A stretch of 64,000 bases of DNA, taken from positions 1 through 64,000 of the forward strand of contig JAIXUE010000009.1 of assembly GCA_027483605.1 (NCBI GenBank). The letters are read 5' to 3'. The position numbers and the translations under genes are program-made. Origin of the DNA: Cryomorphaceae bacterium. Its GTDB lineage: Bacteria; Bacteroidota; Bacteroidia; Flavobacteriales_D; Crocinitomicaceae. The notes under the pieces are model-generated. The model ran no database searches and was not told the DNA's origin. It was given only the letters and a program-made list of their open reading frames with translations. Shown piece after piece: positions 1-64,000 of this stretch (positions are counted from its first letter, which is position 1; each line of letters begins with the position of its first letter).

Positions 1-2
1 AC

Positions 3-200
3 TTTATTGCCAATTGCGGCATGGCACGTGTTTTTGCTTATCTGATGAGCTCCGATTTGCCCACTTTAGATGACGCACTCATTTTTGAAGACGCCAGTCA
101 TACTATTTTCAAAGCACTTCAAAATACCCATCAAATGAATCCTAGTACAAGAGGAATCGCCAAAACTGCTTTTGAAATTGCACTCAAGCAACTCGTTTAA
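3..200 (+). CDS. C-terminal end of a probable Glu/Leu/Phe/Val-type amino-acid dehydrogenase (partial)
   Basis: The window opens inside a gene. Frame 3 is open from the first bases to a TAA at 198-200, giving about 65 residues that begin FIANCGMARVF and end FEIALKQLV. From memory this resembles the C-terminus of the Glu/Leu/Phe/Val dehydrogenase family, NAD(P)-dependent oxidative deaminases, in which a conserved glycine-rich segment is followed by a long terminal helix. No catalytic residue lies in the visible part, so the assignment is tentative. The stop is only 9 bases before nhaD on the same strand, so the two may be co-transcribed. Confidence 0.45.
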   Translation, partial: FIANCGMARVFAYLMSSDLPTLDDALIFEDASHTIFKALQNTHQMNPSTRGIAKTAFEIALKQLV

Positions 201-209
201 ATCAACATT

Positions 210-1475
210 GTGGAACTATCGCTCGTACTCATTTTTTGCATCGGCTACGCCGCGATCAGTTTAGAACATCTACTCAGAATCGATAAGCTGATACCGGCTT
301 TACTCATGATGACCCTTTCTTGGGCCCTCATTGCTTTGAATGCCACGGACATACATGCGCTGAGCGAAAACCTACTGCATCATTTTGGCAAAACTGCAGA
401 GATCCTGATTTTCTTAATGGGCGCAATGGCCATTGTAGAAATGATCGATTATTTTGACGGTTTCAAAAGTGTGCAAGCCCTCATCAAAGTCAAGACCGCA
501 TACCAATTGCTATTGGTGGTCTCTATTCTTGCTTTTATATTGTCGGCGATTATCGACAACCTGACCGCAACCATTGTACTGATCTCCATATTGCGCAAAA
601 TGGTCCCGGACAAAGATTTACGCATGTGGATGGCCGGCTTCGTCATCATTGCTGCCAACGCAGGAGGCGCTTGGTCTCCGATAGGTGATGTCACCACCAC
701 CATGCTCTGGATTGCTGGTAAAGTGAGTGCATTAAAATTAGTGGAACACATCTTTTTACCAGCCGTTGTTACTTTATTCATTCCGTTGCTGATTGCCAAA
801 AAAATCAAGGTTTTCAAGCAAGAACTACCACCCACAAAAGACATTAAAAAAAATAAGGTCTCCGCTTTCATACTCATCAGCGGACTTTTGCTTATTATTT
901 TTGTTCCAATTTTCAAAACCATCACGCACCTCCCTCCCTACATGGGCATGATGTTTTCCTTAGCAATGTTTGCAATTATCGGAGAGATCGCTAGCAAGCG
1001 CCAACTCAACTTAAGTTCACTCAATGAGCAAGAGCTCGGAGGGCACACCGGCCCAACCCTTCAAGCGCTCAGTAAAATAGAAATGCCTTCCATTCTGTTT
1101 TTCTTAGGAATCTTGATGACCGTTGCTGGTATGGAAAGCTTAGGAATGATCGAACAACTCGGTGAAAATGTATTGGCTTCCGGTATCTCCAAAGAACTAT
1201 ACATTACATTTTTAGGCGTAGCTTCGGCCATCATAGACAACGTTCCTTTGGTGGCGGCAAGCATTGGCATGTTTAAAGATGCTATGGATGCCGATGCATG
1301 GCATTTTATTGCCTACACAGCAGGAACGGGTGGCTCCATTCTGATCATTGGCTCGGCGGCTGGTGTGGTAGCCATGGGCATGGAAAACATCGGTTTTGGT
1401 TGGTACCTCAAGCGCTTCTCACTCCTGGCTCTCGCTGGTTACCTTGGCGGCGTACTCACTTTCTTAATGCTTTGA
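210..1475 (+). CDS. nhaD: Na+/H+ antiporter NhaD
   Basis: A 421-residue polytopic inner-membrane protein of the NhaD family (ion transporter superfamily), which exchanges internal Na+ or Li+ for external protons in pH and salt homeostasis. The sequence shows around ten hydrophobic segments, the motif FLMGAMAIVEMIDYFDGF near residues 67-84, and two pseudo-symmetrical elements, IIDNLTAT near residue 114 and IIDNVPLV near 340. These are typical of the inverted-repeat fold, with Asp-Asn pairs in the transport path. The start is a GTG at 210, chosen because the hydrophobic N-terminus begins there and no nearer ATG exists. folC follows after 4 bases, which suggests one transcript. Confidence 0.9.
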   Translation: MELSLVLIFCIGYAAISLEHLLRIDKLIPALLMMTLSWALIALNATDIHALSENLLHHFGKTAEILIFLMGAMAIVEMIDYFDGFKSVQALIKVKTAYQLLLVVSILAFILSAIIDNLTATIVLISILRKMVPDKDLRMWMAGFVIIAANAGGAWSPIGDVTTTMLWIAGKVSALKLVEHIFLPAVVTLFIPLLIAKKIKVFKQELPPTKDIKKNKVSAFILISGLLLIIFVPIFKTITHLPPYMGMMFSLAMFAIIGEIASKRQLNLSSLNEQELGGHTGPTLQALSKIEMPSILFFLGILMTVAGMESLGMIEQLGENVLASGISKELYITFLGVASAIIDNVPLVAASIGMFKDAMDADAWHFIAYTAGTGGSILIIGSAAGVVAMGMENIGFGWYLKRFSLLALAGYLGGVLTFLML

Positions 1476-1479
1476 ATTC

Positions 1480-2685
1480 ATGCATAAAAGCGCTTATCAA
1501 ACATGTGTTAATTGGTTATTTGAGCGCTTTCCTTCCTATCAAAATGTAGGGGCAGAGGCATACAAACCAGGGCTAGAACGGGTATTTGAATTGCTTGATA
1601 TCCTACAAATTGATCCGAAAAAAATACCCGCTATTCACATTGCCGGAACCAATGGCAAAGGAAGTACCGCCGCCTATTGTGCGAGCATGTTGCAAGAAAG
1701 CGGCCTCAAGGTGGGTTTGTTTACCTCGCCGCATATTTTCGATTTTTCAGAACGGATAAGGGTGAATGGTTGTCCGATCACTCAAAGTTATGTGATTGAT
1801 TTTTGCACGGGTTTTCAAAACTTGAATTCCACGATTGAGGCAAGTTTTTTTGAACTCACCTTCGCAATGGCCTTGGCTTACTTTCAAGAACAGGATTGCG
1901 ACTATATCGTTATAGAAACAGGTCTTGGCGGTAGGCTCGATGCAACAAATATCATCAACCCCAAAGTAAGCATTATTACGACTATTGGTTTGGATCACCA
2001 AGAGTTCCTTGGCAACACACTTGAGGCTATTGCTGGTGAAAAAGCCGGCATCATCAAAGCAGAAACACCCGTTGTAATCGGTGAAACATCTCCAGCCACT
2101 CGCTTTATTTTTGAGCAGCAATCTAGCGTACTGAATGCACCCATCTATTTTGCTGAAAACGGCAAGCAGCTCACAGAAAATCTTCCGCTGAGTGGGTATC
2201 AAGCAACTAATTTTAAGACCGCTTTAATGGCTCTAGAAGTCATAGGCTTGGATATTTTACCACAAACCCAAATTACAGCACTTGAAAACCTCCAAAGAAA
2301 CACTGGTTTTTTTGGTCGTTTAGAAACTTGGCAGCACGCGCCCAAAATCATACTTGATGTGTCACACAACCCCGCTGGAATAGCAGCCACATTACCTTTA
2401 ATTGAAAAAGAATGTAAAGGGCAACTTTTCATTCTATATGGCGCTTCAAAGGACAAAGATGCTCTAGAAATACTTGAATCATTTCCCAAACATGCCCATG
2501 TTGCGGCTTGTGTTTTTCGCAATCCGAGATCGAAGAATCTTTCCGATTGGCAAAGCCTCGGAATACAAACAATTTTTGAAGATTTACCCTTCGCTATTTC
2601 CGAAACAAAAAACAAAATGCAAGCCCAAGACTTACTTTGGATAACCGGTAGTTTTTTCTTATTAGCAGATTTACCACAGCGCTAA
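1480..2685 (+). CDS. folC: Folylpolyglutamate synthase / dihydrofolate synthase
   Basis: A cytoplasmic Mur-ligase-family enzyme of 401 residues that adds glutamate to dihydropteroate and/or folates using ATP, in folate biosynthesis and retention. The P-loop GTNGKGST lies at about residues 55-62. ETGLGGRLDATN and TTIGLDHQ follow as in FolC, and DVSHNPAG lies in the C-terminal glutamate-ligase domain. Length is normal. It follows nhaD by 4 bases and is separated from pyrR by a promoter, so it probably ends the upstream transcript. Whether both activities are present cannot be read from sequence alone. Confidence 0.93.
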   Translation: MHKSAYQTCVNWLFERFPSYQNVGAEAYKPGLERVFELLDILQIDPKKIPAIHIAGTNGKGSTAAYCASMLQESGLKVGLFTSPHIFDFSERIRVNGCPITQSYVIDFCTGFQNLNSTIEASFFELTFAMALAYFQEQDCDYIVIETGLGGRLDATNIINPKVSIITTIGLDHQEFLGNTLEAIAGEKAGIIKAETPVVIGETSPATRFIFEQQSSVLNAPIYFAENGKQLTENLPLSGYQATNFKTALMALEVIGLDILPQTQITALENLQRNTGFFGRLETWQHAPKIILDVSHNPAGIAATLPLIEKECKGQLFILYGASKDKDALEILESFPKHAHVAACVFRNPRSKNLSDWQSLGIQTIFEDLPFAISETKNKMQAQDLLWITGSFFLLADLPQR

Positions 2686-2698
2686 AGATTTTTTAAAT

Positions 2699-2706
2699 TA
2701 TCTTTG
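2699..2706 (+). promoter_or_regulatory. Bacteroidota -7 promoter element for pyrR
   Basis: TATCTTTG matches the Bacteroidota consensus TAnnTTTG exactly. Only 5 bases separate it from the pyrR ATG at 2712. In this promoter class transcription starts a few bases after the box, so the mRNA would be leaderless or nearly so, leaving no room for a PyrR-type attenuator. Confidence 0.7.
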
Positions 2707-2711
2707 CACTA

Positions 2712-3272
2712 ATGGAAAAGCAAGTCATCCTCAATGCCACCCAGCTCGAACTGACGCTCAAACGCCTTTCCCATGAACTCATTGAGACCCACGACACCTT
2801 CGAGAACTCCATTTTAATTGGCCTGCAGCCACGCGGTATCCATGTCGCAACCCGCATCAAAGCCCAACTAGAAGCTATTCTTGCCCATCCAATTCAAGCA
2901 GGCAACCTCGATATCACTTTTCACCGCGACGACTTCCGCCGCAGAGAAACACCCCTGCTCCCCAGCATTACCAACATCGATTTCTCCATAGAAAATAAAC
3001 GCATCATCCTCATCGACGACGTCTTATTTACGGGCAGAACTATTCGCGCAGGCTTAGATGCGCTACTCACTTTCGGGCGCCCATCTCAAGTTCAATTACT
3101 CGCACTGATTGACCGTCGCTACAGCCGCGACTTACCCATTCAAGCAGACTACATCGGAAAAACTGTCGATACTTTGGCTTCTGAGCGCGTAGCAGTAGAA
3201 TGGAAAGAAATCGAAGGTCAAGATCAAGTATTATTATTTACAAAAGAAGGCAATGAAGCAGCTCAGCGTTGA
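2712..3272 (+). CDS. pyrR: PyrR, pyrimidine regulator / uracil phosphoribosyltransferase
   Basis: A 186-residue type I phosphoribosyltransferase. In Firmicutes PyrR binds pyr mRNA leaders in a UMP-dependent way and also converts uracil plus PRPP to UMP. The PRPP-binding motif ILIDDVLFTGRTIRAG is at about residues 97-112, and GLQPRGIH and LIDRRYSRDLPI match PyrR more than Upp. The gene overlaps pyrB by 20 bases, so they are co-transcribed. The promoter lies directly against the start codon, so a classic attenuator cannot precede the gene. Regulation, if any, must act elsewhere, or the protein may serve mainly as an enzyme. Confidence 0.92.
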   Translation: MEKQVILNATQLELTLKRLSHELIETHDTFENSILIGLQPRGIHVATRIKAQLEAILAHPIQAGNLDITFHRDDFRRRETPLLPSITNIDFSIENKRIILIDDVLFTGRTIRAGLDALLTFGRPSQVQLLALIDRRYSRDLPIQADYIGKTVDTLASERVAVEWKEIEGQDQVLLFTKEGNEAAQR

Positions 3273-4182
3273 TCACCTTACCGGTATTGTAGACCTCACG
3301 CGTCAAGACATCGAACTCATCCTCGAAACCGCAGCTCGTTTCAAAGAAGTGATCAATCGCCCGATAAAGAAAGTTCCTTCACTCCGAGACATCACCATCG
3401 CCAATGTCTTTTTTGAAAATTCTACCCGCACCCGCCTTTCTTTTGAATTAGCCCAAAAACGCCTCTCTGCTGACGTCGTCAACTTTAGTGCGGCCGGTTC
3501 TTCAGTGAAAAAAGGCGAAACGCTCGTAGATACCGTCAACAATATCTTAGCGATGAAAGTCGATATGGTGGTGATGCGTCATCCAAATCCTGGAGCAGCC
3601 AAATTTTTATCTCAAAAAATCAAAGCCCGTGTAGTCAATGCTGGTGATGGCACGCACGAACACCCTACCCAAGCATTACTCGATGCCTTTTCTATTCAAG
3701 AAAGACTTGGTAGCGTAGCAGGCAAGAAAATCGTTATCGTTGGCGATATCCTTCATTCAAGAGTTGCCTTGAGCAATATCTACTGCCTTCAAAAGCTCGG
3801 TGCAGAGGTCATGGTTTGCGGCCCTAGCACACTCATCCCAAAATACATCTCCGAACTCGGTGTAAGGGTGTCTCACAACCTCCGCGAAGCACTCGAATGG
3901 TGCGACGTAGCCAATATGTTGCGCATTCAGCTAGAACGTCAAGACATCAAATACTTTCCTTCTTTGCGCGAATATTCTCAGCAATTTGGCCTAGATAAAA
4001 CTTTATTGGACAGTCTTTCTAAAGAAATTGTCATTATGCACCCAGGGCCCATTAACCGAGGTGTAGAGATCTCCTCTGACGTCGCAGACAGCCCTCAAAG
4101 TATCATTCTGGATCAAGTAGAGAACGGCGTAGCAGTTCGAATGGCTGTAATTTATTTACTTGCAGCAAAAATCGAAAGATAA
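3253..4182 (+). CDS. pyrB: Aspartate carbamoyltransferase catalytic subunit
   Basis: A 309-residue cytoplasmic enzyme that condenses carbamoyl phosphate with aspartate, the first committed step of UMP synthesis. The carbamoyl-phosphate signature FFENSTRTRLSFE sits at about residues 53-65, and HEHPTQALLDAF at about 134-145. MHPGPINRG near the C-terminus belongs to the aspartate-binding domain. Length fits the catalytic chain. The start overlaps pyrR by 20 bases. No pyrI regulatory subunit is adjacent, so a non-allosteric trimer is possible, but a distant pyrI cannot be excluded. Confidence 0.95.
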   Translation: MKQLSVDHLTGIVDLTRQDIELILETAARFKEVINRPIKKVPSLRDITIANVFFENSTRTRLSFELAQKRLSADVVNFSAAGSSVKKGETLVDTVNNILAMKVDMVVMRHPNPGAAKFLSQKIKARVVNAGDGTHEHPTQALLDAFSIQERLGSVAGKKIVIVGDILHSRVALSNIYCLQKLGAEVMVCGPSTLIPKYISELGVRVSHNLREALEWCDVANMLRIQLERQDIKYFPSLREYSQQFGLDKTLLDSLSKEIVIMHPGPINRGVEISSDVADSPQSIILDQVENGVAVRMAVIYLLAAKIER

Positions 4183-4188
4183 TTTAGT

Positions 4189-4196
4189 TATTTTTG
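4189..4196 (+). promoter_or_regulatory. -7 promoter element before the STAS gene
   Basis: TATTTTTG, an exact TAnnTTTG match, lies in the 28-base gap after pyrB and ends 14 bases before the ATG at 4211. It would allow the STAS gene and rnz to be transcribed independently of pyrRB. Confidence 0.55.
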
Positions 4197-4210
4197 AGCA
4201 AATCCTTGCT

Positions 4211-4552
4211 ATGAATTTCTCCGTGGACCCTCAGGGCCAAATTGTGGTGGTCAGTACCGAAGTTGAGAAACTCGACGCCAGTAATGCTCCAGAGCTCAAA
4301 GCCCACTTTTTGCAGCTCAATAAAGTTGGCACCAACTATATCGTTTTGGACATGAGTAAAACCAAATACTGCGACTCCTCAGGCTTATCTGCTGTGCTCA
4401 TCGCCAACCGTCTTTGCAAAGATACCAACGGTAAATTTGCCCTTTCCGGTTTGCAACCAAATGTGCTCAAACTCATTGAAATTGCACAACTAGACAAAGT
4501 ACTCACCATCGGAAACTCCACTGACGCTGCCCTAGATTTGATTGCAAGGTGA
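4211..4552 (+). CDS. STAS-domain protein, anti-sigma-factor-antagonist type
   Basis: A 113-residue single-domain STAS protein, related to SpoIIAA-type anti-anti-sigma factors that are switched by Ser/Thr phosphorylation. The typical order is visible: VEKLDASNAPELK near residue 15, then YIVLDMSKTKYCDSSGLSAV with the predicted phospho-acceptor serine in DSSG at about residue 56. The start is the ATG at 4211, which matches the usual STAS N-terminus; upstream in-frame codons lie in the promoter region. The GTG of rnz overlaps its stop by 4 bases. No cognate kinase or anti-sigma gene is adjacent, so its partner is unknown. Confidence 0.85.
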   Translation: MNFSVDPQGQIVVVSTEVEKLDASNAPELKAHFLQLNKVGTNYIVLDMSKTKYCDSSGLSAVLIANRLCKDTNGKFALSGLQPNVLKLIEIAQLDKVLTIGNSTDAALDLIAR

Positions 4553-5505
4553 GTTTTGAGCTGCACATACTCGGCTCCGGGGCAGCCCTGCCCACAAGCA
4601 AAAGGCAAGCATCTGCACAATATATCAATTGCAATGAGCGCCATATCCTCATTGACTGTGCTGAAGGAACCCAGCAGCAATTGCGCAAATATGGGCTCAA
4701 GCTGCAAAAAATACAGTTTATCCTGATTTCCCACCTCCACGGCGATCACTTTTTTGGTTTGCCAGGCCTACTGTCTACCATGCACTTACTTGGTCGCAAT
4801 AAAAAATTAAGTATTTATGGGCCTCCAGGTTTAGAGACACTTATCCGGGCCATGCTTGCCGCAGGAGGGCATCCACTTCAATTTGACATCACCTATCATA
4901 CGATTCAACCAGGTGTGTCTCAACTTATTTTCGAAGACCGCCTGATCGAGATTTACGCTTTTGCCCTCAAGCACCGCTTACCTACGCTCGGCTATCGCAT
5001 CAATGAGAAACCCAAATTACTCAACCTCGATAAAGAAGCAATTTCGGCAGCGGGTTTGTTGATAGAAGACTTGCCTAAACTAAAGTCGGGAATTTCCATT
5101 GAAAGAAATGGCAAAAAGTACAATTACAAGGATTACACACTACCTGCTCAGCCCGTTTATAGTTTTGCTTATTGTTCCGACACCAAACCAACACCAAGTT
5201 ATTTAGAGGCCATTAAAGATGTAGATTTACTATACCACGAGGCTACTTTTAATCAACAGCACCTCGAGCGCGCAAAGAGCACCTTTCACTCCACTGCCCA
5301 ACAAGCTGCCCAACAAGCAGTGCTAGCCAATTGCAAATACCTTTTGCTCGGGCATTTTTCTTCGCGCTACGACGATATTCTTCAGCACCTCGCAGAAGCG
5401 CGCCAATTGCATCCAAACGTAGGTGCAGCAGAAGACGGCATGCAAGTGACCCTAGGAAAATGGGGGCTTATTTTTGGGAGCGCTGATAGAACACAAGTGC
5501 AATAA
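4549..5505 (+). CDS. rnz: Ribonuclease Z (tRNA 3'-end endonuclease)
   Basis: A 318-residue metallo-beta-lactamase-fold nuclease that removes the 3' trailer from tRNA precursors. The N-terminus HILGSGAALPT and the zinc motif SHLHGDH at about residues 61-67 are diagnostic. Later metal ligands appear in SFAYCSDT, LLYHEATF and LLLGHFSSRY. Length is normal for the short bacterial form. The start is a GTG inside the stop of the STAS gene (GTGA), implying translational coupling. Its last 38 bases overlap the 3' end of the convergent LptF/LptG-type gene. Confidence 0.94.
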   Translation: MSFELHILGSGAALPTSKRQASAQYINCNERHILIDCAEGTQQQLRKYGLKLQKIQFILISHLHGDHFFGLPGLLSTMHLLGRNKKLSIYGPPGLETLIRAMLAAGGHPLQFDITYHTIQPGVSQLIFEDRLIEIYAFALKHRLPTLGYRINEKPKLLNLDKEAISAAGLLIEDLPKLKSGISIERNGKKYNYKDYTLPAQPVYSFAYCSDTKPTPSYLEAIKDVDLLYHEATFNQQHLERAKSTFHSTAQQAAQQAVLANCKYLLLGHFSSRYDDILQHLAEARQLHPNVGAAEDGMQVTLGKWGLIFGSADRTQVQ

Positions 5506-6544
5506 GCGCAAAAAGAAGATTCGGCAACCAAACAGACCAAAGCGTTGGGAAACCCACCTTTACAGCAGCAACTGTCAGCATCTTCATAGCGAAAATGTAT
5601 ACAAAAATAAACGCCAAGCCAATGGCGATATTCATGCCGATGCCTCCACGCTTTTTCTGGGAAGCCACCGAAACGCCAATAAGCGTAAGAATGTACGTTG
5701 CAAAAGGAAAGGAGGTGCGCTGATGGAGTTCTATTTCAAAGTCAGGCACTAGCTTAGAGCCTTTTAATCTTTCGCGTTCAATGGCGTTTTTAAGCTCCGT
5801 AAACGTCAGGGCTTGCGCAGCATTATCTCGCTGAGCCATTTCTTCTATGCGGTACACAAAGGTGGTGTCTTTGTGGCGGCCATGAATAAGTTTAGCCTTC
5901 GGAAAATCATAGTTTTTTTCGTAGTAATCTGTGAGTTGCCACTCATTGGTGCCTGGCTTATTTTTGGCAAAGCGCGCGCGCAAAAAGTATATAGGTTGGT
6001 TGTCTTTGCTCCACTTTTGAATAGTGAGGTCATTGACGCGCTGCTCCTCCGCTGCATAATTCGAAAAATACACGAGCTCATTACCCGGGTATTCGGCTTG
6101 GTAATTATTGACTGTCAGTACATCTCGGTAGTAGCGTTCTTCAAAAGCCAAACGAATTTTGTTTGTTCTTGGAATAATAAGGTGGTTGAGCACCAATGAC
6201 ATGATGGTGAGTATAGTAGCTCCAATGAAATAAGGACGTAAAAAGCGAGTAACTGGCCGACCTGAAAACCAAATAGGAATGATCTCTGTATTTTGCGCCA
6301 TTTTACCCGTAAACCAAATGACCGACAAAAAAATAATCATTGACGAGAAGGTATTCCCATAATAGAGGATAAAAGTGACATAATACCTGAAGAAAATCTC
6401 GTGTAAAGGAGCCTTGTTACTAATGAACTCGCTTAACTTTTCTGAGATGTCAAAGACAACTGAAAAAACCATGATCAGTCCGAGCATGAAAAAAAACGTG
6501 CTCAGAAATTTTTGAATGATATAACGATCTATGCGTTTGAGCAT
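5468..6544 (-). CDS. LptF/LptG-family permease (LPS export)
   Basis: A 358-residue inner-membrane protein of the YjgP/YjgQ (LptF/LptG) family, the membrane part of the ABC exporter that drives lipopolysaccharide to the outer membrane. It shows N-terminal membrane helices (beginning MLKRIDRYIIQKF and continuing through residue ~120), a soluble periplasmic domain with beta-strand character (~residues 130-260), and C-terminal helices, as in the family. The start lies 2 bases after the tgt stop, so it is translated from the tgt transcript. Whether it is LptF or LptG cannot be decided here. The 3' end overlaps rnz on the other strand. Confidence 0.88.
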   Translation of the reverse strand: MLKRIDRYIIQKFLSTFFFMLGLIMVFSVVFDISEKLSEFISNKAPLHEIFFRYYVTFILYYGNTFSSMIIFLSVIWFTGKMAQNTEIIPIWFSGRPVTRFLRPYFIGATILTIMSLVLNHLIIPRTNKIRLAFEERYYRDVLTVNNYQAEYPGNELVYFSNYAAEEQRVNDLTIQKWSKDNQPIYFLRARFAKNKPGTNEWQLTDYYEKNYDFPKAKLIHGRHKDTTFVYRIEEMAQRDNAAQALTFTELKNAIERERLKGSKLVPDFEIELHQRTSFPFATYILTLIGVSVASQKKRGGIGMNIAIGLAFIFVYIFAMKMLTVAAVKVGFPTLWSVWLPNLLFALIALVFYQRSQK

Positions 6545-6546
6545 GT

Positions 6547-7677
6547 TTATAGGCGTTGCCCTAATTTTTGAACTACTTGGTTTTTCCAGGCTACAAATTC
6601 ACCACTCGCAATCTTTTCTCGGGCTACGCGCATGAGTTCCAAGTAAAACGCCAAATTGTGAATGGTCGCAATTTGTATGCCCAAGTATTCACCTGTTTTG
6701 ATGAGGTGACGCAAATAAGCTTTGGTATAAACTTGATCTACCCATACCTGACTTGTAGGGTCTAGTTGGCTAAAGTCTTTGGCCCATTTTTCATTTTTGA
6801 TATTGATAGTGCCTTCCCAAGTGTAAAGCAAGCCGTGTCGGGCATTTCTACTAGGCATCACGCAGTCAAACATATCTACCCCGAGCGCAATAGACTCCAA
6901 TAAGTTAATTGGCGTTCCAACACCCATTAAATAGCGCGGTTTATCTTGGGGTAAGATGTTGCAAACTAAATCAGTCATTTCGTAGAGTTCGTCGTCGGGT
7001 TCGCCTACCGACAAACCGCCAATTGCGTTGCCAACAGCATCAAAAGAAGCAATAGCATGTGCAGATTGCTCGCGGAGGTCTTTGTAGGTACTACCCTGTA
7101 CAATCGGAAACAAAGCTTGCTCATAACCATATTTAGGTTCGGTCTGCTCCATGGCTGTAAAGCAACGGGCCAGCCAACGGTGTGTGAGGTGCATCGAACG
7201 CTTGGCATAGGAGTATTCGCAGGGATACGGTGTACATTCATCAAAAGCCATGATGATGTCTGCGCCAATTGAGCGCTGAATTTCGATGGCTCTTTCTGGC
7301 GTAAAAAAATGGTAACTCCCGTCTATGTGCGATTGAAACTTAACACCTTCTTCTTGGATTTTACGAGATCCAGATAGCGAATACACTTGATATCCGCCAC
7401 TATCTGTCAAAATTGGACGCTCCCAGCCGATGAATTGATGCAAGCCTCCGGCAGCTTCTAGCACCTCAGTTCCGGGTCGTAAAAAAAGATGATAGGTATT
7501 ACCCAATATAATTTGTGCATTGATGTCGTCGCGGAGTTCTTGTTGGTGCACCCCTTTCACAGAGCCTACGGTACCAACCGGCATGAAGATAGGCGTTTCG
7601 ATGGTGCCGTGTGCTGTGTGCAACCTTCCGAGGCGTGCTTTAGATTGAGAATCTGTCTTTAATAGGTCAAAGTGCAT
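6547..7677 (-). CDS. tgt: Queuine tRNA-ribosyltransferase
   Basis: A 376-residue cytoplasmic enzyme that exchanges guanine 34 of certain tRNAs for the queuine precursor preQ1. Catalytic-site motifs are present: ILTDSGGYQVYSL near residue 90, AFDECTPYP, IGGLSVGE, and MFDCVMPSRNARHG with the nucleophilic aspartate. The start is the ATG at 7677 (MHFDLL), not the further upstream codon, since it agrees with the family N-terminus. Oddly, the CxCxxC zinc ligands expected after LD (about residues 305-312) are replaced by SQVWVD, while the later histidine (TIHNLAFYL) is kept. It is the first gene of an operon with the LPS permease. Confidence 0.94.
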   Translation of the reverse strand: MHFDLLKTDSQSKARLGRLHTAHGTIETPIFMPVGTVGSVKGVHQQELRDDINAQIILGNTYHLFLRPGTEVLEAAGGLHQFIGWERPILTDSGGYQVYSLSGSRKIQEEGVKFQSHIDGSYHFFTPERAIEIQRSIGADIIMAFDECTPYPCEYSYAKRSMHLTHRWLARCFTAMEQTEPKYGYEQALFPIVQGSTYKDLREQSAHAIASFDAVGNAIGGLSVGEPDDELYEMTDLVCNILPQDKPRYLMGVGTPINLLESIALGVDMFDCVMPSRNARHGLLYTWEGTINIKNEKWAKDFSQLDPTSQVWVDQVYTKAYLRHLIKTGEYLGIQIATIHNLAFYLELMRVAREKIASGEFVAWKNQVVQKLGQRL

Positions 7678-7701
7678 AACAATGTTGAAAAATACCTTGA
7701 G

Positions 7702-7709
7702 CAAAGATA
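7702..7709 (-). promoter_or_regulatory. -7 promoter element for tgt
   Basis: Read on the minus strand this is TATCTTTG, an exact TAnnTTTG match, ending 24 bases before the tgt ATG. It lies back to back with the glycosyltransferase promoter region. Confidence 0.65.
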
Positions 7710-7747
7710 CGGGTATTTAAATTCCCTAGACATCTTTGTACTCAGAG

Positions 7748-8884
7748 ATGACCTACTTACCAAGCATTCAATACGACTACTGGGCTTTTTTGCTCTATGG
7801 CGGCATTCTTTTCAGTGCTGTGCAGCTCGTATATGTATTTTATTTTTACGCACGCTTTGCCTTCAAACGTAGCAAAGTGAATTTAGCGGAGCCACACTAC
7901 CCTCCTGTTTCTGTGATCATTGCAGCTAGAAATGAATCAGACAACCTTTATGAGCACCTCCCTTCCATCTTGAGTCAAGATTATCCGCAATATGAAGTCA
8001 TTGTGGTCAACAACCAAAGTATTGATGACAGCAATTGGATCTTAACTGCATTTGCCCATCAATTCAAGCAATTAAAAGTGGTAGAGCTTTCGCGCAGCCC
8101 GCACCTCAAACTTGGTAAGAAACTTCCGATAACACTCGGGATCAAAGCAGCGTCTTACGACCATTTTGTACTCACCGATGCCGATTGTCAGCCACAGAGC
8201 ACGCAGTGGCTCAAACAAATCATGAACCGGCTCAACAACAAACAACAACTCGTCATTGGTTATAGCCCATTTACCAAAACAAAAGGCTTTTTTAATAAAT
8301 TGGTGCGCTTTGACAACGCATGGATGGGCGCTAGTGCTTTTAGCTACGCACTTGCCGGACATGCATTTAAAGCCAATGGGCGCAACTTAGCCTACTCTAA
8401 ATTATTATTTCAAAAAGTCAATGGCTTCAAATCGCACTATGCCATCAGCCCCGGAGACGACGACCTTCTTTTGCAAGATGCCCTTCAGTTTAGCAAAATC
8501 AATATTGCTGAAGACCCCACTTCATTTGTGCGCTCAGCAGCGCCCGCAAGTTGGTCCGATTGGCTCCGACAAAAAGCAAAATACCACATCAGTTCTGCAA
8601 GGTATCCGTTTATTAAGAAAGTGTTGTTAGGAATCTATCCACTCAGCCTGATTTTAATGTGGATTTCTTTTGTTGCTTTGTGCTTGAATATAAATTACTT
8701 GCCCTTAGGGCTCAGTATATTTATGGGCACAATTACAATCAAATGGTGGCTGCAAGGTACTTGCCTCAATCGGCTTGGCGAAAAGAAACTCATGTTGTTT
8801 TTTCCGGCTTGGGATTTGTTTTATAGTATTTTGATGCCCATCGTTTATTATATTTCCGAAAGGCAAAAATATTACAGATGGTAG
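7748..8884 (+). CDS. Membrane glycosyltransferase, family 2
   Basis: A 378-residue protein with an N-terminal membrane helix, a GT-A glycosyltransferase domain (PVSVIIAARNES near residue 55; DXD-type VLTDADCQP near residue 140; GDDDLLLQDAL near residue 240) and two to three C-terminal membrane helices. This layout is typical of processive or lipid-linked sugar transferases acting at the cytoplasmic face. The acceptor is unknown. The ATG at 7748 is preferred over a TTG 12 bases upstream that lies inside the probable promoter CATCTTTG (7731-7738). The stop overlaps the start of the sigma-factor gene. Confidence 0.85.
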   Translation: MTYLPSIQYDYWAFLLYGGILFSAVQLVYVFYFYARFAFKRSKVNLAEPHYPPVSVIIAARNESDNLYEHLPSILSQDYPQYEVIVVNNQSIDDSNWILTAFAHQFKQLKVVELSRSPHLKLGKKLPITLGIKAASYDHFVLTDADCQPQSTQWLKQIMNRLNNKQQLVIGYSPFTKTKGFFNKLVRFDNAWMGASAFSYALAGHAFKANGRNLAYSKLLFQKVNGFKSHYAISPGDDDLLLQDALQFSKINIAEDPTSFVRSAAPASWSDWLRQKAKYHISSARYPFIKKVLLGIYPLSLILMWISFVALCLNINYLPLGLSIFMGTITIKWWLQGTCLNRLGEKKLMLFFPAWDLFYSILMPIVYYISERQKYYRW

Positions 8885-9483
8885 AAAACGAGCATTTATC
8901 CGATAAAGCAAAGCAAGACTTGCACTTGGTTGCAGCAGCCCGATCGGGAAGCCAAGCCGCCTACGCAGATCTCCTTGACCGCTACCGCGACTCCATTTAC
9001 TTCATGATGCTCAAGATGGTCAAAAACGCCGACGATGCCGACGACCTCACTATAGAAGCTTTCGGAAAAGCGTTTGCTCGCTTAGACCAATACTCACCAA
9101 GCTTTGCTTTCAGCACTTGGCTCTTTAAAATTGCATCCAATAACTGCATCGACTTTATCCGTAAAAAACGCATAGAAGTCACTTCCATAGACAGAGGCAT
9201 CACCACCAGCGATGGAGAACGCATGCACATCGATGCCAAATCACAGACTCTTAATCCGGAAGAAACAATTATCCAAGGCCAACGCCTTGTGCATATGCGC
9301 CTTTTGGTGAGTAAACTCAAGCCAAAATACCGTGAACTTGTTGAGAAGCGCTATTTTGAAGAAAAGAGCTACGAAGAAATTGCCGATGAGCTCAACTTAC
9401 CACTTGGCACGGTTAAAGCACAGTTATTCCGCGCTAGAGATTTCTTAGCCGCCATGATGCAGCAGACCAAAGACAGTATTTAA
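8878..9483 (+). CDS. RNA polymerase ECF-type sigma factor
   Basis: A 201-residue sigma-70-family protein of the extracytoplasmic-function group, which directs RNA polymerase to an alternative promoter set. Region 2 covers about residues 20-90 (YADLLDRYRDSIYFMM, DDLTIEAFGKAF, STWLFKIASNNCIDFIRK). Region 4 covers about residues 135-195 (YEEIADELNLPLGTVKAQLFRARDF, split here by memory of the helix-turn-helix). The start ATG overlaps the glycosyltransferase stop by 7 bases, and its own stop shares a base with rsmG. No anti-sigma factor gene is adjacent, which is uncommon for ECF factors. Confidence 0.92.
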   Translation: MVENEHLSDKAKQDLHLVAAARSGSQAAYADLLDRYRDSIYFMMLKMVKNADDADDLTIEAFGKAFARLDQYSPSFAFSTWLFKIASNNCIDFIRKKRIEVTSIDRGITTSDGERMHIDAKSQTLNPEETIIQGQRLVHMRLLVSKLKPKYRELVEKRYFEEKSYEEIADELNLPLGTVKAQLFRARDFLAAMMQQTKDSI

Positions 9484-10109
9484 TGACCCTTCTTCAACAC
9501 TACTTTCCCGAATTAAGTACCACACAATTAAAACAGTTTGCTGCCTTAGAAGCACTCTACAATGAATGGAATGCGCAAATCAATGTCATCTCCAGAAAAG
9601 ACACCGAGCACTTTTATGAAAGGCATGTGCTGCACTCACTCGCTATTGCAAAAGTGGTGCAATTTCTCCCAGGTGCACAAGTTTTAGATATTGGCACCGG
9701 CGGAGGCTTTCCAGGTATTCCGCTAGCTATTCTTTTTCCGGAAGTGGAGTTTCATCTGGTAGATTCTATCGGGAAAAAAATCAAAGTAGTGCAAGAAGTT
9801 GCTGCAAGCCTCGGACTTCAAAACGTTAAAGCGAGCCATATGAGGGCAGAAACCATCAAAGACCGCTATGATTTTATTGTCAGTAGAGCTGTTACCCAGA
9901 TGCCAGTTTTCATCACTTGGGTAAAAGGAAAAAGCGCGAAAAAGAACCTACACACATTCAAAAATGGGATTTTCTACCTCAAGGGTGGAGACCTCAGCGA
10001 AGAACTCGCCGGCCTAAAATATCCTTATAAAGAATTTGCAATTGCCGATTTTTACAAAGAAGCATTCTTTGAAACTAAAAAGGTAGTGTACGTACAATTA
10101 GTACCCTGA
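9483..10109 (+). CDS. rsmG: 16S rRNA (guanine-N7)-methyltransferase RsmG
   Basis: A 208-residue SAM-dependent methyltransferase (GidB family) that methylates G527 of 16S rRNA, in the loop where loss of the mark can give low-level streptomycin resistance. The SAM motif VLDIGTGGGFPGIPLAI is at about residues 68-84, preceded by the family signature FYERHVLHSLAIAK, and FIVSRAVTQM follows. The start codon shares one base with the sigma factor stop (TAATG), indicating coupling. It ends 3 bases before the convergent ispF gene with no visible terminator. Confidence 0.94.
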   Translation: MTLLQHYFPELSTTQLKQFAALEALYNEWNAQINVISRKDTEHFYERHVLHSLAIAKVVQFLPGAQVLDIGTGGGFPGIPLAILFPEVEFHLVDSIGKKIKVVQEVAASLGLQNVKASHMRAETIKDRYDFIVSRAVTQMPVFITWVKGKSAKKNLHTFKNGIFYLKGGDLSEELAGLKYPYKEFAIADFYKEAFFETKKVVYVQLVP

Positions 10110-10112
10110 TTT

Positions 10113-10604
10113 CTACAACTCATAAAGCAAAGCCGAAGCATACGCTTTGATAGCGCGCTTTTCTCCAAAAGAATCTACCTTTTCATGGGTGGTGGCTTTG
10201 ATACTGATTTCGTCGGTAGCTAAGTTCAAAATACCCGCCAAAACGACCTGCATTTGTTCGATATGGGGGTTCACCTTCGGTGTTTCTAAAATAACTGTTG
10301 CATCGATATTGACAATGCCATAGCCTTTTTCACTCACCAAGCGGAACACTTCTTTGAGTAGAATTTTGGAGTCGATGCCTTTGTATTTTGGATCGGTGTC
10401 TGAAAAGTGAAAACCGATGTCTCTGAGGGCTAAAGCGCCAAGTAAAGCATCGCAAATGGCATGTATGAGCACATCAGCATCGGAATGACCAACTGCGCCA
10501 AGTGGAGAAGGAAGTTGAATGCCACCAATCCAGAGGGGATAGCCCTCAGCAAGCTGGTGAACATCTACACCATAACCGATGCGCAATTTAGGTTTAGCCT
10601 GCAT
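10113..10604 (-). CDS. ispF: 2-C-methyl-D-erythritol 2,4-cyclodiphosphate synthase
   Basis: A 163-residue trimeric zinc enzyme of the non-mevalonate (MEP) isoprenoid pathway; it cyclises CDP-methylerythritol phosphate with loss of CMP. Visible motifs are GYGVDVHQL with the metal-binding Asp/His at the N-terminus, GHSDADVLIHAICDALLGAL near residue 40, and TTHEKVDSFGEKRAIKAYA at the C-terminus. Length is standard. The start codon overlaps the porV stop by one base (TAATG), so it is probably translated from the porU-porV transcript, although its function is unrelated to secretion. Confidence 0.95.
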   Translation of the reverse strand: MQAKPKLRIGYGVDVHQLAEGYPLWIGGIQLPSPLGAVGHSDADVLIHAICDALLGALALRDIGFHFSDTDPKYKGIDSKILLKEVFRLVSEKGYGIVNIDATVILETPKVNPHIEQMQVVLAGILNLATDEISIKATTHEKVDSFGEKRAIKAYASALLYEL

Positions 10605-11866
10605 TAGTTTCCACCCAAATTGAGGCGCAATGTAAAGCGCAAAGTATTGGCAAGTGGGCTTTGACGGCCATTCAATGAGGCCAAATAGGAGAAGTCTATA
10701 GCAAACATATTGTACTTGAGAGAAGCACCTAAATTCAAGAATTGACGGTTTCCTTTGTTTTTATTTTCGTAGAAAACACCACCTCGCAAGGCCAAAACAT
10801 CGCTGTACCACCACTCTGCACCTGCTGCAATATTGATTTCGGCTAATTCTTCTTTCAAACGGGTTCCTTTTACAATTTCATAGGTACCAGCTGCGTTCTG
10901 GATGTAGTCGCCATTTTCATCTTCTGCTAATACACCCGGTGCATCGTAAAACGATTGCATCATAGAGGTAATGATACCAACATCGCCGTTCATTCCAGCC
11001 AACATCACGTACTCCCCATCGATGAGCTTGTAAATGGCGGGGGTTGGAACCAACAAGCGCTGTAGATCGACAGAAAAGGTAACTTTATTGTATTCGTCAA
11101 ACTCGGCCAAAAAGCTATTTCCAATTTTGAGGTTCATTGGAATGAAATCTCGACGAGACAACTCAGAATAGGAAACTTTGTTACCGATATTGTTGATGGT
11201 CAGGCCAAAAGTGTAGGTACCGTCAGTGTTGCCTATTTTTGCGTCGTCATTGAAATAACTAAAAGATAAATCTGCTGCACCCACCACGCCAGGCTTGGTA
11301 TTGACACCAGCAACAGTTAAGCCACCCGTTAAATTGGAATAAGCAAATTTACCATTGACACCAATACTAAAGCGCTCAGCTAATTTAAAAGCGTAAGCAC
11401 CCACAAGTTCGAATTCACTTGGTTTGTCGTCGCGGAGCACATCGCCGTTGATGTCGGTAAAGGTGATTTCACCCAAGCTGAAATAGCGGAGCGCTCCACC
11501 AATGGAGTGTACTTTGTTAAGCTGTTTGTAGCCGGCTAAATAAGACAAATGGATGTCGTTAGTCAGTTGGCGCAACCAAGGCGTGTAAGACAAACTGACT
11601 TCAGACTTTTCTTTAGCAAAACTCAATAGAGAAGTATTCCAATAAACCGAAGTGGAATTGGCGCTCAATGCGGTTCCGGCATCGCCCATTCCGCCTGCGC
11701 GAGAATCTGGTGTGATGGCCATGAATGGCAATGAAGTTGTAATGGTATTGAGCTGAAGGTCGTTATCGGTGACGCCAGAACCGCCTGTTGGCTGTGCCAA
11801 AGCGTTCTGAGAAACAAACACCAAACAAATGCTGACAATTACTGTATAAAATCCGGAACTTTTCAT
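10604..11866 (-). CDS. porV: Type IX secretion outer-membrane protein PorV (LptO)
   Basis: A 420-residue outer-membrane barrel of the PorV/LptO family. PorV shuttles cargo from the SprA translocon to the attachment complex with PorU. A signal peptide ends near residue 24 (SQNALAQ). The characteristic N-terminal region follows (ITPDSRAGGMGDAGTALS, then NSTSVYWNTSLL), and the protein continues as amphipathic strands to a terminal LRLNLGGN. It lies 33 bases downstream of porU on the same strand, with an imperfect promoter TATCTTTA at 11875-11882. The porU-porV pairing next to gldJ matches what is known from Flavobacterium and supports the call. Confidence 0.93.
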   Translation of the reverse strand: MKSSGFYTVIVSICLVFVSQNALAQPTGGSGVTDNDLQLNTITTSLPFMAITPDSRAGGMGDAGTALSANSTSVYWNTSLLSFAKEKSEVSLSYTPWLRQLTNDIHLSYLAGYKQLNKVHSIGGALRYFSLGEITFTDINGDVLRDDKPSEFELVGAYAFKLAERFSIGVNGKFAYSNLTGGLTVAGVNTKPGVVGAADLSFSYFNDDAKIGNTDGTYTFGLTINNIGNKVSYSELSRRDFIPMNLKIGNSFLAEFDEYNKVTFSVDLQRLLVPTPAIYKLIDGEYVMLAGMNGDVGIITSMMQSFYDAPGVLAEDENGDYIQNAAGTYEIVKGTRLKEELAEINIAAGAEWWYSDVLALRGGVFYENKNKGNRQFLNLGASLKYNMFAIDFSYLASLNGRQSPLANTLRFTLRLNLGGN

Positions 11867-11899
11867 AGAGAGGGTAAAGATAGGGAATTTGAGGAATTT

Positions 11900-14800
11900 T
11901 TATTTCAAGATCACAAGTTTTTCAGTCTGCTCTGCATAAGCGCCATCTGGTGTTTGCACCCTCAAGCGGTAAAGGTATGTCCCTCTTGCGAGTTCATCGC
12001 CAAAATCATCCCGACCATCCCAGTACAAACCAGCTATTCTAAAACCGCTAGTGGGCACTTCTTGTGCAATGGTTTTAACTAAACGCCCAGAAACCGTAAA
12101 GATTTGAATTTGCACATCCAAAGAAGAACATGACTGATTGTGTTCAAACATGAATTCGGTGCGGGTAGTAAACGGATTAGGGTAGTTAAGTACGTGCTGC
12201 AATACGGGTGCTTCTTTGGCCTGCACCACAAAATCAATCTGCGAAGTAGATGAATTGTTATTCACATCCCATACCTTGAACGATAACGTATGAGGACCAG
12301 GACTTAGATTTTGAAATTGGTAGCGCACCTCTCCTGATTGATAGGAGTCCAAATTAGCTGCATAAAAATCATTGAGCACAATTGGCTGAGCACTCTGCCC
12401 ATCGAGTACAGCAACAATGTCATGGCCAATGCCATTACCCACCGTATTGATCCCGTTATCGTCGGTAACTTTGGCCAAGAGCACTGGATTCTCATCGGTT
12501 AGCGATCCATTTACAAAACCCTCTTGATTCATATACAGCTGAACGGTAGGTCCTTGTTCGTCTGAAACGCCATTTGGATCAATACCGCCCACATAAAAAA
12601 GCGTATCAAAACCTTGTGCATCAATCTGCCCGTTCTGGCCATAATAAGAGATTTTTCCGAAATCAATTTGCAATGCAATATCCTTAGGTACTACAAATTC
12701 AAATTCAAAGTAACCATTTGTAATGCTGCTCTGACCCCGATAGATGCGATTGGTTTGCTGTTCGTAGGCAATCACAGGAGAGCCTTCGTCCTGACCAAGT
12801 GTATTTTGAATTTTGCGTTTATCAAATACGGTAGGCGTCAGTACACCATTCCAACTAGAAAGCACCGCGCCGCTGTAGTCTTCAATGTGGCCTTTGATCT
12901 TCACTTTACTCAAGGCGCGCAACGTATCTAGCTGTTGCGCTGGATCAAGACCATTAATGCTGTCGGTAACAATGCGGTATCGGGGTAAGGCCAAACGCAA
13001 GGCGGGATCTCCGATGAGTGTAAAACTGCGCTTATTAGATGAACTCACCGATGCAGCATTTTTTGTTCTGCGGGCAATTTCGCCAAACTCATATGCTTCG
13101 CCATTTGGGTAGCGATTGAAAACCCGCTCAATTAACTTGATGCCAATATTGCTATTCACACCAAAATACACAGAGCGCGTTGTAGTGAGCATGGCAATTG
13201 CTCCACCTGCCGGGTTGAGATACAACCACTCCCCTGCTGATACGCGCTCGGGGTCATCAAAACGAGTAAACTCGCAAGTTGCAGAGACAAATAAGTGTAA
13301 AGCATGGATGTTGTTCCAACTATTCACTTGATCAATGTCTACAACGCGTTCTTCGGCAAGGCCAACCTCTCCACCATGGCCAATGTAGTTGGCGACGAGC
13401 ACACCGCGCTGAATATTGGCATCAATTGCATTTGTCATTGCAGGGAAGCGCTCGCCACCTGCTGTAATAACTTTTGGGAAGGCATCCATGTAAAGCTTAT
13501 TGTAATTAATTTCTGGATTGAGCATTTTCGAGATGGTGTATTGCGGCTCTGCATCTGTGTTGATGAAATATCCTCCCTCGCGGTTATCGGTCATGATCAG
13601 GTACTGATTGCGCCAATCGCCAAATGTTTTGTCTGTTTGGGTACCCATACAACAAGAACTTGTTACTGGGTAAAAATTTGAACCATTTTTCATGTAGTGT
13701 TCGACTTTATCGACCATTTGCTTGGCCTGTAAAGTAGTGCTGACAATCATGCGCCCTACGCCAATATCCATCATATCAGCTGGACTCATCGCCTCGGCGT
13801 CATCAAGTAGACCATAAAAGTCATCTACAACCATTGCATCTATTGCATTTTCACTGCTCAGCATTTGATAGGTCACTACAAAATTGTTGTTATTTGGTTC
13901 TCGGTTTTTTGGGTCATAAGTACCGTCGCCAAAAAGTAGAAGATACTTTGGCTTTGAAGAAGGATCATTGAGTAAAGCTCGGTCATAGAACATCTTGACA
14001 AAACGACGGATTGCGCCTGGATCTTGCATTCCGGAACTAAATTCATTGTAAATTGCTTGCGGTTGCACAACGTGAACGGTGAGTCCGTTGGCCCGGTGTA
14101 ATTCGGCAAGGCGATTGGCTTGTGCCAAAAAATCTGGATGACTAACGATCAAATAATCGGCCAAAGGAAGCTGATGCAAATTTTGATACGTTACGCTCGC
14201 TATTCTATCCGGTGTGAAAAACGATGCTCCACTAGCTACCACAAATTCTTTATATTGTGCAAGCGTCTTAAAAGTAGCCTGATTTCCTTGCAAGGTCAAG
14301 GGGATACGAATAGGATTGTGTCGGTCTGAAACATCCCAAACAAAAGTACTGGCATTGACGCTGCCAATTTGATAACTTGCTAGATTGGAAGCTGCACCCC
14401 ATTTCGAAACACGGAAATTCAATTGAGACCCCGCTAAGATCAAATTGCGCTGGGCATTGATCAATATTCGGTCAAGATAAGTTACTACGCTCGGATTTTG
14501 CCTATTGATCGTAATCGTTAAATTCAGCGCACTACTCGGTGTTGAATCAGCACAAAGCAAAGTACCGCGCTGATAATACGAACCTGAATTTGGCATGAAC
14601 ATTTGGCCAATGAGTTCCGATCCATTTTTCAGTATGATTTGATTTCCAGTAGTTCTTGAATTCGAAGCATAAGTGACCTGATAACGAATAGGCGCAGTGG
14701 TCACGTTTCCGATGGTGAAATTAAAATTCTGAGTCAGATTTACATCGAATTCTTCTCCGTACCAACGCTGCCCTCCTTTGACTAAGTTTTCGAGGTCGTT

Positions 14801-15727
14801 TTCATAGACGTCCCGATAATCATAAGCACTGATAATGGTGTCTGAAGGGAAATCACTTACAATGGCATCCGCGATGCGCAAAGGCGCAACATCCGATCCG
14901 ATATAGATATAATAAAAAGATTGATCGGAATAAGGATGTCTTACCTGGTTATATTGATTTCCGCCAGAAAGCTCCCAACGATGTGGGCCCCAACCATAGA
15001 ACAGTACGTAATCATTGGCATCGAAGACGCCGTCTGCTTCTCCGCTCACCACAATTGCATTTTGTGCAAGATCATCAGTGATAGGGCTTGAGTTCGCTTC
15101 TGCAATGACACCTTCTCCGTTTCCATAGATATGAATGTGCGCCGGATTCAAATTGGTGGTATTGAATCCACAGGCCTCTAAGAAAGATTTATCTATTTTG
15201 TAAATTCCATCTTTGCCAACCGAAATACGATACCATTTGCCGGTTGTGCTACCTAATATAGAGGAACTCACGTAGTCTTTGGTTTGAGCCGTGTTTTTTG
15301 CGATCACGCGATAGTCTAATTGAAGCAAACGCTCAAGCGAACCATTGATAGAACGAAGGGGTAATATGTAACAAGAAAAAATTGGTTGACCACCTTCCGA
15401 AACTATTTTAGCATCAATTTGGGCTTTGTCCGAAAAAACTAAACCCAAACGCTCGTAGATCTGCTGCTGTGCTTTAGGTATTTTTTCGTACACTGCATTC
15501 ACAATTTGAATTTCTTGCTGAATAGAGCCATGCTTTTGCTGTAACGCATAAAATGGCTGACCATTATCTAGTCCAAAACCTTTAACTGTTTGAATATCAT
15601 AAGCTTCTTCACCGAGCATAACACGCTCTGAACCGGTCCAGTCCAAAACTATGGTTTGCACCTGTGCTAAGGAGCTCAGGCTGCTGATCAAACTGATAAA
15701 AAGAATACAATTGCGAAAATAAATCAT
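11900..15727 (-). CDS. porU: Type IX secretion system sortase/signal peptidase PorU
   Basis: A 1275-residue surface protease of the gingipain family (peptidase C25) that removes the C-terminal sorting domain from type IX cargo and helps attach cargo to the surface. It has a signal peptide (residues 1-21), a long N-terminal region, and the C25 catalytic domain at about residues 525-900. By my count the catalytic histidine is near residue 784 (YIGHGGE) and the cysteine near 818 (SATCEFTRF). The last ~90 residues look like a type IX C-terminal domain (LNYPNPFTTRTEF, SGRLVKTI, GTYLYRL). It diverges from the porP/sprF-like gene across about 110-125 bases and heads the porU-porV-ispF group. Confidence 0.93.
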   Translation of the reverse strand: MIYFRNCILFISLISSLSSLAQVQTIVLDWTGSERVMLGEEAYDIQTVKGFGLDNGQPFYALQQKHGSIQQEIQIVNAVYEKIPKAQQQIYERLGLVFSDKAQIDAKIVSEGGQPIFSCYILPLRSINGSLERLLQLDYRVIAKNTAQTKDYVSSSILGSTTGKWYRISVGKDGIYKIDKSFLEACGFNTTNLNPAHIHIYGNGEGVIAEANSSPITDDLAQNAIVVSGEADGVFDANDYVLFYGWGPHRWELSGGNQYNQVRHPYSDQSFYYIYIGSDVAPLRIADAIVSDFPSDTIISAYDYRDVYENDLENLVKGGQRWYGEEFDVNLTQNFNFTIGNVTTAPIRYQVTYASNSRTTGNQIILKNGSELIGQMFMPNSGSYYQRGTLLCADSTPSSALNLTITINRQNPSVVTYLDRILINAQRNLILAGSQLNFRVSKWGAASNLASYQIGSVNASTFVWDVSDRHNPIRIPLTLQGNQATFKTLAQYKEFVVASGASFFTPDRIASVTYQNLHQLPLADYLIVSHPDFLAQANRLAELHRANGLTVHVVQPQAIYNEFSSGMQDPGAIRRFVKMFYDRALLNDPSSKPKYLLLFGDGTYDPKNREPNNNNFVVTYQMLSSENAIDAMVVDDFYGLLDDAEAMSPADMMDIGVGRMIVSTTLQAKQMVDKVEHYMKNGSNFYPVTSSCCMGTQTDKTFGDWRNQYLIMTDNREGGYFINTDAEPQYTISKMLNPEINYNKLYMDAFPKVITAGGERFPAMTNAIDANIQRGVLVANYIGHGGEVGLAEERVVDIDQVNSWNNIHALHLFVSATCEFTRFDDPERVSAGEWLYLNPAGGAIAMLTTTRSVYFGVNSNIGIKLIERVFNRYPNGEAYEFGEIARRTKNAASVSSSNKRSFTLIGDPALRLALPRYRIVTDSINGLDPAQQLDTLRALSKVKIKGHIEDYSGAVLSSWNGVLTPTVFDKRKIQNTLGQDEGSPVIAYEQQTNRIYRGQSSITNGYFEFEFVVPKDIALQIDFGKISYYGQNGQIDAQGFDTLFYVGGIDPNGVSDEQGPTVQLYMNQEGFVNGSLTDENPVLLAKVTDDNGINTVGNGIGHDIVAVLDGQSAQPIVLNDFYAANLDSYQSGEVRYQFQNLSPGPHTLSFKVWDVNNNSSTSQIDFVVQAKEAPVLQHVLNYPNPFTTRTEFMFEHNQSCSSLDVQIQIFTVSGRLVKTIAQEVPTSGFRIAGLYWDGRDDFGDELARGTYLYRLRVQTPDGAYAEQTEKLVILK

Positions 15728-15851
15728 GAAACTTGGAGTTTTAAGCGCTAGAAAAACGTCAATTTATTTATTTTATTTGAATAAATATTCGATATTTGTA
15801 ACCTTTGAAACCTGAATAACGTTAAGATTGTTCGTGCTAAAACCAACTTTC

Positions 15852-16832
15852 GTGAAAATAGTCAAACCGCTTCTAGTCGCTCAGATTAGCCTCATTACCC
15901 TGATAATGAGCTCAATATCATGGGCTCAAGACCCTACTTTTACGCAATTCTATGCCAATCCTACCTACCTGAATCCGGCCTTAGCTGGATCTTCCGGATG
16001 TCCTAGAGTTTCGTTGAATTACCGCAATGAATGGCCCCAATTAACGGGCAATTACGTCACATATGCAGCTGCATACGACACCTACGCTAAGAATATTTCT
16101 GGCGGATTTGGTCTACTTGCCATGCACGACATGCAAGGCCAAGGAACGATTCAAACATCCATGGTCGGCGGTATCTATTCTTACAATGCCAAAATTACCC
16201 GTAAGTTTTCTATGATGTTCGGAGCACGTGCAGCATACTTTCAGAAGTTCTTAGACTGGGATAAACTCACTTTCGGCGACATGATTGACCCACGTCGTGG
16301 TTTTATTTACCAAACAGGCGATGTTCCACGCGGAAACGGACGCAGAGGCTTTTTCGATGTCAGCTTCGGTGCCGTGGGCTTTACCAAAAACTTTTATTTT
16401 GGTGTTGCAGGCCATCACCTCAATCGTCCAGATGAATCCATGATCCTCGGAGAATCTCGTTTGCCTATTCGCGTAACTGGTCACATGGGTGCCAACATCA
16501 AATTGGGTCAAAGAGGGCGCTACTCTAGCACTACATTTTTGTCTCCTAACATCATTTACCAATATCAAAATGGGTTTCAAGAACTCAACATTGGTGCATA
16601 CCTTAAATATGAAAACTTCACGGTTGGTGCCTGGTACCGCAACCGCGATGCTTTTATCATGACCGTAGGTATCAATACTGACAAATTCAAAGTAGGTTAT
16701 AGTTATGACCTCACCGTATCCAAGTTAGGCAATGGCATTTCAGGTGGATCTCACGAGATTTCAATGGGCATCAACCTTAAATGCAAAAAGAAACCTAAAA
16801 ACTTCAGAAAAACGTCTTGTCCGTCTTTCTAA
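15852..16832 (+). CDS. PorP/SprF-family type IX secretion membrane protein
   Basis: An outer-membrane barrel protein of the PorP/SprF family, whose members assist secretion of particular type IX substrates or anchor the PorK/GldK ring through PorE. The mature start QDPTFTQFYANPTYLNPALAGSSG is the family hallmark, shown here only to its first 20 residues: QDPTFTQFYANPTYLNPALA. I place the start at the GTG at 15852 (MKIVKPLL), which gives a normal signal peptide of about 25 residues; a GTG at 15834 and a TTG at 15828 are alternatives. gldJ follows after 49 bases. PorP paralogues are many in this phylum, so the exact role is uncertain. Confidence 0.85.
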   Translation: MKIVKPLLVAQISLITLIMSSISWAQDPTFTQFYANPTYLNPALAGSSGCPRVSLNYRNEWPQLTGNYVTYAAAYDTYAKNISGGFGLLAMHDMQGQGTIQTSMVGGIYSYNAKITRKFSMMFGARAAYFQKFLDWDKLTFGDMIDPRRGFIYQTGDVPRGNGRRGFFDVSFGAVGFTKNFYFGVAGHHLNRPDESMILGESRLPIRVTGHMGANIKLGQRGRYSSTTFLSPNIIYQYQNGFQELNIGAYLKYENFTVGAWYRNRDAFIMTVGINTDKFKVGYSYDLTVSKLGNGISGGSHEISMGINLKCKKKPKNFRKTSCPSF

Positions 16833-16881
16833 TTGTAACCAAACGAATAAACAGAACTTTACGTTTAAAACGCAAAAAAAT

Positions 16882-19272
16882 ATGAAGCGATTGATTCAAA
16901 ACATCTTCGGAATTGCACTGACAGGAATGTTAGTGCTTTCTTCGTGTTCTAAAGAGCGCTCTACTGCTACAGGTTGGGAATTCAACAACTACAAAAATGG
17001 TGGTTTTGAAAAATTCGACGCCCGTGAGCAAGAAACTGGTCCAGGACTAGTCATGATAGAAGGAGGTACATTCACAATGGGACGTACTGAACAAGACGTC
17101 ATGTCCGACTGGAACGCACGCGCTTCTCGCGTAACCGTTGCATCTTTCTACATGGATCGCACAGAAGTCACCAACTTCCATTGGTTAGAATACATGTACT
17201 GGATGCGCCGCGTTTACTACAAAACTTATCCGCATGTTTACAAGAAGTGCTTACCAGACACACTCGCTTGGAGAACAGCTTTAGGTTATCGCGAGAAATA
17301 CGTTAATTACTACCTGCGTCATCCATCTTACCGCGATTACCCAGTTGTTGGTGTGTCATGGTTACAAGCCAACGACTTCTGCAAATGGCGTACTGACCGT
17401 GTCAATGAAGCAATTTTAGTACGCGAAGGTATCTTGAAGTGGCATTTTGCTGAAGAAGGATCTGCAGACGTAGGTGCGGCAAACAACCCGAGCTACGACA
17501 AAAAATACGCTTCTGTACCTCAGAACATGTTCTCTACCGAAAATTACCTGAATGGTAACTACACTATTGAATCTGAAGGTGGTTACGTCGTCAACAAAGA
17601 CAGCAAGCCAAAACCAAAAGTTGATTCCAAAACGAAAAGATCCGTTCCACGCGATCCATACCAACTTGAAAACTACGACCCCATTTACGCAGACATGGAC
17701 AACGGTCGTTTAGGGACACGCCCTGTAAAAATGGAAGACGGTATCTTATTGCCATCTTACCGCCTCCCAACAGAAGCAGAATGGGAATTTGCAGCCATGG
17801 GCCTCATCGGTAACTTGGACCCTAATTCAGAAAACATCAACGACCGCCGCATCTATCCTTGGGATGGTCATTACGTTCGTCAAGAAGAAGAGCAATTCGC
17901 TGGTGCAATTCAAGCCAACTTCATGCGTGGAAAAGGCGACATGATGGGTGTTGCAGGTCGTCTCAACGATGGTGCCGACATCTCTGATCGTGTAGATTCA
18001 TTCTGGCCCAACGACTACGGTCTTTACCACATGGCTGGTAACGTTTCTGAATGGGTAATGGATGTTTACCGTCCGCTCACCTCTGAAGTAGCAGAAGGAT
18101 TTATGCCTTTCCGAGGCAACAAATTTCAAACACAATTACTTGTTCCAGATGGCCTCTATGACAAACCTGTTAAAGCCAATGAAAACATTTATGACGTACA
18201 TGGTATGAAAGAATTTGTCAACGAATTTGCTCGTGTCAAATACCTTGCTCATGCGAACAAAAAATATAGTCAAGATGCTGGCAGTAACTACCAGTCTAAC
18301 ATGACTTCCCAAGGAGCTGCCAAAGACACTAACACCGGTAACAAAGATACAGCTGGTGCACAAGGTGCTCCTAAACCAGGTTCGGTAAATAACGCCCCAA
18401 TGAATTCACGTATATACGCTAAACAAGACCCACGTAAATACCAATTCAATGCACCATCCAACTACTACGTTTCGAATAACTCACAATTCACCTCTCAGGA
18501 GCGCATGCAATTTGAGTTTTTAGATACACTCAATATCATGCTCGATACCGCTATCGCACTTCACAATCAAGGTCGTACAATTGCAGCATCTGCTTATATT
18601 GAGCGTGTGTTGTTCAACAAAGACTTACCTGCCGAAATCCAAGAAGGTGCGAAAAAACAAGATCTATTAGAACTCATGGCATTGGCTTTTGATTACGAGC
18701 AACCATCAGCTTACTTGGGTATTGATACCGCTCTGTTCAGCCGCGAGTACTTAGAGCGTAAGTTTTTATCTTATAGTACTGACCCAACTATTACTACCTG
18801 GATCATGACACTTCGCAATGGCCTCAGTGAGTTCATCACCACTACAAAAGGTAGCCAACGCTGGAGAGATGTTACTGTAGAAGAAAATGCAGGCCGTTTG
18901 AACTATCGCAAAGACGACTACATTGATTACTTAGACGGCGACTTAGAATCTTCTATTTACTACAACAACTCAAAAAGAAAAGAAGAAATCAACAGCGGTA
19001 TGCGCGACCCTAAATTGGTGATGTACCAAAGCGAACACGAGAACAACAACCTTTATAACGAGCAAATCAACGCGGGTAAATCAGGGTGGCCAACTACGCT
19101 CATTTCTGACAAGAGTCGTGTATACAAAGGCGGTTCTTGGGCCGACATGGCATACTGGCTCGCCATCGGCAACCGCCGTTTCCTCGATGAAGACAAAGCT
19201 TCGGCTACCATCGGATTCAGGTGTGCAATGGATCGCATCGGAAGCTCTCGCCGTCCAGACATCAAAGAATAA
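16882..19272 (+). CDS. gldJ: Gliding motility lipoprotein GldJ (enlarged)
   Basis: A 796-residue lipoprotein with a signal peptide and lipobox ending at Cys22 (VLSSC). It has the formylglycine-generating-enzyme-like (sulfatase-modifying factor) fold shared by GldJ and GldK: GTFTMGRTEQD and DRTEVTNFHWLEYMYW near the start, LPTEAEWEFAAMG and GLYHMAGNVSEWVMDVY in the middle, and VYKGGSWADMAYW with GFRCAM at the end. GldJ rather than GldK is chosen because porU/porV are next door and murF follows, with no gldLMN. It is longer than the roughly 560 residues known for Flavobacterium GldJ because about residues 460-690 insert a Asn/Thr/Gly-rich linker and a helical segment. GldJ supports gliding and stabilises GldK. 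Confidence 0.87.
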   Translation: MKRLIQNIFGIALTGMLVLSSCSKERSTATGWEFNNYKNGGFEKFDAREQETGPGLVMIEGGTFTMGRTEQDVMSDWNARASRVTVASFYMDRTEVTNFHWLEYMYWMRRVYYKTYPHVYKKCLPDTLAWRTALGYREKYVNYYLRHPSYRDYPVVGVSWLQANDFCKWRTDRVNEAILVREGILKWHFAEEGSADVGAANNPSYDKKYASVPQNMFSTENYLNGNYTIESEGGYVVNKDSKPKPKVDSKTKRSVPRDPYQLENYDPIYADMDNGRLGTRPVKMEDGILLPSYRLPTEAEWEFAAMGLIGNLDPNSENINDRRIYPWDGHYVRQEEEQFAGAIQANFMRGKGDMMGVAGRLNDGADISDRVDSFWPNDYGLYHMAGNVSEWVMDVYRPLTSEVAEGFMPFRGNKFQTQLLVPDGLYDKPVKANENIYDVHGMKEFVNEFARVKYLAHANKKYSQDAGSNYQSNMTSQGAAKDTNTGNKDTAGAQGAPKPGSVNNAPMNSRIYAKQDPRKYQFNAPSNYYVSNNSQFTSQERMQFEFLDTLNIMLDTAIALHNQGRTIAASAYIERVLFNKDLPAEIQEGAKKQDLLELMALAFDYEQPSAYLGIDTALFSREYLERKFLSYSTDPTITTWIMTLRNGLSEFITTTKGSQRWRDVTVEENAGRLNYRKDDYIDYLDGDLESSIYYNNSKRKEEINSGMRDPKLVMYQSEHENNNLYNEQINAGKSGWPTTLISDKSRVYKGGSWADMAYWLAIGNRRFLDEDKASATIGFRCAMDRIGSSRRPDIKE

Positions 19273-19300
19273 TTGGCAATACCTCTTATATAATCTTTCA

Positions 19301-19328
19301 AAAGCCCGAGCAATCGGGCTTTTTTTTT
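19301..19328 (+). terminator. Rho-independent terminator after gldJ
   Basis: AAAGCCCGA and TCGGGCTTT form a perfect 9-bp stem around a GCAA loop, followed by a run of T. It ends the gldJ transcript just before the murF start. Confidence 0.9.
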
Positions 19329-19341
19329 GCAACTTTGCTTC

Positions 19342-20616
19342 ATGGAAAAATGGCTTTCAATATTAGATGCTTGCAATGGCGTCAGTACAGACTCCAGAAA
19401 ACTACAGAAGGATTGTTTGTATATTGCGCTGAAGGGTGAGCACTTCGATGGCAATCAATACGCCAAACAAGCTATTGATGCAGGTGCTAAATATGCTATT
19501 GTCGATAACAAAACCTTTGCCAACGAAGAAAACATCTTTTTTGTACCCAATGGACTTGCCTTTCTCCAAGAACTTGCTCACGCGCACCGCATGCGTTTTG
19601 ACATCCCCGTACTAGGAATTACAGGTAGCAACGGTAAAACAAGTACCAAAGAGCTTGTCAATTGTGTGTTGCGGGCACAATTCGAGGTCTTATGCACAGA
19701 AGGCAATCTTAACAATCATATTGGAGTACCCTTGACGCTACTCAAGCTGAATTCAAAGCACCAAATCGCAATCATTGAAATGGGAGCCAATAAGCCACTA
19801 GACATCGATGAATTGTGCCGGATCGCGTCGCCTAACTTAGGCCTGATCACTAATATTGGCAAGGCACATCTCGAAGGATTCATCAATTTTGAGGGCGTAC
19901 TGAAGACCAAATCAGAGTTATACGATCATATTCATCAAAACAAAGGTTGTTTATTTGTGAATGCTGATGATCCTATTTTGTCTGCTGCCGCTCAAAAAAG
20001 GGCTTGTGAAACATGCTCCTACGGCGAACAAAACGGTGATTTACGCGGTGAGCTCGCCTATCTAGACCCTTATGTGCATTTCTGCTGGAGCTATCAGGAT
20101 TACACATCTGAAATTGTCGATACGCAAATGGTTGGGAAATATAATTTTTATAATTTCTTAGCCGCATTGCGCATCGGCTTGTATTTTGGGATCGAGCCAA
20201 GTAAAATGAACAATGCAATTGCTAGTTATGTGCCGACCAACAAGCGCTCGCAAGTGGAGCAAACAGCAAAAAACACAGTAATTATTGACTGTTATAATGC
20301 CAATCCTTCTAGCATGCAGAGTGCGCTGTTTTCCTTTGTGGAAATGCAACATCCAAACAAATTAGCCATATTAGGGGATATGTTAGAACTAGGCGTCGAG
20401 GGGCTTTCTGAACATCAAAAAGTTTTGGATTTTTTAATCGCGAATGGCATTCAATTCATTACGGTAGGTAAAATCTTTAAGGAACTCAACCAGGACGGAT
20501 TCATGGATGTAGCGGCACTTTGCGAAGCACTACAAATGCGAGATATAAAAGATCACCTTATCCTGCTTAAAGGATCTAGAGGAATCGCTCTCGAACAAGG
20601 ATTAGCGTATCTTTAG
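19342..20616 (+). CDS. murF: UDP-MurNAc-tripeptide--D-alanyl-D-alanine ligase
   Basis: A 424-residue cytoplasmic Mur ligase that adds D-Ala-D-Ala to the UDP-MurNAc-tripeptide, the last cytoplasmic step of the peptidoglycan stem peptide. The N-terminal STDSRKLQ motif, the P-loop GITGSNGKTSTKELV near residue 93, NLNNHIGVPLTLL and IIEMGANKP near 135, and DCYNANPSSM near 310 are all MurF features. ATG 19342 (MEKWLS) is chosen over a codon 15 bases upstream that lies in the promoter-like CAACTTTG (19330-19337). It abuts convergent prfB with no gap. murF after gldJ is an arrangement known in flavobacteria. Confidence 0.94.
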   Translation: MEKWLSILDACNGVSTDSRKLQKDCLYIALKGEHFDGNQYAKQAIDAGAKYAIVDNKTFANEENIFFVPNGLAFLQELAHAHRMRFDIPVLGITGSNGKTSTKELVNCVLRAQFEVLCTEGNLNNHIGVPLTLLKLNSKHQIAIIEMGANKPLDIDELCRIASPNLGLITNIGKAHLEGFINFEGVLKTKSELYDHIHQNKGCLFVNADDPILSAAAQKRACETCSYGEQNGDLRGELAYLDPYVHFCWSYQDYTSEIVDTQMVGKYNFYNFLAALRIGLYFGIEPSKMNNAIASYVPTNKRSQVEQTAKNTVIIDCYNANPSSMQSALFSFVEMQHPNKLAILGDMLELGVEGLSEHQKVLDFLIANGIQFITVGKIFKELNQDGFMDVAALCEALQMRDIKDHLILLKGSRGIALEQGLAYL

Positions 20617-21699
20617 TTAAGAACCATATTGCATTAAGAATGCCTTCAAAAAAGGATCAAGAGCGCCGTCCATGACAGCGTCGACATCGCCAGTTTCTGT
20701 ACCCGTCCGAACATCTTTGACGAGTTTGTAAGGATGCATGACGTAGTTTCTGATCTGACTCCCCCACTCGATTTTCTTTTTACCTGCCTCAATCTCATTG
20801 CGTTTCTCCATGCGCTCACGCAAGATGAGCTCATATAACTGAGAGCGCAACAATTGCAAGGCCTTTTCTTTATTGGCTAATTGCGAACGAGATTCAGAGT
20901 TTTCAATGATGATGCCAGATGGCGCGTGTCGCAAGCGTACCGCTGTTTCTACTTTGTTGACGTTTTGCCCACCTGCGCCGCCAGAACGGAATGTTTCAAA
21001 TGAAATATCGGCAGGGTTGATATTGATTTCTATTTGGTCATCAACTAAAGGGTAGACATAAACAGAAACAAAACTCGTGTGCCGCTTTGCGTTGGAATCA
21101 AAAGGTGAGATGCGGACCAATCGGTGTACTCCGTTTTCACCTTTAAGATATCCAAATGCAAACTCTCCTTCGAACTCTAGCGTAACCGTTTTGACTCCGG
21201 CGACATCTCCTTCTTGAAAATTGAGTTCGGTAATTTTGTACCCGTGTTTCTGACCCCACATGAGGTACATGCGCATCAGCATACTCGCCCAATCACAACT
21301 TTCGGTGCCGCCAGCACCTGCAGTGATTTGCAATACAGCAGAAAGGCTATCTTCTTCATTGGAAAGCATATTCTTGAGCTCTAACTCTTCGATTTCTTCA
21401 AGTAGCTTTGCATATTGGGTATTGAGCTCGGCTTCTTCAGCCATTCCTTCGCGTACAAATTCCATCAGTACATCGAGGTCCGCAACAGCAGTAGCGGTGC
21501 GATCAAAAGTCTCGACCCAAAATTTGAGACCTCGGATTTGCTTCATTTTATCTTCTGCCTTTTTGGGGTCGTCCCAGAAAGAAGGATCTTGGGTTTTGAG
21601 CTCCTCCTCCCTTAACTGCATGCGTTTCTCATCAATTTTAAGAAAGGACTGTATGGTTGAAAGTCTATTTTGTAGGGCCTTGTACTGTTCGCTTGTCAT
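20617..21699 (-). CDS. prfB: Peptide chain release factor 2, without programmed frameshift
   Basis: A 360-residue class I release factor recognising UGA and UAA. The GGQ motif ([16 protein letters not shown]) and the RF2-type SPF tripeptide ([14 protein letters not shown]) are both present. Most bacterial prfB genes need a +1 frameshift at an in-frame UGA around codon 25. Here the reading frame runs uninterrupted through [10 protein letters not shown], so the autoregulatory site is absent. The start ATG at 21699 lies 4 bases after the exact promoter box at 21704-21711. Its stop abuts the convergent murF stop. Confidence 0.95.
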
Positions 21700-21703
21700 G
21701 GAG

Positions 21704-21711
21704 CAAAGTTA
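21704..21711 (-). promoter_or_regulatory. -7 promoter element for prfB
   Basis: On the minus strand TAACTTTG matches TAnnTTTG exactly and ends only 4 bases before the prfB ATG, predicting a leaderless or almost leaderless transcript. Confidence 0.65.
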
Positions 21712-21766
21712 AGCATTCTATGAAGGAAAGAAAAGGAAGGTACGCGCAGGATTCAGTCAAAATGTG

Positions 21767-21774
21767 TACATTTG
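21767..21774 (+). promoter_or_regulatory. -7 promoter element for gcvH
   Basis: TACATTTG matches TAnnTTTG exactly. It lies 17 bases before the gcvH ATG at 21792. Confidence 0.65.
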
Positions 21775-21791
21775 TCTCAAATCAATGAAAC

Positions 21792-22169
21792 ATGAATATT
21801 CCAGCTGAACTCAAGTACACCAAAGACCACGAATGGGTTAAACTCGAAGGTGATATCGCCACTATCGGCATCACCGAATTTGCACAAAGTGAACTCGGAG
21901 ACATCGTATATGTCGAGGTAGAAACCGTAGGAGAAACAATGGCCCAAGAAGAAGTTTTTGGTAGCGTAGAAGCTGTCAAAACCGTTTCTGATTTGTTTCT
22001 GCCCATGAGCGGTGAAATCATCGAATTAAATGAAGCACTCGAAGACAACCCTGAGCTAGTCAATAACGATCCATATGGCGCAGGATGGATGGTGAAAGTT
22101 CGTGTGAGTAATGCAGCAGAATTTGAAGCTTTGCTCGATGCCGAAGCTTATGCCCAGGAAATCCACTAA
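21792..22169 (+). CDS. gcvH: Glycine cleavage system H protein
   Basis: A 125-residue lipoyl-carrier protein that passes the aminomethyl group of glycine between the P and T proteins of the glycine cleavage complex. It may also serve as a lipoate relay. The N-terminus [14 protein letters not shown] and [12 protein letters not shown] are typical. The lipoylated lysine lies in [14 protein letters not shown], near residue 64. No gcvP or gcvT is adjacent, so it is a single-gene unit here, with its own promoter upstream and a strong terminator downstream. Confidence 0.96.
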
Positions 22170-22200
22170 GCACTGTTCCATTTCGAACACTAAAGATACA

Positions 22201-22223
22201 AAACCGCTCTTTGAGCGGTTTTT

Positions 22224-22226
<3 letters not shown>
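22201..22226 (+). terminator. Rho-independent terminator after gcvH
   Basis: AAACCGCTC and GAGCGGTTT form a perfect 9-bp stem with a TTT loop, followed by a T run. The convergent nuclease gene ends at 22224, inside the T run. Confidence 0.9.
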
Positions 22227-25056
<2,830 letters not shown>

Positions 25057-25069
25057 TCAACGATTTGAA

Positions 25070-25606
25070 CTATTTTTCTATCCAGGCAATTATAGTCGGA
25101 TCATTGGGTAAAACACGCGGTGAAATAACCTTTGCCAGGTGTCCGTTTTCGTCAATGAGGTATTTCTGAAAATTCCACTCCACTTTGCTGTCTTCTACTC
25201 CGTTTTTGGTTTTTTCTGTAAGGAAATGATATATCGGATGCATGTCTTTGCCTTTGACAGATATTTTAGACATCATTGGAAAGCTCACGCCATAGTTTAA
25301 TTGGCAAAACTGAGCAATTTCTTTATCGGAGCCTGGTTCTTGCGACATGAAGTCATTGGCAGGGAAACCGACAATTACAAAATTCTTGGCTTTATATTTG
25401 GTGTAAAGGGCCTCGAGTTGCTCGTATTGAGGCGTAAGGCCGCATTTTGATGCCGTATTGACAATCATGATCTTTTTACCTTTTAAGGAAGCGAAATCGA
25501 AGGTTTTTCCGTTGATATCGGTCACTTTAAATTGGTAAATACTTGCGGTATCAGAAGGTAAAAAGCTCATAAGGAGGATGCTTAAAGAAAATAATAGTGT
25601 TTTCAT
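25070..25606 (-). CDS. Glutathione peroxidase family protein, exported
   Basis: A 178-residue thiol peroxidase with an N-terminal signal peptide (about residues 1-20), so it should work in the periplasm. The family tetrad is visible: the peroxidatic cysteine in NTASKCGLTPQY near residue 54, glutamine/asparagine in VGFPANDFMSQEPG, and tryptophan-asparagine in KVEWNFQKYLID. It is a cysteine, not selenocysteine, enzyme, and such bacterial members usually use thioredoxin-like reductants rather than glutathione. It stands alone with its own promoter and terminator. Confidence 0.93.
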   Translation of the reverse strand: MKTLLFSLSILLMSFLPSDTASIYQFKVTDINGKTFDFASLKGKKIMIVNTASKCGLTPQYEQLEALYTKYKAKNFVIVGFPANDFMSQEPGSDKEIAQFCQLNYGVSFPMMSKISVKGKDMHPIYHFLTEKTKNGVEDSKVEWNFQKYLIDENGHLAKVISPRVLPNDPTIIAWIEK

Positions 25607-25634
25607 GGTCGTTTTTTGTTAAAACAATACCCAA

Positions 25635-25642
25635 CAAAGATA
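25635..25642 (-). promoter_or_regulatory. -7 promoter element for the glutathione peroxidase gene
   Basis: On the minus strand TATCTTTG matches TAnnTTTG exactly, 28 bases before the ATG at 25606. Confidence 0.65.
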
Positions 25643-25686
25643 GTTCGACTTGGAACAAAATTTACTTTTTTACGAATAAGAAACGC

Positions 25687-26514
25687 ATGCGCTACATTCT
25701 CTTGTATTTACTCTTTTTAACATCCCATACTTGGGGGCAAAAAATGACGGGTTTTTGGCAAGGAATGCTCTTTTCGAGCAGTAATGAAGCGGTGATGGCA
25801 GCTGTATATCTTGAAATTTTTGTCACGAATGGTCTTGTCGATGGAAAAATCAGAATTGAAAATAAAGACGGAGCAAGTGTTTATCCGGTAGTCGGTAAAT
25901 ATGCCAATAATGAATTGGAACTTGTTGCGAAGAAAGCAATGTGGCATTACTTACCTGAGTTTTCGCTTCCACCCTACATCTATTCGCTTAAATACAATCC
26001 TCAAAATGGCTATTTAGAAGGAAGCACAGATCAGCAAGATTACCGTTTGATTGCGTATCAAAGCCAAGGTGAAATTTCAATGAGCAAAACAGCGTATCTG
26101 CCCAAAGACTGGCTATTGCGGTTTCAGCAAGAACTAAAAGATGGTATTTCGGCACCACAAATACGCAAACAAGAGTTAATGAATTTCAGTTTTCAGCCAA
26201 TTTACTTCGACTACAATCAAGCATCAATTAGAGCTGAATACCACAGCTACTTAAAGGAATTGATCAGGATGGTCAAGAGCCATTCAGATTTGCGTATTGA
26301 AATCACCGGGCATACCGATGCAGATGGTTCAGATGCCTACAATTTAGCCTTGTCAAAAAAACGCAGCGAAGCGCTCTTGAGTTTTTTCAGCGCTAATGGC
26401 TTGCCCAAAGACAGAGTTGTGATACAGTACAAAGGCGAAAAAGAACCCGTCGATCAAAACCAAACAGATGAAGGCAAGCAGCGCAATAGGCGCGTTGATT
26501 TTCGTTTCATTTAG
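25687..26514 (+). CDS. OmpA-family protein with novel N-terminal domain
   Basis: A 275-residue envelope protein. The ATG at 25687 begins a signal peptide (RYILLYLLFLTSHTWGQ). The middle (about residues 20-150) reads as a beta-rich domain that I do not recognise, starting KMTGFWQGMLF. The C-terminal ~100 residues form an OmpA-like peptidoglycan-binding domain with the hallmark ITGHTDADGSDAYN, LSKKRSEALLSFF and NRRVDFRF. It probably tethers an outer-membrane or periplasmic module to the cell wall. It diverges from the glutathione peroxidase gene and converges on valS. Confidence 0.88.
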   Translation: MRYILLYLLFLTSHTWGQKMTGFWQGMLFSSSNEAVMAAVYLEIFVTNGLVDGKIRIENKDGASVYPVVGKYANNELELVAKKAMWHYLPEFSLPPYIYSLKYNPQNGYLEGSTDQQDYRLIAYQSQGEISMSKTAYLPKDWLLRFQQELKDGISAPQIRKQELMNFSFQPIYFDYNQASIRAEYHSYLKELIRMVKSHSDLRIEITGHTDADGSDAYNLALSKKRSEALLSFFSANGLPKDRVVIQYKGEKEPVDQNQTDEGKQRNRRVDFRFI

Positions 26515-26520
26515 AAAAGG

Positions 26521-26547
26521 AAAAGCCCAATCATTGATTTGGCGCTT
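26521..26547. terminator. Possible bidirectional terminator between the OmpA-like gene and valS
   Basis: AAAAGCCCAATC and GATTTGGCGCTTTT form an imperfect hairpin with one mismatch and one bulge, flanked by A and T tracts in the 33-base gap between the convergent genes. It is weaker than the other terminators reported here. Confidence 0.4.
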
Positions 26548-29172
26548 TTACATTCCCTTTAATTTCTCCTCGAGAAGGGCAATTTTTTGCAAAGCATCGG
26601 CCTCTTTATTGCGCTCATTAGCGACTACTGCTTCAGGTGCACCTGCCATGAATTTTTCATTATGCAATTTTCCTTGTACGCTTTTCAGGAAACCTTTAGT
26701 GTAGTTTAACTCTTCTTCTATTTTTTTCTTTTCGGCTTCGACATCAATTTGCTCGCCGAAAGGCACAAAAAACTCGATGCCGTCTACAATAAAGCTATTG
26801 GACTGCGCTACTTTTTCTTGAACATATTGCAATACAGACAAATTGCCCATTTTAACTATAATGCTATCTGCATCGCTTGCGCGGCTTGCATCGGCTTTGA
26901 TGAAGAGCTCTAGCTTCACTTTTGTCGCGATGTTATTTTGCTTGCGGATATTGCGGATCTGTGTAATTACTTTTTCATTGAAAGCAAACTGCTGCATAGG
27001 CTGAGCATTGACTTCTTGGCTTTCAGGCCATTGGGCAATAACGATGTCATCGCCTGCTTGGCGTTCGCGCAGTGCATGATACAGTTCTTCGGCGACAAAA
27101 GGCGTAAATGGATGCATGATCTTTAAAATGCGCTCAAAGAAATCGAGCGTATGTTCGAGGGTCTGTCGATCAATAGGTTGTTGATAGCCTGGCTTGATCA
27201 TTTCTAAGTACCAAGAGCAGAAGTCGTCCCAGACGAGTTTGTAGGTAGACATCAGTGCGTCTGAAATACGGAATTTGTCAAAGTTATCGTTGATTTCCTT
27301 GAGGACCTGCGCAAAGCGGTTGTCAAACCATTCAACAGCTACTTTGCTCGAGAGCGGTTGTTCCATTTCACGGACTTCCCATGAAGCTACCAAGCGATAA
27401 GCATTCCAGATTTTATTGGTGAAATTACGGCCTTGTTCACACTGAGCGCTATCAAATGGGAGGTCATTGCCTGCAGGCGAAGAAATGAGCACGCCAACGC
27501 GAACGCCGTCGGCACCATATTGATTGATCAAGTCAATTGGGTCGGGAGAATTGCCCAAAGATTTGGACATTTTACGACCGAGTTTGTCGCGGACGATACC
27601 AGTGTAGTAGACGTTTTTAAAGGGCTGTTGGCCCATGTATTCGTAGCCAGCAATGGCCATGCGGGCAACCCAGAAAAACATGATTTCGGGGGCGGTCACG
27701 AGGTCGTTGGTGGGGTAATAATAGTTGATTTCGGGATTGTTGGGTTGTGTGAGGCCATTGAAAACAGAAATGGGCCACAACCAACTCGAAAACCAAGTAT
27801 CGAGAACGTCTTCGTCTTGGCGAAGCTCGGACGCAGCAACTTCACGACCCGCTTTTTGAGTCGCCAAAACAATGGCTTCTTCTTGGGTTTTAGCCACAAC
27901 AAAATCGGCTGGCCGATCGCTGTAGTACCAAGCAGGGATGCGATGTCCCCACCAAAGTTGGCGAGAAATACACCAATCTTTGACGTTCTCCATCCAGTGG
28001 CGATAGGTGTTTTTGAATTTTTCGGGGTGGAATTGAATGTTGCCATTCATGACGTTCTCAAGAGCCGGCGCTGCGAGTTCTTTCATGGAAACAAACCACT
28101 GCAGAGAGAGCTTAGGCTCAATGACCGCATTGGTGCGCTCAGAAAAACCAACTTTATTGATGATGTCTTCGGTTTTGACCAAAAAACCTTTGTCGTGGAG
28201 TTCTTTTTCGATTTCGCGACGCACCTCAAATCGATCTTTACCTTGATAATGAGCGCCATGCGCGTTGAGTGTGCCGTTGTCGTTGAATAAATCGATGCTT
28301 GGTAAGTTGTGTTTTTGACCGAGTTCGTAGTCATTGGGGTCATGAGCTGGCGTCACTTTTAAACAGCCTGTTCCAAATTCAGGGTCGACATAGGTGTCGG
28401 CTATGATGGGAATCTCGCGGTTGATCAGGGGAACCAAAACAGTTTTACCAATGATTTTTTGGTAGCGCGCGTCGTCGGGATGCACGCAAATAGCGGTGTC
28501 GCCGAGGATGGTTTCTGGTCTTGTGGTGGCAATGGTGAGCCATTGGTCAGATGCTCCTAAGACTTGATAGCGAACGTAAAAAAGTTTCGAGTTGACTTCT
28601 TTGTAATTGACTTCTTCGTCGGAGAGTGCCGTAAGTGCTTCAGGATCCCAGTTGACCATGCGCACACCGCGGTAAATTTTGCCTTTTTGAAAAAGATCGA
28701 TAAAGACATTGATGACGGACTCGGAATATTCAGGGTCCATGGTGAAGTGCGTGCGCTCCCAGTCACAAGAAGCACCCAAACGCTTGAGTTGCTCGAGGAT
28801 AATGCCGCCGTGTTTGTCTTTCCATTCGAAGGCATGGGCAAGGAATTGCTCGCGGGTGAGGTCTGATTTAGAGATGCCTTCAGCCTTGAGCTTCTGTACT
28901 ACTTTAGCTTCTGTTGCAATAGAGGCGTGGTCGGTGCCCGGCACCCAACAAGCATTTTTACCTAACATGCGCGCTCTGCGTACCAACACGTCTTGGATGG
29001 TGTTGTTGAGCATGTGACCCATGTGCAAAACGCCAGTGACGTTCGGCGGAGGAATGACAATAGTATAGGGCTCTCGGTGATCGGGAGTGGAATGAAAATA
29101 TCCCTTATCTAGCCAATGTTGGTACCATTTTTCTTGTGCAAGTTGCGGCTCGTATGTTTTTGCAATCTCCAT
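26548..29172 (-). CDS. valS: Valyl-tRNA synthetase
   Basis: An 874-residue class I aminoacyl-tRNA synthetase charging tRNA-Val, with an editing domain against threonine. The HIGH-type motif is in [15 protein letters not shown] near residue 40, and KMSKS is in [14 protein letters not shown] near residue 535. The editing region [17 protein letters not shown] lies near residue 220, and a C-terminal coiled-coil arm ([20 protein letters not shown]) binds tRNA. Length is standard. It has its own promoter and converges on the OmpA-like gene. Large open frames on the opposite strand are coding shadows. Confidence 0.97.
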
Positions 29173-29189
29173 GACTTCGTTTAAAGTGG

Positions 29190-29197
29190 CAAAGATA
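29190..29197 (-). promoter_or_regulatory. -7 promoter element for valS
   Basis: On the minus strand TATCTTTG matches TAnnTTTG exactly, 17 bases before the valS ATG, in the 54-base gap after the DUF1573 gene. No T-box-like leader fits in this space. Confidence 0.65.
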
Positions 29198-29226
29198 GCA
29201 AATATCTGAGCGCGCGCTGCGACAAT

Positions 29227-29640
29227 CTAGTTGGTCACGGGAGAATCTGAGGGTGTCAAGACTGTGCCTTTAATGGTGAGTACAATTGGGTCCCCAACAT
29301 TTGAAAAAACAGTGATTGTTTTGGTAAATGCACCGACGCGCTTGGTATCGTAGTGTACTTTAATGACGCCTTTTTTACCTTTTCTGATGGGCGTTTCTGG
29401 GCGCTCTGCTGCAGTACAACCACAGCTCGTTTGCACATTGGTAATGACAGCGGCCTTCTTTGAGGTGTTTTTAAACTCAAAAACAAAGAGGTCTTCTGAA
29501 CCGTATGGGATATCTTGGCGCTCAATTTCAAGGACTGTGAAACGCAAAGCGGGTTGCGTTGTTTTTTTGCCATTTTCTGAGGATTGAGCAAAGAACAACT
29601 GAGAGAAGCACAAAAACAAAGTGAGTTGAAGTAGTTTCAT
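29227..29640 (-). CDS. DUF1573-domain exported protein
   Basis: A 137-residue protein with a signal peptide (MKLLQLTLFLCFSQLFFAQ) and one DUF1573 immunoglobulin-like domain. The signature FEFKNTSKKAAVITNVQTSC, followed by GCT, marks the start of the domain, and KGVIKVHYDTKR with KTITVFSN the later strands. The family is abundant in Bacteroidota and its function is not established; the fold suggests a periplasmic or surface adaptor. The two adjacent cysteines in SCGC could bind metal or form a disulfide. It lies 54 bases upstream of valS, which has its own promoter. Confidence 0.88.
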   Translation of the reverse strand: MKLLQLTLFLCFSQLFFAQSSENGKKTTQPALRFTVLEIERQDIPYGSEDLFVFEFKNTSKKAAVITNVQTSCGCTAAERPETPIRKGKKGVIKVHYDTKRVGAFTKTITVFSNVGDPIVLTIKGTVLTPSDSPVTN

Positions 29641-29733
29641 GGGGTATTGCTTTTTAAGAATTGTTAAAATAATTGAGCTGTTGAGGACAAGTTTAATTCA
29701 TTCCGTACAATTCGAAATAAAATTAACACAATT

Positions 29734-30327
29734 TTAGCAAGATGCTGCCAATAATTCTTGCAAACCAGGATAGGTTTCTGCTAAACGACTGCGCCATTGC
29801 GCATCCGAAAGCCAAAAAACTGACTCAATTCCCTCCTCCTTTTGGGGCGTCAATGCTGAAACACCGCTAAAACGAAAGCGAAACCAATAATTCTGCTTGA
29901 AAAATGAACGGCCTTTCAATGCATAAACATGGTAAGTACATGGCAGAGAATCAAGAAGTTCGAATTGGCCGTCAAGTCCGGTTTCTTCTTCAATTTCACG
30001 GATAGCTGCCTGCACCTTCCCTTCTCCTTTTTCAATTTTACCTTTTGGCAAATCGAGGTGCGCAAAGCGATAAATCCACAAAAAGGCATCGTCATTTTCT
30101 CTCTGCACCAAGCCACCAGCAGTTTGTAGACTCTTCCAATTTGAAAAAAAAGAAAACATGGCCTGCTCTGGGTCGGGTGAAACCACTTGATAATTTGTAT
30201 GCTGAAGCAAACTGACCAATTCTTCATGAGTTTGCGGACTCATGTGAGGCCAATTTGGTAAAAATTGATTGACATCTGTAAAAAGGATGTAAGTCGAATC
30301 TATGAAAACTTTGTATTTTTGCGGCAT
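29734..30327 (-). CDS. Nudix hydrolase
   Basis: A 197-residue protein with a complete Nudix box (G-x5-E-x7-REIEEETGL) at about residues 100-122. It would hydrolyse a nucleoside diphosphate linked to another group; the substrate cannot be told. The N-terminal ~70 residues (KYKVFIDSTYILF, SPQTHEELVSLL) are not part of the Nudix fold. The start codon ATG at 30327 shares bases with the divergent pyrE ATG (the two lie in the same CATG), so its promoter must lie inside pyrE. A near-match AATCTTTG on the minus strand is visible at about 30336-30343. Confidence 0.88.
   Translation of the reverse strand: MPQKYKVFIDSTYILFTDVNQFLPNWPHMSPQTHEELVSLLQHTNYQVVSPDPEQAMFSFFSNWKSLQTAGGLVQRENDDAFLWIYRFAHLDLPKGKIEKGEGKVQAAIREIEEETGLDGQFELLDSLPCTYHVYALKGRSFFKQNYWFRFRFSGVSALTPQKEEGIESVFWLSDAQWRSRLAETYPGLQELLAASC
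30314..30321 (+). promoter_or_regulatory. -7 promoter element for pyrE
   Basis: TATTTTTG matches TAnnTTTG exactly and ends 4 bases before the pyrE ATG, within the first codons of the divergent Nudix gene. It predicts a leaderless pyrE transcript. Confidence 0.6.
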
Positions 30328-30982
30328 GAATGTGAACAAAGATTTGAGCCTAAAGGTAGCAGAATTGCTACTCAAAACAAAAGCAGTACGCCTACAACCT
30401 GACAAACCCTTTACTTGGGCCTCCGGTTGGAAGTCTCCAATTTACTGTGACAATCGCATCACACTCAGTTTTCCTGAAGTGCGCACCCACATTCGCCAGG
30501 GTTATGCGCAAACCATTCTCGACAATTTTGGAAAGCCTGATGTCATTGCAGGTGTAGCCACCGGTGGCATTGCGCAAGGTGCTCTAATTGCTCAAGAACT
30601 TGGCTTGCCATTTATTTATGTGCGCAGCGCAGCAAAAGGGCATGGCATGGAAAACCTCATCGAAGGCGCTTATCAAGAAGGTCAACGCGTTGTGGTCATC
30701 GAGGACCTCATTTCTACAGGTGGTAGCAGCTTGAAAGCTGTTGAAGCACTGCGAGCTGGCGGACTAGACGTCAAAGGTCTGATTGCCACTTTCACTTACG
30801 GATTTTCGTTGGCCGAACAACAATTCACCGCAGCCAATTGCCCACACGTTTGCCTCACAGACTACAGCACACTCATCGATGTAGCCACCAAAACCAATTA
30901 CGTAAGTGCCGCAGACGAAGCCACTCTTCACGCTTGGCGCAACAACCCAAGCACCTGGATGCAAGACCCCCAAGCACAATAA
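30326..30982 (+). CDS. pyrE: Orotate phosphoribosyltransferase
   Basis: A 218-residue type I phosphoribosyltransferase joining orotate and PRPP to OMP in pyrimidine synthesis. FTWASGWKSPIYCDNR near residue 33 is the orotate/PRPP-binding start. GVATGGIAQGALIA and the PRPP motif VVVIEDLISTGGSSLKAVEAL near residue 120 are typical. The ATG at 30326 is chosen because the promoter box lies just before it and upstream in-frame residues are not conserved in type. A small SRPBCC-like gene follows after 1 base. pyrE is distant from pyrB (about 26 kb) but both have near-leaderless promoters. Confidence 0.95.
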   Translation: MNVNKDLSLKVAELLLKTKAVRLQPDKPFTWASGWKSPIYCDNRITLSFPEVRTHIRQGYAQTILDNFGKPDVIAGVATGGIAQGALIAQELGLPFIYVRSAAKGHGMENLIEGAYQEGQRVVVIEDLISTGGSSLKAVEALRAGGLDVKGLIATFTYGFSLAEQQFTAANCPHVCLTDYSTLIDVATKTNYVSAADEATLHAWRNNPSTWMQDPQAQ

Positions 30983-30983
30983 A

Positions 30984-31391
30984 ATGCTCTCGCTCAAAAG
31001 CCAAGAATTCCAGATTGCTTCAGCCGTAACGCGCGTCAATGACTTCTTAGCCAATACAGCAAACTACCAACTTTTGCTCCCAGAAAACCAAACCTCAGGT
31101 TTTCAGTGTTCCCCGAGCCAATTTAGCTTTAAAGCTGCAGGTCAAATCGAGTTAACGCTTGAAAAACATTTGGTGGAAGCCAACCTACTTCATTTCAAAG
31201 GAGCAAAAAGCAACCCATTTGCCTTCGATTTATTTGTGCATCTACAGCCCGAAGAAAACGGCACAAAAGGCTTCATTGAAATCAACGCCGATCTCAACAT
31301 GATGCTCAAAATGCTCGTGGAAAAGCCCTTGCAAAAACTCCTGACAGAAATGGCGAGCAATCTCGCTACTCAATTAAGTGCTGGGCAGTAA
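30984..31391 (+). CDS. Small SRPBCC-like protein downstream of pyrE
   Basis: A 135-residue soluble protein without signal peptide. The strand-rich pattern (FQCSPSQFSFKAAGQIELTL, then FAFDLFVHLQPEE, GFIEINADLNMM) and a final helix (LQKLLTEMASNLATQL) suggest the SRPBCC/START-like lipid-binding fold, but no signature residue proves it. The ATG at 30984 follows the pyrE stop by one base, so the two are co-transcribed. From memory, flavobacterial genomes carry such a gene after pyrE. Its last 18 bases overlap the 3' end of convergent birA. The ligand is unknown. Confidence 0.65.
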   Translation: MLSLKSQEFQIASAVTRVNDFLANTANYQLLLPENQTSGFQCSPSQFSFKAAGQIELTLEKHLVEANLLHFKGAKSNPFAFDLFVHLQPEENGTKGFIEINADLNMMLKMLVEKPLQKLLTEMASNLATQLSAGQ

Positions 31392-32111
31392 AAAACGGAT
31401 TTCTTGATTGCCGTAACTTTGCACTGAACCATTCACATCTAATTGCAACTGACCTTGTTCATTGACGCCCAGAATGCTGCCTTCAAAGGCTAGACCATCC
31501 TTTTTTTCAAATTGCAGTTGCTGGTTTCGAAAGCCCAAGCCCTCTTCAAATAAACCCTTCAGTTTCAAAAAATCTCCGTAAAGTAAAGCTTGTTGACCAT
31601 TGAGTAAATCGAGGTATTCCGCGAGTACGGTGAGCGGTTTAAACCTTTGCCCTGTTTCTCGGTAAATACTAGTTGCATGCTTGAGTTCAGGACTTTCATT
31701 GACATTGATACCGCAACCGAGGACACACCAGTCGAGTTGGCTTCCTTTGAGTTGTTGTTCGATTAAGATGCCGCCAATTTTGGAGCCCTTCACATAGATG
31801 TCGTTAGGCCACTTGATTTGTGTGCTCATGCCAAACCGCAACAAGCATTGCTGCCAAATAATAGCGCTGTACCAAGCCAAGCGAATTTGCTCTTCTAGGG
31901 GGTATTTGGGTTGAAATGCGATGCTGAACATAAGGTTTGCTGCACTGACAGACTGCCATGAATTGCCGCGTTGCCCCCTACCCATTGTTTGATAATCTGC
32001 CATAATTACCGAACCATCTTGACAACTTCCTTGTTGAATAAGATTGGCAGCATAATTGTTAGTAGAATCAACAGTTGCTAACTGAATAAGAACAGAACCG
32101 AATTTGGTCAT
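31374..32111 (-). CDS. birA: Biotin--[acetyl-CoA-carboxylase] ligase
   Basis: A 245-residue biotin protein ligase that activates biotin to biotinyl-AMP and transfers it to the carboxylase carrier protein. The ATP/biotin loop GRGQRGNSWQS near residue 42, IKWPNDIYVKGSKIGGILIE near residue 100 and GCGINVNESP are diagnostic. There is no N-terminal DNA-binding domain, so it is a monofunctional ligase and not a BirA-type repressor. It diverges from rsfS, and both genes have exact promoter boxes in the 56-base gap. Confidence 0.94.
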   Translation of the reverse strand: MTKFGSVLIQLATVDSTNNYAANLIQQGSCQDGSVIMADYQTMGRGQRGNSWQSVSAANLMFSIAFQPKYPLEEQIRLAWYSAIIWQQCLLRFGMSTQIKWPNDIYVKGSKIGGILIEQQLKGSQLDWCVLGCGINVNESPELKHATSIYRETGQRFKPLTVLAEYLDLLNGQQALLYGDFLKLKGLFEEGLGFRNQQLQFEKKDGLAFEGSILGVNEQGQLQLDVNGSVQSYGNQEIRFLLPST

Positions 32112-32130
32112 CTAGAAAATCAAGTGGATT

Positions 32131-32138
32131 CAAATTTA
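32131..32138 (-). promoter_or_regulatory. -7 promoter element for birA
   Basis: On the minus strand TAAATTTG matches TAnnTTTG exactly, 19 bases before the birA ATG at 32111. The rsfS box lies 5 bases away on the other strand. Confidence 0.6.
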
Positions 32139-32143
32139 TCAGT

Positions 32144-32151
32144 TAGTTTTG
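32144..32151 (+). promoter_or_regulatory. -7 promoter element for the rsfS operon
   Basis: TAGTTTTG matches TAnnTTTG exactly, 16 bases before the rsfS ATG at 32168. Confidence 0.6.
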
Positions 32152-32167
32152 TATTAGAATCAAATCA

Positions 32168-32542
32168 ATGGCAAAAAAGAAAAAATTAGAGCCCTCTGCG
32201 TTGCTCGTCGACGCAATTATCGAAGGGATGCAAAATAATAAAGCACAAGACATCACTATTCTCGACCTCCGCGAACTCGACAGCGCCGTTTGCGACTTTT
32301 TTGTCATTTGCAGTGGAGAATCAAGCACACAAGTAGATGGTATTGCCAGCAATGTGCAGCGCAACACCCGCAAAGAACTCAAAGAAAAACCTTGGCATAC
32401 AGAAGGAAAATCCAATTCAGAATGGGTTTTACTAGACTACATCGATGTAGTTTGCCATATTTTTTACAAAGATGCACGATCTTTTTATGACATCGAGGAC
32501 CTCTGGGCCGATGCCAAACGTACAGATCTTCCCAACTTATAA
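32168..32542 (+). CDS. rsfS: Ribosome silencing factor RsfS
   Basis: A 124-residue protein that binds ribosomal protein L14 and blocks subunit joining when nutrients are scarce. The family core is visible: IEGMQNNKAQDITILDLREL near residue 17, CDFFVICSGESSTQVDGIA near residue 42, and the conserved aromatic stretch WVLLDYIDVVCHIF near residue 88. Length is standard. It is first in the rsfS-ftsH-cdsA-psd operon, with 12 bases to ftsH. Confidence 0.95.
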   Translation: MAKKKKLEPSALLVDAIIEGMQNNKAQDITILDLRELDSAVCDFFVICSGESSTQVDGIASNVQRNTRKELKEKPWHTEGKSNSEWVLLDYIDVVCHIFYKDARSFYDIEDLWADAKRTDLPNL

Positions 32543-32554
32543 TCTCCGTCAATC

Positions 32555-34648
32555 ATGTCTGAAGAAAAAAGAAAAAATCCGTTTTCGGTCTACTGGATAT
32601 ACATCGCGTTTGTCCTCGTGTTGGTTAGCACGCACCTTTACATTAACAGCGAAACGACAACGACCATTAAATACAAAGAAACACTCCTAGACCTCGTTGA
32701 AGCAAAGGGTGTGAAACAAGTCAAGATTGTCAATCAAAGCACTGCCAGGTTTCAATTGCGCAAAAGTGCAACGACCTACATCAACAGTCGCAAAGACCTC
32801 GATTTCCCTAAACTGCGCAAATTACTAGCCAACAAAAATGCCCAGCCTTCTAAAATTGTTTTTGAACTAGAAAACATAGGAAACCATGCTAATTTCGAGA
32901 AAGCCTTAGACGAACGCGGTTACCACGACTACGAAAACATCATCGAAACCAACTGGATTGCACAAATCCTAGGCTACCTATTGCCTTTTGGCATCATCGT
33001 CTTGATCTGGATGTTTGTCATGCGACGCATGTCTGGTGGCGGTGGTGGTGCTGGCGGCGGCAGTCAAATTTTCAATATTGGCAAGTCTCGTGCACAGGTC
33101 TACGAAAAGGGCAAAAGCACCAATATTACTTTTAAAGATGTCGCTGGCTTAGAAGGTGCAAAAGAAGAAATTGTTGAAATTGTAGAATTTCTCAAAAATC
33201 CTAAAAAATATACGGAGCTCGGAGCAAAAATTCCAAAAGGTGCCTTACTTGTAGGGCCTCCAGGAACAGGAAAAACCTTACTCGCCAAAGCAGTAGCGGG
33301 CGAAGCAAAAGTGCCTTTTTTCTCACTTTCCGGCTCGGATTTCGTTGAAATGTTCGTCGGGGTTGGCGCCTCGCGCGTTCGCGATCTCTTTCGTCAGGCC
33401 AAAGAAAAGGCTCCAGCTATCATCTTTATCGATGAAATCGATGCAATTGGGCGTGCACGCGGCAAAAACAACGGTTTCAATACCAACGACGAACGTGAAA
33501 ACACCCTCAATCAGCTTCTCACCGAAATGGACGGCTTTGGCACCAACTCTGGTGTCATCATTTTGGCTGCAACCAACCGTGCCGATGTATTAGACAGTGC
33601 CTTGATGCGCGCAGGTCGTTTTGACCGTCAAATTTATGTAGACATGCCCGACCTCAACGAGCGCCGAGCTATTTTTGGTGTACACCTTAAGCCACTCAAA
33701 ATTTCAACCGAAATTGACGTCGAGTTTTTGGCCAAACAAACACCTGGTTTCTCTGGTGCCGATATCGCTAATTTGTGTAATGAGGCGGCACTCATCGCGG
33801 CGCGTCACAACAAAACTCAGGTAGAAAAACAAGACTTCCTCGACGCTGTAGATCGTATCATTGGTGGCCTCGAAAAGAAAAACAAAATCATTACTCCAGA
33901 AGAAAAGAAAACAATTGCCTACCACGAAGCCGGCCATGCTGCCGTTTCTTGGTTGCTGCAGTACGCCAACCCATTAGTAAAGGTGACTATTGTACCACGA
34001 GGACAGTCTTTAGGCGCTGCATGGTACCTGCCAGAAGAGCGCAGCATTACCACTACTGAACAACTCCTCGACGACATGTGCGCTACCCTTGGTGGACGCG
34101 CTGCTGAGCAGCTTACCTTTCAGCGCATATCAACCGGTGCTTTATCAGATCTTGAACGCGTCACCAAACAAGCTTACGCCATGACTTCCATTTACGGACT
34201 AAATGAACGCGTGGGCAATATCTCTTTCTATGACTCGCAAGGACGAGATGCCTTTACCAAGCCTTATTCTGAGGACACCGCTAAAGTCATCGATGAAGAA
34301 GTCAGCAAACTCATCGAAGGTCAGTACCAACGTGCACTAGAGTTATTGGGTGAAAACCAAGACAAACTGGTCCAACTTGCCGACCGCTTATTGAGCTCTG
34401 AAGTCATCTTCAAGGAAGACCTCGAAGCCATTTTCGGGAAACGTCCTTGGGATCCTATCGAAGAAGTTTCGATCACTGAAGAAGCTTCAACAAGCCAAGA
34501 GGTGTCAACAAATGAAGCAACTTCTGTAATTGAGGAGCCTACTTTAGCGCTTGAATCGGCTCAGACACAAACTGAAGATCCTTCCGACGAAAAGAAAGAA
34601 AGTACGGAAGGTCCAACGCAAAACGAGGAACCAACAACGAACGCATGA
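32555..34648 (+). CDS. ftsH: ATP-dependent zinc metalloprotease FtsH
   Basis: A 697-residue inner-membrane AAA+ protease that degrades misfolded membrane proteins and regulatory substrates. An N-terminal helix (about residues 10-28) and a second one (about 135-155) flank a periplasmic domain, and a Gly-rich linker follows. The AAA domain has Walker [10 protein letters not shown] near residue 232 and Walker [12 protein letters not shown] near residue 290. The zinc site HEAGH lies near residue 457. The last ~70 residues form an acidic Ser/Thr/Glu-rich tail (repeated [11 protein letters not shown]-type units) that is probably disordered. The stop overlaps the cdsA start (ATGA). Confidence 0.97.
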
Positions 34649-35466
34649 TCGGAAACCTAGGGCAACGCATGATCACCGGTGCTGTTTTTGGTACCCTTGT
34701 GATTGGTTCTATGCTCTGGAATCCTTATGCTTTTGCACTGGTCTTTTCTTTTTTCATGGTTGTTGGGTTGTGGGAGTTTTATAACTTCTTCAAGCAGCAC
34801 CAAATAGTGGCAGTTTCCAACGAAATCGGAATTTTCATCGGAATTTTTATCTACATGCTACTTGTCGGCATCAGTTTTGAGTGGTTCTCCGTGATTTCTT
34901 TAAGTCTCATTTTTCCCTTGTTCTTTACGCTTATCCTCAACGAACTTTGGGCCAAACACGAGCACCCCTTGCTCAATATATCGGTTTTGGTTTTTGGTAT
35001 TATTTATGTGGTTGGGCCGTTCTACCTAAGCATAGATTTACATGTCCGCGACACCTCAACGCTACCTAAAGTACTCGGGATGTTTTTACTGATTTGGACA
35101 AACGATTCTTTCGCCTATTTCACTGGTAGGGCTTTTGGTAAGCGCAAACTTTTTGAGCGCATTTCTCCTAAGAAAACCTGGGAGGGAACCTTTGGAGGTG
35201 TATTGTTTACTTTACTTCTCGGTTTCATTATCGGAACTTATATCAATAAAGGCGAAGTCTTGTTTTGGATGGTTTCGGCGCTCATTATTGCTCCTGGAGC
35301 CATCTTAGGCGACCTACTTGAATCACTCTTCAAAAGAAGTTTAAACATAAAGGATAGCGGTCGGATTCTACCCGGCCACGGAGGTGTATTGGATCGCTTT
35401 GATGCTGCGCTTTTTACCATTCCATTTTTCTATTGTTGGTCAATAATCTATCTTTACTGGAAATGA
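34645..35466 (+). CDS. cdsA: Phosphatidate cytidylyltransferase
   Basis: A 273-residue integral membrane enzyme making CDP-diacylglycerol from phosphatidate and CTP, the branch point of phospholipid synthesis. About eight hydrophobic segments are present, and the C-terminal CTP-transferase signature reads as SLNIKDSGRILPGHGGVLDR, preceded by ISPKKTWEGTFGG and TNDSFAYFTGRAFG. Its start overlaps ftsH by 4 bases and its stop overlaps the psd start, so all three genes are coupled. Confidence 0.95.
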   Translation: MIGNLGQRMITGAVFGTLVIGSMLWNPYAFALVFSFFMVVGLWEFYNFFKQHQIVAVSNEIGIFIGIFIYMLLVGISFEWFSVISLSLIFPLFFTLILNELWAKHEHPLLNISVLVFGIIYVVGPFYLSIDLHVRDTSTLPKVLGMFLLIWTNDSFAYFTGRAFGKRKLFERISPKKTWEGTFGGVLFTLLLGFIIGTYINKGEVLFWMVSALIIAPGAILGDLLESLFKRSLNIKDSGRILPGHGGVLDRFDAALFTIPFFYCWSIIYLYWK

Positions 35467-36128
35467 TGACTTTTCACCGCGAAGGACGCTCCATTATGCT
35501 TGGGAGCATTGTTGTATTCTTGGGCTTGAGTGCGCTAAATTACTATTTATTGGCCTGCTCAGTTTTTGGGCTGTTTTTGTTTCTAGAACTTGGGTTTTTA
35601 GTTCTACTCTACCTTGTTATTCAATTTTTTCGTATTCCGAACCGAATTTGCTCAGCGGGGCAGCAAGATATCATGTGCCCAGCAGATGGCAAAGTGGTGG
35701 TCATAGAAGAAGTTGAAGAAACAGAATATTTCAAAGACAAGCGCATACAAGTTTCAATTTTTATGTCACCGCTGAATGTGCACGCCAATTACTATCCAAT
35801 CAGCGGAGAAGTGACTTATACCAAATACCACCCGGGTTTGTTTTTAGTTGCTTGGCACCCGAAAAGCAGCACCGATAACGAACGCAGCACTTGTGTCGTG
35901 AAGCACAATAACGGAACAGAGGTCTTATTCAGACAAATAGCTGGTGCATTGGCGCGTAGAATTTGTTATTATGCCCAAGCTGGCGACAAAGCACAAGCAG
36001 GGGCAGAATTTGGCTTTATTAAATTTGGTTCACGCGTCGATTTATTTTTGCCTTTAGGCACGAAAATTGATGTAGTGCTCGGACAAAAAGTGCAAGCTAA
36101 ACTCACAAAGCTTGGCACTTTAAATTAA
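35463..36128 (+). CDS. psd: Phosphatidylserine decarboxylase proenzyme
   Basis: A 221-residue enzyme of the short Psd family, which converts phosphatidylserine to phosphatidylethanolamine. Membrane segments lie near the N-terminus (residues 15-60). MCPADGKVVVIEE near residue 78 and FMSPLNVHANYYPISG near residue 103 are typical. The self-cleavage Gly-Ser pair that yields the pyruvoyl group is in KFGSRVDLF, near residues 188-189. The start is the ATG at 35463 (MMTFHREG), which overlaps the cdsA stop. Together with cdsA it forms a phospholipid-synthesis pair behind ftsH. Confidence 0.94.
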   Translation: MMTFHREGRSIMLGSIVVFLGLSALNYYLLACSVFGLFLFLELGFLVLLYLVIQFFRIPNRICSAGQQDIMCPADGKVVVIEEVEETEYFKDKRIQVSIFMSPLNVHANYYPISGEVTYTKYHPGLFLVAWHPKSSTDNERSTCVVKHNNGTEVLFRQIAGALARRICYYAQAGDKAQAGAEFGFIKFGSRVDLFLPLGTKIDVVLGQKVQAKLTKLGTLN

Positions 36129-36154
36129 TTTGTAACTTTATAAAAAAAAACGCC

Positions 36155-36376
36155 ATGAAAAAAGTATTTGTAGCAATTGCCCTTACCACATTCGTTGGTT
36201 CTATGGCAACTACAGCTTATGCAGCTGTAAACGGAACGCAAATCGTTAAAAAAGACGACGACAAGCGCAAAAAGAAAAAGAAAAGTTCAAGCTGCTGCTC
36301 GGCTAATGGCCAGCAAAAGTCTTGTTCTTCATCTAGCACTTCTACACAGAAGTCTTGCTCTGGTGAGAAACACTAA
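36155..36376 (+). CDS. Small exported Lys- and Cys/Ser-rich protein
   Basis: A 73-residue protein with a clear signal peptide (MKKVFVAIALTTFVG to about residue 24, TAYAA). The mature part of about 49 residues has a basic block (KKDDDKRKKKKK) followed by a Ser/Cys-rich tail containing SSSCCSANG and two QKSCS units. Four cysteines fall in a CC...C...C pattern, which may bind metal or form disulfides. I do not recognise a named family. A weak promoter-like TAACTTTA lies at 36133-36140, and a strong terminator follows, so it may be expressed on its own as well as from the psd operon. Confidence 0.8.
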   Translation: MKKVFVAIALTTFVGSMATTAYAAVNGTQIVKKDDDKRKKKKKSSSCCSANGQQKSCSSSSTSTQKSCSGEKH

Positions 36377-36400
36377 TTAGTAGCAATTTTTGCAACAAAA

Positions 36401-36427
36401 AAAGCCGGCTCACGCCGGCTTTTTTTA
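36401..36427 (+). terminator. Rho-independent terminator after the Cys/Lys-rich protein gene
   Basis: AAAGCCGGC and GCCGGCTTT form a perfect 9-bp stem around TCAC, followed by T residues; the A tract on the left could also stop transcription from the minus-strand acyl-CoA ligase gene. Confidence 0.9.
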
Positions 36428-36444
36428 TGTGCTACATATGTGTA

Positions 36445-38211
36445 TCAAGAATGGTATATAGCTTGGTATTGCGCCTGGTATTTCTCCAATATTTTTTTGC
36501 GTTTGAATTTGAGCGTAGGTGTTAATTCACCTCCTTCAATGGTAAATTCTTGAGGTAATAACTTCACTTTCTTAAGTTGCTCCCAAGATCCATACTCTGA
36601 ATTGATTTCAGCGATTTCTTTATCAATGCGGTCTATTAAACTTTGATTGGCGCTTATTTCATCATTCGAAAGCTGACTAAAATCAAGGTTGTGGCGCTGC
36701 GCCCATTCTTTGACAAAAGCAAAATTGGGAACAATAAATACCGCAGGAAACTTCTCGCCTTCACCAATTACCATTGCTTGTTCAATAAAACGAGATTGCT
36801 TGAGTCGGTTTTCCATAGCCTGTGGCACGATGTACTTTCCGCCGGAGGTCTTGAAAATTTCTTTTTTGCGATCGGTAATTTTCAAGAATTTGTCTTCTTG
36901 GAAAGTTCCGATATCGCCGGTGCAAAACCAACCGTCGGCATCAAATACTTCATTGGTCGCCTCTTGGTTTTTGTAATAACCCATCATCACATTCGGACCT
37001 TTGACCAAAATTTCGCCATCGGAAGCTATTTTCACTTGAACGTTATCGACGAGTGGGCCTACCGAACCAATTCGGATTCCTGTTACAAAATTATTGACCG
37101 ACACAACTGGCGAAGTTTCGGTGAGCCCATAACCTTCTAAAATTGGGATGTCTGCTGCCAAGAAAATTCTGGCCAAGCGCGGTTGCAAGGCTGCTGAACC
37201 AGAGGCAATGGCCTTGACATTTCCGCCAAGTGCTTCTTGCCATTTTGAAAAAATGAGTTTGCGTGCAATAGCTAACTTCATTTTGTAGAATGTCGATTTG
37301 CCAACGACATCGTATTGCTCTGCAAGGCCGACAGCCCAGAAGAAAAGTGAGCGCTTAACTCCAGTAAGATCTTCGCCTTTGGCCATGATTTTGTCAAAGA
37401 CTTTTTCTATGAGGCGCGGCACAGCAGAGAAGACATCTGGCTGCACTTCTCGGATGTTGTCTCCGATGGTGTCCATGGACTCTGCAAAGTGGATGGAGCA
37501 CCCGATATACATATAGAGGTAATGCAACATGCGCTCATATATGTGACAAACGGGTAAAAAACTCAACACTTTAGAATTTTTATCGGCTGGAATAGGCACT
37601 ATACAAGAAGAAACGGTCGATAAAATATTCGAGTGTGATAGCATGACACCTTTTGGATTACCGGTAGTTCCGGAAGTATAAATGATGGTGACGAGATCGG
37701 ATGTTTTCACCTCGCGCATGCGCTGCTCTACTGTCTCTATTTCGGTCTGTCCCTTGCTGGCCTCAATTTCTGACCAATGTGGGCAATTTGGAATTTGATC
37801 AAAAGAAAATAAATGCTTCAGACTAGGTACATCTTTGCGAACCGAACTGATTTTGTCGACGAGTTCTTGATTGGAAACCACACAGATCTCTACACCTGCG
37901 TCGTTGAGGATAAAGCGGTAATCAGACGCTGAAATATTAGGGTATAATGGAACTAAAATTGCTCCTACTTGCTGTACGGCGATGTCGAGGACATTCCATT
38001 CATAACGGTTTGAACTGGCCACTGCAACGCGGTCTCCGGCCTGAACACCCATGGAAATAAGCCCGCGTGAAACGTTCATAGCGGCATCAAGGAAGTCCGC
38101 TGTGGAAAGCGGAACCCAGATCCCTTTTGTCTTGGTGACAAACATGTTGGGATTGGGGTAATTCTTGAGTTGATGTCTTGGGACATCGAATAAACGATCT
38201 ATAGTTAGCAT
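36445..38211 (-). CDS. Long-chain fatty acid--CoA ligase (AMP-forming)
   Basis: A 588-residue ANL-superfamily ligase activating fatty acids to acyl-CoA through an acyl-AMP. The P-loop-like YTSGTTGNPKGVMLSH is near residue 172, LEGYGLTETSPVVS near residue 358, and GWFCTGDIGTF with KITDRKKEIFKTSGGKYI near residues 440-475. The form with few membrane segments and AMP-dependent motifs fits cytoplasmic long-chain ligases of the FadD/ACSL type. It lies 40 bases after the SLC13 permease gene and may share its transcript, although an imperfect promoter TATTTTTC occurs between them. Confidence 0.93.
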   Translation of the reverse strand: MLTIDRLFDVPRHQLKNYPNPNMFVTKTKGIWVPLSTADFLDAAMNVSRGLISMGVQAGDRVAVASSNRYEWNVLDIAVQQVGAILVPLYPNISASDYRFILNDAGVEICVVSNQELVDKISSVRKDVPSLKHLFSFDQIPNCPHWSEIEASKGQTEIETVEQRMREVKTSDLVTIIYTSGTTGNPKGVMLSHSNILSTVSSCIVPIPADKNSKVLSFLPVCHIYERMLHYLYMYIGCSIHFAESMDTIGDNIREVQPDVFSAVPRLIEKVFDKIMAKGEDLTGVKRSLFFWAVGLAEQYDVVGKSTFYKMKLAIARKLIFSKWQEALGGNVKAIASGSAALQPRLARIFLAADIPILEGYGLTETSPVVSVNNFVTGIRIGSVGPLVDNVQVKIASDGEILVKGPNVMMGYYKNQEATNEVFDADGWFCTGDIGTFQEDKFLKITDRKKEIFKTSGGKYIVPQAMENRLKQSRFIEQAMVIGEGEKFPAVFIVPNFAFVKEWAQRHNLDFSQLSNDEISANQSLIDRIDKEIAEINSEYGSWEQLKKVKLLPQEFTIEGGELTPTLKFKRKKILEKYQAQYQAIYHS

Positions 38212-38251
38212 ACAATAGGTTTGGTGGCGAAAAATAACAATATTGTTTCAA

Positions 38252-39559
38252 TTAAAGAAACAAAATCACAAAAAGGATGATCAAGGCCAGGCTAACCAAA
38301 TTGAGGATAAAACCATAACGCATCATGTCTTTGATACGGAGGTAACCTGAACCAAAAACGATGGCATTGGGTGGTGTACCGACAGGCATCATGAAGGCCA
38401 AACTAGCGCCTAGCGTAAGTGCCATGGCCATGGGAACAAGTGGCAAGCCTGTCTGTTGGGCAAAAATGCCAACAACAGGAATAAATAACGTAACCATGGC
38501 TAAATTGGAGAGCACTTCAGAAATAAAAATAGCCAACGTGGTGAGGATGGTAATTGCCAGTAGCAGACCGGTGCCGTGGAATGATTCAAAAGTGCTCGCT
38601 AAAAACTGCAGCACCCCATTCTTTTCCAATACGGCGGCTAGAGCCAAGCCACCTCCAAAAAGCAATAAGATGCCCCATGGTAGTTTTTCGGTATCGGACC
38701 AACGGAGTACTTTTTGTTCGGTTGCTTCTCCGCTTGGCATTAGAAACATCGCTAATGCACCTAAAATAGCCGCGTTTTCATCGCGATAATTCAAACCAAG
38801 ATAGGTGCCAATTGCCTCTCTAAAGATCCAAAGACCCGCTACGATTGAAAACACCCATAAAACCCTTTTTTGGGCTTTTGTCCACGGCTGGGTATGAAAA
38901 CGTAGGTCGTGGACATCTTTGCGTTCAGCACCCAAGAGGAAATTAAAAATCAAAAACATCAATAGCAATAAGATGATTGCCAATGGCATTCCTATCTTCA
39001 TCCAGTCAAAAAAGCTCACTTCAATGTTGAAATTTTCAGAAAGAATGCTCGCCATTTGCGTATTGGGCGGAGAACCGATGAGCGTGCCGACTCCACCAAT
39101 ATTTGATGCATAAGCAATGGACAGCATTAGAAACACACTGAATTTTGATTGGCGGTGCGCCGGAGGCATCGCTTCCACAACAGCAACAGCCATTGGGAGC
39201 ATCATTAGTGCTGTAGCCGTATTGGAAATCCACATAGAAATAAGACCCGTACTTAGAATAAAACCCAAAAGAATATTGGATTTTTTGTCGCCGACAACAG
39301 CTATAATTCTCCTGGCAATTTGCTCGTGCACGCCCCATTTTTCGAGGGCAAGGGCCATTACAAAGCCGCCAAAGAATAAAAATATATTGGCATCGCCATA
39401 GCACAGCGCGAGATCTTTTGGGCTGAGCAGGCCAAGGGGTACGGCCAAAAGTAAAGGCAAAAGAGCAGTGAGGTAGACTGGAATCCATTCAGAAATCCAG
39501 AGCACTACCATTAGGCCTGCCAAGAACAAAGCAAGAGTAAAGCCGTCAAAAACCCACAT
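38252..39559 (-). CDS. SLC13/DASS-family anion permease
   Basis: A 435-residue inner-membrane protein with about eleven hydrophobic segments. Family signatures are seen twice as inverted halves: SNTATALMMLPMA near residue 110 and VGTLIGSPPNTQMAS near residue 155 in the first half, and MPVGTPPNAIVFG near residue 395 in the second. Members import dicarboxylates or sulfate with sodium; which substrate applies is unknown. It lies between a small unknown gene and the acyl-CoA ligase on the same strand. Confidence 0.9.
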   Translation of the reverse strand: MWVFDGFTLALFLAGLMVVLWISEWIPVYLTALLPLLLAVPLGLLSPKDLALCYGDANIFLFFGGFVMALALEKWGVHEQIARRIIAVVGDKKSNILLGFILSTGLISMWISNTATALMMLPMAVAVVEAMPPAHRQSKFSVFLMLSIAYASNIGGVGTLIGSPPNTQMASILSENFNIEVSFFDWMKIGMPLAIILLLLMFLIFNFLLGAERKDVHDLRFHTQPWTKAQKRVLWVFSIVAGLWIFREAIGTYLGLNYRDENAAILGALAMFLMPSGEATEQKVLRWSDTEKLPWGILLLFGGGLALAAVLEKNGVLQFLASTFESFHGTGLLLAITILTTLAIFISEVLSNLAMVTLFIPVVGIFAQQTGLPLVPMAMALTLGASLAFMMPVGTPPNAIVFGSGYLRIKDMMRYGFILNLVSLALIILFVILFL

Positions 39560-39572
39560 TGGGCAAAGGGAT

Positions 39573-39833
39573 TTATTTGTTGAGTGCGTTGAGCGCGTCT
39601 ACGAAGTAGTTTGCTTTGGCTTCCACTTCTACAACAATTGAACGAAACTCGGCTTTGCCTTTGGCTTGGTTCATTTTGGTCAGCATTTGATCTTGAAAAG
39701 AAGCAGCTTCATCGATGAGTTTAGCGGAACGATCTGCTTTTTCAGGAGCTGTCATTTCAAAAAAGAAACATTCTTCTACCACATCAAAAACCATTTCATT
39801 GATGTTTCTTTTGAGGATTCGTTTGTTAGCCAT
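39573..39833 (-). CDS. Small conserved helical protein of unknown function
   Basis: An 86-residue protein that is probably entirely helical (KRILKRNINEMVFDVVEECF, then FQDQMLTKMNQAKGK and KANYFVDALNALNK). There is no signal peptide. From memory, small proteins with a similar lysine-rich N-terminus followed by NEM..DVVEE occur in many Bacteroidota, but no function is known to me. It has an exact promoter box 16 bases upstream and is 13 bases before the SLC13 gene, so it may lead that operon. Confidence 0.8.
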   Translation of the reverse strand: MANKRILKRNINEMVFDVVEECFFFEMTAPEKADRSAKLIDEAASFQDQMLTKMNQAKGKAEFRSIVVEVEAKANYFVDALNALNK

Positions 39834-39849
39834 AACTCTTAATTTTTGA

Positions 39850-39857
39850 CAAATGTA
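39850..39857 (-). promoter_or_regulatory. -7 promoter element for the small helical protein
   Basis: On the minus strand TACATTTG matches the consensus exactly, 16 bases before the ATG at 39833. Confidence 0.6.
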
Positions 39858-39870
39858 CGCTTTTTCGGGC

Positions 39871-39878
39871 TATTTTTG
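39871..39878 (+). promoter_or_regulatory. -7 promoter element for the RlmI-like gene
   Basis: TATTTTTG matches TAnnTTTG exactly and ends only 3 bases before the ATG at 39882, predicting a leaderless transcript. Confidence 0.65.
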
Positions 39879-39881
39879 CAT

Positions 39882-41069
39882 ATGTCTTATCCCTTACTGA
39901 CCATCGCCAAAGGCAAAGAGCACTCTATTCAACGCAAACACCCTTGGGTCTTCTCTGGGGCTTTGGCTAGCGATACCTCCGAATTGCAAGATGGCGACCT
40001 GGTTTGCCTCACGACCAAAAAGCAACAAATTCTTGGTATTGGTCATTTTCAGCATGCCACAATTGCGGTGCGCATCCTCAGCTTTGATTATGAAAGCATC
40101 GACCTTTCCTTTTATGAAAAACGCTTGGCGAATGCTTACCAGTTGCGTATGCGCATTGGTTTACTCAACCCCGAAAACAATATCTTTCGCTTGTGTCATG
40201 GCGAGGGAGATTTATTGCCAGGGCTCATCATCGACTACTACAATGGCGTGGCGGTTATTCAATGTCATTCCTTTGGGATGCACCGTCAAGTAGAACTCAT
40301 TGCACAAGCACTCCAAAAGGTAATTGGCAATGACCTCAAGGCTATTTATCACAAATCAAGCGACACCCTTCCCAAAAGAGAGGTGGCAGCAGACGGTGCC
40401 GCAGATGGCTATTTATTTGGAGAAGTAGCTACTCCTCACTTAGCGCTAGAAAATGGCGTTCAATATCAGATAGACTGGATCAATGGCCAAAAAACAGGCT
40501 TTTTTATCGATCAACGCGAAAACAGGGCCTTACTCGGCAAATATGCACAAGGTAAAAAAGTCTTGAATACATTTTGTTATTCGGGTGGCTTTAGCTTGCA
40601 AGCACTTCAGCATGGCGCAACACTCGTACACTCCTTGGACAGCTCTAAAAAAGCAATTGGACTGACCGACGCCAATGTGGCACTCAATCAGTTTGAAGAC
40701 AGACATGGCTCAATAGTGGAAGACGCCATGGATTACATGAAAAACCTGCCCGAAGACTACGACATCATTGTGCTGGATCCACCGGCATTTGCCAAGCACC
40801 GAGACAAACGCCATCAAGCCATTCAAGGCTATAAGCGGCTCAATGCGCATGCCATTCGGCAGATCAAACCCGGCGGACTCATCTTTACCTTTTCATGCTC
40901 TCAAGTTGTTGATACACTTCTTTTCACCAATACAGTCATTGCCGCAGCTATAGAGGCTGGGCGATCTTGCCGTATTTTGGAGCAACTCCACCAACCGGCA
41001 GACCACCCTATTCAGGCTTTTCATCCGGAAGGAGCCTACCTCAAAGGATTAGTCATCCAAATTGATTAA
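39882..41069 (+). CDS. RlmI-like class I rRNA methyltransferase (PUA domain)
   Basis: A 395-residue SAM-dependent cytosine-C5-type RNA methyltransferase of the RlmI family. An N-terminal PUA domain (SIQRKHPWVFSGAL, DLVCLTTKKQQILGIG) is followed by the methyltransferase domain: GFFIDQRENRALLGKYA near residue 205, VLNTFCYSGGFSLQAL near 225, and the catalytic IIVLDPPAFAKHRDKRHQA near 297. E. coli RlmI methylates C1962 of 23S rRNA; the same role is inferred here. The ATG at 39882 (MSYPLL) lies right after the promoter box. The MATE gene starts at the next base after its stop. Confidence 0.9.
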   Translation: MSYPLLTIAKGKEHSIQRKHPWVFSGALASDTSELQDGDLVCLTTKKQQILGIGHFQHATIAVRILSFDYESIDLSFYEKRLANAYQLRMRIGLLNPENNIFRLCHGEGDLLPGLIIDYYNGVAVIQCHSFGMHRQVELIAQALQKVIGNDLKAIYHKSSDTLPKREVAADGAADGYLFGEVATPHLALENGVQYQIDWINGQKTGFFIDQRENRALLGKYAQGKKVLNTFCYSGGFSLQALQHGATLVHSLDSSKKAIGLTDANVALNQFEDRHGSIVEDAMDYMKNLPEDYDIIVLDPPAFAKHRDKRHQAIQGYKRLNAHAIRQIKPGGLIFTFSCSQVVDTLLFTNTVIAAAIEAGRSCRILEQLHQPADHPIQAFHPEGAYLKGLVIQID

Positions 41070-42398
41070 ATGCTCGCTCTCAACTACAAGACAATTTTAG
41101 GGGTTGCCCTACCCATGATGGTCACTGGATTTATTCAGTCTATTGTGCTGCTCACCGATGCGTCGTTAATCGCAAGGTATTCAACAGAAGCCTTTGATGC
41201 CGTTGGCAATGCTGGCTTGCTGTATGTCACGCTCTTTATGTGTTTAGCTGGAATGGCCGACGGCGCTCAAATCATTATTGCACGCCGAATTGGTCAAGAT
41301 AAACCCGATCTTATTGGTCAAGTTTTTGGCAGCACCGTTTGGGTTTTGTGCACCTTAGCGCTCTGCTTATTTGGCGTCCTCTATTTTGTCATGCCCAACT
41401 TGGTTCAAGCCTACTCTGAACAAGCAGAAATTGCCAAACTGCAGGGGATCTATATCGAGCAACGCAGCTTCTCGTTGTTTTTTGCCATGATTACCCTTTC
41501 TATTCAAGCTTTTTTCTTGGCAGAAGGTAAATCTTGGGTGGTGCTCATCACGTCAGTGCTCACTGCAAGTTCAAATGCACTTTTGGCCTACGCACTTATC
41601 TTTGGGGATTTTGGCTTACCCGAAATGGGCATTAGGGGTGCAGCCCTTGCTTCTACTATTGCCGATGGAATCGGTATGACGAGCATGCTTTGCTTTTTGT
41701 TTTTTTCCAAAGAACAAAAAAAATACAAACTCCTCGCCTACTTCAAAGTCGATTTCTCCTCTATCAAAGAACTGCTTAAAGTGGGAAGCCCCCTGATGCT
41801 TCAGGGTTTTTCAGCCTTAGCAACCTGGACGCTTTTCTTTACCTGGCTCGAACAAAAAGGCACCTTTGACCTCACGGTTTCTCAGAACATTCGCTCCATT
41901 TATTTCTTGGCATTTGTCCCGATTTGGGGCTTTGCAGGTACGACCAAAACTTATATCTCACAGTATCTAGGAGCCAAAAAAATAGCACAAATCCCTGTTA
42001 TTCAACGAAAAATCCAATTACTCACGGTGGGCTTTATGTTGTGTACTTTTCATGGTGCGCTGCTGTATCCAGAAACAATGATCAGAATGGTGAACCCCGC
42101 AGAGGCGTATGTAGCCAAAAGTGCTGAAATCCTGAAACTCATTGCAATATCCATTCTGCTCTTTGGCTTTATTTCAGTTTATTTTCAGACCATTCATGGC
42201 AGCGGTAATACGCTACACTCCATGATGATCGAATTTTTTACGGTGGGGGTGTACAGCATTTTTTGCTATTTGTTCATCAAGGTTTGGGCACTCGATGTCT
42301 ATTGGATTTGGACCGTCGAATACATTTATTTTGGTATATTAGGCTTGGTATCTATCACCTATCTGAGAAAGTATAACTGGCAAAACAAACAAGTATGA
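41070..42398 (+). CDS. MATE-family efflux transporter
   Basis: A 442-residue inner-membrane protein with about twelve hydrophobic segments in two similar halves, as in the MATE (NorM/DinF-like) multidrug and toxic-compound exporters that use Na+ or H+ gradients. Seen near the N-terminus is LPMMVTGFIQSIVLLTDASL, and the second half opens with LKVGSPLMLQGFSALATWTL. The substrate is unknown. It starts immediately after the RlmI-like stop and its own stop overlaps the fmt start (ATGA), so the three genes form one operon. Confidence 0.9.
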   Translation: MLALNYKTILGVALPMMVTGFIQSIVLLTDASLIARYSTEAFDAVGNAGLLYVTLFMCLAGMADGAQIIIARRIGQDKPDLIGQVFGSTVWVLCTLALCLFGVLYFVMPNLVQAYSEQAEIAKLQGIYIEQRSFSLFFAMITLSIQAFFLAEGKSWVVLITSVLTASSNALLAYALIFGDFGLPEMGIRGAALASTIADGIGMTSMLCFLFFSKEQKKYKLLAYFKVDFSSIKELLKVGSPLMLQGFSALATWTLFFTWLEQKGTFDLTVSQNIRSIYFLAFVPIWGFAGTTKTYISQYLGAKKIAQIPVIQRKIQLLTVGFMLCTFHGALLYPETMIRMVNPAEAYVAKSAEILKLIAISILLFGFISVYFQTIHGSGNTLHSMMIEFFTVGVYSIFCYLFIKVWALDVYWIWTVEYIYFGILGLVSITYLRKYNWQNKQV

Positions 42399-43348
42399 GT
42401 GCAGCACTGCGCATTGTTTTTATGGGGACTCCCGCTTTTGCAGTTCGTATTTTAGATGAACTACATCGAAGCCATCACCAAGTTGTGGGCGTAGTAACCG
42501 TGGCCGACAAACCTGCTGGACGCGGCCAACTCATGCATCAGAGCGCTGTGAAAACGTATGCGCTCGCGCACCAATTACCTTTACTGCAACCCGACAAACT
42601 CCGCGACGACACCTTTCTTGCAGCGTTACAACAGTGGCAGGCCGATGTGTTTGTAGTAGTTGCTTTTAGAATGTTGCCCGATGTCGTTTGGAAGTTGCCT
42701 AGACTCGGTACCTTCAACCTCCATGCCTCGTTATTACCAGCATACCGCGGCGCGGCACCCATCAATTGGGCGCTTATTAACGGGGATAGCGAAAGTGGTG
42801 TCACCACCTTTATGATCAATGAGGAAATTGACGCGGGTAGTATACTCAAACAGGCGAAAATTGAACTCACACCAAACATGACTGCTGGTGAATTACACGA
42901 TTCACTCCAAGAAATTGGTGCTTCATTGACGCTTCAAACTTGTGACGCCTTGGCATCTGGCAAAATTGAGCCTCAAGCTCAAAATGCACTTACTGGAAAA
43001 CGTGCTTTAGCGCCGAAACTTTACAAGGAAAATACAAAAATTGATTGGTCGCAGACTGCTCATGAAATACACAACCTTGTAAGGGGCTTAGACCCATATC
43101 CGGCCGCCTGGTGCCAACTTTGGTCTGAGCAAAAACAAGGTTATGTTCAATTCAAGATTTTCAGTACCGAAATCAGTGCTCTTGAAGCAGAACGAACAGA
43201 TGGCCCACAAGCCGTGAAAGCGGGTATTCTCTTTCCTTGCGGACAACAAACCACTTTGCTGGTCAAAGAAATTCAGATGGAAGGAAAGAAACGCATGGAT
43301 GCGCGGTCTTTTGTGGCAGGAAACAATCTATTACTCTTTCGCTACTGA
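42395..43348 (+). CDS. fmt: Methionyl-tRNA formyltransferase
   Basis: A 317-residue enzyme that formylates initiator Met-tRNA with 10-formyl-tetrahydrofolate. FMGTPAFAVRILDEL at the N-terminus, the catalytic stretch FNLHASLLPAYRGAAPINWA near residue 110, GVTTFMINEEIDAG, and a C-terminal tRNA-binding domain (KIDWSQTAHEIHNLVRGLDP) are diagnostic. It is coupled to the MATE gene by a 4-base overlap and its last 7 bases overlap the convergent TonB_C-barrel gene. No def is adjacent. Confidence 0.95.
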   Translation: MSAALRIVFMGTPAFAVRILDELHRSHHQVVGVVTVADKPAGRGQLMHQSAVKTYALAHQLPLLQPDKLRDDTFLAALQQWQADVFVVVAFRMLPDVVWKLPRLGTFNLHASLLPAYRGAAPINWALINGDSESGVTTFMINEEIDAGSILKQAKIELTPNMTAGELHDSLQEIGASLTLQTCDALASGKIEPQAQNALTGKRALAPKLYKENTKIDWSQTAHEIHNLVRGLDPYPAAWCQLWSEQKQGYVQFKIFSTEISALEAERTDGPQAVKAGILFPCGQQTTLLVKEIQMEGKKRMDARSFVAGNNLLLFRY

Positions 43349-44514
43349 GGAATGTTAAAAGAAATGCCAAAGCGCATTGGATAAACACCAGCGGTGGTCC
43401 CTTCTTTAAACATGTTAAGTAGTGCGTAATTGGCAAAAAGCCCAAAATGTCCGTAACCGATGCGCACTGTGGCATCAAGCATCCAGGTATTGAGGTTGAA
43501 TTTAGCTTTGGTGATGTTTTCAAAGTCGTTGCCATTTGCGTAGGTACCCGTAAAACGCTGATGACTATACAAACGCAAACCGCCGATTACCCCCGCGTCG
43601 AGGTAAAAAATCTTTTTGTACGGCTGATCGTTTCCTGCTGTAAATTCCAAAAGCAGTGGGATGGTCATGTAGGCTACATAAAGCGAATTGCGCTTGAATA
43701 CTTGGTCGTTATTGACGACGGCAAATACGGTATCAGGGTTGTGTTCGAGCACATAAGAAGAGGTAAGCTCTGTGGCGCCAAAATTAAAACCATAACCAGT
43801 TGTCAGGCCCAATACATCGCTGATTAAATTGAACTTGTATTGAAAAGTATTGAGGTTAAACAACAAACTTTTTGCCGAGTTATTTTCCCAATAAGGTGTT
43901 GTGGCAAAGGTGGTGGATGGATCAAGGAAACCATTCGTATTGAGCTGAACACCTAATTCAAAGCCCGCCCAGTGGCCTTTTTCTCTCGTTGAACCTTCTT
44001 CAAAGTCGAAATCGCCTTCTAAATCTAAATCGAGGTCAAATAGGATTTGAAGGCGGTATGAAGAGGAAATTGGCTTTCCGTTTTCATCAGAAGCGGGAAT
44101 CCAAAGTGGCATATTGCGCACGATGTCTAATGCCGCGCTATCAAGCAAGGCATTAAAACCAAGCTCCACTAGTGGATTGAGAACCTTTCCATCTGCCGCA
44201 ATTTCAAAGGCTACATATACGGACTCTCCAAAGGGAAAAATCTCATTTGTATCGGCAAAGATGAAGCGTTCAACCGCATCTGTCAAGTAGCGATCTAATG
44301 AATCTTGACCACCAGGAAACTGCGGCAATTGACGACTGACATCCTCTGGTAAGCCAGTCAATTCGATTACTTCCACGGGGGCTTCTAAAACTTCCACCTC
44401 CGTTACTATTTTGATACTTGTATCTATTTTTTCTACTAATTGCGGCTTTTCTAAAACTTGGGCGTTGATCGAAAAACACAATAAAATTGCAAAAGAGGCA
44501 GATATCTTTTTCAT
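43342..44514 (-). CDS. Exported protein joining a TonB C-terminal domain to an outer-membrane barrel
   Basis: A 390-residue protein with a signal peptide (KKISASFAILLCFSINAQ). Residues about 60-165 read as a TonB C-terminal domain: QFPGGQDSLDRYL, VYVAFEIAADGKVLNP, LLDSAALDIVRNMPLWIPA and GKPISSSYRLQILF. After an acidic linker (LDLDLEGDFDFEEG), residues about 185-390 look like an outer-membrane beta-barrel of the porin-like PF13568 type (GFELGVQLN, YKKIFYLDAGVIGG, MRFGISFNIPQ). TonB normally spans from the inner membrane, so this domain order is unusual. It lies 27 bases downstream of the TPP-controlled receptor but has its own exact promoter box. Confidence 0.8.
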   Translation of the reverse strand: MKKISASFAILLCFSINAQVLEKPQLVEKIDTSIKIVTEVEVLEAPVEVIELTGLPEDVSRQLPQFPGGQDSLDRYLTDAVERFIFADTNEIFPFGESVYVAFEIAADGKVLNPLVELGFNALLDSAALDIVRNMPLWIPASDENGKPISSSYRLQILFDLDLDLEGDFDFEEGSTREKGHWAGFELGVQLNTNGFLDPSTTFATTPYWENNSAKSLLFNLNTFQYKFNLISDVLGLTTGYGFNFGATELTSSYVLEHNPDTVFAVVNNDQVFKRNSLYVAYMTIPLLLEFTAGNDQPYKKIFYLDAGVIGGLRLYSHQRFTGTYANGNDFENITKAKFNLNTWMLDATVRIGYGHFGLFANYALLNMFKEGTTAGVYPMRFGISFNIPQ

Positions 44515-44528
44515 GTGGAGAATTTCTC

Positions 44529-44536
44529 CAAAGATA
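44529..44536 (-). promoter_or_regulatory. -7 promoter element for the TonB_C-barrel gene
   Basis: On the minus strand TATCTTTG matches the consensus exactly, 14 bases before the ATG at 44514 and just after the stop of the TonB-dependent receptor gene. Confidence 0.6.
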
Positions 44537-44541
44537 GAGAA

Positions 44542-46794
44542 TTAAAACTGGATGTTCATTTTCAACAAGAAATGCCTACCGGCTTGCGGATAGTAGAAGT
44601 TTTCAGTGGTTGTTTGGCCACCATACTGATAGCTGAAAGTATAGCCGTTATTGGCGTAAAGTGCGTTCAGTAGGTTATTGACCATTAAGCCAATTTCCAT
44701 TTCTTTTGCGAAGTTTTGTTTGATTTTATAATTACAGATGAAATTGGTAAAAGTAAACGGATCTAAGCTACGAGCGACATTCGAGGTGTTGTCTAAATAT
44801 TGTCGCGAAACATATTTGCTCTGAAGTGCCAAAGAAAGAGAACGAGTAGGCTGGAATTGCAAACCTAAGGTGTGGATGAAATTAGGTGAAAAAGCCAAAT
44901 CTGTGGTGCCGTGTTCAATCTGTACTTGTGTATAGTATGGCGCCTCATCTAGGTAAACATCTACATATTCCACAAAATTCAAAATCTTGTTCTGACTCAG
45001 TGTAGTTGCGCCTTGAAGACGCCATTGTTCATTGAGTTGATAGGCAAAATCTAATTCTAAGCCTGCGCGATAGCTTTGATCTACGTTGGTCCGCGTGTAG
45101 CCACCTACATCGTTGATTTGCCCCGTTAAAACAAGCTGATCTTGGTAGTACATTAAATACAAGTTGGCTTGGGCAGTCCAACGTTTGTAAGCCATTCTAT
45201 ATGCGAGTTCTGCATCGTACATGCGCTCGGGCAGAGGTCTATTTTGAGGGGTGCTTTCTCTGAAATCACGGCGAACAGGCTCGCGATTAGCAATTCCAAT
45301 TGATCCAAATAGTTTATTTGCTCCAATCATTTTGGAAAACGCCATCTTCGGATTGAAAAAATGGAACTGGATATTTTGTGTGACGTCTGTTAAAACCCCA
45401 CTGACATCGTCCACGCCCAAGAATGAATATGCAATACCTCGGTATTGCAGGTCGAGTTGGAGGTCCCAGCCGTTTTTGGTATAATTTGACTTCAAATAAG
45501 TGCTCAACTCTGATTTTTCGGCATCGTTATCGTAATAACGATCGTAAATCTCGCTGTTGGATGCAAATTCTGCCCAGATAACTTCTCCGAAATGCAGGCC
45601 TGTATAGCGGTTAGCAGCGCCACCCAAAGTGAACTTGAAATTCGGCCTCCACTGATAATTGAGACCGTACACAACACCAATAAAATGATTGTCGAGCCAA
45701 CGTCTTCTGATCAAATCTGTACTCATAATTGAATCTGTTCCTAACACAACTGGTGAGAGACCGTAGTCAGAAAGATCATCTTGATTTCTGAATTCCTCGA
45801 AATACCCTCTACCATGAGTATAATGAGCTGCTAAATTGAGGTCGAGTTGAGGAGTAAAGCGATGGATGAAATGCAATTGGTAGTTATCTTGATTGTAGTT
45901 ATCGACTTGATTGGCATAGGTGTAATAGTTGTAAGTGCGACCAGAAGATAGTAAGTTTTGCGTCTCTGCCTCGCTTAGGCCGTTGCGTGCAGCGTAGTCG
46001 AGCATACCTTGTTCATCAGAACGGTAGCGGCTTTCAGGCGTGCCGTACCAGGCTTGATAGGTGCGCTCAGCCCCATTCAATACAACTGCTTTCCAGATAG
46101 ATTTTCTTGACAAATAGGTGGCAGTGAGCGCAAGTGAGCGCAAATCCGAGGTGGCGCGGTCAAGGTAGCCATCTGAACGAATTTCGGAAAGACGTGCATC
46201 TAAAGAAAAACGCTTGTTTAGCAAGCCAGTTGAGGCCTGTAAGGTGCCTCTTAGCGTTCCGAAGGATCCTGCCGAAAGATCGATACGCGCCGAAGGCTGC
46301 AGATTTAAGTCATTTGTTTTGATATTGACACTAGCGCCAAATGCTGCGGCACCATTGGTAGACGAGCCAACTCCACGCTGAATTTGAATGTTCTCTATTG
46401 AACCGACAAGATCGGGCATATTGACCCAATAGACATCATGAGACTCTGGATCATTGACTGGCACACCATTGATGGTAACGTTGATGCGACTCGCATCTAC
46501 GCCACGAATGCGCAACCCACTGTATCCAATACCTGCACCTGCGTCGCTGGTAGTAACCACCGACGGCGTGAACTCTAGGAGTGTAGGCATATCTTGACCG
46601 AAATTCTTCGCGTTTAGCGCCGATTTAGAAACGGTAGTATTGTTGGGTGCGTCTTTGGCGCGCAGACCTTTCACGACCACACCTTCGATGTTTTGAATAC
46701 CCCGAACGGTATCGATACTGCTTGTGTTACCGTTTTGGGCAGTGGTACTAAATGCCAAAAACAAAGTAGGAATAAAAAATAATCTTGTTTTCAT
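44542..46794 (-). CDS. TonB-dependent receptor, probable thiamine importer
   Basis: A 750-residue outer-membrane receptor: signal peptide (about residues 1-19), plug domain at about residues 35-150 (TPSVVTTSDAGAGIGYSGLR, RINVTINGVPVNDPESH, IQIQRGVGSSTNGAAAFG) and a 22-strand barrel ending in the terminal aromatic signature (HFLLKMNIQF). There is no carboxypeptidase-like N-terminal extension, so it is not of the SusC type. The TPP riboswitch directly upstream indicates that its product handles thiamine or a thiamine precursor; TPP-regulated receptors of this kind have been described in Bacteroidota by comparative genomics. No pnuT or thiamine kinase gene is adjacent. Confidence 0.9.
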   Translation of the reverse strand: MKTRLFFIPTLFLAFSTTAQNGNTSSIDTVRGIQNIEGVVVKGLRAKDAPNNTTVSKSALNAKNFGQDMPTLLEFTPSVVTTSDAGAGIGYSGLRIRGVDASRINVTINGVPVNDPESHDVYWVNMPDLVGSIENIQIQRGVGSSTNGAAAFGASVNIKTNDLNLQPSARIDLSAGSFGTLRGTLQASTGLLNKRFSLDARLSEIRSDGYLDRATSDLRSLALTATYLSRKSIWKAVVLNGAERTYQAWYGTPESRYRSDEQGMLDYAARNGLSEAETQNLLSSGRTYNYYTYANQVDNYNQDNYQLHFIHRFTPQLDLNLAAHYTHGRGYFEEFRNQDDLSDYGLSPVVLGTDSIMSTDLIRRRWLDNHFIGVVYGLNYQWRPNFKFTLGGAANRYTGLHFGEVIWAEFASNSEIYDRYYDNDAEKSELSTYLKSNYTKNGWDLQLDLQYRGIAYSFLGVDDVSGVLTDVTQNIQFHFFNPKMAFSKMIGANKLFGSIGIANREPVRRDFRESTPQNRPLPERMYDAELAYRMAYKRWTAQANLYLMYYQDQLVLTGQINDVGGYTRTNVDQSYRAGLELDFAYQLNEQWRLQGATTLSQNKILNFVEYVDVYLDEAPYYTQVQIEHGTTDLAFSPNFIHTLGLQFQPTRSLSLALQSKYVSRQYLDNTSNVARSLDPFTFTNFICNYKIKQNFAKEMEIGLMVNNLLNALYANNGYTFSYQYGGQTTTENFYYPQAGRHFLLKMNIQF

Positions 46795-46850
46795 TTTTTA
46801 AAAATTAAACAAGAATAAGGGGCTCTTCTTGACAGTTTTGTAAGTTAAGC

Positions 46851-46931
46851 GCGTCATCTTCCCTTCGATGGCATTATCCAAATCAGGTTCAATGGGTATG
46901 ATCTCAGCCTTTCGGCACCCCCTAGAGACGT
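46851..46931 (-). promoter_or_regulatory. TPP (THI-element) riboswitch
   Basis: Read on the minus strand the leader contains the conserved TPP aptamer segments in order: GGGGTGCC, GGCTGAGA, ACCC, GAACCTGAT and GGATAATGCC. A short P1 pairing joins CGTC (46930-46927) to GACG (46855-46852). The aptamer ends about 56 bases before the receptor ATG. No strong terminator hairpin follows, so control is probably at translation initiation. It senses thiamine pyrophosphate and would shut off receptor synthesis when the cofactor is abundant. Confidence 0.95.
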
Positions 46932-46933
46932 TG

Positions 46934-46941
46934 CAAATTTA
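46934..46941 (-). promoter_or_regulatory. -7 promoter element for the riboswitch transcript
   Basis: On the minus strand TAAATTTG matches TAnnTTTG exactly. The expected start, a few bases downstream, coincides with the first base of riboswitch helix P1. Confidence 0.7.
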
Positions 46942-47011
46942 ATTGAATTCGCCTCATTGAAATAAGGATTCAGAAAAAAAATTGTCGATATCTAAAATTT
47001 ACTGTTATCGC

Positions 47012-47989
47012 TTACTGCGCCGCTACGAGTTTGGCAATTTGCACAGCGTTGGTGGCAGCACCTTTGCGGAGGTTATCCGCGACAATCCACAAATTAAGGG
47101 TGTTGACTTGGCTTTCATCGCGGCGAATTCTACCCACAAAAACGTCGTCTTTACCTTGTGCCATAAGTGGCATTGGATACTCAAATTGGGCCAGATTATC
47201 TTGGATGGTAATGCCCGGAGTAAGGGCCAAAATTTGTCTGACCTCTTGCAAATCGAAATCGTTTTCAAAAGAAATATTTACCGCTTCCGAATGCCCGCCT
47301 ACCACCGGAACACGCACGGCAGTTGCCGTAACGTTAATGCGCGGATCTAAAATCTTTTTGGTTTCGTTGGTGAGCTTCATTTCTTCTTTGGTGTAGCCGT
47401 TCTCGAGGAACACATCGCATTGCGGGATGCAGTTCTTGTCTATCGGGTATTTGTAGGCCATTTCGCCTTCTTTGCCTGCGCGTTCGTTTTCAAGCTGCTG
47501 CACAGCTTTAACACCGGTACCTGTAATAGATTGATAGGTAGAGACCACAACGCGCTTGACGCCATACTTTTGGTGGAGTGGAGCCAAAACCATCACCAAC
47601 TGAATGGTGCTGCAATTTGGATTGGCGATAATGAGGTCTTCTTTAGTAAGGAGTTGTCCGTTGATTTCCGGAACGATGAGCTTTTTTGTTGGGTCCATGC
47701 GCCAAGCCGAACTGTTGTCAATGACCACTGTTCCCTTCTCTGCAAAACGAGGCGCCCACTCCAATGAAGTTTCACCACCCGCTGAAAAAATAGCAATGTC
47801 CGGAACTGCATCTACCGCTGTTTGCAAGCCAACGACTGCATATTCTTTTCCTTGAAACGTTAGTTGCTTACCAACGCTGTTTTCGGAGGCAACCAAAAGC
47901 AATTCAGTAAAAGGAAATTGTTGTTCAGCTAACACTTCTAACATCACTGAACCAACCATTCCGGTGGCTCCTACTACAGCTACTTTCAT
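47012..47989 (-). CDS. asd: Aspartate-semialdehyde dehydrogenase
   Basis: A 325-residue NADPH enzyme reducing aspartyl phosphate to the semialdehyde, on the way to lysine/diaminopimelate, threonine and methionine. The nucleotide loop VVGATGMVGSVML starts the protein, the catalytic cysteine lies in IIANPNCSTIQLV near residue 127, and the active-site histidine in RVPVVGGHSEAVNI. Length is standard. Its exact promoter box at 48004-48011 abuts, on the other strand, the promoter of the lamin-tail-domain gene. Confidence 0.95.
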   Translation of the reverse strand: MKVAVVGATGMVGSVMLEVLAEQQFPFTELLLVASENSVGKQLTFQGKEYAVVGLQTAVDAVPDIAIFSAGGETSLEWAPRFAEKGTVVIDNSSAWRMDPTKKLIVPEINGQLLTKEDLIIANPNCSTIQLVMVLAPLHQKYGVKRVVVSTYQSITGTGVKAVQQLENERAGKEGEMAYKYPIDKNCIPQCDVFLENGYTKEEMKLTNETKKILDPRINVTATAVRVPVVGGHSEAVNISFENDFDLQEVRQILALTPGITIQDNLAQFEYPMPLMAQGKDDVFVGRIRRDESQVNTLNLWIVADNLRKGAATNAVQIAKLVAAQ

Positions 47990-48003
47990 TGTTTAATTTT
48001 TTA

Positions 48004-48011
48004 CAAAAATA
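48004..48011 (-). promoter_or_regulatory. -7 promoter element for asd, back to back with the next gene's promoter
   Basis: On the minus strand TATTTTTG matches the consensus exactly, 14 bases before the asd ATG. The plus-strand near-match AATCTTTG for the lamin-tail gene begins at its last base (48011-48018). Confidence 0.6.
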
Positions 48012-48024
48012 ATCTTTGTTTGCC

Positions 48025-50298
48025 ATGCGACTCTTTCTCTTCCTTTTTTTCCTTGTTTCAACTTGTACACCAAGACCTGTTTTAGCGCAGTTATTTGATG
48101 ATTTTCACGATCAAAGTCTTTTTCAGGGGCTCATTTGGGGCGGCGATATCGGCGCCTTTACAACCAATAACAACCGACAACTGCAACTCAATGCCGCCAG
48201 TGCTGGCTCCGCAACCCTTTTCTTTGAGCACCAATTAATTGACCAAACAGACTGGGAATGTCAGTTTTGGCTCAGACTCAATTTTAGCCCTTCGAGCGTG
48301 AATTTTGGACGCTTCTACTTGAGCGCAAATCAAAGTGACTTATTGACAGCCGACCAAGCGCTTTATTTAGAATTTGGAGAAGCAGGAAGCCAAGATGCAC
48401 CCAAATTATATTGCAGGCAAAACGGTATTGATAGCTTGGTTGGGGTGGGCCCCGCTGGCAGCATTGCAGCGGCATTTCAATTGTTTTTTACGTTCAAGTA
48501 CAACAATGGCGTTTTCAGACTAGAGTCCAAGACCAGTCCGGCCGCTGCAAGCAACCTATGGTTGTCAGGGCAGTTGCCCTGGCTGCCAGCGGGGCCCTAT
48601 GCAGGCCTCAGTTGTATCTTCACCAGTGGAAATAGCCAAGGGTTTTACCTCGACGATCTTTATATTGGTGCGCAAATCAATACGCAAAACCCGCAGCTGC
48701 TCCTCACCGAATTAATGGCCGATCCAGAACCACAACAAGGCCTGCCCAACACAGAATACATCGAAATTTACAATGCTGGCACTAGCGTACAGCAACTTAA
48801 TGGCTTTGTCTTGAGCGATGCGTCCGGGAGTTGTACACTTCCCTCCTACTGGCTGCAGCCGGCGGCATACGTTACGCTTGTCGGGACCGGAAAAAGCATT
48901 GGCTTTAATCCTTCAAAGACGGTAGAAGTCACTGCATTTACAAGTCTGAACAATACAGGTGAAACACTCATCCTTAAAAATCCTCAAGGCCTCACCCTCG
49001 ACCAAATCACTTATCAGTTGAATTGGTATCAAGATTCCAGTAAAATGGAGGGTGGTTTTAGTTTGGAGCGTTGCTCATTGCTAGACCCCTGCTCTGTTGC
49101 CGACAATTGGCGTGCGACTCAAGCCTTGCTTGGCGGCACGCCAGGAATACAAAACTCGGTATTTGACCCACACCCTGATACGCTGTCTTCCGAGCTCATT
49201 TACGCCGAAGTACGCGATTCAAACGTAGTTGCCTTTGTGTTTTCTGAACCAATGGACAGTACAAGCTTAGTACATTGCACTATCTCTTTTGATCAAAACC
49301 TAGGGCCTTACAACAAGGTTGTGTTCCATTATCTGCATGTTCAAAACGGCGCTCAACTGCTCATACAATTTGAACAAGCCATTCCCAAAAGCATGCCAAT
49401 TGAGGCAACTATCCATAACGCAAAAGATTGTTGGTCCAACCTGAGTACCCTCGAAGCAACGTTCATTCGTTATGAGGAACCTCAACCTGGCGATATCCTG
49501 CTCAATGAAATCTTATTTGATCCGCCAAGTAATGGCGCCGACTTTGTTGAGCTCTACAATATCACGGACAAATACCTGAACCTTTCAAATTGCAGCCTTA
49601 GCAATGCGCAATCAACCCACACCATTGTCAAAAAAAAATTGAGTCCGCACAGCTATGTAGCACTGAGTCCGGACACTGTGTTTCTTGTCAGTTTTTATCC
49701 CAACACCTCAATAGAAAACCTGGCCACACAATTTCTTCCCTTTTTTTATAACGATAGCGGCACTTGTATTCTAAGTTGCAATGGTATTGTATTGGACAAA
49801 CTTAAATACAGTGAAGATTGGCATTCGGCCATTTTAATTGACAAAGAAGGCGTCAGCTTAGAGCGCCTCGACCCCGCAGCGCCAACGCTGAATCAAAACA
49901 ATTGGTTTTCGGCTGCACAAACCGTAGGTTATGCCAGCCCAGGTCAAGCAAATTCTCAACAATTAGGCGCCAAACAGATTGGCTCATTGTATTTGTCTCA
50001 GCCTGAATTTAGCCCTGATCAAGATGGATATCATGATTTTTTAGAAATCCAATATGAATTACCTGCCCCAAATATGCTCGTTCAGGCCGAAATTTACACC
50101 CTCGGAGGAAACCTAGTTAAAAACCTCATTAACAATGAATTATTCGGAACAAAAGGAATGTTTATTTGGGATGGCAGCACAGAATATGGCACAATTGCTT
50201 CCAACGGAATCTATATCCTTGAATTCAAAGCCTTTTCAACAGACCCAAGTGTATTTTTTAATCGAAGGTTGAGCTTTGCGCGCTGTATTAAACGCTAA
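48025..50298 (+). CDS. Large exported protein with two lamin-tail domains
   Basis: A 757-residue secreted protein. The ATG at 48025 (MRLFLFLFFL) opens a signal peptide ending near residue 22. Residues ~1-200 resemble a lectin-like/jelly-roll region that I cannot name. Two lamin-tail (LTD) domains follow at about residues 225-345 (LLLTELMADPEPQ, EYIEIYNAG) and 489-620 (ILLNEILFDPPS, DFVELYN). Between them is an Ig-like segment (VFSEPMDSTSL). The last ~100 residues resemble a FlgD/CHU_C-type Ig domain (PEFSPDQDGYHDFLEI, GGNLVKNLI, NGIYILEF), which in this phylum can act as a type IX sorting signal. Its function is unknown; a surface or extracellular role is likely. Confidence 0.8.
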   Translation: MRLFLFLFFLVSTCTPRPVLAQLFDDFHDQSLFQGLIWGGDIGAFTTNNNRQLQLNAASAGSATLFFEHQLIDQTDWECQFWLRLNFSPSSVNFGRFYLSANQSDLLTADQALYLEFGEAGSQDAPKLYCRQNGIDSLVGVGPAGSIAAAFQLFFTFKYNNGVFRLESKTSPAAASNLWLSGQLPWLPAGPYAGLSCIFTSGNSQGFYLDDLYIGAQINTQNPQLLLTELMADPEPQQGLPNTEYIEIYNAGTSVQQLNGFVLSDASGSCTLPSYWLQPAAYVTLVGTGKSIGFNPSKTVEVTAFTSLNNTGETLILKNPQGLTLDQITYQLNWYQDSSKMEGGFSLERCSLLDPCSVADNWRATQALLGGTPGIQNSVFDPHPDTLSSELIYAEVRDSNVVAFVFSEPMDSTSLVHCTISFDQNLGPYNKVVFHYLHVQNGAQLLIQFEQAIPKSMPIEATIHNAKDCWSNLSTLEATFIRYEEPQPGDILLNEILFDPPSNGADFVELYNITDKYLNLSNCSLSNAQSTHTIVKKKLSPHSYVALSPDTVFLVSFYPNTSIENLATQFLPFFYNDSGTCILSCNGIVLDKLKYSEDWHSAILIDKEGVSLERLDPAAPTLNQNNWFSAAQTVGYASPGQANSQQLGAKQIGSLYLSQPEFSPDQDGYHDFLEIQYELPAPNMLVQAEIYTLGGNLVKNLINNELFGTKGMFIWDGSTEYGTIASNGIYILEFKAFSTDPSVFFNRRLSFARCIKR

Positions 50299-50303
50299 AT
50301 TTG
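50296..50303 (+). promoter_or_regulatory. -7 promoter element for the LETM1-related operon
   Basis: TAAATTTG matches TAnnTTTG exactly, overlapping the stop of the lamin-tail gene. It precedes the 13-codon upstream ORF by 16 bases. Confidence 0.55.
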
Positions 50304-50319
50304 AATAAAATTAGAACTC

Positions 50320-50361
50320 ATGAAAAGCGCCTCTTTTTTGGGCTTTAAGCGTACTGCATGA
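50320..50361 (+). CDS. Possible 13-residue leader peptide overlapping the LETM1-related gene
   Basis: ATG at 50320 begins MKSASFLGFKRTA and stops with TGA at 50359-50361. The stop shares bases with the ATG of the next gene (ATGA at 50358-50361), the usual geometry for translational coupling. The segment also contains an imperfect hairpin (AAAGCGCC with GGGCTTT). It sits suitably behind a promoter box, but so short an ORF could arise by chance. Confidence 0.35.
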   Translation: MKSASFLGFKRTA

Positions 50362-51647
50362 ACTCCACTAAAATCGATTTTTCTCCCGGATCCAAAAATT
50401 GGATTGCCAAATTCTTCGAGTTACTCGAAAATGGTGTTTTTGGTATTGACGACGACCTCATCCATCAGAAAGAAAGCAACCTCACCCATTTTATCTCTCA
50501 TCAAACAGGCCTCATTTACGGGACTGCCAAATCTTTTATCTTCTCGAATAACCTTGACAAGAAAAGCTTCAATCCCGATGAGCAACTTCAGTTATTGCTT
50601 TTTGAAACTTTGTTGTTCACCTTCATCCGAAAGCAACAAAAACCTACGAATGTCGAAGAATTTACCAATACACTCTTGTCCTTTTACAAAGGATATGAAG
50701 GATCTAATTTCATTGGTCGCATTCAGTATTTAACCACAACACAAGCCACCACAAAGCTAGAGCTTATTCTTGCTTCAAGGGTGGGCATCAAAAGTTCTTT
50801 TCTGGGTGCCAATTACTGGCTCAAGCACCTATCAAATGCCTTTATTTTTCTAGACATCATCTTATTTAGGGCCTACCTCGAAGGAGATGACACCGCTTTT
50901 CTCAAGAATTACGAACGCTACACATCATCGGTTTTGAATGGGCTTATTTATGTAGCACTAGTAGATGGTAAAGTGGAGGAAAAAGAAAGAAAAATACTCA
51001 AACATTTCATTGCCTCTGCAGCGTTACCCCGCCCAGTTCAGGCATTGTACAAGGAGCGCATCAAGATTGGTATCCCCTTCAAATTACTCCAACAAGAACT
51101 TGTCCACGACAAGCTATTAGCACAGATTACTTTTGAGTTCGGACATCTGCTTTTGCAAAGCACTCATGTCATTGCACCCGAGGAGCGTCAAAAATTAGAG
51201 GCGCTGGGTAGTGCTTTACACTTGAATGCAAATCAAATGCTCTTATCTGAAGAAATGTGTATGGCCTTTATTGCGCAAAGCGGACCCAAAGAACTTTTGG
51301 TTTACAAGCAATCTACCGAAACGAGTTTTGCCTTCAAGGAAACCTCCAAAAGATGGCTGCGCATCATTGGCCGCAACCGCGATCGCTTGCTGACTGAAAT
51401 GCGCGAAAGTAAAGACCTCATGGCCCTATTACAAAAGTCTACCAAAGAAGACCTCAGCCCCGAAGAAAAAGAGCAGGTCAAAGATCAATTTTACGATATC
51501 CTCAAATCCATGCCCTCGTTGGCTCTTTTTCTTTTACCAGGAGGCACCCTACTGCTGCCCATCGTCATGAAACTCGTGCCGGAACTTATCCCCTCTGCTT
51601 TTAAAGTCAATGAAGTAGAGAAAAAACACCCTGAAGATGAACTGTAA
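50358..51647 (+). CDS. LETM1-related protein
   Basis: A 429-residue protein whose C-terminal ~110 residues match the LETM1-like domain: SKDLMALLQKSTKEDLSPEE, then DILKSMPSLALFLLPGGTLL, with a single hydrophobic helix and the Pro-rich VPELIPSAF. Mitochondrial LETM1 takes part in K+/H+ or Ca2+/H+ exchange and bacterial relatives are uncharacterised; flavobacterial homologues are described as biofilm-associated. The N-terminal ~300 residues are helical, with YVALVDGKVEEKERKILKHF resembling a TerB-like pattern. It heads a four-gene overlapping operon. Confidence 0.82.
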   Translation: MNSTKIDFSPGSKNWIAKFFELLENGVFGIDDDLIHQKESNLTHFISHQTGLIYGTAKSFIFSNNLDKKSFNPDEQLQLLLFETLLFTFIRKQQKPTNVEEFTNTLLSFYKGYEGSNFIGRIQYLTTTQATTKLELILASRVGIKSSFLGANYWLKHLSNAFIFLDIILFRAYLEGDDTAFLKNYERYTSSVLNGLIYVALVDGKVEEKERKILKHFIASAALPRPVQALYKERIKIGIPFKLLQQELVHDKLLAQITFEFGHLLLQSTHVIAPEERQKLEALGSALHLNANQMLLSEEMCMAFIAQSGPKELLVYKQSTETSFAFKETSKRWLRIIGRNRDRLLTEMRESKDLMALLQKSTKEDLSPEEKEQVKDQFYDILKSMPSLALFLLPGGTLLLPIVMKLVPELIPSAFKVNEVEKKHPEDEL

Positions 51648-52065
51648 AATACATATCCATTTGCTCAATGAGCTGTTCTCCCAAGAACTTGCCGATGAAA
51701 AACATGGCGGCAAAGAGTCCGCAGACAACCTGCGCTACGACTGGGAAGATGAACTAGACATTACGTCAGCGGTTACGTTGGTTAAGGAACAAACAGATGC
51801 GGTTTATACCCTTGCTGGTTACGACGAAAACGATGTGCTGTTTTCTTACGAAATACCAGCCATGCACCTTTTTGAAATTCATTCTCAAACAGATCCTATT
51901 ACTTTCGTTGGTGCTTCCAAAAGCATTGTGGACCACTGCACCTATACCTCGGACAGCAACGGCCACACCATCCGTATTTTCCTCAAAGACTACGAGCCTA
52001 TGGCCAATCCGGTTCCCGGAATTTTTATTGCATCCAAATCCTTTCCTAAAGCGCTCATCAGATGA
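51637..52065 (+). CDS. Unknown acidic protein in the LETM1-ABC-YihY operon
   Basis: A 142-residue soluble protein (MNCKIHIHLLNELF start, DWEDELDITSAVTLV and DENDVLFSYEIPAMHLFEI inside), without signal peptide or membrane helix. No family is recognised. Strand-rich composition in the second half (HTIRIFLKDYEP, PGIFIASKSF) suggests a compact beta domain. It overlaps the preceding gene by 11 bases and the ABC ATPase by 4, which ties it to the operon and suggests an accessory role there. Confidence 0.75.
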   Translation: MNCKIHIHLLNELFSQELADEKHGGKESADNLRYDWEDELDITSAVTLVKEQTDAVYTLAGYDENDVLFSYEIPAMHLFEIHSQTDPITFVGASKSIVDHCTYTSDSNGHTIRIFLKDYEPMANPVPGIFIASKSFPKALIR

Positions 52066-52979
52066 TTGAGCTCAAAGGCATACAGCTGGCGTATCAAAAA
52101 CCTGTACTGAAATCCTTGAACTTACAGGTTAAGCGCGGCGAAATACTTGGGCTTGTTGGCAAGAGCGGGGCTGGTAAATCTTCATTGCTCAAAATATGTG
52201 CTGGGCTCCAAGACCCCGATGAAGGACAAGTCGCAATTGATGGAAAAATTCAAACACCGGTTCGCCATTTGTTAGTTCCAGGATTTAAAGGGCTTGCTAT
52301 TGTAAATCAAGATTTCAAACTTGATCCATACCATTCAGTAGAAGAAAACATCCGAGAAGCCATTTTGCATTGGCCTTATGAAAAACGCGACAAACGTGTT
52401 CAAAAACTCCTGCGCCTATTTGGGCTCAAAGAAATAGCAAGCACCAAAGCCCATCTTATTTCGGGTGGCGAACAACAGCGCGTTGCCATTGCACGTGCCA
52501 TTGCAGATCAGCCTACTTACCTCCTACTCGACGAGCCTTTTGGTCATCTCGACGCACATTTGCGTCAAAAATTGAGCAGCCATCTGATGGATTTGCGAGA
52601 CGAAGAAGACACCGGTATTATTTTGGTGTCGCACGAAGGACAAGATGTACTCGGTCTGTGCGACCACATTTGCATTTTACAAAATGGCAAATTGTCCAAA
52701 AAACTCAAGCCCGAAGCTGTTTATTACCACTACAAGGCACCAGAGCGCGCACGGCTCTTTGGCCCCTTGAATACGCTCAAAATAAATGATGAGCTCATTC
52801 ATTTTAGACCGGATGAATACAACGTATCGGCTATAGGAGTTCGTGTTCAATTTGAGAAAGCGATGTTTGTTGGGGGGCTCTATCACAATTACATGCGCAG
52901 CAGCAACAACGAAAGAATTTTACTTTACGCTTTTGAAAAACTAACCGAGATCAAAGCCATTGAAATCCGCAAAAAATAA
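52062..52979 (+). CDS. ABC transporter ATP-binding protein, no adjacent permease
   Basis: A 305-residue nucleotide-binding subunit. The Walker A GLVGKSGAGKSSLL is at about residues 31-44, the Q-loop VNQDFKL near 86, the ABC signature ISGGEQQRVAIARA near 136, Walker B YLLLDEPFGHLD near 154 and the switch histidine in VSHEGQD near 190. The last ~90 residues (LFGPLNTLKINDELIHFRPD onwards) resemble the accessory regulatory domain of PotA/FbpC-type importer ATPases. No membrane permease or binding protein of the usual ABC type is adjacent; the next gene is a YihY-type membrane protein overlapping by 20 bases. Confidence 0.9.
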   Translation: MIELKGIQLAYQKPVLKSLNLQVKRGEILGLVGKSGAGKSSLLKICAGLQDPDEGQVAIDGKIQTPVRHLLVPGFKGLAIVNQDFKLDPYHSVEENIREAILHWPYEKRDKRVQKLLRLFGLKEIASTKAHLISGGEQQRVAIARAIADQPTYLLLDEPFGHLDAHLRQKLSSHLMDLRDEEDTGIILVSHEGQDVLGLCDHICILQNGKLSKKLKPEAVYYHYKAPERARLFGPLNTLKINDELIHFRPDEYNVSAIGVRVQFEKAMFVGGLYHNYMRSSNNERILLYAFEKLTEIKAIEIRKK

Positions 52980-53874
52980 ACACGGCAAACTCCGCCTCAC
53001 ATTCGAGGCCTTCTGGACTGCGCTCAAAGCATATGTCCAAGATGGTGCTTTTCATCACGGTGCTGCCTTGGCTTACTATACCTTGTTTGCTTTGATTCCG
53101 ATTATATATCTTACCACCTCCATTTATGGACGAGTCATAGGCCAAAAAAATATGCAAGACATTATTTCGTCCTTGCTGCAGACAGAACTCGGTCTTCAAG
53201 ACCCCGCCTCGATCTTGCAGCTTGTCAACAGCATGTCTTTTGACAAGCCTAATTTCTTTTTGGAACTGATCAGTGTTGGTATTTTGCTTTATACGTGCTC
53301 TGCCTTTATGATATCACTCAAAAGAAGCTTGAATGAATTTTTCCATGTCAGTAAAAAGAGACGGGATGAATCGAATCTTTTCATGGAAATCATTGGCTTT
53401 CGTTTTGTGGGCATCCTACTCTTGGCAGTTTTTGCATTGGTGATCATCCTTTTTTACTTTCTACAGGTTTTTATCTTTTCGGCGTTCACAAGCTGGTTAC
53501 ATTGGAACAATGGCTTCGTCGATTTTTCGCTGCAATTGCTGCAAGTTTTATTAACGCTACTTTCCAATGTATTGATCTTCATGCTCATATTTAAATACAT
53601 GCATAACGCCAAAGTGAGTTGGCGCATTGCCCGAAATGGCGCAATTATGACAGCCATTTTGTTGTATATCAGTCAGTGGGTTATTGGATATTACCTCCAA
53701 CACTATTTCATTATGGGTAAACTCGGGGTTGCCAACTCAATATTTATCATGCTGGCTTGGGTCCACTATTCTGCCCAAATTGTTTTTTTTGGGGCTCAAT
53801 ATACCTATCAAATCGGGAAAGTTTTCCAAGACCGCATCTTGTCGGATGTCAAAGAAACGACGGTGGTTTCCTGA
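52960..53874 (+). CDS. YihY/BrkB-family inner-membrane protein
   Basis: A 304-residue integral membrane protein with about six hydrophobic segments and the family signature AFHHGAALAYYTLFALIPI near residue 30; ISLKRSLNEFFHV near 125 and GVANSIFIMLAWVHYSAQIV near 255 are typical. Family members (formerly misassigned as RNase BN) have no settled function. The start is a TTG at 52960 that overlaps the ABC gene by 20 bases, chosen because no in-frame ATG lies before the conserved region. Its 3' end overlaps lptD on the opposite strand by 26 bases. Confidence 0.85.
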   Translation: MKSAKNKHGKLRLTFEAFWTALKAYVQDGAFHHGAALAYYTLFALIPIIYLTTSIYGRVIGQKNMQDIISSLLQTELGLQDPASILQLVNSMSFDKPNFFLELISVGILLYTCSAFMISLKRSLNEFFHVSKKRRDESNLFMEIIGFRFVGILLLAVFALVIILFYFLQVFIFSAFTSWLHWNNGFVDFSLQLLQVLLTLLSNVLIFMLIFKYMHNAKVSWRIARNGAIMTAILLYISQWVIGYYLQHYFIMGKLGVANSIFIMLAWVHYSAQIVFFGAQYTYQIGKVFQDRILSDVKETTVVS

Positions 53875-56374
53875 ATTCCATTTTGGCGTCTCTAAAAATA
53901 CTGGAGGTATTTCGGATGGTAAGTAAGAAACTTTTGTTGCCACCAATTGGTACATAATAAAACGAAAGTGCCCAGCAGTGCATATTGCGGTTCAAAGAGA
54001 AATAGGCATTGGTAAGCCGGCCTTCTTGCAAGTTGAAGTTCAGGTTACCCGATACATTCCAGCGTTTAGTGAAACTCAAATCGCCGCTCAATACCAACGT
54101 CTGAATATATTTCCAAGGAGCGGGATCAGTGACTGAAATTTGCTGATTAGCCTGAATTCCATAGACATGTGACACATTCATCTTCCATGGAATATCATAA
54201 TAAATGGCGCGCTCCGGATGCAAAGCATAATAGTTCAGGTCGGCATTCCAATCTTGCTCATTGAAAAGCGCACTGTGGTCTTGTAACTTCTTGCGGTCTT
54301 TTTTGGGCGCTAATACCAGTGTTGTGGTCAGGTTGGTGGTGGTAAGGCGGCCCAGCTTTTGTGCATTTTGCCAAGCATAAGTTGCCGTAGTTGCACCAGT
54401 TGCCGTCCAGGCATATGGGCTCCACTGGGCATTGGATACAAAATTGATCCAGCTTGCAGGACTAATGCGCAAATTGAGCGCTAAATCGGAGAGTTTCATG
54501 CTGTCTTTGGTGAAGTCGTAGTTGCCAGTTACCGAAAACTGGTCAATGAGCCTTACTTTTTTATAGCCTGTAACCGTATCTTGCTCAGATTTAAACTTGA
54601 GCTCAGCCGTATTATTGATCCCAAAAGTGAGTAAAGAAGCTTCTCTTACAGAGCCTACTGAATATATACTGCGCTCAAAAGGAGAATAAGAAATACTGCT
54701 TTGATTTGGGCCCACATTGGCTGTAACCAGCGGATTCCAGCCTGGGGTATAGCGGTAACCAATATTTGGTGTCAAGAGGTGCCGCAACCTTGCTTGTCTT
54801 GGTCCAATAAAACGATAATAACCATAAAGCACTGTAGTTGCCGTTAAGTTGAAATTGAGTTCGTGGCGCAATGCCATTTGCCTAAGCGTATCGGTAATAG
54901 TCTTGTTTTCAATAGGGTCGTATGCCTTTGTAATTTGTTGAAAATTGATCTTATTGCCATAATTAAGGCTCGGATTGATTTTCACTGCATTTTTGAATAA
55001 ACCTGTATTGGTCTGTATACTGATGCCTTGGCTAATGCCATTCATCAAGCGCTGGCTGATTGCAGTGAAATCGCCATTGGTGAGCAAAGAATCGGCAAAT
55101 TGCGAGCGATTTTGTGCCTCCAAATTGTAGGTAATGCCGATGCGTTGGATGGTTTTTTTCCAGTTTTTATCCGCAGTTTCAAAAAGGTCTTTAAAAGGGA
55201 AAACACGCGTCACATTGACGTTGAGTACTGGGCTTGTAAATGAAATGTTTTGCGCTATAGAGTTTTGACGCAGCGACATTTTAAGCCCTGTATTGATAGG
55301 CTTTCCAGGAAAATTACGGGCAAGATTGATATCAGAATTAAAGGAATTTGAAAAGTATTCTGGATTGATCGGATCGAGCGAGTTTTTAGATTGGTTGTCT
55401 GAGATGAAATTTACATTGGAAGAGAAATCCCAAAATGGATTTGATTTAGGTGCTTTGCGGTGGTTCCAAGAAACGGTGACTTTATTGCGCTTGATATTTG
55501 TCGGAAAGCCACTATTGAATTGCTGAAAACCCAAAGAGAGTCGTCCGTTATAGCCATAGCGTTTAGCGTAGTCGAGGTCGTTGCGCAAGCCCCAAGACCC
55601 TCTGCTATATAAATTTGCATAAACCGATGTTTGGTAGTTGTCATTGATTGGGAAATACCAACCCAGGTTCTGAAAACCAAAACCGTAGGCTGACAGCGGA
55701 ATAAACTCTGGAAACAATAAGCCTGAGGTTCGCTCTTTTTGATTGGTCGGGATGAATGCAAAAGGCAAACCAAGTGGTGTTGGGATGCCAGATACCCATA
55801 AATTCATCGGGCCAGTGACAATGCGTTCTTTAGGCACCAATACACCCTTACTCAATTGGAAATGATAATGCGGCTCCTCTAAATCACAAGTAGTGAGTAT
55901 GCCTTGGCGCAAATGCAATTCCTCATTGGCTTGCCGCTTGGCTGTTCCCATCCGAAAATAGAATTCATCTTGCTTAATTGCCAGTGCTTTGATGTAAGCT
56001 TTTTTAGTTTTGTAGTTCATTTTGAGCGTCTCGCAACGGATGGTTTCACTGCCTTCGGTAAGCTCCGGGTATTCCACTTTAGTACCACTGCTGTCTATGC
56101 GGTAACTCGCCTCAACCTGATTGGAATCAATATCAATGAGTATATAACCTGCCTTCAATGCAAAACCTTCGCTCTGCACTTCTGCATTGCCGTACAGATA
56201 AATTCGGCGATTTTGGACATCGTGCCTGATTTTTTGGCTCGCCTTATAAGTAACCACCCGGTCGAGACTTTCACCATCGACAAACAGTGTATCTTGGGCT
56301 GTAACCAATAACTGATGGCACATTATTAACAATGTGGCGAAGAAAAGTTGTAAAAAGCGCTGGCGCTGGCTCAA
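53849..56374 (-). CDS. lptD: LPS assembly outer-membrane protein LptD
   Basis: An 841-residue outer-membrane protein that inserts lipopolysaccharide into the outer leaflet. A signal peptide ends near residue 26 (LLVTAQ). An OstA/LptD N-terminal periplasmic beta-jellyroll spans about residues 30-180 (RIYLYGNAEVQSEGFALKAG, IRCETLKMNYKTKKAYIK), and a large barrel follows from about residue 215, with PFAFIPTNQKERTSGLLFPE, a segment typical of Bacteroidota LptD. It diverges from the amidase gene, with 22 bases between the two ATGs. The LPS-export partners (LptF/G type) lie 48 kb away at 5.5 kb. Confidence 0.92.
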   Translation of the reverse strand: MSQRQRFLQLFFATLLIMCHQLLVTAQDTLFVDGESLDRVVTYKASQKIRHDVQNRRIYLYGNAEVQSEGFALKAGYILIDIDSNQVEASYRIDSSGTKVEYPELTEGSETIRCETLKMNYKTKKAYIKALAIKQDEFYFRMGTAKRQANEELHLRQGILTTCDLEEPHYHFQLSKGVLVPKERIVTGPMNLWVSGIPTPLGLPFAFIPTNQKERTSGLLFPEFIPLSAYGFGFQNLGWYFPINDNYQTSVYANLYSRGSWGLRNDLDYAKRYGYNGRLSLGFQQFNSGFPTNIKRNKVTVSWNHRKAPKSNPFWDFSSNVNFISDNQSKNSLDPINPEYFSNSFNSDINLARNFPGKPINTGLKMSLRQNSIAQNISFTSPVLNVNVTRVFPFKDLFETADKNWKKTIQRIGITYNLEAQNRSQFADSLLTNGDFTAISQRLMNGISQGISIQTNTGLFKNAVKINPSLNYGNKINFQQITKAYDPIENKTITDTLRQMALRHELNFNLTATTVLYGYYRFIGPRQARLRHLLTPNIGYRYTPGWNPLVTANVGPNQSSISYSPFERSIYSVGSVREASLLTFGINNTAELKFKSEQDTVTGYKKVRLIDQFSVTGNYDFTKDSMKLSDLALNLRISPASWINFVSNAQWSPYAWTATGATTATYAWQNAQKLGRLTTTNLTTTLVLAPKKDRKKLQDHSALFNEQDWNADLNYYALHPERAIYYDIPWKMNVSHVYGIQANQQISVTDPAPWKYIQTLVLSGDLSFTKRWNVSGNLNFNLQEGRLTNAYFSLNRNMHCWALSFYYVPIGGNKSFLLTIRNTSSIFRDAKMEFRKPPSFL

Positions 56375-56384
56375 GATGCTTACT

Positions 56385-56392
56385 TAGATTTG
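56385..56392 (+). promoter_or_regulatory. -7 promoter element for the amidase operon
   Basis: TAGATTTG matches TAnnTTTG exactly and ends 4 bases before the amidase ATG at 56397. It lies between the divergent lptD and amidase starts. Confidence 0.65.
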
Positions 56393-56396
56393 TAAT

Positions 56397-57578
56397 ATGC
56401 AGGAAAAACGTACAAAGCTACCAATTTTCAATGGCTTGCAAAAAAACGCAATTCGCGTCTTTTTATTGGCAGCGCTGTTTTTAATTTCAAACAACTCCAA
56501 TTGGGCGCAAACAAGTAAAATAAAAACCATTGTCATCGACGCCGGACACGGTGGCCACGACCCCGGTTGCCATGGAGCCCAAAACAACGCAAAAGAAGTT
56601 TGCCTCTCGATGGCACTCAAACTCGGTGCACTCATCAAAGAGCGCTACCCAGATATCAAAATCATATACACACGCAGCACCGACGTATTTGTCGAGTTGG
56701 CAGAACGTGCCAATATTGCCAATCGCAATAACGCAGACTTGTTTATTTGCATCCATGCCAATGCTGGCAGCACCACAGCATACGGTTCTGAAACGTATGT
56801 ACTCGGTTTGCACCGCACCGACGCGCAACAAAAGGTTGCCGAACGCGAAAACGCAAGTATTGCGCTCGAAGACGACAAAGGTGCCAAATACCGTTCCTAT
56901 GACCTCACGCCAGATGGCATCATTGCACTGCAATTTCAGTTGGCTGTTTTTCATCGCCAATCTATCCTTTTTGCAGAAATGATCCAAAAGGAGTTTAAGC
57001 GAATTGGTCGCTATGACCGTGGCGTCAAACAAGCAGGTTTTTTAGTACTCTATAAAACGACCATGCCTAGCGTTTTAATTGAAACTGCCTTTTTACCCAA
57101 TCCAACCGAAGAAAAATTAATTGGTACCCCGGAAGGGCAGCAAAAAATGGCGCAAGCCATGTTTCAGGCATTTGTCAATTATAAAAATGCCACCGAAGGC
57201 AAAATAGTGGTGGGTGGAACAACTGCACAGCAAACTCCAAACGAAAGTGTTCCAAACCAAAACAGCCCGACCAAACCCGTAGAATTACCTAAAGAAACCC
57301 AAAAAGAACAAGGCTTAGTTTTTAGAGTTCAAATCGAAACCTCTAATAAGGCCATACCGATCAAATCAAGTCATTTCAATGGGCTTGAAATATTTGAATA
57401 TCAAGACAATACGCTTTTCAAATATTGCACAGGGACCTTTCCAAATGACCTTCAAGGTGCAAAAAATCACAAAAACGAACTCATTCAAAAAGGCTTTCCT
57501 CATGCTTTTGTAGTCGCTTTCCTAGACGGAGAGCGCATCAGTATTGAAAAAGCGCTTAAATTAGCAGAAAAAAACTAG
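56397..57578 (+). CDS. N-acetylmuramoyl-L-alanine amidase with C-terminal SPOR-like domain
   Basis: A 393-residue exported cell-wall hydrolase that cuts the bond between MurNAc and the stem peptide. The signal segment is at about residues 15-40. The Amidase_3 domain (about residues 45-265) shows the zinc site IVIDAGHGGHDPG and later glutamate/histidine ligands (LFICIHANAG, VLIETAFLPNPTEE). After a Thr/Pro/Asn-rich linker the last ~85 residues resemble an SPOR-like glycan-strand-binding domain (VFRVQIETSNKAI, LQGAKNHKNELIQKGFPHAF). It begins an operon with mlaD and the Fe-S genes. Confidence 0.9.
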   Translation: MQEKRTKLPIFNGLQKNAIRVFLLAALFLISNNSNWAQTSKIKTIVIDAGHGGHDPGCHGAQNNAKEVCLSMALKLGALIKERYPDIKIIYTRSTDVFVELAERANIANRNNADLFICIHANAGSTTAYGSETYVLGLHRTDAQQKVAERENASIALEDDKGAKYRSYDLTPDGIIALQFQLAVFHRQSILFAEMIQKEFKRIGRYDRGVKQAGFLVLYKTTMPSVLIETAFLPNPTEEKLIGTPEGQQKMAQAMFQAFVNYKNATEGKIVVGGTTAQQTPNESVPNQNSPTKPVELPKETQKEQGLVFRVQIETSNKAIPIKSSHFNGLEIFEYQDNTLFKYCTGTFPNDLQGAKNHKNELIQKGFPHAFVVAFLDGERISIEKALKLAEKN

Positions 57579-57579
57579 C

Positions 57580-58617
57580 TTGAAATTCTCTAAAGAAATC
57601 AAAGCAGCGCTCATCGCGCTTTTGGCCATCGTTGTGCTCATTGCCGGGATCAACTTCCTGAAGGGCAATAGCTTTTTTGGCGGCGACGATGTCTATACTG
57701 CTTATTTCCCAAATTCTGGCCAACTCATGGTGTCGTCCAACGTTACGCTCGACGGCGTTGAAATTGGAAAAGTACTCAGTATACAATCCAATCCAAAAGG
57801 CGACTCTCTGCACAAGGTAAAAATGACCTTTAACATTCACAATAGCGATATCCGCTTACCTAAAGGTTCCATTGCAGAAATCGGCTCACTAGATTTCTTT
57901 ACCAAAGCTCTTATTATACAACTTCCTACAGTCGGCGATGGCACATTTTATAAAGTAGGATCTACTATACCAGGTCGCGTATCTGTTGATATGGTGACTC
58001 AAGTAAAAGCTTACGCCGACCCTATTTCTCAGAAATTGCAAACCATGATGCTCTCCGTTGACAAAATGGTGGGCTCACTCTCTTCCTTCTGGGACACCAC
58101 TGCCACCTCCGAACTCGAAGGCAGCCTCAAACAAGTCAAACTGACCATTAAAAAACTAGGAAACGTTGCCGACGAACTCCAAGGTTTTGTTGCGGCAGAA
58201 CGCGCGCAGTTTTCAAAAATTATGGCTCACGTAGAAGCCATCACACTCAATTTGCGCAAAAGCAATGACCAAATTACTGGTATTGTTGGCAACGCCCGAA
58301 AAATCACTGATGAACTTGTTACTGCCGATTTCAAAGGCACAATTCTAGAAGCCCAGACCACCCTCAAAAAATTCAATATGGTGCTCACTGAGGTAGAAAA
58401 AGGCCAGGGCTCACTCGGCAAACTGATCCACGACGAAAAGCTTTATGCCGAACTCGTTGCCACCAACAACGATCTTCAGAATTTAGTCAAAGACCTAGAG
58501 GCTCACCCAGAACGCTACGTTCACCTTTCTGTAATTGGTCGTAAAACCAAAGGATTACAGCTTTCTAAAGAGAACGAAGACAAGTTGGTCAAAATGTTGG
58601 ATAGCTTACCTGAATAA
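57580..58617 (+). CDS. MlaD-family (MCE-domain) lipid transport protein
   Basis: A 345-residue protein with an N-terminal membrane anchor (AALIALLAIVVLIAGINFL) and one MCE domain at about residues 36-120 (YTAYFPNSGQLMVSSNVTL, GVEIGKVLSIQ, then LPKGSIAEIGSLDFFTKALI). The rest is a long helical tail (about 145-345), as in proteins that bridge the periplasm for phospholipid trafficking. The start is a TTG at 57580, one base after the amidase stop. No MlaE/MlaF genes are in the window, so its partners, if any, are elsewhere. Confidence 0.88.
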   Translation: MKFSKEIKAALIALLAIVVLIAGINFLKGNSFFGGDDVYTAYFPNSGQLMVSSNVTLDGVEIGKVLSIQSNPKGDSLHKVKMTFNIHNSDIRLPKGSIAEIGSLDFFTKALIIQLPTVGDGTFYKVGSTIPGRVSVDMVTQVKAYADPISQKLQTMMLSVDKMVGSLSSFWDTTATSELEGSLKQVKLTIKKLGNVADELQGFVAAERAQFSKIMAHVEAITLNLRKSNDQITGIVGNARKITDELVTADFKGTILEAQTTLKKFNMVLTEVEKGQGSLGKLIHDEKLYAELVATNNDLQNLVKDLEAHPERYVHLSVIGRKTKGLQLSKENEDKLVKMLDSLPE

Positions 58618-58626
58618 ACTGAACTC

Positions 58627-59931
58627 ATGCAACAATTCATTTTTGGCGTCCTGACGCTCTTCAGTTTTGGTTTTTTTGCATTTAACTTGCGCAAAATCGC
58701 CCAAAACATTCATATGGGTCTGCCCCTAGACCGCTCAGACCGCAAAGCAGAGCGCTGGCGAACCATGCTTCTGGTCGCACTCGGGCAAAAGAAAATGTTT
58801 ACACGCCCAATTCCAGCACTACTACACTTAGCCTTGTATGCAGCGTTTGTCATTACCCAAATTGAACTCATTGAAATTTTAGTTGATGGCATCAGCGGCT
58901 CACATCGTTTCTTTCAAAATGGACTCGGTGGTTTTTACACCTTCATGATCAGTTTTATTGAAGTGCTATCAGTTTTGGCATTCATCGGAACAATTGCATT
59001 TTTGGCACGTCGCAATATGCTCAAACTGCCGCGTCTCAATATGAAAGAACTGGCAGGCTGGCCAACGCAAGATGCCAACCTCATTCTTGTTTTTGAACTG
59101 ATCTTGATCTCCTTTATTTTCACCATGAACGGCGCCGATGAAGTCTTGCAGCGTTATGCCGGAACTTCAAATGGTTTTGCCATTAGTTCGTGGTTAGGCC
59201 CTATCTTATTTGAAGGAAAAAGCACGTATACATTGCATGTGTTGGAGCAAATTGGTTGGTGGGGTCATATTGTCATGGTTTATACCTTCATGAACTACCT
59301 GCCCTATTCCAAGCACTTGCATATTTTCATGGCATTCCCAAATACCTACTATTCCAAATTAGAGCCCAAAGGACAATTTACAAATATGCAAAGCGTAACA
59401 AATGAAGTCAAACTCATGCTCGACCCCAACGCAGATCCTTATGCTGCGACGGCTACAGATGCTGCACCTTCTCGCTTTGGCGCCAAGGATGTGAATGACC
59501 TCACTTGGAAAAACCTTATGGACGCCTACAGCTGCACGGAATGTGGCCGTTGTACGTCTGCATGCCCTGCCAACACTACTGGAAAATTACTTTCGCCACG
59601 CAAAATCATGATGGACACCCGTGACCGGATGGTGGAACTCGGCGATTTCAAACGCAAAAATGGCCAAGATGCAGAAGACGGCAAAAGCCTCCTCGGATCT
59701 TACATTACAGAAGAAGAACTGTGGGCCTGCACGAGCTGTAATGCTTGTGTTCAAGAATGCCCTGTCAATATCGATCCGCTGTCTATTATCATGGATTTGC
59801 GTCGCTTTTTGGTCATGGAAGAATCAAAAGTTCCGACAGAACTCACCGGCATGCTCACCAACATTGAAAACAATGGTGCCCCATGGCAATTTGCACCAAC
59901 TGAACGCATGAATTGGGCCAACGAAGAATAG
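58627..59931 (+). CDS. Membrane-bound 4Fe-4S ferredoxin-type protein
   Basis: A 434-residue protein. The first ~250 residues contain about five hydrophobic segments, like the membrane part of HdrE/NarI-type quinone or heme b oxidoreductases. The last third carries two 4Fe-4S motifs: CTECGRCTSACP at about residues 303-314 and CTSCNACVQECP at about 368-379. It should pass electrons between a membrane carrier and the CCG-domain protein encoded next. A similar pair (membrane Fe-S and CCG protein) is common in this phylum, with no assigned substrate. It lies 9 bases after mlaD. Confidence 0.87.
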   Translation: MQQFIFGVLTLFSFGFFAFNLRKIAQNIHMGLPLDRSDRKAERWRTMLLVALGQKKMFTRPIPALLHLALYAAFVITQIELIEILVDGISGSHRFFQNGLGGFYTFMISFIEVLSVLAFIGTIAFLARRNMLKLPRLNMKELAGWPTQDANLILVFELILISFIFTMNGADEVLQRYAGTSNGFAISSWLGPILFEGKSTYTLHVLEQIGWWGHIVMVYTFMNYLPYSKHLHIFMAFPNTYYSKLEPKGQFTNMQSVTNEVKLMLDPNADPYAATATDAAPSRFGAKDVNDLTWKNLMDAYSCTECGRCTSACPANTTGKLLSPRKIMMDTRDRMVELGDFKRKNGQDAEDGKSLLGSYITEEELWACTSCNACVQECPVNIDPLSIIMDLRRFLVMEESKVPTELTGMLTNIENNGAPWQFAPTERMNWANEE

Positions 59932-59947
59932 TCAAAAAGACCTAGCA

Positions 59948-60736
59948 ATGAGTATACAAGTACGCACAATGGCCGACATGATGGCCTCAGGAGAAAGCCC
60001 AGATGTTTTATTTTGGGTAGGCTGCGCCGGATCTTTCGACGACCGCGCCAAAAAAATCACCAAAGCATTGGTCAAGATCTTAAACCATTGCAAGGTCAAC
60101 TTTGCAGTATTAGGTACCGAAGAAAGCTGTACCGGCGACCCAGCCAAACGCGCAGGCAATGAGTTTACCTTTCAGATGCAAGCACTCATGAACATTGAGT
60201 TGCTCAATGGCTATGAAATCAAAAAAATCGTAACCGCTTGTCCGCATTGTTTCAATACACTCAAAAACGAATATCCCAGTTTGGGCGGCACCTATGAAGT
60301 CATTCATCACACCCAACTGATCCAAGACCTCATCAATACTGGCAAACTCACCCTCGCCGACAACGGCACGTTCAAAGGCAAGAAAATCACCTTCCACGAC
60401 CCCTGCTACCTCGGGCGCGCCAACGACGTCTATGAGGCGCCACGCGAACTCATCGAAAAACTAGATGCCGCATTAGTAGAAATGAAACGTTGCAAAACCA
60501 ACGGTTTGTGCTGTGGTGCAGGCGGCGCACAAATGTTCAAGGAGGCCGAAAAAGGCAACAAAGAAATCAATATCGAACGTACCGAGGATGCCATTGAAAC
60601 AAGTGCCAACATCATCGCTACTGGTTGCCCTTTCTGCAACACCATGATGACCGATGGCGTCAAGCACTTCGAAAAAGAAGAAGACGTCAAAGTAATGGAC
60701 ATCGCCGAACTCATTGCCAATGCTGCAGACCTATAA
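59948..60736 (+). CDS. (Fe-S)-binding protein with two CCG domains
   Basis: A 262-residue soluble protein of the GlpC/HdrB/LutA-like cysteine-rich family. Two CCG-type modules are visible: FWVGCAGSFDDR with IVTACPHCFNTLK (about residues 20-110) and FHDPCYLGRAND with GLCCGAGGAQMF and ATGCPFCNTMM (about 150-240). Such modules bind a non-cubane 4Fe-4S cluster at a catalytic or electron-transfer site. The preceding membrane Fe-S protein is its natural partner, together resembling the oxidoreductase core of a heterodisulfide-reductase-like or lactate-dehydrogenase-like unit. Its 3' end overlaps the next gene by 17 bases. Confidence 0.9.
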   Translation: MSIQVRTMADMMASGESPDVLFWVGCAGSFDDRAKKITKALVKILNHCKVNFAVLGTEESCTGDPAKRAGNEFTFQMQALMNIELLNGYEIKKIVTACPHCFNTLKNEYPSLGGTYEVIHHTQLIQDLINTGKLTLADNGTFKGKKITFHDPCYLGRANDVYEAPRELIEKLDAALVEMKRCKTNGLCCGAGGAQMFKEAEKGNKEINIERTEDAIETSANIIATGCPFCNTMMTDGVKHFEKEEDVKVMDIAELIANAADL

Positions 60737-61133
60737 CATCCCTGCTCATTTCGGGCCTAACTGCCGTGTTTGGGTTTTCATTGGCGCCAGACCACTAGAC
60801 GCCACAGAAAGCCAATGGGCAAATGAGCAACTTTCAGCTTTCACTGCCAGTTGGCAAACACACGGAAAAGCCATGAATGCAACGGGTTTCGTATTTGAAA
60901 AGCATGCACTTGTCATCGTCGCCAATGAAGAAGGTGTTCAAGCATCTGGCTGCTCCATGGATAAAATCAATCATTTAGTGCGCCAAATGGGAGCCGAGTT
61001 AGGTATTGATTTTTTTGCACGCATGAATACGTTGGTAAAAGAAAATGACCAATGGGTCCTCTCTACATTTAACCCCTCTGAATCGAGACATTATATTTCG
61101 GCTGCGACGCAGTTATTGGGGGAGTTGATTTAA
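60720..61133 (+). CDS. Unknown small soluble protein downstream of the Fe-S pair
   Basis: A 137-residue protein (MLQTYNIPAHFGPNCRVWVF start; ALVIVANEEGVQASGC and GIDFFARMNTLVKEND inside). It has no Walker A motif, membrane helix or signal peptide. Conserved aromatic and Cys-Ser residues (ASGCSMDKINHLV) are notable. It overlaps the CCG gene by 17 bases (ATG at 60720), so it is part of the same transcript and may be a partner of the Fe-S proteins, but I do not recognise a characterised family. Confidence 0.75.
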   Translation: MLQTYNIPAHFGPNCRVWVFIGARPLDATESQWANEQLSAFTASWQTHGKAMNATGFVFEKHALVIVANEEGVQASGCSMDKINHLVRQMGAELGIDFFARMNTLVKENDQWVLSTFNPSESRHYISAATQLLGELI

Positions 61134-61163
61134 GCTCTATTTCGAGGGCATTAGCTAGATTTC

Positions 61164-61583
61164 ATGTTCAAGCACAGCGAATTCATCACTTTAGAAAACC
61201 TTGATGCCATTGAACTCACCCCTTTGAGAGAACACATTGTTGAATTTCAGAATGGGCAATTAAAAGAATCGAAAAGAGGTGCTCAAATAGCATGTCAAAT
61301 CGACTTTAATAAACAGGGAGAGCATAGCGGCTTGACCTGTGCTTACAGCTTAACTCAACCGTTGAAAATCCTTTTAATTGCTTCTCTTATTTTTCAAAGT
61401 AGTGTAACAGCGATACTATTTATTTTGTATCTCAACAACTTTTTCCCAAGTACGCATTTCCTTTTTAAAGCAATGATCATATTACCCCTTTTTGGATTGC
61501 TAACAATGATAGCCATGAAAGCAAGTTTTGATCAGAAGGTAAAGCAGTTGTCGGATTCAATAAGGGCTGCAATCAAAAGATGA
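61164..61583 (+). CDS. Small membrane protein of unknown function (2 TM)
   Basis: A 139-residue protein with two hydrophobic segments at about residues 70-92 (LKILLIASLIFQSSVTAILF) and 102-118 (AMIILPLFGLLTMIAM), and soluble ends. The N-terminus has EFITLENLDAIELTPLREH. No family is recognised. It begins the AT-richer stretch between the Fe-S operon and the aldehyde dehydrogenases, and the next small ORF overlaps its stop (ATGA). Confidence 0.6.
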   Translation: MFKHSEFITLENLDAIELTPLREHIVEFQNGQLKESKRGAQIACQIDFNKQGEHSGLTCAYSLTQPLKILLIASLIFQSSVTAILFILYLNNFFPSTHFLFKAMIILPLFGLLTMIAMKASFDQKVKQLSDSIRAAIKR

Positions 61584-61687
61584 AATTCTACACCCTCTTC
61601 TTTATCCTCCTCTTTGCTGTCCTCGACCTTATTGTTTTAGGCTTTTTCCTTTGGGCAATAGCTGGACTTACAACCTCAATGAGTTGA
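61580..61687 (+). CDS. Possible 35-residue single-helix membrane peptide
   Basis: ATG at 61580 overlaps the preceding stop (ATGA) and encodes 35 residues: a short start (MKFYTLFF), one strongly hydrophobic helix to about residue 28 and a polar end (GLTTSMS). Coupling geometry and composition suggest a real small membrane protein belonging to the gene before it, but length makes it uncertain. Confidence 0.45.
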   Translation: MKFYTLFFILLFAVLDLIVLGFFLWAIAGLTTSMS

Positions 61688-61736
61688 GTTACGCAACTTT
61701 TTTCTAAAGTCTTCCGTATTTTTACTGAAATCAATT

Positions 61737-61758
61737 TGTACCTTTGTAGGTACATTTG
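61737..61758 (+). promoter_or_regulatory. Candidate operator overlapping two promoter boxes before the DUF4160/DUF2442 pair
   Basis: TGTACCT (61737-61743) and AGGTACA (61748-61754) form a perfect 7-bp inverted repeat with a 4-base spacer. Two exact TAnnTTTG boxes overlap it, TACCTTTG at 61739-61746 and TACATTTG at 61751-61758. The second ends 16 bases before the DUF4160 ATG. The layout suits autorepression by the XRE-type protein of the pair; this is inferred. Confidence 0.6.
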
Positions 61759-61774
61759 TGGGATAGAATTCCCC

Positions 61775-62056
61775 ATGGCGCCACTAATAGCATATTTTTA
61801 CGGAATAAGAATCGAAATTTATAGTAGAGAACACCTTCCTGTTCATATACATGCCAAATATGGAGAACACGAGGCTTTAATCGATCTAAAAACAGAGCAA
61901 GTTCTATCCGGTAGTATTCCAAGAAGAAAACTTAAAAAGGTTCAAGAGTGGCTTTGTGAGGACAATAGAAAAGCGCTCATTGAAAAGAACTTCTTTGAAT
62001 TAAATCCTCAACTTTTATTTAATGATCTATTGAATCAACAAGATGAAAAACAATAA
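61775..62056 (+). CDS. DUF4160-domain protein, putative toxin of a TA-like pair
   Basis: A 93-residue protein matching DUF4160: YFYGIRIEIYSREHLPVHIH near the start, then AKYGEHEALIDLKTE and SIPRRKLKKVQEWLCEDNRK. The conserved H-x-H-A-K-Y-G-E-H is complete. It is almost always seen next to a DUF2442 gene, and the pair is predicted, not proven, to be toxin-antitoxin like. The ATG at 61775 is used because upstream in-frame residues lie in the operator. The stop overlaps the next gene by 14 bases. Base use is more AT-rich than in the flanking core genes, suggesting transfer. Confidence 0.85.
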   Translation: MAPLIAYFYGIRIEIYSREHLPVHIHAKYGEHEALIDLKTEQVLSGSIPRRKLKKVQEWLCEDNRKALIEKNFFELNPQLLFNDLLNQQDEKQ

Positions 62057-62594
62057 AAACGCATTTAGAGGATCACCAAAAATCCTCAGAATAAATCAAG
62101 TAGATGCTCAACAACTGCGTATTTCTGTTCTTTATAATAATGGCGCCAACCGGGTTCTCGACTTTAAAAAAATTTTTAATCAGGACTGGAATATCACACC
62201 AAAAGATATAGAATACCCCTTATTAAAACCATCACAATTTCAAAAAGTAGAACTCAAAAATCATACGCTTACCTGGAAAAATATCAAACCCTATTTAACA
62301 AATGAAAATGGCGAGCAAGTTACCACAGTTTATGATGTTGGCGCTGACGTTTTATACGGTTTGAGTACTGAAGATGCCGAACGTACCCAAAGCCTTGGTG
62401 CTTTATTCAAAAGTTGGCGAATGGCTGCGCAATTGACCCAAGATGAAGTTGCGCACAAGGCCGGCACTTCCCGAACTTACATCTCAAAACTTGAAAACGA
62501 CACACAAGCCATTGAGCTCAAAACACTCAGTAAAATTGTTGAAGCGAGTCTAGGAAAAAGGCTTGTTATCAGCATAGAATTACTCCAGAAATAG
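62043..62594 (+). CDS. DUF2442 protein fused to an XRE-type helix-turn-helix
   Basis: A 183-residue protein. Residues about 13-100 read as DUF2442 (ILRINQVDAQQLRISVLYNN, ANRVLDFKKIF, then LTWKN and YDVGADVLYGLS). Residues about 117-178 form an XRE/HTH_3 domain (LFKSWRMAAQLTQDEVAHKA, TSRTYISKLENDTQAIELKT). Typical DUF2442 proteins lack the HTH, so the fusion may give the pair its own repressor. It overlaps the DUF4160 gene by 14 bases and is therefore translated with it. A role as antitoxin and autoregulator is inferred from context only. Confidence 0.85.
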   Translation: MKNNKNAFRGSPKILRINQVDAQQLRISVLYNNGANRVLDFKKIFNQDWNITPKDIEYPLLKPSQFQKVELKNHTLTWKNIKPYLTNENGEQVTTVYDVGADVLYGLSTEDAERTQSLGALFKSWRMAAQLTQDEVAHKAGTSRTYISKLENDTQAIELKTLSKIVEASLGKRLVISIELLQK

Positions 62595-62602
62595 GTATCT
62601 TC

Positions 62603-63475
62603 TTAATACCCACCAGCGCCACCTGCAATTTGCTCTACAGGGTGCCAAGTGGTTTTGATCTCTTGAAAGTCTGAAATATAGGACAACCCTTGGGCCGTTG
62701 ACTGCGAAAAATCGATACTATAACTCATGACGCGCTTGAGGTTTTCTACAGCCTCGGTTTGCGCCTTTTCTAAGATAGCTGAATCTAGTTGAGCTAGGCT
62801 CAATGCATTGACATCCATGTGGCCACTGAGCGTTGGAAGCATTTCTTCGACACTACCCGTTAGGATATTGACAACCCCGCCTGGCACATCTGAGGTGGCT
62901 AAAACTTCTGCAAAAGTAATTGCACATAAAGGCAATTTTTGGTTGGCGATAACGACTACCGAATTTCCTCCGATGATGGCCGGTAATACTTGTGAAATGA
63001 ATCCGAGTATTGCCGTTTGCTGACAAGCAACTACCCCTACTACGCCCATGGCTTCAGGAACCGAAAAATTAAAGTGTGAAGAAGCAACAGGATTCACAGT
63101 CCCGAGTAAGGCTTGGTATTTATCGGCCCAACCAGCGTAATAAACGCAGCGGTCAATACTGGTTTCAACTTCTTGCGTTGCACTTTTGAGATCGAAACCA
63201 AGGGCTTGAAGCTCTTCCAGAAACTGACCTTTTCTTGCCTCTAACATTTCAGCAATGCGGTAAATAATCTGACTGCGGTTAAAAGCGGTCTTCGCAGCCC
63301 AGGAGGCTTGTGCTTTGCGAGCAACTTGCACGGCATTGCGGATATCTTTTTTAGAGCCTTGGCAAGCATTGGCAATATGTTGACCACTTTGCGAAAGCAC
63401 AGCGTAAGAACGACCACTCTCCGTGCGGGGAAATTGGCCGCCAATATATAGTTTGTATGTTTTAAGTACTTCCAT
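62603..63475 (-). CDS. Truncated aldehyde-dehydrogenase-like protein lacking the catalytic half
   Basis: A 290-residue protein that matches the N-terminal, NAD-binding part of aldehyde dehydrogenases (LYIGGQFPRTESGRSYAV, KAQASWAAKTAFNRSQIIYR, PEAMGVVGVVACQQTAILGF, LPAIIGGNSVVVIANQKLP). It stops where the catalytic glutamate, cysteine and C-terminal domain should follow, ending IAGGAGGY. Its start codon overlaps the stop of the preceding full-type aldehyde dehydrogenase by one base (TAATG). The ORF has its own N-terminus, so it is not the broken end of that gene. It may be a pseudoenzyme partner; I recall similar tandem pairs in this phylum. Confidence 0.85.
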   Translation of the reverse strand: MEVLKTYKLYIGGQFPRTESGRSYAVLSQSGQHIANACQGSKKDIRNAVQVARKAQASWAAKTAFNRSQIIYRIAEMLEARKGQFLEELQALGFDLKSATQEVETSIDRCVYYAGWADKYQALLGTVNPVASSHFNFSVPEAMGVVGVVACQQTAILGFISQVLPAIIGGNSVVVIANQKLPLCAITFAEVLATSDVPGGVVNILTGSVEEMLPTLSGHMDVNALSLAQLDSAILEKAQTEAVENLKRVMSYSIDFSQSTAQGLSYISDFQEIKTTWHPVEQIAGGAGGY

Positions 63476-64000
63476 TAGTTCGGGAATTTGAGATAAGCAC
63501 GAAGGCCGTGTAGGCCTCCCTCGCGGCCAAAGCCACTTTCTTTGTAGCCGCCAAAGGGTGAGGCGGGGTCAAATTTATTGTAGGTATTGGCCCAAACCAC
63601 TCCGGCCTGCAGTTGCTGGCTTACTCCAAATATGCGCGCGCCTTTGTCTGTCCAGATACCAGCAGCCAAACCATAAGGTGTATTGTTGGCCTTTTGCACC
63701 ACTTCTTCTATGGTCCGAAAAGTTTGAATGGTCAGAACTGGCCCAAAAATCTCTTCCTGAACAATGCGCGCGCTTTGCGCAACATCCGTGAAAAGTGTGG
63801 GTTTACAATAATAGCCAGCACTTGGAAGCTCACAAGTTGGTTGATAGATTTCGGCTCCTTCTTCCAAGCCCAGTTGAATGTATCGTTCAATGGTCTCGAG
63901 TTGTTTTTTAGAGTTGATGGCGCCAATATCTGTGTTTTTGTCGAGCGGGTTGCCGACATAAATGCTTTGCAAACGAAATTTCAATTTGTCAAGTACTTGA
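63475..64000 (-). CDS. Aldehyde dehydrogenase, C-terminal part (gene continues beyond the window)
   Basis: The frame is open to the window edge, giving the last ~174 residues of an aldehyde dehydrogenase: KLKFRLQSIYVGNPLDKNTD, then IVQEEIFGPVLTIQTFRT and NTPYGLAAGIWTD, ending with PFGGYKESGFGREGGLHGL. These are conserved elements of the C-terminal part of the catalytic domain and the oligomerisation tail. The nucleophilic cysteine lies upstream, outside the window. It precedes and is coupled to the truncated homologue at 62603-63475. The substrate is unknown. Confidence 0.93.
   Translation of the reverse strand, partial: QVLDKLKFRLQSIYVGNPLDKNTDIGAINSKKQLETIERYIQLGLEEGAEIYQPTCELPSAGYYCKPTLFTDVAQSARIVQEEIFGPVLTIQTFRTIEEVVQKANNTPYGLAAGIWTDKGARIFGVSQQLQAGVVWANTYNKFDPASPFGGYKESGFGREGGLHGLRAYLKFPN

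Follow-up and report, generated by a model that had tools for sequence, protein, structure and literature searches.

An exported protein joining a TonB C-terminal domain to a small outer-membrane barrel, encoded beside a TPP-controlled TonB-dependent receptor in one genus of Flavobacteriales

Organization of the locus

The window analysed here, the whole stretch of 64,000 nt, carries on its minus strand a TPP riboswitch, a TonB-dependent receptor (TBDR) and P0001, in that order, with the receptor and P0001 forming a two-gene unit. P0001 begins 27 bases past the TBDR stop codon, and the two genes are probably co-transcribed; at its other end P0001 overlaps by 7 bases the end of a convergent gene at 42395-43348 (plus strand), a putative fmt-like gene by its sequence. 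The features are listed below in the order of transcription.

46843-46932, minus strand: TPP riboswitch aptamer RF00059 (57.4 bits, gathering score 54.3)
44542-46794, minus strand: TBDR, 750 aa (Plug E 3.2e-12)
46666-46689, minus strand: candidate Ton box IEGVVVKG, receptor residues 36-43, from its position and its conservation among receptor N-termini
43342-44514, minus strand: P0001, TonB_C-barrel fusion, 390 aa, ORF coordinates confirmed exactly
44461-44514, minus strand: signal peptide, residues about 1-18, with an AQ cleavage site and without a lipobox (by eye; the pattern is conserved)
44416-44460, minus strand: conserved mature N-terminus QVLEKPQLVEKIDTS, residues 19-33, from identity among 14 window-clade sequences
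44026-44331, minus strand: TonB_C domain, residues 62-163, from profiles, model and fold matches
43975-44025, minus strand: acidic linker, residues 164-180, from the sequence (pLDDT < 50 for 163-180)
43345-43974, minus strand: eight-stranded outer-membrane barrel, residues 181-390, of OmpA-like fold and PF13568-type via relatives

A variable segment, residues 34-61, lies between the mature N-terminus and the TonB_C domain. The segment IEGVVVKG was spotted by eye shortly after the receptor's signal peptide and is presumably Ton-box-like. An earlier reading of the sequence alone had named a TPP-regulated receptor as the neighbour of P0001, and the RF00059 and Plug scores listed above, together with the conservation of the neighbourhood, bear this out. 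It had also described an exported protein without an inner-membrane anchor; by eye, the N-terminus of P0001 indeed contains only the signal peptide with its conserved AQ cleavage site, and no such anchor is visible. The 43 residues ahead of the domain (19-61) contain few prolines, and there is no long proline-rich region of the kind that spans the periplasm.

Identity of the two domains

P0001 is an exported protein joining a TonB C-terminal domain to a small outer-membrane barrel. The sequence-only reading had recognized a TonB_C-like region, an acidic linker and a barrel, and the profiles of relatives, the predicted model and the fold matches all agree with this division. The profile searches that it proposed match both halves in the relatives. 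P0001 itself scores 23.4 bits (E 8.3e-05) against Pfam TonB_C, 1.2 bits below the gathering score of 24.6, reaches 14.9 bits against NCBIfam TIGR01352 (TonB; cut-off 27.1), and has no match at E <= 1 to PF13568 (OMP_b-brl_2) in the Pfam search; nor does it appear among the matches when its own genome is searched with the Pfam TonB_C family. Among 18 fused homologues, 17 match TonB_C (best 3.5e-17) and 14 match OMP_b-brl_2 (best 5.2e-12) at E <= 1, while PF13568 is matched above cut-off by all six of the unfused homologues tested; these matches of the relatives settle the identity of both halves of P0001. A profile-profile comparison of the window-clade TonB_C with nine TonB CTDs gave 99.2%. 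The PDB sequence search with P0001 returned neither TonB nor barrel (best E 0.19).

The predicted model has a mean pLDDT of 60.7, with block means of 63-86 across residues 61-160, and consists of elements in the order helix-strand-strand-helix-strand followed by eight long barrel strands, the barrel loops being of low confidence. Foldseek matches for the first half are weak (TolA CTD, E 0.044; TonB CTDs, 0.066 and 0.12), and the model matches OmpA with E 6e-04. By VIA, residues 60-163 align with 6i97_D, the P. aeruginosa TonB seen on FoxA, with Z 9.1 over 89 residues at 2.4 A; the TonB_C region also matches 9dc4_T (TonB seen on TbpA), 5lw8, 1u07 and 1xx3 with Z 7.3-8.4, and residues 179-390 match OmpA-type eight-stranded barrels, the best being 1qjp (residues 179-389, Z 14.8, 134 residues, 2.5 A). 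The structure prediction that had been proposed for the full protein thus gives a first half that is like a TonB CTD and separate from the barrel, and the model and fold matches exclude that it is part of the barrel. The fold by itself reveals no function; the sequence profiles concur with it.

A chance or misread open reading frame is excluded as well, since the fusion, the linker and the gene order recur across many genomes. One scan of viral_contigs, made with a phage or mobile origin in view, yielded no relative. As a possible split-gene partner, a separate TonB_C gene was looked for beside the unfused barrels of the genus, and none was present in the flanks scanned. Outside the genus, one locus (L068) has a weak TonB_C match (E 8.6e-05) on the opposite strand, about 0.9 kb from the barrel.

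Distribution and origin of the fusion

A count of this domain order across Bacteroidota had been proposed, and a profile of 18 fused proteins finds matches spanning both domains in 51 of the 77 genomes of the genus; among the matches listed, none comes from elsewhere in the order or phylum. For 322 other genomes of the order, every listed match starts at profile position 118 at least, and so covers the barrel and no more than the last part of TonB_C. Among 395 genomes sampled from the phylum, the listed matches span both domains only in two genomes of the genus, and in none of the 393 others. About five candidates at most were scored per genome, and such a profile would miss TonB_C fused to a different barrel family. 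The domain arrangement is real and conserved, and in these searches it was seen in one genus of Flavobacteriales alone. No published TonB_C-barrel fusion was found in the literature searched, which does not prove its absence. The 11 named records comprise four Crocinitomicaceae, two Cryomorphaceae, two Flavobacteriales, and one each of Flavobacteriia, Chryseobacterium gleum and Sphingomonadales. Two loci titled Chryseobacterium gleum and Sphingomonadales (L032 and L039) look misassigned, their gene order and proteins fitting the group.

In a TonB_C tree of 81 rows (38 fused, 96 columns, long branches), the fused domains are scattered over several groups, which would suggest repeated capture; an AU test, in a set that left out nine long rows (three of them fused), does not reject a single clade of fused domains (p 0.128). 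In the best barrel tree (66 rows, of which 35 are fused) the fusion state changes four times, and 3-5 times in bootstraps; its well-supported branches force only one change. Neither repeated gain nor a set number of losses is claimed for the fusion.

Receptor linkage, riboswitch and thiamin context

Besides the window's own, 55 loci of the genus were examined, of which five are cut by contig ends and 50 could be assessed. In 45 of these 50 the gene immediately upstream encodes a TBDR (31 of 35 fused loci and 14 of 15 unfused ones). In the other five (four fused, one unfused) it does not, and three of these genomes (G003, G012, G029) have a related TBDR at another position. The locus counts are not independent, since they include close relatives; the barrels of L052 and L053, for instance, have end branches of 0 and 0.01 (L021 and L022 in the barrel tree). 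Of the 45 TBDR-linked barrels, 14 lack TonB_C, which makes the domain an add-on to a receptor-barrel pair that exists without it and speaks against an essential role.

A TPP aptamer reaches the gathering score in 27 of the 56 sources scanned (by scan: 13/14, 2/11, 8/12, 3/13, 1/6), each time in a locus with a receptor. Four further sources have one below the gathering score, and in most of those that remain a receptor is missing or a contig end intervenes. Under stricter filters, by which some weak matches were lost, TPP matches at E <= 0.001 occur in 64 genomes of the genus out of 81; a single match is present in 61 of them.

A second TPP aptamer of the window genome (L103, G000 contig C14) lies ahead of thiM-, thiE-, thiD- and tenA-like genes, and no match to ThiC was found in this genome by a search whose control was positive in 13 of 14 genomes. 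As far as can be read from gene content, this set and the absent ThiC match are a thiamin salvage genotype: the pyrimidine half should not be made, so import should be needed, and the window genome should import thiamin or its precursors. The riboswitch and the lack of a ThiC match make thiamin or one of its precursors the most likely substrate of the TBDR. OMthi, a TPP-controlled receptor of B. thetaiotaomicron, influences growth when thiamin is scarce once biosynthesis has been removed, according to passages of PMC5613172.

Other TonB_C proteins in the genus

Three TonB_C proteins of the window genome lie above the cut-off: one anchored TonB with a proline-rich region, which adjoins two ExbD genes, and two others, of which one has an exported start (open frame of 249 aa) and one an exported or lipoprotein-like start (142 aa). 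From 20 further stretches of the genus, picked from profile matches and not at random, 23 TonB_C frames were read by eye; 11 are anchored TonBs, 10 have exported or lipoprotein-like starts (one of them with two TonB_C domains), and two have another N-terminal part. Exported TonB_C proteins without a receptor neighbour occur in the stretches read. TonB_C with such starts is thus common in the genus, which weakens the premise of the sequence-only reading that a TonB domain without an anchor is odd; the unusual feature is the covalent link of TonB_C to a barrel. In the TonB_C tree the P0001-type domain sits on a long branch apart from the TonB CTDs of the genus.

Several of these proteins are worth recording individually. 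The frame at L185:994-1842 (G011) has a lipobox-like start and two tandem TonB_C domains and lies beside a second, short exported TonB_C gene; L179, L180 and L183 (G015, G035, G031) carry TonB_C proteins with lipoprotein-like signal peptides, by eye; and L087 and L088 (G038, G050) have TonB_C at the C-terminus of long frames, whose length within the retrieved stretches is 787 and 824 aa.

Selection and divergence in the window clade

Among the 14 window-clade sequences, dN/dS is 0.11 for TonB_C and 0.09 for the barrel, against 0.16 in the mature N-terminus, 0.33 in the linker and 0.54 in the variable segment; few of the pairs are unsaturated (23 of 91 for TonB_C). The value for TonB_C indicates that the domain is maintained, under purifying selection like that on the barrel. 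Mean identity in the same sequences is 82% for residues 19-33 against 28% for residues 34-61; the signal peptide and the segment that flank this mature N-terminus both vary, and its conservation is of the kind that a short binding motif would show.

Inside the window clade, identity is 0.64 for TonB_C and 0.61 for the barrel, while between this clade and L013, L046, L049, L051 and L052 it is lower for TonB_C (0.27) than for the barrel (0.41). Of the 12 fused rows of the alignment that lie outside the window clade, 8 have a YP motif and the other four LP (L045, L047, L048) or FP (L052); in the six window-clade rows YP is replaced and TonB_C carries a three-residue insertion. Given this drift and the scores below cut-off, Ton-box binding may have been lost. 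The receptors changed too: those of the window clade are about 70 residues shorter at the N-terminus, in all 13 fetched and in the window's own (L031-L044), and all 20 of the other receptors of the genus with an intact start (L045-L126) have the extra segment, the starts of L047 and L048 being judged from sequence. The receptors of L054 and L060 are truncated at contig ends. In the two longer receptors tested, CarboxypepD_reg families match the extra segment, for one of them only at or just under the cut-offs, and these families find no match in the one short receptor tested. A CarboxypepD_reg-like domain bears on the interaction with TonB in Bacteroides, as a section of PMC12204202, citing Pollet 2021, indicates. 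The change in TonB_C and the shortening of the receptor fall on nearby branches and so amount to a single coincidence, not a statistical association; in L045, L047 and L048, TonB_C is partly changed, yet the longer receptor is kept. A motif scan of 20 Plug loci for the Ton boxes of the genome's other receptors gave the TBDR beside P0001 and one spurious match, so no Ton-box consensus was set up.

Possible function of P0001

The reading preferred here, tentatively and at a little short of an even chance, is that P0001 is an outer-membrane accessory of a TPP-controlled TBDR for thiamin or a precursor, with TonB_C docking passively at the periplasmic face of the receptor. The eight-stranded barrel would fix P0001 in the outer membrane beside the receptor, and TonB_C would hang into the periplasm on its short acidic linker, as a passive docking module; strand 3 of the domain could take the receptor's Ton box or N-terminal segment, and the docked domain would keep the receptor waiting until energised TonB-ExbBD takes over. 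An eight-stranded barrel topology would put an attached domain on the periplasmic side, and this places TonB_C, in all probability, in the periplasm; the proposal of the sequence-only reading that the domain is held there at the outer membrane gains support from the barrel together with what is generally known of such barrels. P0001 and the receptor would be partners at the protein level. In the model, about 20 flexible residues lead from strand 3 of TonB_C (residues about 151-159) to the barrel, so that the domain should be able to reach the receptor. An excerpt of PMC11658791 describes, for FhuA-TonB, parallel pairing of the Ton box with the third strand of TonB. That the TonB_C of P0001 contacts or occupies the Ton box, and has an effect by doing so, is speculative and unlikely; the competition with true TonB, or relay to it, that the sequence-only reading had suggested is likewise speculative.

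An accessory role draws on the succession of TPP riboswitch, TBDR and barrel, on the receptor upstream of 31 of the 35 fused loci, on the constraint on TonB_C (dN/dS 0.11), on the expected need for thiamin import, on fold matches that include TonB bound to receptors, and on the single anchored TonB above cut-off in the genome; the 14 of 45 receptor-linked barrels that lack TonB_C, the drift of the window-clade domain from canonical TonB, the 5 of 50 loci without an upstream TBDR, and the TonB_C proteins exported elsewhere without a receptor neighbour, count against it. These same proteins lend weight to an alternative that we regard as somewhat unlikely, namely that TonB_C is a general periplasmic binding module, for protein or peptidoglycan, which makes no contact with the Ton box, P0001 being an outer-membrane tether or sensor that is co-regulated by chance. 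Exported or lipoprotein-like TonB_C is common in the genus (10 of the 23 frames, and two of the three proteins in the window genome), short TonB_C frames elsewhere in the phylum may point the same way, four fused genes have no receptor directly upstream, and the window-clade TonB_C has diverged strongly from the L013-L052 group in comparison with the barrel; the receptor that precedes the other 31 assessable fused genes speaks against this alternative.

It is quite unlikely that the barrel does the work, in substrate entry or in the stability or assembly of the receptor, and that TonB_C is a dispensable add-on. The barrel does follow a receptor both with TonB_C (31 loci) and without it (14 loci), and fusion state changes four times in the best barrel tree (66 rows; 3-5 times in bootstraps, with only one change forced by well-supported branches), but TonB_C is constrained like the barrel (dN/dS 0.11 against 0.09), and matches to both domains are found in most genomes of the genus (51/77). 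TonB CTDs are known from structural work on TonB to pair with each other, and P0001 has the TonB CTD fold, so that the tethered domain could pair with the CTD of a true TonB and recruit TonB-ExbBD, as a docking station or relay; nothing in the data points to a TonB partner, and the domain lies on a long branch away from the TonB CTDs of the genus, which leaves this very improbable.

To return to P0001 as an accessory of its receptor, a bolder form of the proposal is that it belongs to a class of outer-membrane-tethered pseudo-TonB proteins, each parked on the Ton box of its own receptor and gating the energisation of one vitamin receptor locally, and that in the window clade the domain may replace the missing CarboxypepD_reg-like extension; as a whole this is decidedly unlikely.

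Comparison with known systems

In the usual picture of force transfer, TonB sits in the inner membrane and extends across to the receptors. If the accessory role is correct, an outer-membrane-fixed TonB domain produced alongside a single receptor would regulate that transfer locally, and the two-gene operon would offer a testable handle on why this group has many TonB domains without an inner-membrane anchor. With the energy transducer TonB (PF03544), P0001 shares the C-terminal domain by sequence and fold; it differs in having no visible anchor and no proline-rich spanning region, in carrying the domain N-terminal to a barrel, and in that its gene is not beside ExbD. The likeness to the PF13568 small barrels of Bacteroidota is confined to the barrel half, and in the barrel homologues retrieved from beyond the genus different N-termini take the place of TonB_C.

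In its arrangement, a TPP riboswitch followed by a TBDR, the locus resembles that of OMthi (BT2390), the putative outer-membrane thiamin transporter of Bacteroides thetaiotaomicron, homology of the receptors not being implied; the partners named in the relevant passages of PMC5613172 are pnuT and tnr3, with no TonB_C-barrel among them. BtuB-BtuG and SusCD (PMC10404256, PMC7618045) likewise combine a receptor with a dedicated outer-membrane partner; there the partners are lipoproteins, whereas here the partner would be a barrel with a periplasmic domain.
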